The notes under the pieces are model-generated. The model saw only the letters and a program-made list of their open reading frames with translations. It did not search any database and was not told where the DNA came from. A program made the translations under genes and the position numbers. This document shows, in pieces, positions 1-5,595 of a DNA stretch of 5,595 nucleotides (its first letter is position 1; each line of letters begins with the position of its first letter). Source of the stretch: Propionibacteriaceae bacterium. Its GTDB lineage: Bacteria; Actinomycetota; Actinomycetes; Propionibacteriales; Propionibacteriaceae. The stretch spans positions 1 through 5,595 of the forward strand of contig JAGQUI010000203.1 in assembly GCA_020438595.1 (NCBI GenBank). The letters run 5' to 3'.

Positions 1-1
1 G

Positions 2-265
2 CTGTGGATGACCACGATGCAGCACGAGGTGCCGCCGGAGTCGTTGTCGCGGGTCGCGTCCTACGACGCGCTGGGTTCGCTGATGCTGGGCCCGATCGGG
101 CTGCTGCTGGCCGGCCCCGCGGCGGCACTGTTCGGCGTCCACGCGGCGCTGATCGGGACGGGCGTGATCAGCATCGCCACCACGGTGTTCGCGCTGGCGT
201 TCCCCGAGGTGCGCCGGCTGCGCGCCCGGACGGTCGTCAGCGCCGAGGTCGCCGAGGCCGCCTGA
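2..265 (+). CDS. MFS transporter, C-terminal fragment (5' end outside window)
   Basis: This is the last 87 residues of a major facilitator superfamily exporter; the reading frame is open from base 2 and ends at TGA 263-265. A short loop carrying LSRVASYDALGS (about residues 14-25 of the fragment) is followed by two hydrophobic segments, about residues 26-46 and 48-68, which I read as TM11 and TM12. A basic cytosolic tail (VRRLRAR) closes the protein. The P-x-x-x-LSRV-x-S-x-D loop followed by a glycine/proline-rich TM11 is typical of the DHA3/EntS-like branch of proton-driven drug and siderophore exporters. The substrate cannot be read from this end. ATGs at 8 and 23 are internal codons, not starts, because the protein before them would lack the transporter body. 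A strong hairpin follows 35 nt downstream, so the gene probably ends its transcription unit there. Family is confident; substrate is unknown. Confidence 0.85.
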   Translation: MWMTTMQHEVPPESLSRVASYDALGSLMLGPIGLLLAGPAAALFGVHAALIGTGVISIATTVFALAFPEVRRLRARTVVSAEVAEAA

Positions 266-300
266 GTCCGGCCGGCCCGTTCCTGGCTCCTCCGATCCCG

Positions 301-346
301 CAAAGTGGCCAGTATCGGCCGTAGTCGGCCAATACTGGCCACTTTG
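301..346. terminator. 46-nt near-perfect hairpin after the MFS gene, likely (bidirectional) terminator or repeat
   Basis: Arms 301-320 and 327-346 pair over 20 bp with a single C·A mismatch (316/331) and a 6-nt loop GTAGTC. The outer arm reads CAAAGTGGCCAGTAT. It lies 35 nt after the MFS stop and 126 nt before the next gene. Only a weak T-run (TTTG) follows. That fits the U-poor hairpin terminators reported for actinobacteria, but the long symmetric arms and the internal GGCC repeats would equally fit a dispersed palindromic repeat. The hairpin is seen directly; the function is inferred. Confidence 0.55.
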
Positions 347-387
347 TCGGGTTGCGACGACTACCCGGGCGCAACCCGCCCCACTCC

Positions 388-416
388 GTGCCACACGAGG
401 AGCCAGCGAGTAGGCT
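388..416 (+). promoter_or_regulatory. Candidate sigma70-type promoter for the APH-family gene
   Basis: A -35-like GTGCCA (388-393, four of six matches to TTGACA) is separated by exactly 17 nt from a -10-like TAGGCT (411-416), which fits the TAnnnT form usual in actinobacteria. Transcription would start near 422-424, giving a leader of about 50 nt before the ATG at 473. It lies downstream of the 301-346 hairpin, as expected if the gene is transcribed separately from the MFS gene. Confidence 0.4.
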
Positions 417-454
417 CGGCGGCTGGTGCCGCTGCGCAGCGCAGCCCAACGGAC

Positions 455-460
455 GGGAGG
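455..460 (+). promoter_or_regulatory. Ribosome binding site supporting the ATG at 473
   Basis: GGGAGG lies 12 nt before the ATG at 473, a little farther than ideal. No other in-frame ATG between the promoter candidate and the conserved protein has a comparable purine-rich site, so this decides the start. The frame is open further upstream only because stops are rare at this GC content. Confidence 0.5.
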
Positions 461-472
461 ACGCCGAGAGCC

Positions 473-1369
473 ATGCCGACGCACGCTCCGGTGCACCCCG
501 ACCTGAAGGACTGGGTGCGCGAGGTCGCGGTCGTCCAGGACCCCCGCGTGATGGCGACGACACCGGTCGTCCCGCTGATCACCCGCGGCCTGCCCACCCG
601 TCCGGTCACCCCCGACCACTCGCAGGTCTACATCTGCGCGGGCGTGATCGTGAAGATCCACGGCGAGGGCACGGACGCGGGCCGGCTGCGCCGGCGGCTG
701 GCCTGCATCGGCGGCCCCGACATGGACCGGCTGTGGATCCAGCCGTTGCGGTACTCGCCGATCCCGGCTCCGGGCGACCGGCTGGCGACGGTGTGGCCGC
801 GGGTCACCGTGCTGTCGACCATCGACCAGCCGCCCTGGGCGGACACGGGACGGCTGCTGGCCAGACTGCACCGGATGCCCGTCCTCGACGACCCGCCCCG
901 CTTGGGCGGGCACTCGCGACTCGCGCGGGCGATCTCCTTCCTGCGCGGACGCGGCGACCTGGGCTGGCTGGCCGACCTCGGCGACATCTGGGCGGCCGAC
1001 CTCCGGCACGAGCGCCACACCACCCTCGCCCACGGCGACTTCCACCTCGGCCAGCTCGGCCACACCCCGCTGCGCCGCAGCTGGAAGCTGCTGGACACCG
1101 ACAACTTCGGCGTCGGCGACCCCGCGTGGGACCTCTCGGCCCCGGCCGGTTTCCACGCCGCCGGGCTGCTGGAGGAGAGCGCCTGGCAGACGTTCCTCGC
1201 CGCCTACCGCGAGGCGGAGGGCCCCGCCGTCCCCGCGGAGGGCGACCCCTGGCCCGTCCTCGCCACGCCCGCCCGGGCCGCGCTGCTGATCGCCGCCGCC
1301 CAGGCCGTCCGCGCGGACGCCACCGAGGTGTCCCGGACGCTGGTCGACGCCTGCGGGCGGCTCGCCTGA
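473..1369 (+). CDS. APH-family (aminoglycoside phosphotransferase-like) small-molecule kinase
   Basis: A 298-residue protein, the normal size for the protein-kinase-like APH superfamily, which transfers a phosphate from ATP to a hydroxyl of a small molecule. An N-lobe lysine in VIVKIHGEG (K61) is the probable ATP-contacting residue. A helix LLARLH (128-133) precedes the C-lobe. The catalytic loop is HGDFHLGQ (187-194), with D189 as catalytic base; the usual metal-binding Asn is Gln194. The metal/DFG-equivalent motif is LLDTDNFGVGDPAWDLS (206-222), with D208 or D210 as ligand and G215/D216/D220 conserved. A hydrophobic Ala-rich C-terminal helix follows. There is no signal peptide, so it is cytosolic. 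The HLGQ form of the loop also occurs in actinobacterial maltokinase-like proteins, so the substrate need not be an antibiotic. The gene starts at the ATG with the upstream GGGAGG and converges on the acetyltransferase gene, with palindrome R1 between them. Family is confident; substrate unknown. Confidence 0.88.
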   Translation: MPTHAPVHPDLKDWVREVAVVQDPRVMATTPVVPLITRGLPTRPVTPDHSQVYICAGVIVKIHGEGTDAGRLRRRLACIGGPDMDRLWIQPLRYSPIPAPGDRLATVWPRVTVLSTIDQPPWADTGRLLARLHRMPVLDDPPRLGGHSRLARAISFLRGRGDLGWLADLGDIWAADLRHERHTTLAHGDFHLGQLGHTPLRRSWKLLDTDNFGVGDPAWDLSAPAGFHAAGLLEESAWQTFLAAYREAEGPAVPAEGDPWPVLATPARAALLIAAAQAVRADATEVSRTLVDACGRLA

Positions 1370-1387
1370 CCCACGCGAGCGCCTCGC

Positions 1388-1453
1388 GGACCGAGTAAGG
1401 AACCGTCCCCGACCCGGTCCGGACCAAGTTGGGGACGGTTCCTTACTCGGTCC
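1388..1453. repeat. R1: 66-bp palindrome with inverted GGAACCGTCCCC cores, convergent intergenic region
   Basis: The two halves, 1388-1420 and 1421-1453, meet with no spacer at GGTCC|GGACC. The outer 23 bp of the arms pair perfectly. Over all 33 positions there are 30 Watson-Crick pairs, one G·T and two mismatches (1414/1427, 1415/1426). Each arm holds the 12-nt core, GGAACCGTCCCC at 1399-1410 and its complement at 1431-1442. Each 33-nt half is also a weak hairpin by itself: GGACCGAGT at its edge pairs with ACCCGGTCC, 8 of 9. The element begins 18 nt after the APH stop and ends 36 nt before the acetyltransferase stop, so it is well placed as a bidirectional terminator. No T-run follows on either side. 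It is 61/66 identical to R2 at 2135-2200. Confidence 0.93.
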
Positions 1454-1458
1454 ACCCC

Positions 1459-1483
1459 GGGTCTCGACGGGCTCGACCAGTCG
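1459..1483. repeat. Candidate dispersed actinobacterial repeat, GGTCTCGACGGGCTCGACCA type
   Basis: Directly after R1 and before the acetyltransferase stop, GGGTCTCGACGGGCTCGACC begins at 1459, with GGTC...GACC ends and two TCGAC-like blocks. From memory, closely similar GGTYTCGAC-n-GGCTCRACCA strings are scattered through intergenic regions of many actinobacterial genomes. Only one copy is visible here, so the repeat status rests on recollection, not on this window. Confidence 0.35.
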
Positions 1484-1489
1484 CTCGAG

Positions 1490-2119
1490 TCAGCCCAGCC
1501 GCGCGAGCAGGCGCTCGCTCACCGCGGGCCAGTCCTCGGCGAGCACGCTGAACACGACGGTGTCGCGGAAGCTGCCGTCCTCGCGACGGGTGTGCCGGCG
1601 CAGGACGCCCTCGCGGGTGGCCCCCAGCGCGGCGATCGCGGCCACCGAGCGGGCGTTCACGGCGTCCGTCTGGATCTTCACCCGGCCGTAGCCGAGGTCC
1701 TCGAAACAGTGCCGCAGCAGCAGGTACTTGGTCTCCGGGTTCACCGGCGTGCCCCAGACCCGCGGGTGGTACAGCGTCCAGCCCAGGTGCAGCCGCTCGT
1801 GGGCGAGGTACGCCTCCCCGATCGACGTGGTGCCGACCACCTCACCGGCCGTGCCGAGCCCCGTGTCCCCGAGCAGCCGGACGGCGTACGCGATCCGTCC
1901 GCGGCCCTCGCCGTCGCACAGCGGCGGGTCGAGGTAGCGGACGCGGGCCATCTCCAGCGCCTCGTCGGCCGTGGTCGGCCGGTGGTGCATCACGTAGCCC
2001 TGGTGGTACACCGCCGGGTCGGCGAGGATGCCCGCCAGAGCCGGCAGGTCGGCCTCGACCACCGGACCGAGGCGCACGAACCTTCCGGACAACCAGGAGC
2101 CCTGCGGGAGTATCAGCAT
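1490..2119 (-). CDS. GNAT-family N-acetyltransferase, RimJ/RimL (Acetyltransf_3) type
   Basis: A 209-residue protein spanning one full GNAT domain; such enzymes move an acetyl group from acetyl-CoA to an amine on a protein N-terminus, antibiotic or small metabolite. The N-terminal part, SGRFVRLGPVVEADLPALAG (11-30), is the usual opening strand and helix of this subgroup. The beta4/acetyl-CoA region is HLGWTLYHPRVWGTPVNPE (111-129), where RVWGTP is a loose form of the R/Q-x-x-G-x-G/A pyrophosphate loop. Then come KYLLLRHCFEDLGYGRVKIQ (131-150) and the strongly diagnostic TDAVNARSVAAIAALGATREG (151-171). RDTVVFSVLAEDWP (185-198) is the typical C-terminal strand. No signal peptide or membrane segment is present. 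The ATG at 2119 has no Shine-Dalgarno sequence but sits 6 nt after a TACGAT box, suggesting leaderless translation. The gene is bracketed by R2 upstream and R1 downstream. Substrate unknown. Confidence 0.9.
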   Translation of the reverse strand: MLILPQGSWLSGRFVRLGPVVEADLPALAGILADPAVYHQGYVMHHRPTTADEALEMARVRYLDPPLCDGEGRGRIAYAVRLLGDTGLGTAGEVVGTTSIGEAYLAHERLHLGWTLYHPRVWGTPVNPETKYLLLRHCFEDLGYGRVKIQTDAVNARSVAAIAALGATREGVLRRHTRREDGSFRDTVVFSVLAEDWPAVSERLLARLG

Positions 2120-2125
2120 GCGGTC

Positions 2126-2131
2126 ATCGTA
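2126..2131 (-). promoter_or_regulatory. -10 element of a leaderless promoter for the acetyltransferase gene
   Basis: Read on the minus strand, TACGAT is followed by GACCGC and then the ATG at 2119. This TAnnnT-N6-ATG arrangement is the classic actinobacterial leaderless promoter, with transcription starting at or next to the A of ATG. No purine-rich RBS is present. At 17-nt spacing the -35 position (2149-2154, GACGGT) is poor and lies inside palindrome R2, so the palindrome overlaps the promoter. Confidence 0.5.
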
Positions 2132-2134
2132 GGT

Positions 2135-2200
2135 GGACCGAGTAAGGAACCGTCCCCAACTCGGTCCGGACCGGGTTGGGGACGGTTCCTGACTCGGTCC
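2135..2200. repeat. R2: 66-bp palindrome with inverted GGAACCGTCCCC cores, between ABC permease and GNAT gene
   Basis: It has the same design and length as R1. Halves 2135-2167 and 2168-2200 meet at GGTCC|GGACC, and the arms pair at 31 of 33 positions plus one G·T; the only mismatch is A2144/G2191. The cores lie at 2146-2157 and 2178-2189. Each 33-nt half folds on itself: GGACCGAGT at 2135-2143 pairs perfectly with ACTCGGTCC at 2159-2167, placing the core in the loop. It starts 9 nt past the permease stop and ends 15 nt before the acetyltransferase ATG. It could therefore end the ABC operon transcript while also forming the upstream part of the next promoter. It differs from R1 at five positions. 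Confidence 0.93.
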
Positions 2201-2209
2201 GCCCGGCCG

Positions 2210-4639
2210 TCAGATGTCGGCCAGCGCCTCGGTCGGGGCCGCCTTCGCCGCCCGCCGTCCGGGCAGCACGGACGCCAGCGCCGCGGCCAGCACCGCCACC
2301 GCCACCATGCCGGTGGTCATGGGGAGGTCCACCGCGAACCGGATGCTGTCGAACCCGCTGGTGCGGCCCAGCGACGTCACCGCCAGCCAGCCGAAGAAGG
2401 TGCCGGCCACGAGGCCCACCGCGATCCCCACCACGGCCACCTGGACCGCCTCGATCAGCAGCATCACCCGCAGCGAACGCGCCTGCAGGCCCAGCGCCCG
2501 CAGCAGCGCCGACTCCCGCGTCCGCTCCATCACCGAAAGGCCGAGCGTGTTGCTCACCCCGATCAGGGCGATCAGCACCGCCACGCCGAGCAGCCCGGTG
2601 GTGATGGCCAGCAGGATGTTCAGCACCTGCTCGTACAGCGCCGCCTGCACGATCGTCCCGCTCACCCGGTCTCCGGAGCCGGTGATCTGGTTCACCGCCA
2701 CCATCACGTCGATGGCACGCCCCCGGTCGGGCACCGAGAGCCACATCACGGCGTGGGGCACCGGCTTCACGATCCTGGTGAGGGTGGCCGCCGACACCAT
2801 CGCCTGCTCGTAGCTGACCAGCCGGGAGCCGAGCACCCTCAGTTCGACGCTGCCGACAGCCCCCTTCACGGTGACGGTCGCCGGCATGCCCTCGACCTGG
2901 TAGTCGCTGACCAGCACGACGTCGTCCGGAACCGCCGTGGTGACCCCGGTCACCGCGGGGATGGCCGGGTCGTAGCCGAGCAGCACGACCCCGTCGTCAC
3001 CGATCCGGGCGTTGCCGCCGGACAGCAGCACGGACGCGTCCACGCCGGACACCCTCGCCAGTTCGTCCGAGGTCTCCGCCGGGATCCGCGCGGGATCGCC
3101 GTCGTCGTCCGTCCACTGCACCTGCAGGTCGACCGGGTAGTGCGCGGCCAGCTCGTCCAGCACGGTGAGCCGGACGGACGCCGTGGACACCTGCAGTGTG
3201 ACCATCAGCCCGACCGCCAGCATCAGGGCGGTCGCCGTGGCCGTCGCCCGGCGCGGGTTGCGTTCGGCGTTGTCAGCGGCCAGTCGCGGGACGGCGCCGG
3301 TCCAGCGGAACGCCCGTCCGGACGCCTTCAGCAGCGCGGGCACGAACAGGGGTCCGCCGAACAGGACCCCGATCGAGAGCAGCGCGCCGGCTCCGATCGC
3401 GATCAGCAAGGCGTTCGGGTCGGTACGGACGACGGCGAGCACAGCCAGCCCCGCCCCGGCCAGCAGGAACAGCCCGCAGGCGACCGCCCGCACCAGGGAT
3501 GCGCGCCGCCGCTCGTCACTCTCCGGCACCGGCTGCAGCGCCTCCAGCGGCGCGACCCGGGTGCCCCGGAGGATCGGCACGAAGGCGGCCACCACGGTCG
3601 CGAGCACCCCGAGGCCGAACGCGATCGCCAGTTGCTGCCACGGCAGGACCAGCCCCCAGAACAGCGCCGTGCTCCAGGCGCTGACCCCTGCGGCGAGCCC
3701 GATGCCGACGACCAGCCCGAGCAGCGCTCCGAGCACACCGAGCAGGACGGCCTCGACCAGGAAGCGCCGCCGCACCTGGGCCCCGGACGCCCCGACGGCG
3801 CGCAGCAGGCCGATCTGCCGGCGCCGCTGCGCGAGCGTGATCGTGAAGGTGTTGGCGATCGTGATCATGCCGACGATCAGGGCCACCCCGGCGAATCCCC
3901 ACAGCACGTTGGCGAAGGCGTCGAAGCCCTCGGCCAGCTCCGCGATCGCCGCGGCGCGCACCTCGGCTGCGGAAGTGGCCCTCAGGTCCGGGCCGAGGGT
4001 CTTGAGTCGCACGTTCAGGTCGTCGACGAGCGCGTCCGCGGACACCCCGGGCGCGGCCCTGACCGCCCACTGCGGGGCGTGGTCGGTGGTGTGCCCGGCC
4101 GCGGCGAAGGCGGCGTCCGAGGCGTACCCGGTCTTCACGAACAGCCCGCTGGGCTCGTTGGTGACACCCACGACGGTCATCGCGAGGTCGCGCCCGGACA
4201 GGGTGAGCTCGTCGCCGACGCCCCGTCCGAGGGCTCGCGCGGCCCCGCCGGAGAGCGCCACCTCGTTCGCCGCGGACGGCCAGCGTCCGGCGGTCAGGGA
4301 CGCCCAGCGCAGGCCGTCCGGCGGCACGTTCACGAAGTCGATCCACTCGGAGGTGACCCCGGCGGTGACCGCCTCCGACATGGTGAGGACGGGGGCCGAG
4401 ACCGCGACGCCGGGGACGGAGGCGATCGCCTTGCCGACCCCGTCGGTCCCGGACCCGTCGGTGACCACGGCGTCCGCCTCGGCGAGCGAGACGTTCATGG
4501 CCTTGCCCTGCGCCTGGCCCTCGGTGGCGACCAGCACCGCCGAGCCGGCCAGGAACGCCACCGAGATCGCGATGGCGATGATCGTGGAGAGGAACCGTCC
4601 GGGGTGGTGCCGCACCTCGGACCAGGCCTGGCGCAGCAT
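2210..4639 (-). CDS. ABC transporter permease with two FtsX domains (MacB-like, type VII)
   Basis: An 809-residue membrane subunit of an ABC exporter. Hydrophobic segments at about 17-39, 244-268, 295-318, 335-356, 383-403, 410-435, 465-486, 672-697, 724-750 and 775-794 give ten TM helices in two related halves. Large extracytoplasmic domains lie at about 40-243 and 487-671. Each half ends in an FtsX domain with the characteristic coupling segment, QRRRQIGLLRAVGASGAQVR (271-290) and ERTRESALLRALGLQARSLR (705-724), each followed by a Gly-rich helix. The N-terminal RHHPGRFLST is the usual cytosolic lead-in. Transporters of this class couple ATP hydrolysis to mechanical movement of the outer domains and export peptides, lipids or antibiotics, or sense them. 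Length and layout fit the fused actinobacterial permeases of roughly 800-850 residues. The start overlaps the ATPase stop by one base (TGATG), implying translational coupling. No frameshift or missing segment is seen. Substrate unknown. Confidence 0.92.
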   Translation of the reverse strand: MLRQAWSEVRHHPGRFLSTIIAIAISVAFLAGSAVLVATEGQAQGKAMNVSLAEADAVVTDGSGTDGVGKAIASVPGVAVSAPVLTMSEAVTAGVTSEWIDFVNVPPDGLRWASLTAGRWPSAANEVALSGGAARALGRGVGDELTLSGRDLAMTVVGVTNEPSGLFVKTGYASDAAFAAAGHTTDHAPQWAVRAAPGVSADALVDDLNVRLKTLGPDLRATSAAEVRAAAIAELAEGFDAFANVLWGFAGVALIVGMITIANTFTITLAQRRRQIGLLRAVGASGAQVRRRFLVEAVLLGVLGALLGLVVGIGLAAGVSAWSTALFWGLVLPWQQLAIAFGLGVLATVVAAFVPILRGTRVAPLEALQPVPESDERRRASLVRAVACGLFLLAGAGLAVLAVVRTDPNALLIAIGAGALLSIGVLFGGPLFVPALLKASGRAFRWTGAVPRLAADNAERNPRRATATATALMLAVGLMVTLQVSTASVRLTVLDELAAHYPVDLQVQWTDDDGDPARIPAETSDELARVSGVDASVLLSGGNARIGDDGVVLLGYDPAIPAVTGVTTAVPDDVVLVSDYQVEGMPATVTVKGAVGSVELRVLGSRLVSYEQAMVSAATLTRIVKPVPHAVMWLSVPDRGRAIDVMVAVNQITGSGDRVSGTIVQAALYEQVLNILLAITTGLLGVAVLIALIGVSNTLGLSVMERTRESALLRALGLQARSLRVMLLIEAVQVAVVGIAVGLVAGTFFGWLAVTSLGRTSGFDSIRFAVDLPMTTGMVAVAVLAAALASVLPGRRAAKAAPTEALADI

Positions 4640-5388
4640 CAGGCGCCCAGCTTCTTCATCGCGGCGAGCACCATGTCGGCGGTGGGGGCGACCAGATCGT
4701 CGACGAGGTGGCCGTCCGACAGCAGCACGGTGCGGTCGGCGTAGCCGGCGGCGTTGGGGTCGTGGGTGACCATCACGATCGTCTGCTCCAGCACCTGGCT
4801 GGTGTGCCGCAGGTAGTTCAGCAACTGGTGGCTGGAGGCCGAGTCGAGGGCGCCGGTGGGCTCGTCGGCGAACACCACGTCCGGCTGGGTGATCAGGGCG
4901 CGGGCGATCGCGACCCGCTGCTGCTGGCCGCCGGACAGCTGGGACGGCAGGTGCGTGAGCCGGTCGCCCAGGCGCAGCGACTCGACGATCCCGTCGAACC
5001 GGTCGCGGTCGACGCGGCGTCCGGCGAGGTCGAGGGGCAGCACGATGTTCTGCTCCGCGGTGAGCGTGGGCAGCAGGTTGAACGCCTGGAAGATGAAGCC
5101 GACCCGGTCGCGGCGGACGGCGGTGAGCTCGCGGTCGGAGAGCTGCGAGATCGCCTGGCCGCCGAGGACGACCTCGCCGGAGGTGGCCCGGTCAAGCCCG
5201 GCCAGGCAGTGCATCAGGGTGGACTTGCCGGAGCCCGAGGGGCCCATCACCGCGGTGAAGGAGCCGCGGGAGAAGCCGATGGTGACGCCCGCCAGCGCGT
5301 GCACCTCCGCCTCCCCGGAGCCGTAGGTCTTGGTCAGGTCGGTCGCCGCGGCGATCTGGTCGGTGGGCGCAGGGGCAGTCGTCGTCAT
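4639..5388 (-). CDS. ABC transporter ATP-binding protein (MacB/LolD-type)
   Basis: The cytosolic ATPase that powers the adjacent FtsX-type permease. It has 249 residues from the ATG at 5388, a normal length for the LolD/MacB ATPase group. All nucleotide-binding motifs are intact: aromatic A-loop Y22, Walker A GPSGSGKS (49-56, K55), Q-loop Q101 in [13 protein letters not shown], signature LSGGQQQR (151-158), Walker B VVFADEP (171-177, E176 catalytic), D-loop GALD (179-182) and switch H209 in [17 protein letters not shown] and ADEPTGALD are typical of this subfamily. I prefer the ATG at 5388 because AAGGTG sits just upstream of it. An in-frame GTG at 5403 would add five residues but has no RBS and overlaps a candidate -10 box. 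It is the first gene of a two-gene minus-strand operon with the permease. No two-component regulator genes lie in this window, although such partners are common for this family. Confidence 0.93.
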
Positions 5389-5391
5389 GGT

Positions 5392-5397
5392 CACCTT
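5392..5397 (-). promoter_or_regulatory. Shine-Dalgarno sequence choosing the ATG at 5388 for the ATPase
   Basis: On the minus strand AAGGTG is followed by ACC and ATG (5388). The 3-nt gap is short, but it is the only purine-rich site near either candidate start. The GTG at 5403 is preceded by CCCCTTCTAGC, which has no RBS character. Confidence 0.45.
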
Positions 5398-5401
5398 GGT
5401 C

Positions 5402-5407
5402 ACGCTA
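5402..5407 (-). promoter_or_regulatory. Candidate -10 box for the ABC operon
   Basis: TAGCGT (minus strand, 5407 to 5402) matches TAnnnT. Transcription would begin near 5396, leaving a leader of about 8-9 nt before the ATG at 5388 and excluding the GTG at 5403. No good -35 is visible at 16-18 nt. A second TAGCGT occurs at 5475 to 5470 and is an alternative that would give a leader of about 75 nt. Confidence 0.28.
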
Positions 5408-5451
5408 GAAGGGGTGGGTCGCGCGCTCGATGGCGTCCGGTCGAGGCCGGG

Positions 5452-5469
5452 GGTAGTGCCAGCACCACC
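5452..5469. promoter_or_regulatory. 18-bp inverted repeat upstream of the ABC operon, possible operator
   Basis: GGTAGTGC-CA-GCACCACC has 8-nt half-sites, 7 of 8 matching, around a 2-bp centre. It lies 64 nt upstream of the ATPase ATG, between the two TAGCGT boxes. The size suits a homodimeric helix-turn-helix repressor site. It could also be chance at this GC content. Confidence 0.25.
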
Positions 5470-5509
5470 ACGCTATGCGCCGCCCCCAACCACCAGCCCG
5501 CCTCGAATC

Positions 5510-5595
5510 GGGGACGGTTCCTTTCCGGTTCGCAAGAACCGTCCCCATTCCAGTTCGCGGGGACGGTTCCTTTCCGGTTCGTGGGGACGGTTCCT
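5510..5595. repeat. Array of GGGGACGGTTCC cores with about 24-nt period, running off the right edge
   Basis: Cores lie at 5510-5521, 5535-5546 (inverted, one mismatch: AGAACCGTCCCC), 5559-5570 and 5583-5594, at steps of 25, 24 and 24 nt. Between them stand three direct tails: TTTCCGGTTCG at 5522 and 5571, and ATTCCAGTTCG at 5547. The inverted core can pair with either neighbour over 11 bp: 5510-5520 with 5536-5546 (15-nt loop), or 5536-5546 with 5559-5569 (12-nt loop). These are mutually exclusive hairpins. The core is the one in R1 and R2, but the tails belong to a different type. The array continues beyond the window, so its full size is unknown. Confidence 0.9.

Follow-up and report, generated by a model that had tools for sequence, protein, structure and literature searches.

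The window, by which we mean the whole 5,595-nt stretch of DNA that was analysed, carries on its minus strand genes for an ABC transporter ATPase, an FtsX-type permease and a GNAT acetyltransferase, in that order, followed by a convergent gene for an APH-like protein. The nearest named relatives of the encoded proteins are from Propionicimonas, other Propionibacteriaceae or Propionibacteriales. Two palindromes, R1 and R2, stand on either side of the GNAT gene. The features of the window are as follows:

473..1369, plus strand: APH-like phosphotransferase-fold protein (PF01636), the second syntenic anchor, with its start codon picked by eye inside the longer ORF 305-1369
1388-1453: R1, a REP doublet made of units 1388-1420 and 1421-1453, in the gap where the GNAT and APH-like genes converge
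1490..2119, minus strand: GNAT acetyltransferase (PF13302, 6.1e-16), the bracketed gene
2126..2131, minus strand: -10-like hexamer TACGAT, separated by 6 nt from the GNAT ATG, found by eye
2135-2200: R2, a REP doublet (units 2135-2167 and 2168-2200) after the permease stop and before the GNAT start
2210..4639, minus strand: FtsX/MacB-type ABC permease, a syntenic anchor
4639..5403, minus strand: ABC transporter ATPase
5509..5595: three more REP-core copies with other stem arms, found by eye and running into the contig end

An earlier note on this DNA had described two near-identical palindromes, 36 nt from the GNAT stop and 15 nt from its start, and the description holds: R1 and R2 are each 66 bp long and identical at 61/66 positions in direct register, with spacers of 36 nt on the R1 side (1454-1489) and 15 nt on the R2 side (2120-2134). 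R1 matches the reverse complement of R2 at 63/66 positions. The match is 71/76 once the outer flanks are included, and the two elements are opposite to each other in orientation. Each is also close to a perfect palindrome (self-palindromy of 60/66 for R1 and 62/66 for R2). Both 66-mers consist of two inverted 33-nt REP units placed tail to tail, forming a doublet of the REPIN/BIME type in which the unit follows the pattern GGACCGAGT..GGAACCGTCCCC..CGGTCC. The predicted RNA folds of both strands of R1 and R2 have energies of about -57 to -61 kcal/mol (z of -9.2 to -10.2), and in each of the four cases (two elements by two strands) no shuffle out of 200 reached an equally stable fold. Folding of single units covered two of the four in the window: unit 2135-2167 alone forms a hairpin (-17.4 kcal/mol, z = -4.6) whose stem is interrupted by an AA/CCA bulge and whose loop is ACCG, and the left unit of R1 (1388-1420) folds weakly (z = -1.8). 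A search of the whole window against Rfam at gathering scores gave no match. At the right contig end, the core GGGACGGTTCC starts at 5511, 5560 and 5584; the contig stops within this REP-core array, which probably caused the assembly to break there.

Among the best 80 of 412 permease matches, the closest relative is an HGW-Actinobacteria-5 MAG (G001; permease identity 80%), which contains 242 exact copies of the core GGAACCGTCCCC. There are 300 copies in G005, 187 in G003 and 158 in G011, and the reversed pattern, used as a control in the 20 genomes first searched, occurs 0-1 times per genome. Across a family sample of 147 genomes, 17 contain 15-300 cores and the other 130 contain 0-8 (reversed-pattern control, 0-3 per genome, with the maximum in G051). 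Each of 118 further genomes sampled from the phylum has 0-5 cores despite the presence of a PF01797 gene in 36 of them, indicating that the core is lineage-specific within this phylum sample. With the whole of R2 as query, G001 gave 111 matches and G011 gave 138, counts that take in both strands of the palindrome and overlapping copies, with 40 first-look candidates scored per genome. In 1.8 Mb of four relatives, 235 of the 264 cores counted are intergenic (30-nt margin). The 66 cores in the G001 stretches include 23 with GGACC arms and 35 with GAACGG arms; a strict pattern picks out four flush doublets of the GGACC type there, and single units are also present.

Core-rich genomes commonly carry a RAYT gene. 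PF01797 matched in 11 of the 17 family-sample genomes with at least 15 cores, as compared with 1 of the other 130 (Fisher P = 1.2e-11), namely G045, which has just 2 cores. Among the 20 genomes first searched, 11 have a PF01797 match, each with at least 21 cores, and those with no match are Micropruina G013 (43 cores) and G018 (49 cores) and seven others with 0-2 cores. The six core-rich family genomes with no PF01797 match are G013, G018, G067, G110, G115 and G122, and incomplete MAGs may account for part of this. G018, apparently an isolate genome, may hold a REP family whose RAYT was lost.

We examined the RAYTs at 17 loci. All 17 proteins match PF01797 above the cut-off, and by regular expression each has an HUH motif and all but one, L094, a YxWxNP-type Tyr motif (16 of 17), as in a Y1_Tnp domain with HUH and a catalytic tyrosine. 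For the two RAYTs searched against NCBIfam, REP_Tyr_transpos (NF047646) was the sole family to match at an E-value of 0.001, with 70.9 and 66.4 bits, below its curated cut-off of 80. A phmmer search of PDB sequences with the L093 RAYT gave no match at an E-value of 0.001. L093 lies in G001, where it is the cognate RAYT of this unit type: units with the same GGACC arms and core as R1 and R2 lie on both sides of it, in inverted orientation. Another G001 RAYT, L096, is flanked by REPs with GAACGG arms. In G011, which has many R2-query matches, neither of the two RAYTs is flanked by the exact R1/R2 type. The motif GTCCCC occurs no more than 330 nt downstream of the RAYT gene at all 17 loci. In total, the downstream flanks contain 41 GTCCCC and 2 GGGGAC, and the upstream flanks 28 GGGGAC and 8 GTCCCC, a strong bias in orientation; shuffled sequences would give about 15 altogether. 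Start codons were guessed for this count, and the upstream side of L090 ends at a contig edge. The stem arms vary from one RAYT to another.

These repeats resemble REPINs/BIMEs and their RAYTs, as presented in the sections considered here of Bertels and Rainey (2011, PMC3116915) and Nunvar et al. (2010, PMC2817692), in being high-copy intergenic REPs, in forming inverted doublets with long hairpins, in having several unit types per genome, and in that RAYT genes are flanked by their own REPs. They differ in that the two units meet without a spacer, for a total of 66 bp, in the near-loop GTCCCC shared at 17 RAYT loci, and in belonging to an actinobacterial host genus. The mobile unit of REPs is described as the inverted doublet in that part of Bertels and Rainey (2011, PMC3116915). 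The text considered of PMC3733652 likewise describes short tagged palindromes (GTAG- or CGTC-tagged REPs), dimers and repeat-flanked RAYT genes, and the GTCCCC-core type is absent from that portion. According to the sections considered of PMC6006769, on TnpA-REP subclasses with GT[AG]G-footed REPs, each tnpA-REP gene has its own REP family and several may share a genome, as is the case in G001. The word Actinobacteria does not occur in the text of PMC3733652, PMC6006769, PMC3116915 and PMC8266576. Literature searches under the older phylum name found nothing that joins REP sequences, TnpAREP or RAYT with Actinobacteria, and a search with the core string returned only unrelated titles.

In the portion considered of PMC8266576, a RAYT reads the foot tetranucleotide and the bulge of folded single-stranded REP DNA. 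The foot of the E. coli REP in that paper is GTAG; in the G001 stretches, 14 of 16 units of the R1/R2 type carry GT directly before GGACC, which gives a GTGG foot (each half of a doublet counting as one unit). In both cases a mismatch bulge interrupts the stem, AA-GC in E. coli and AA opposite CCA here (in the fold of 2135-2167); stem and loop sequences differ. The GTGG foot is present in two of the four window units, in none of the 21 units of this type listed for G011, most of them in tandem, and in 11 of 25 units at the remaining loci, some copies being repeated among loci. By analogy, the foot and the bulge would fit RAYT recognition in part, and RAYT activity on these repeats is presumed.

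We compared the locus among relatives using a permease alignment scan, which confirmed 412 matches, the best 80 of them giving 79 loci; a scan of the relatives' contigs with the single permease protein gave no match. A GNAT gene is present in 8 of 30 genus genomes. It adjoins the permease gene in G001, G002, G011 and G147, that is, in 4 of the 24 permease-bearing genus genomes, and lies at other sites in G012, G014, G115 and G157. This patchy distribution would suit a GNAT gene carried along between two copies of the palindrome in the manner of a composite element, as the earlier note had considered, and so would the inverted arrangement of R1 and R2, which is like that of REPs around RAYT genes. 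However, G011 and G147 carry the GNAT gene at the same place with neither palindrome, and G002 carries it there without R2, indicating that the place of the GNAT gene is independent of the palindromes. From the permease stop to the GNAT start there are 20 nt in G011 and 18 nt in G147, free of repeats, with TGACGGCC-TAGCATGACGGCCATG in G147 as compared with TGACGGCC-GGGC-R2-ACC-TACGATGACCGCATG in the window. Of the four loci with the GNAT gene next to the permease gene, only that of G001 has an R2-type doublet at the same point; the G001 contig extends ~260 bp beyond the GNAT gene, a stretch in which REPs of another arm type and no R1 were seen. The arms and core of the palindrome behind the GNAT gene in G002 are those found around the G002 RAYT L084, suggesting that a different repeat type invaded this gap. 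In addition, flanks of up to 1.5 kb around the four GNAT copies at other sites contain no core, which is also contrary to movement as cargo.

The earlier note had proposed looking in relatives for a GNAT-less site that keeps one palindrome. Cores are present in the gap after the permease gene at 3 of 20 GNAT-less loci (G005, G067 and G129), one of the 20 (G158) showing 172 bases of that gap, and these three resemble an empty site that has kept its repeat. Their arms, however, are of types other than GGACC, and we take them to be separate insertions for that reason. We saw no target-site duplication by eye at the outer borders of R1 and R2; this is weak evidence, since IS200/IS605-type elements are not known to make any. 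Relatives that carry the GNAT gene here and neither palindrome are a contrary finding that the earlier note had itself named; with them the idea of a special palindrome-gene-palindrome block loses its footing, and we consider transport of the GNAT gene as a passenger very improbable.

Bracketing of genes by repeat copies was assessed in ~1.8 Mb of G001, G003, G005 and G011, comprising 1410 genes and 835 available gaps, with home-made gene calls, the exact 11-mer core and selected stretches. Contigs of G001 and G011 were taken because they hold copies, a RAYT or the locus, and G003:C3, G005:C30 and G005:C29 because they are large and contain the locus or a RAYT, a choice that enriches the set for RAYT genes. 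Cores occupy 96 of the 835 gaps, and convergent gaps (27/138) more often than divergent gaps (15/228; P = 3e-4). Eleven of the 1410 genes are bracketed, as compared with 9.4 under a stratified null (sd 2.7, P = 0.34). Four of these are RAYT genes, out of six RAYTs in the set (Fisher P = 3e-8), and the remaining seven show no excess (P = 0.86). The repeats' own transposase is the one gene type seen to be bracketed beyond expectation. The earlier note had asked whether paired copies often bracket single genes; in the sampled stretches they show no such tendency outside RAYT genes, and this, too, speaks against a passenger. An earlier pooled test that included RAYT genes had given P = 0.046, and for G003 alone 3 bracketed genes as compared with 0.63 expected (P = 0.017), one of them the RAYT gene. 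We prefer the stratified rerun, which used RAYT coordinates from the PF01797 loci, because the pooled test shuffled across genomes of unequal density and missed the G003 RAYT by its motif rule.

The preference for convergent gaps, of which the R1 gap is one, also bears on a model in which R1 and R2 are retained for their strong hairpins, which would stop transcription at the end of the permease gene and hold the GNAT and APH transcripts apart. Their hairpins are very stable, and R2 directly follows the permease stop and precedes the -10-like hexamer, positions that would suit such a function. Nevertheless, a scan of the window for Rho-independent terminators (a G+C-rich hairpin followed by a T run) found none, G011 and G147 keep the gene order with short permease-GNAT gaps that contain no repeat, and neutral tolerance would equally produce the convergent preference. 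A terminator-insulated GNAT gene, the other function the note had considered, is in our view unlikely. Hexamers 6-7 nt 5' of the GNAT ATG, identified by eye, read TACGAT in G001, TAGCAT in G147 and TAGGAT in G011. In the window, TACGAT looks like the -10 element of a leaderless transcript and would be a putative promoter element untouched by R2, whose edge is 3 nt away; a side effect of the hairpin on transcripts is possible, with R2 so near to TACGAT.

The palindrome-free GNAT loci of G011 and G147 and the absence of a bracketing excess support the reading of coincidence that the earlier note had listed. Thus, the bracket is most likely made of separate copies on either side of an existing gene, with no gene-moving or insulating device. 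R1 and R2 are very probably independent copies of a REPIN/BIME-type element that a RAYT spread and that settled in tolerant gaps around the GNAT gene. Doublets of the R1/R2 type would have spread through Propionicimonas-like genomes, most likely through the trans action on single-stranded DNA of a RAYT that the source organism would possess now or have possessed formerly. By analogy with published RAYTs, the enzyme would recognise the folded single-stranded REP by its foot tetranucleotide and bulge, and the inverted doublet would again be the mobile unit. R2 would have entered the permease-GNAT gap in the lineage common to G001, after the GNAT gene was already in place, and R1 would have entered the GNAT-APH gap in a separate event, R2 being likely the older of the two. 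Both would flank the GNAT gene because copies survive in intergenic gaps, and in convergent ones most. The attractive but misleading idea of a gene cassette flanked by palindromes is in this way replaced by an ordinary cause, and a REP/RAYT system is added for an actinobacterial family.

The variation in stem arms raises the further, rather doubtful, possibility that RAYT-REP pairs have radiated in Propionicimonas-like genomes, with the near-loop GTCCCC kept and the arms (GGACC, GAACGG, GGACGG, GGCGG and others) private to each RAYT. RAYT specificity would then consist of co-diverging stems around a fixed cleavage/recognition element, and two or more RAYT-REP pairs would coexist within one genome. 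A genus with several RAYTs, each with REP arms of its own, would lend itself to work on RAYT-REP recognition.

Other repeats and genes were observed at or near the locus. The window contains a separate 46-bp palindrome (CAAAGTGGCCAGTATCGGCCG...) at 301-346, behind the first, truncated gene. We considered this palindrome as a REP of core-less RAYTs and rejected it, its exact 9-mer being present at none of the 17 RAYT loci; a strict pattern of the palindrome was found in none of 12 relatives. The gene content between the permease and APH anchors is variable. A small zinc-ribbon-like ORF, not found in the window, lies between the GNAT and APH genes in G002, G011 and G147, and between the permease and APH genes in G008 and G009. 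In G003, the gap between the permease and APH genes (L003 10436-10640) holds a different array (GTTGGCTGAGCTTGTCGAAGCCTCAGCGACCC...), apparently of another repeat family.
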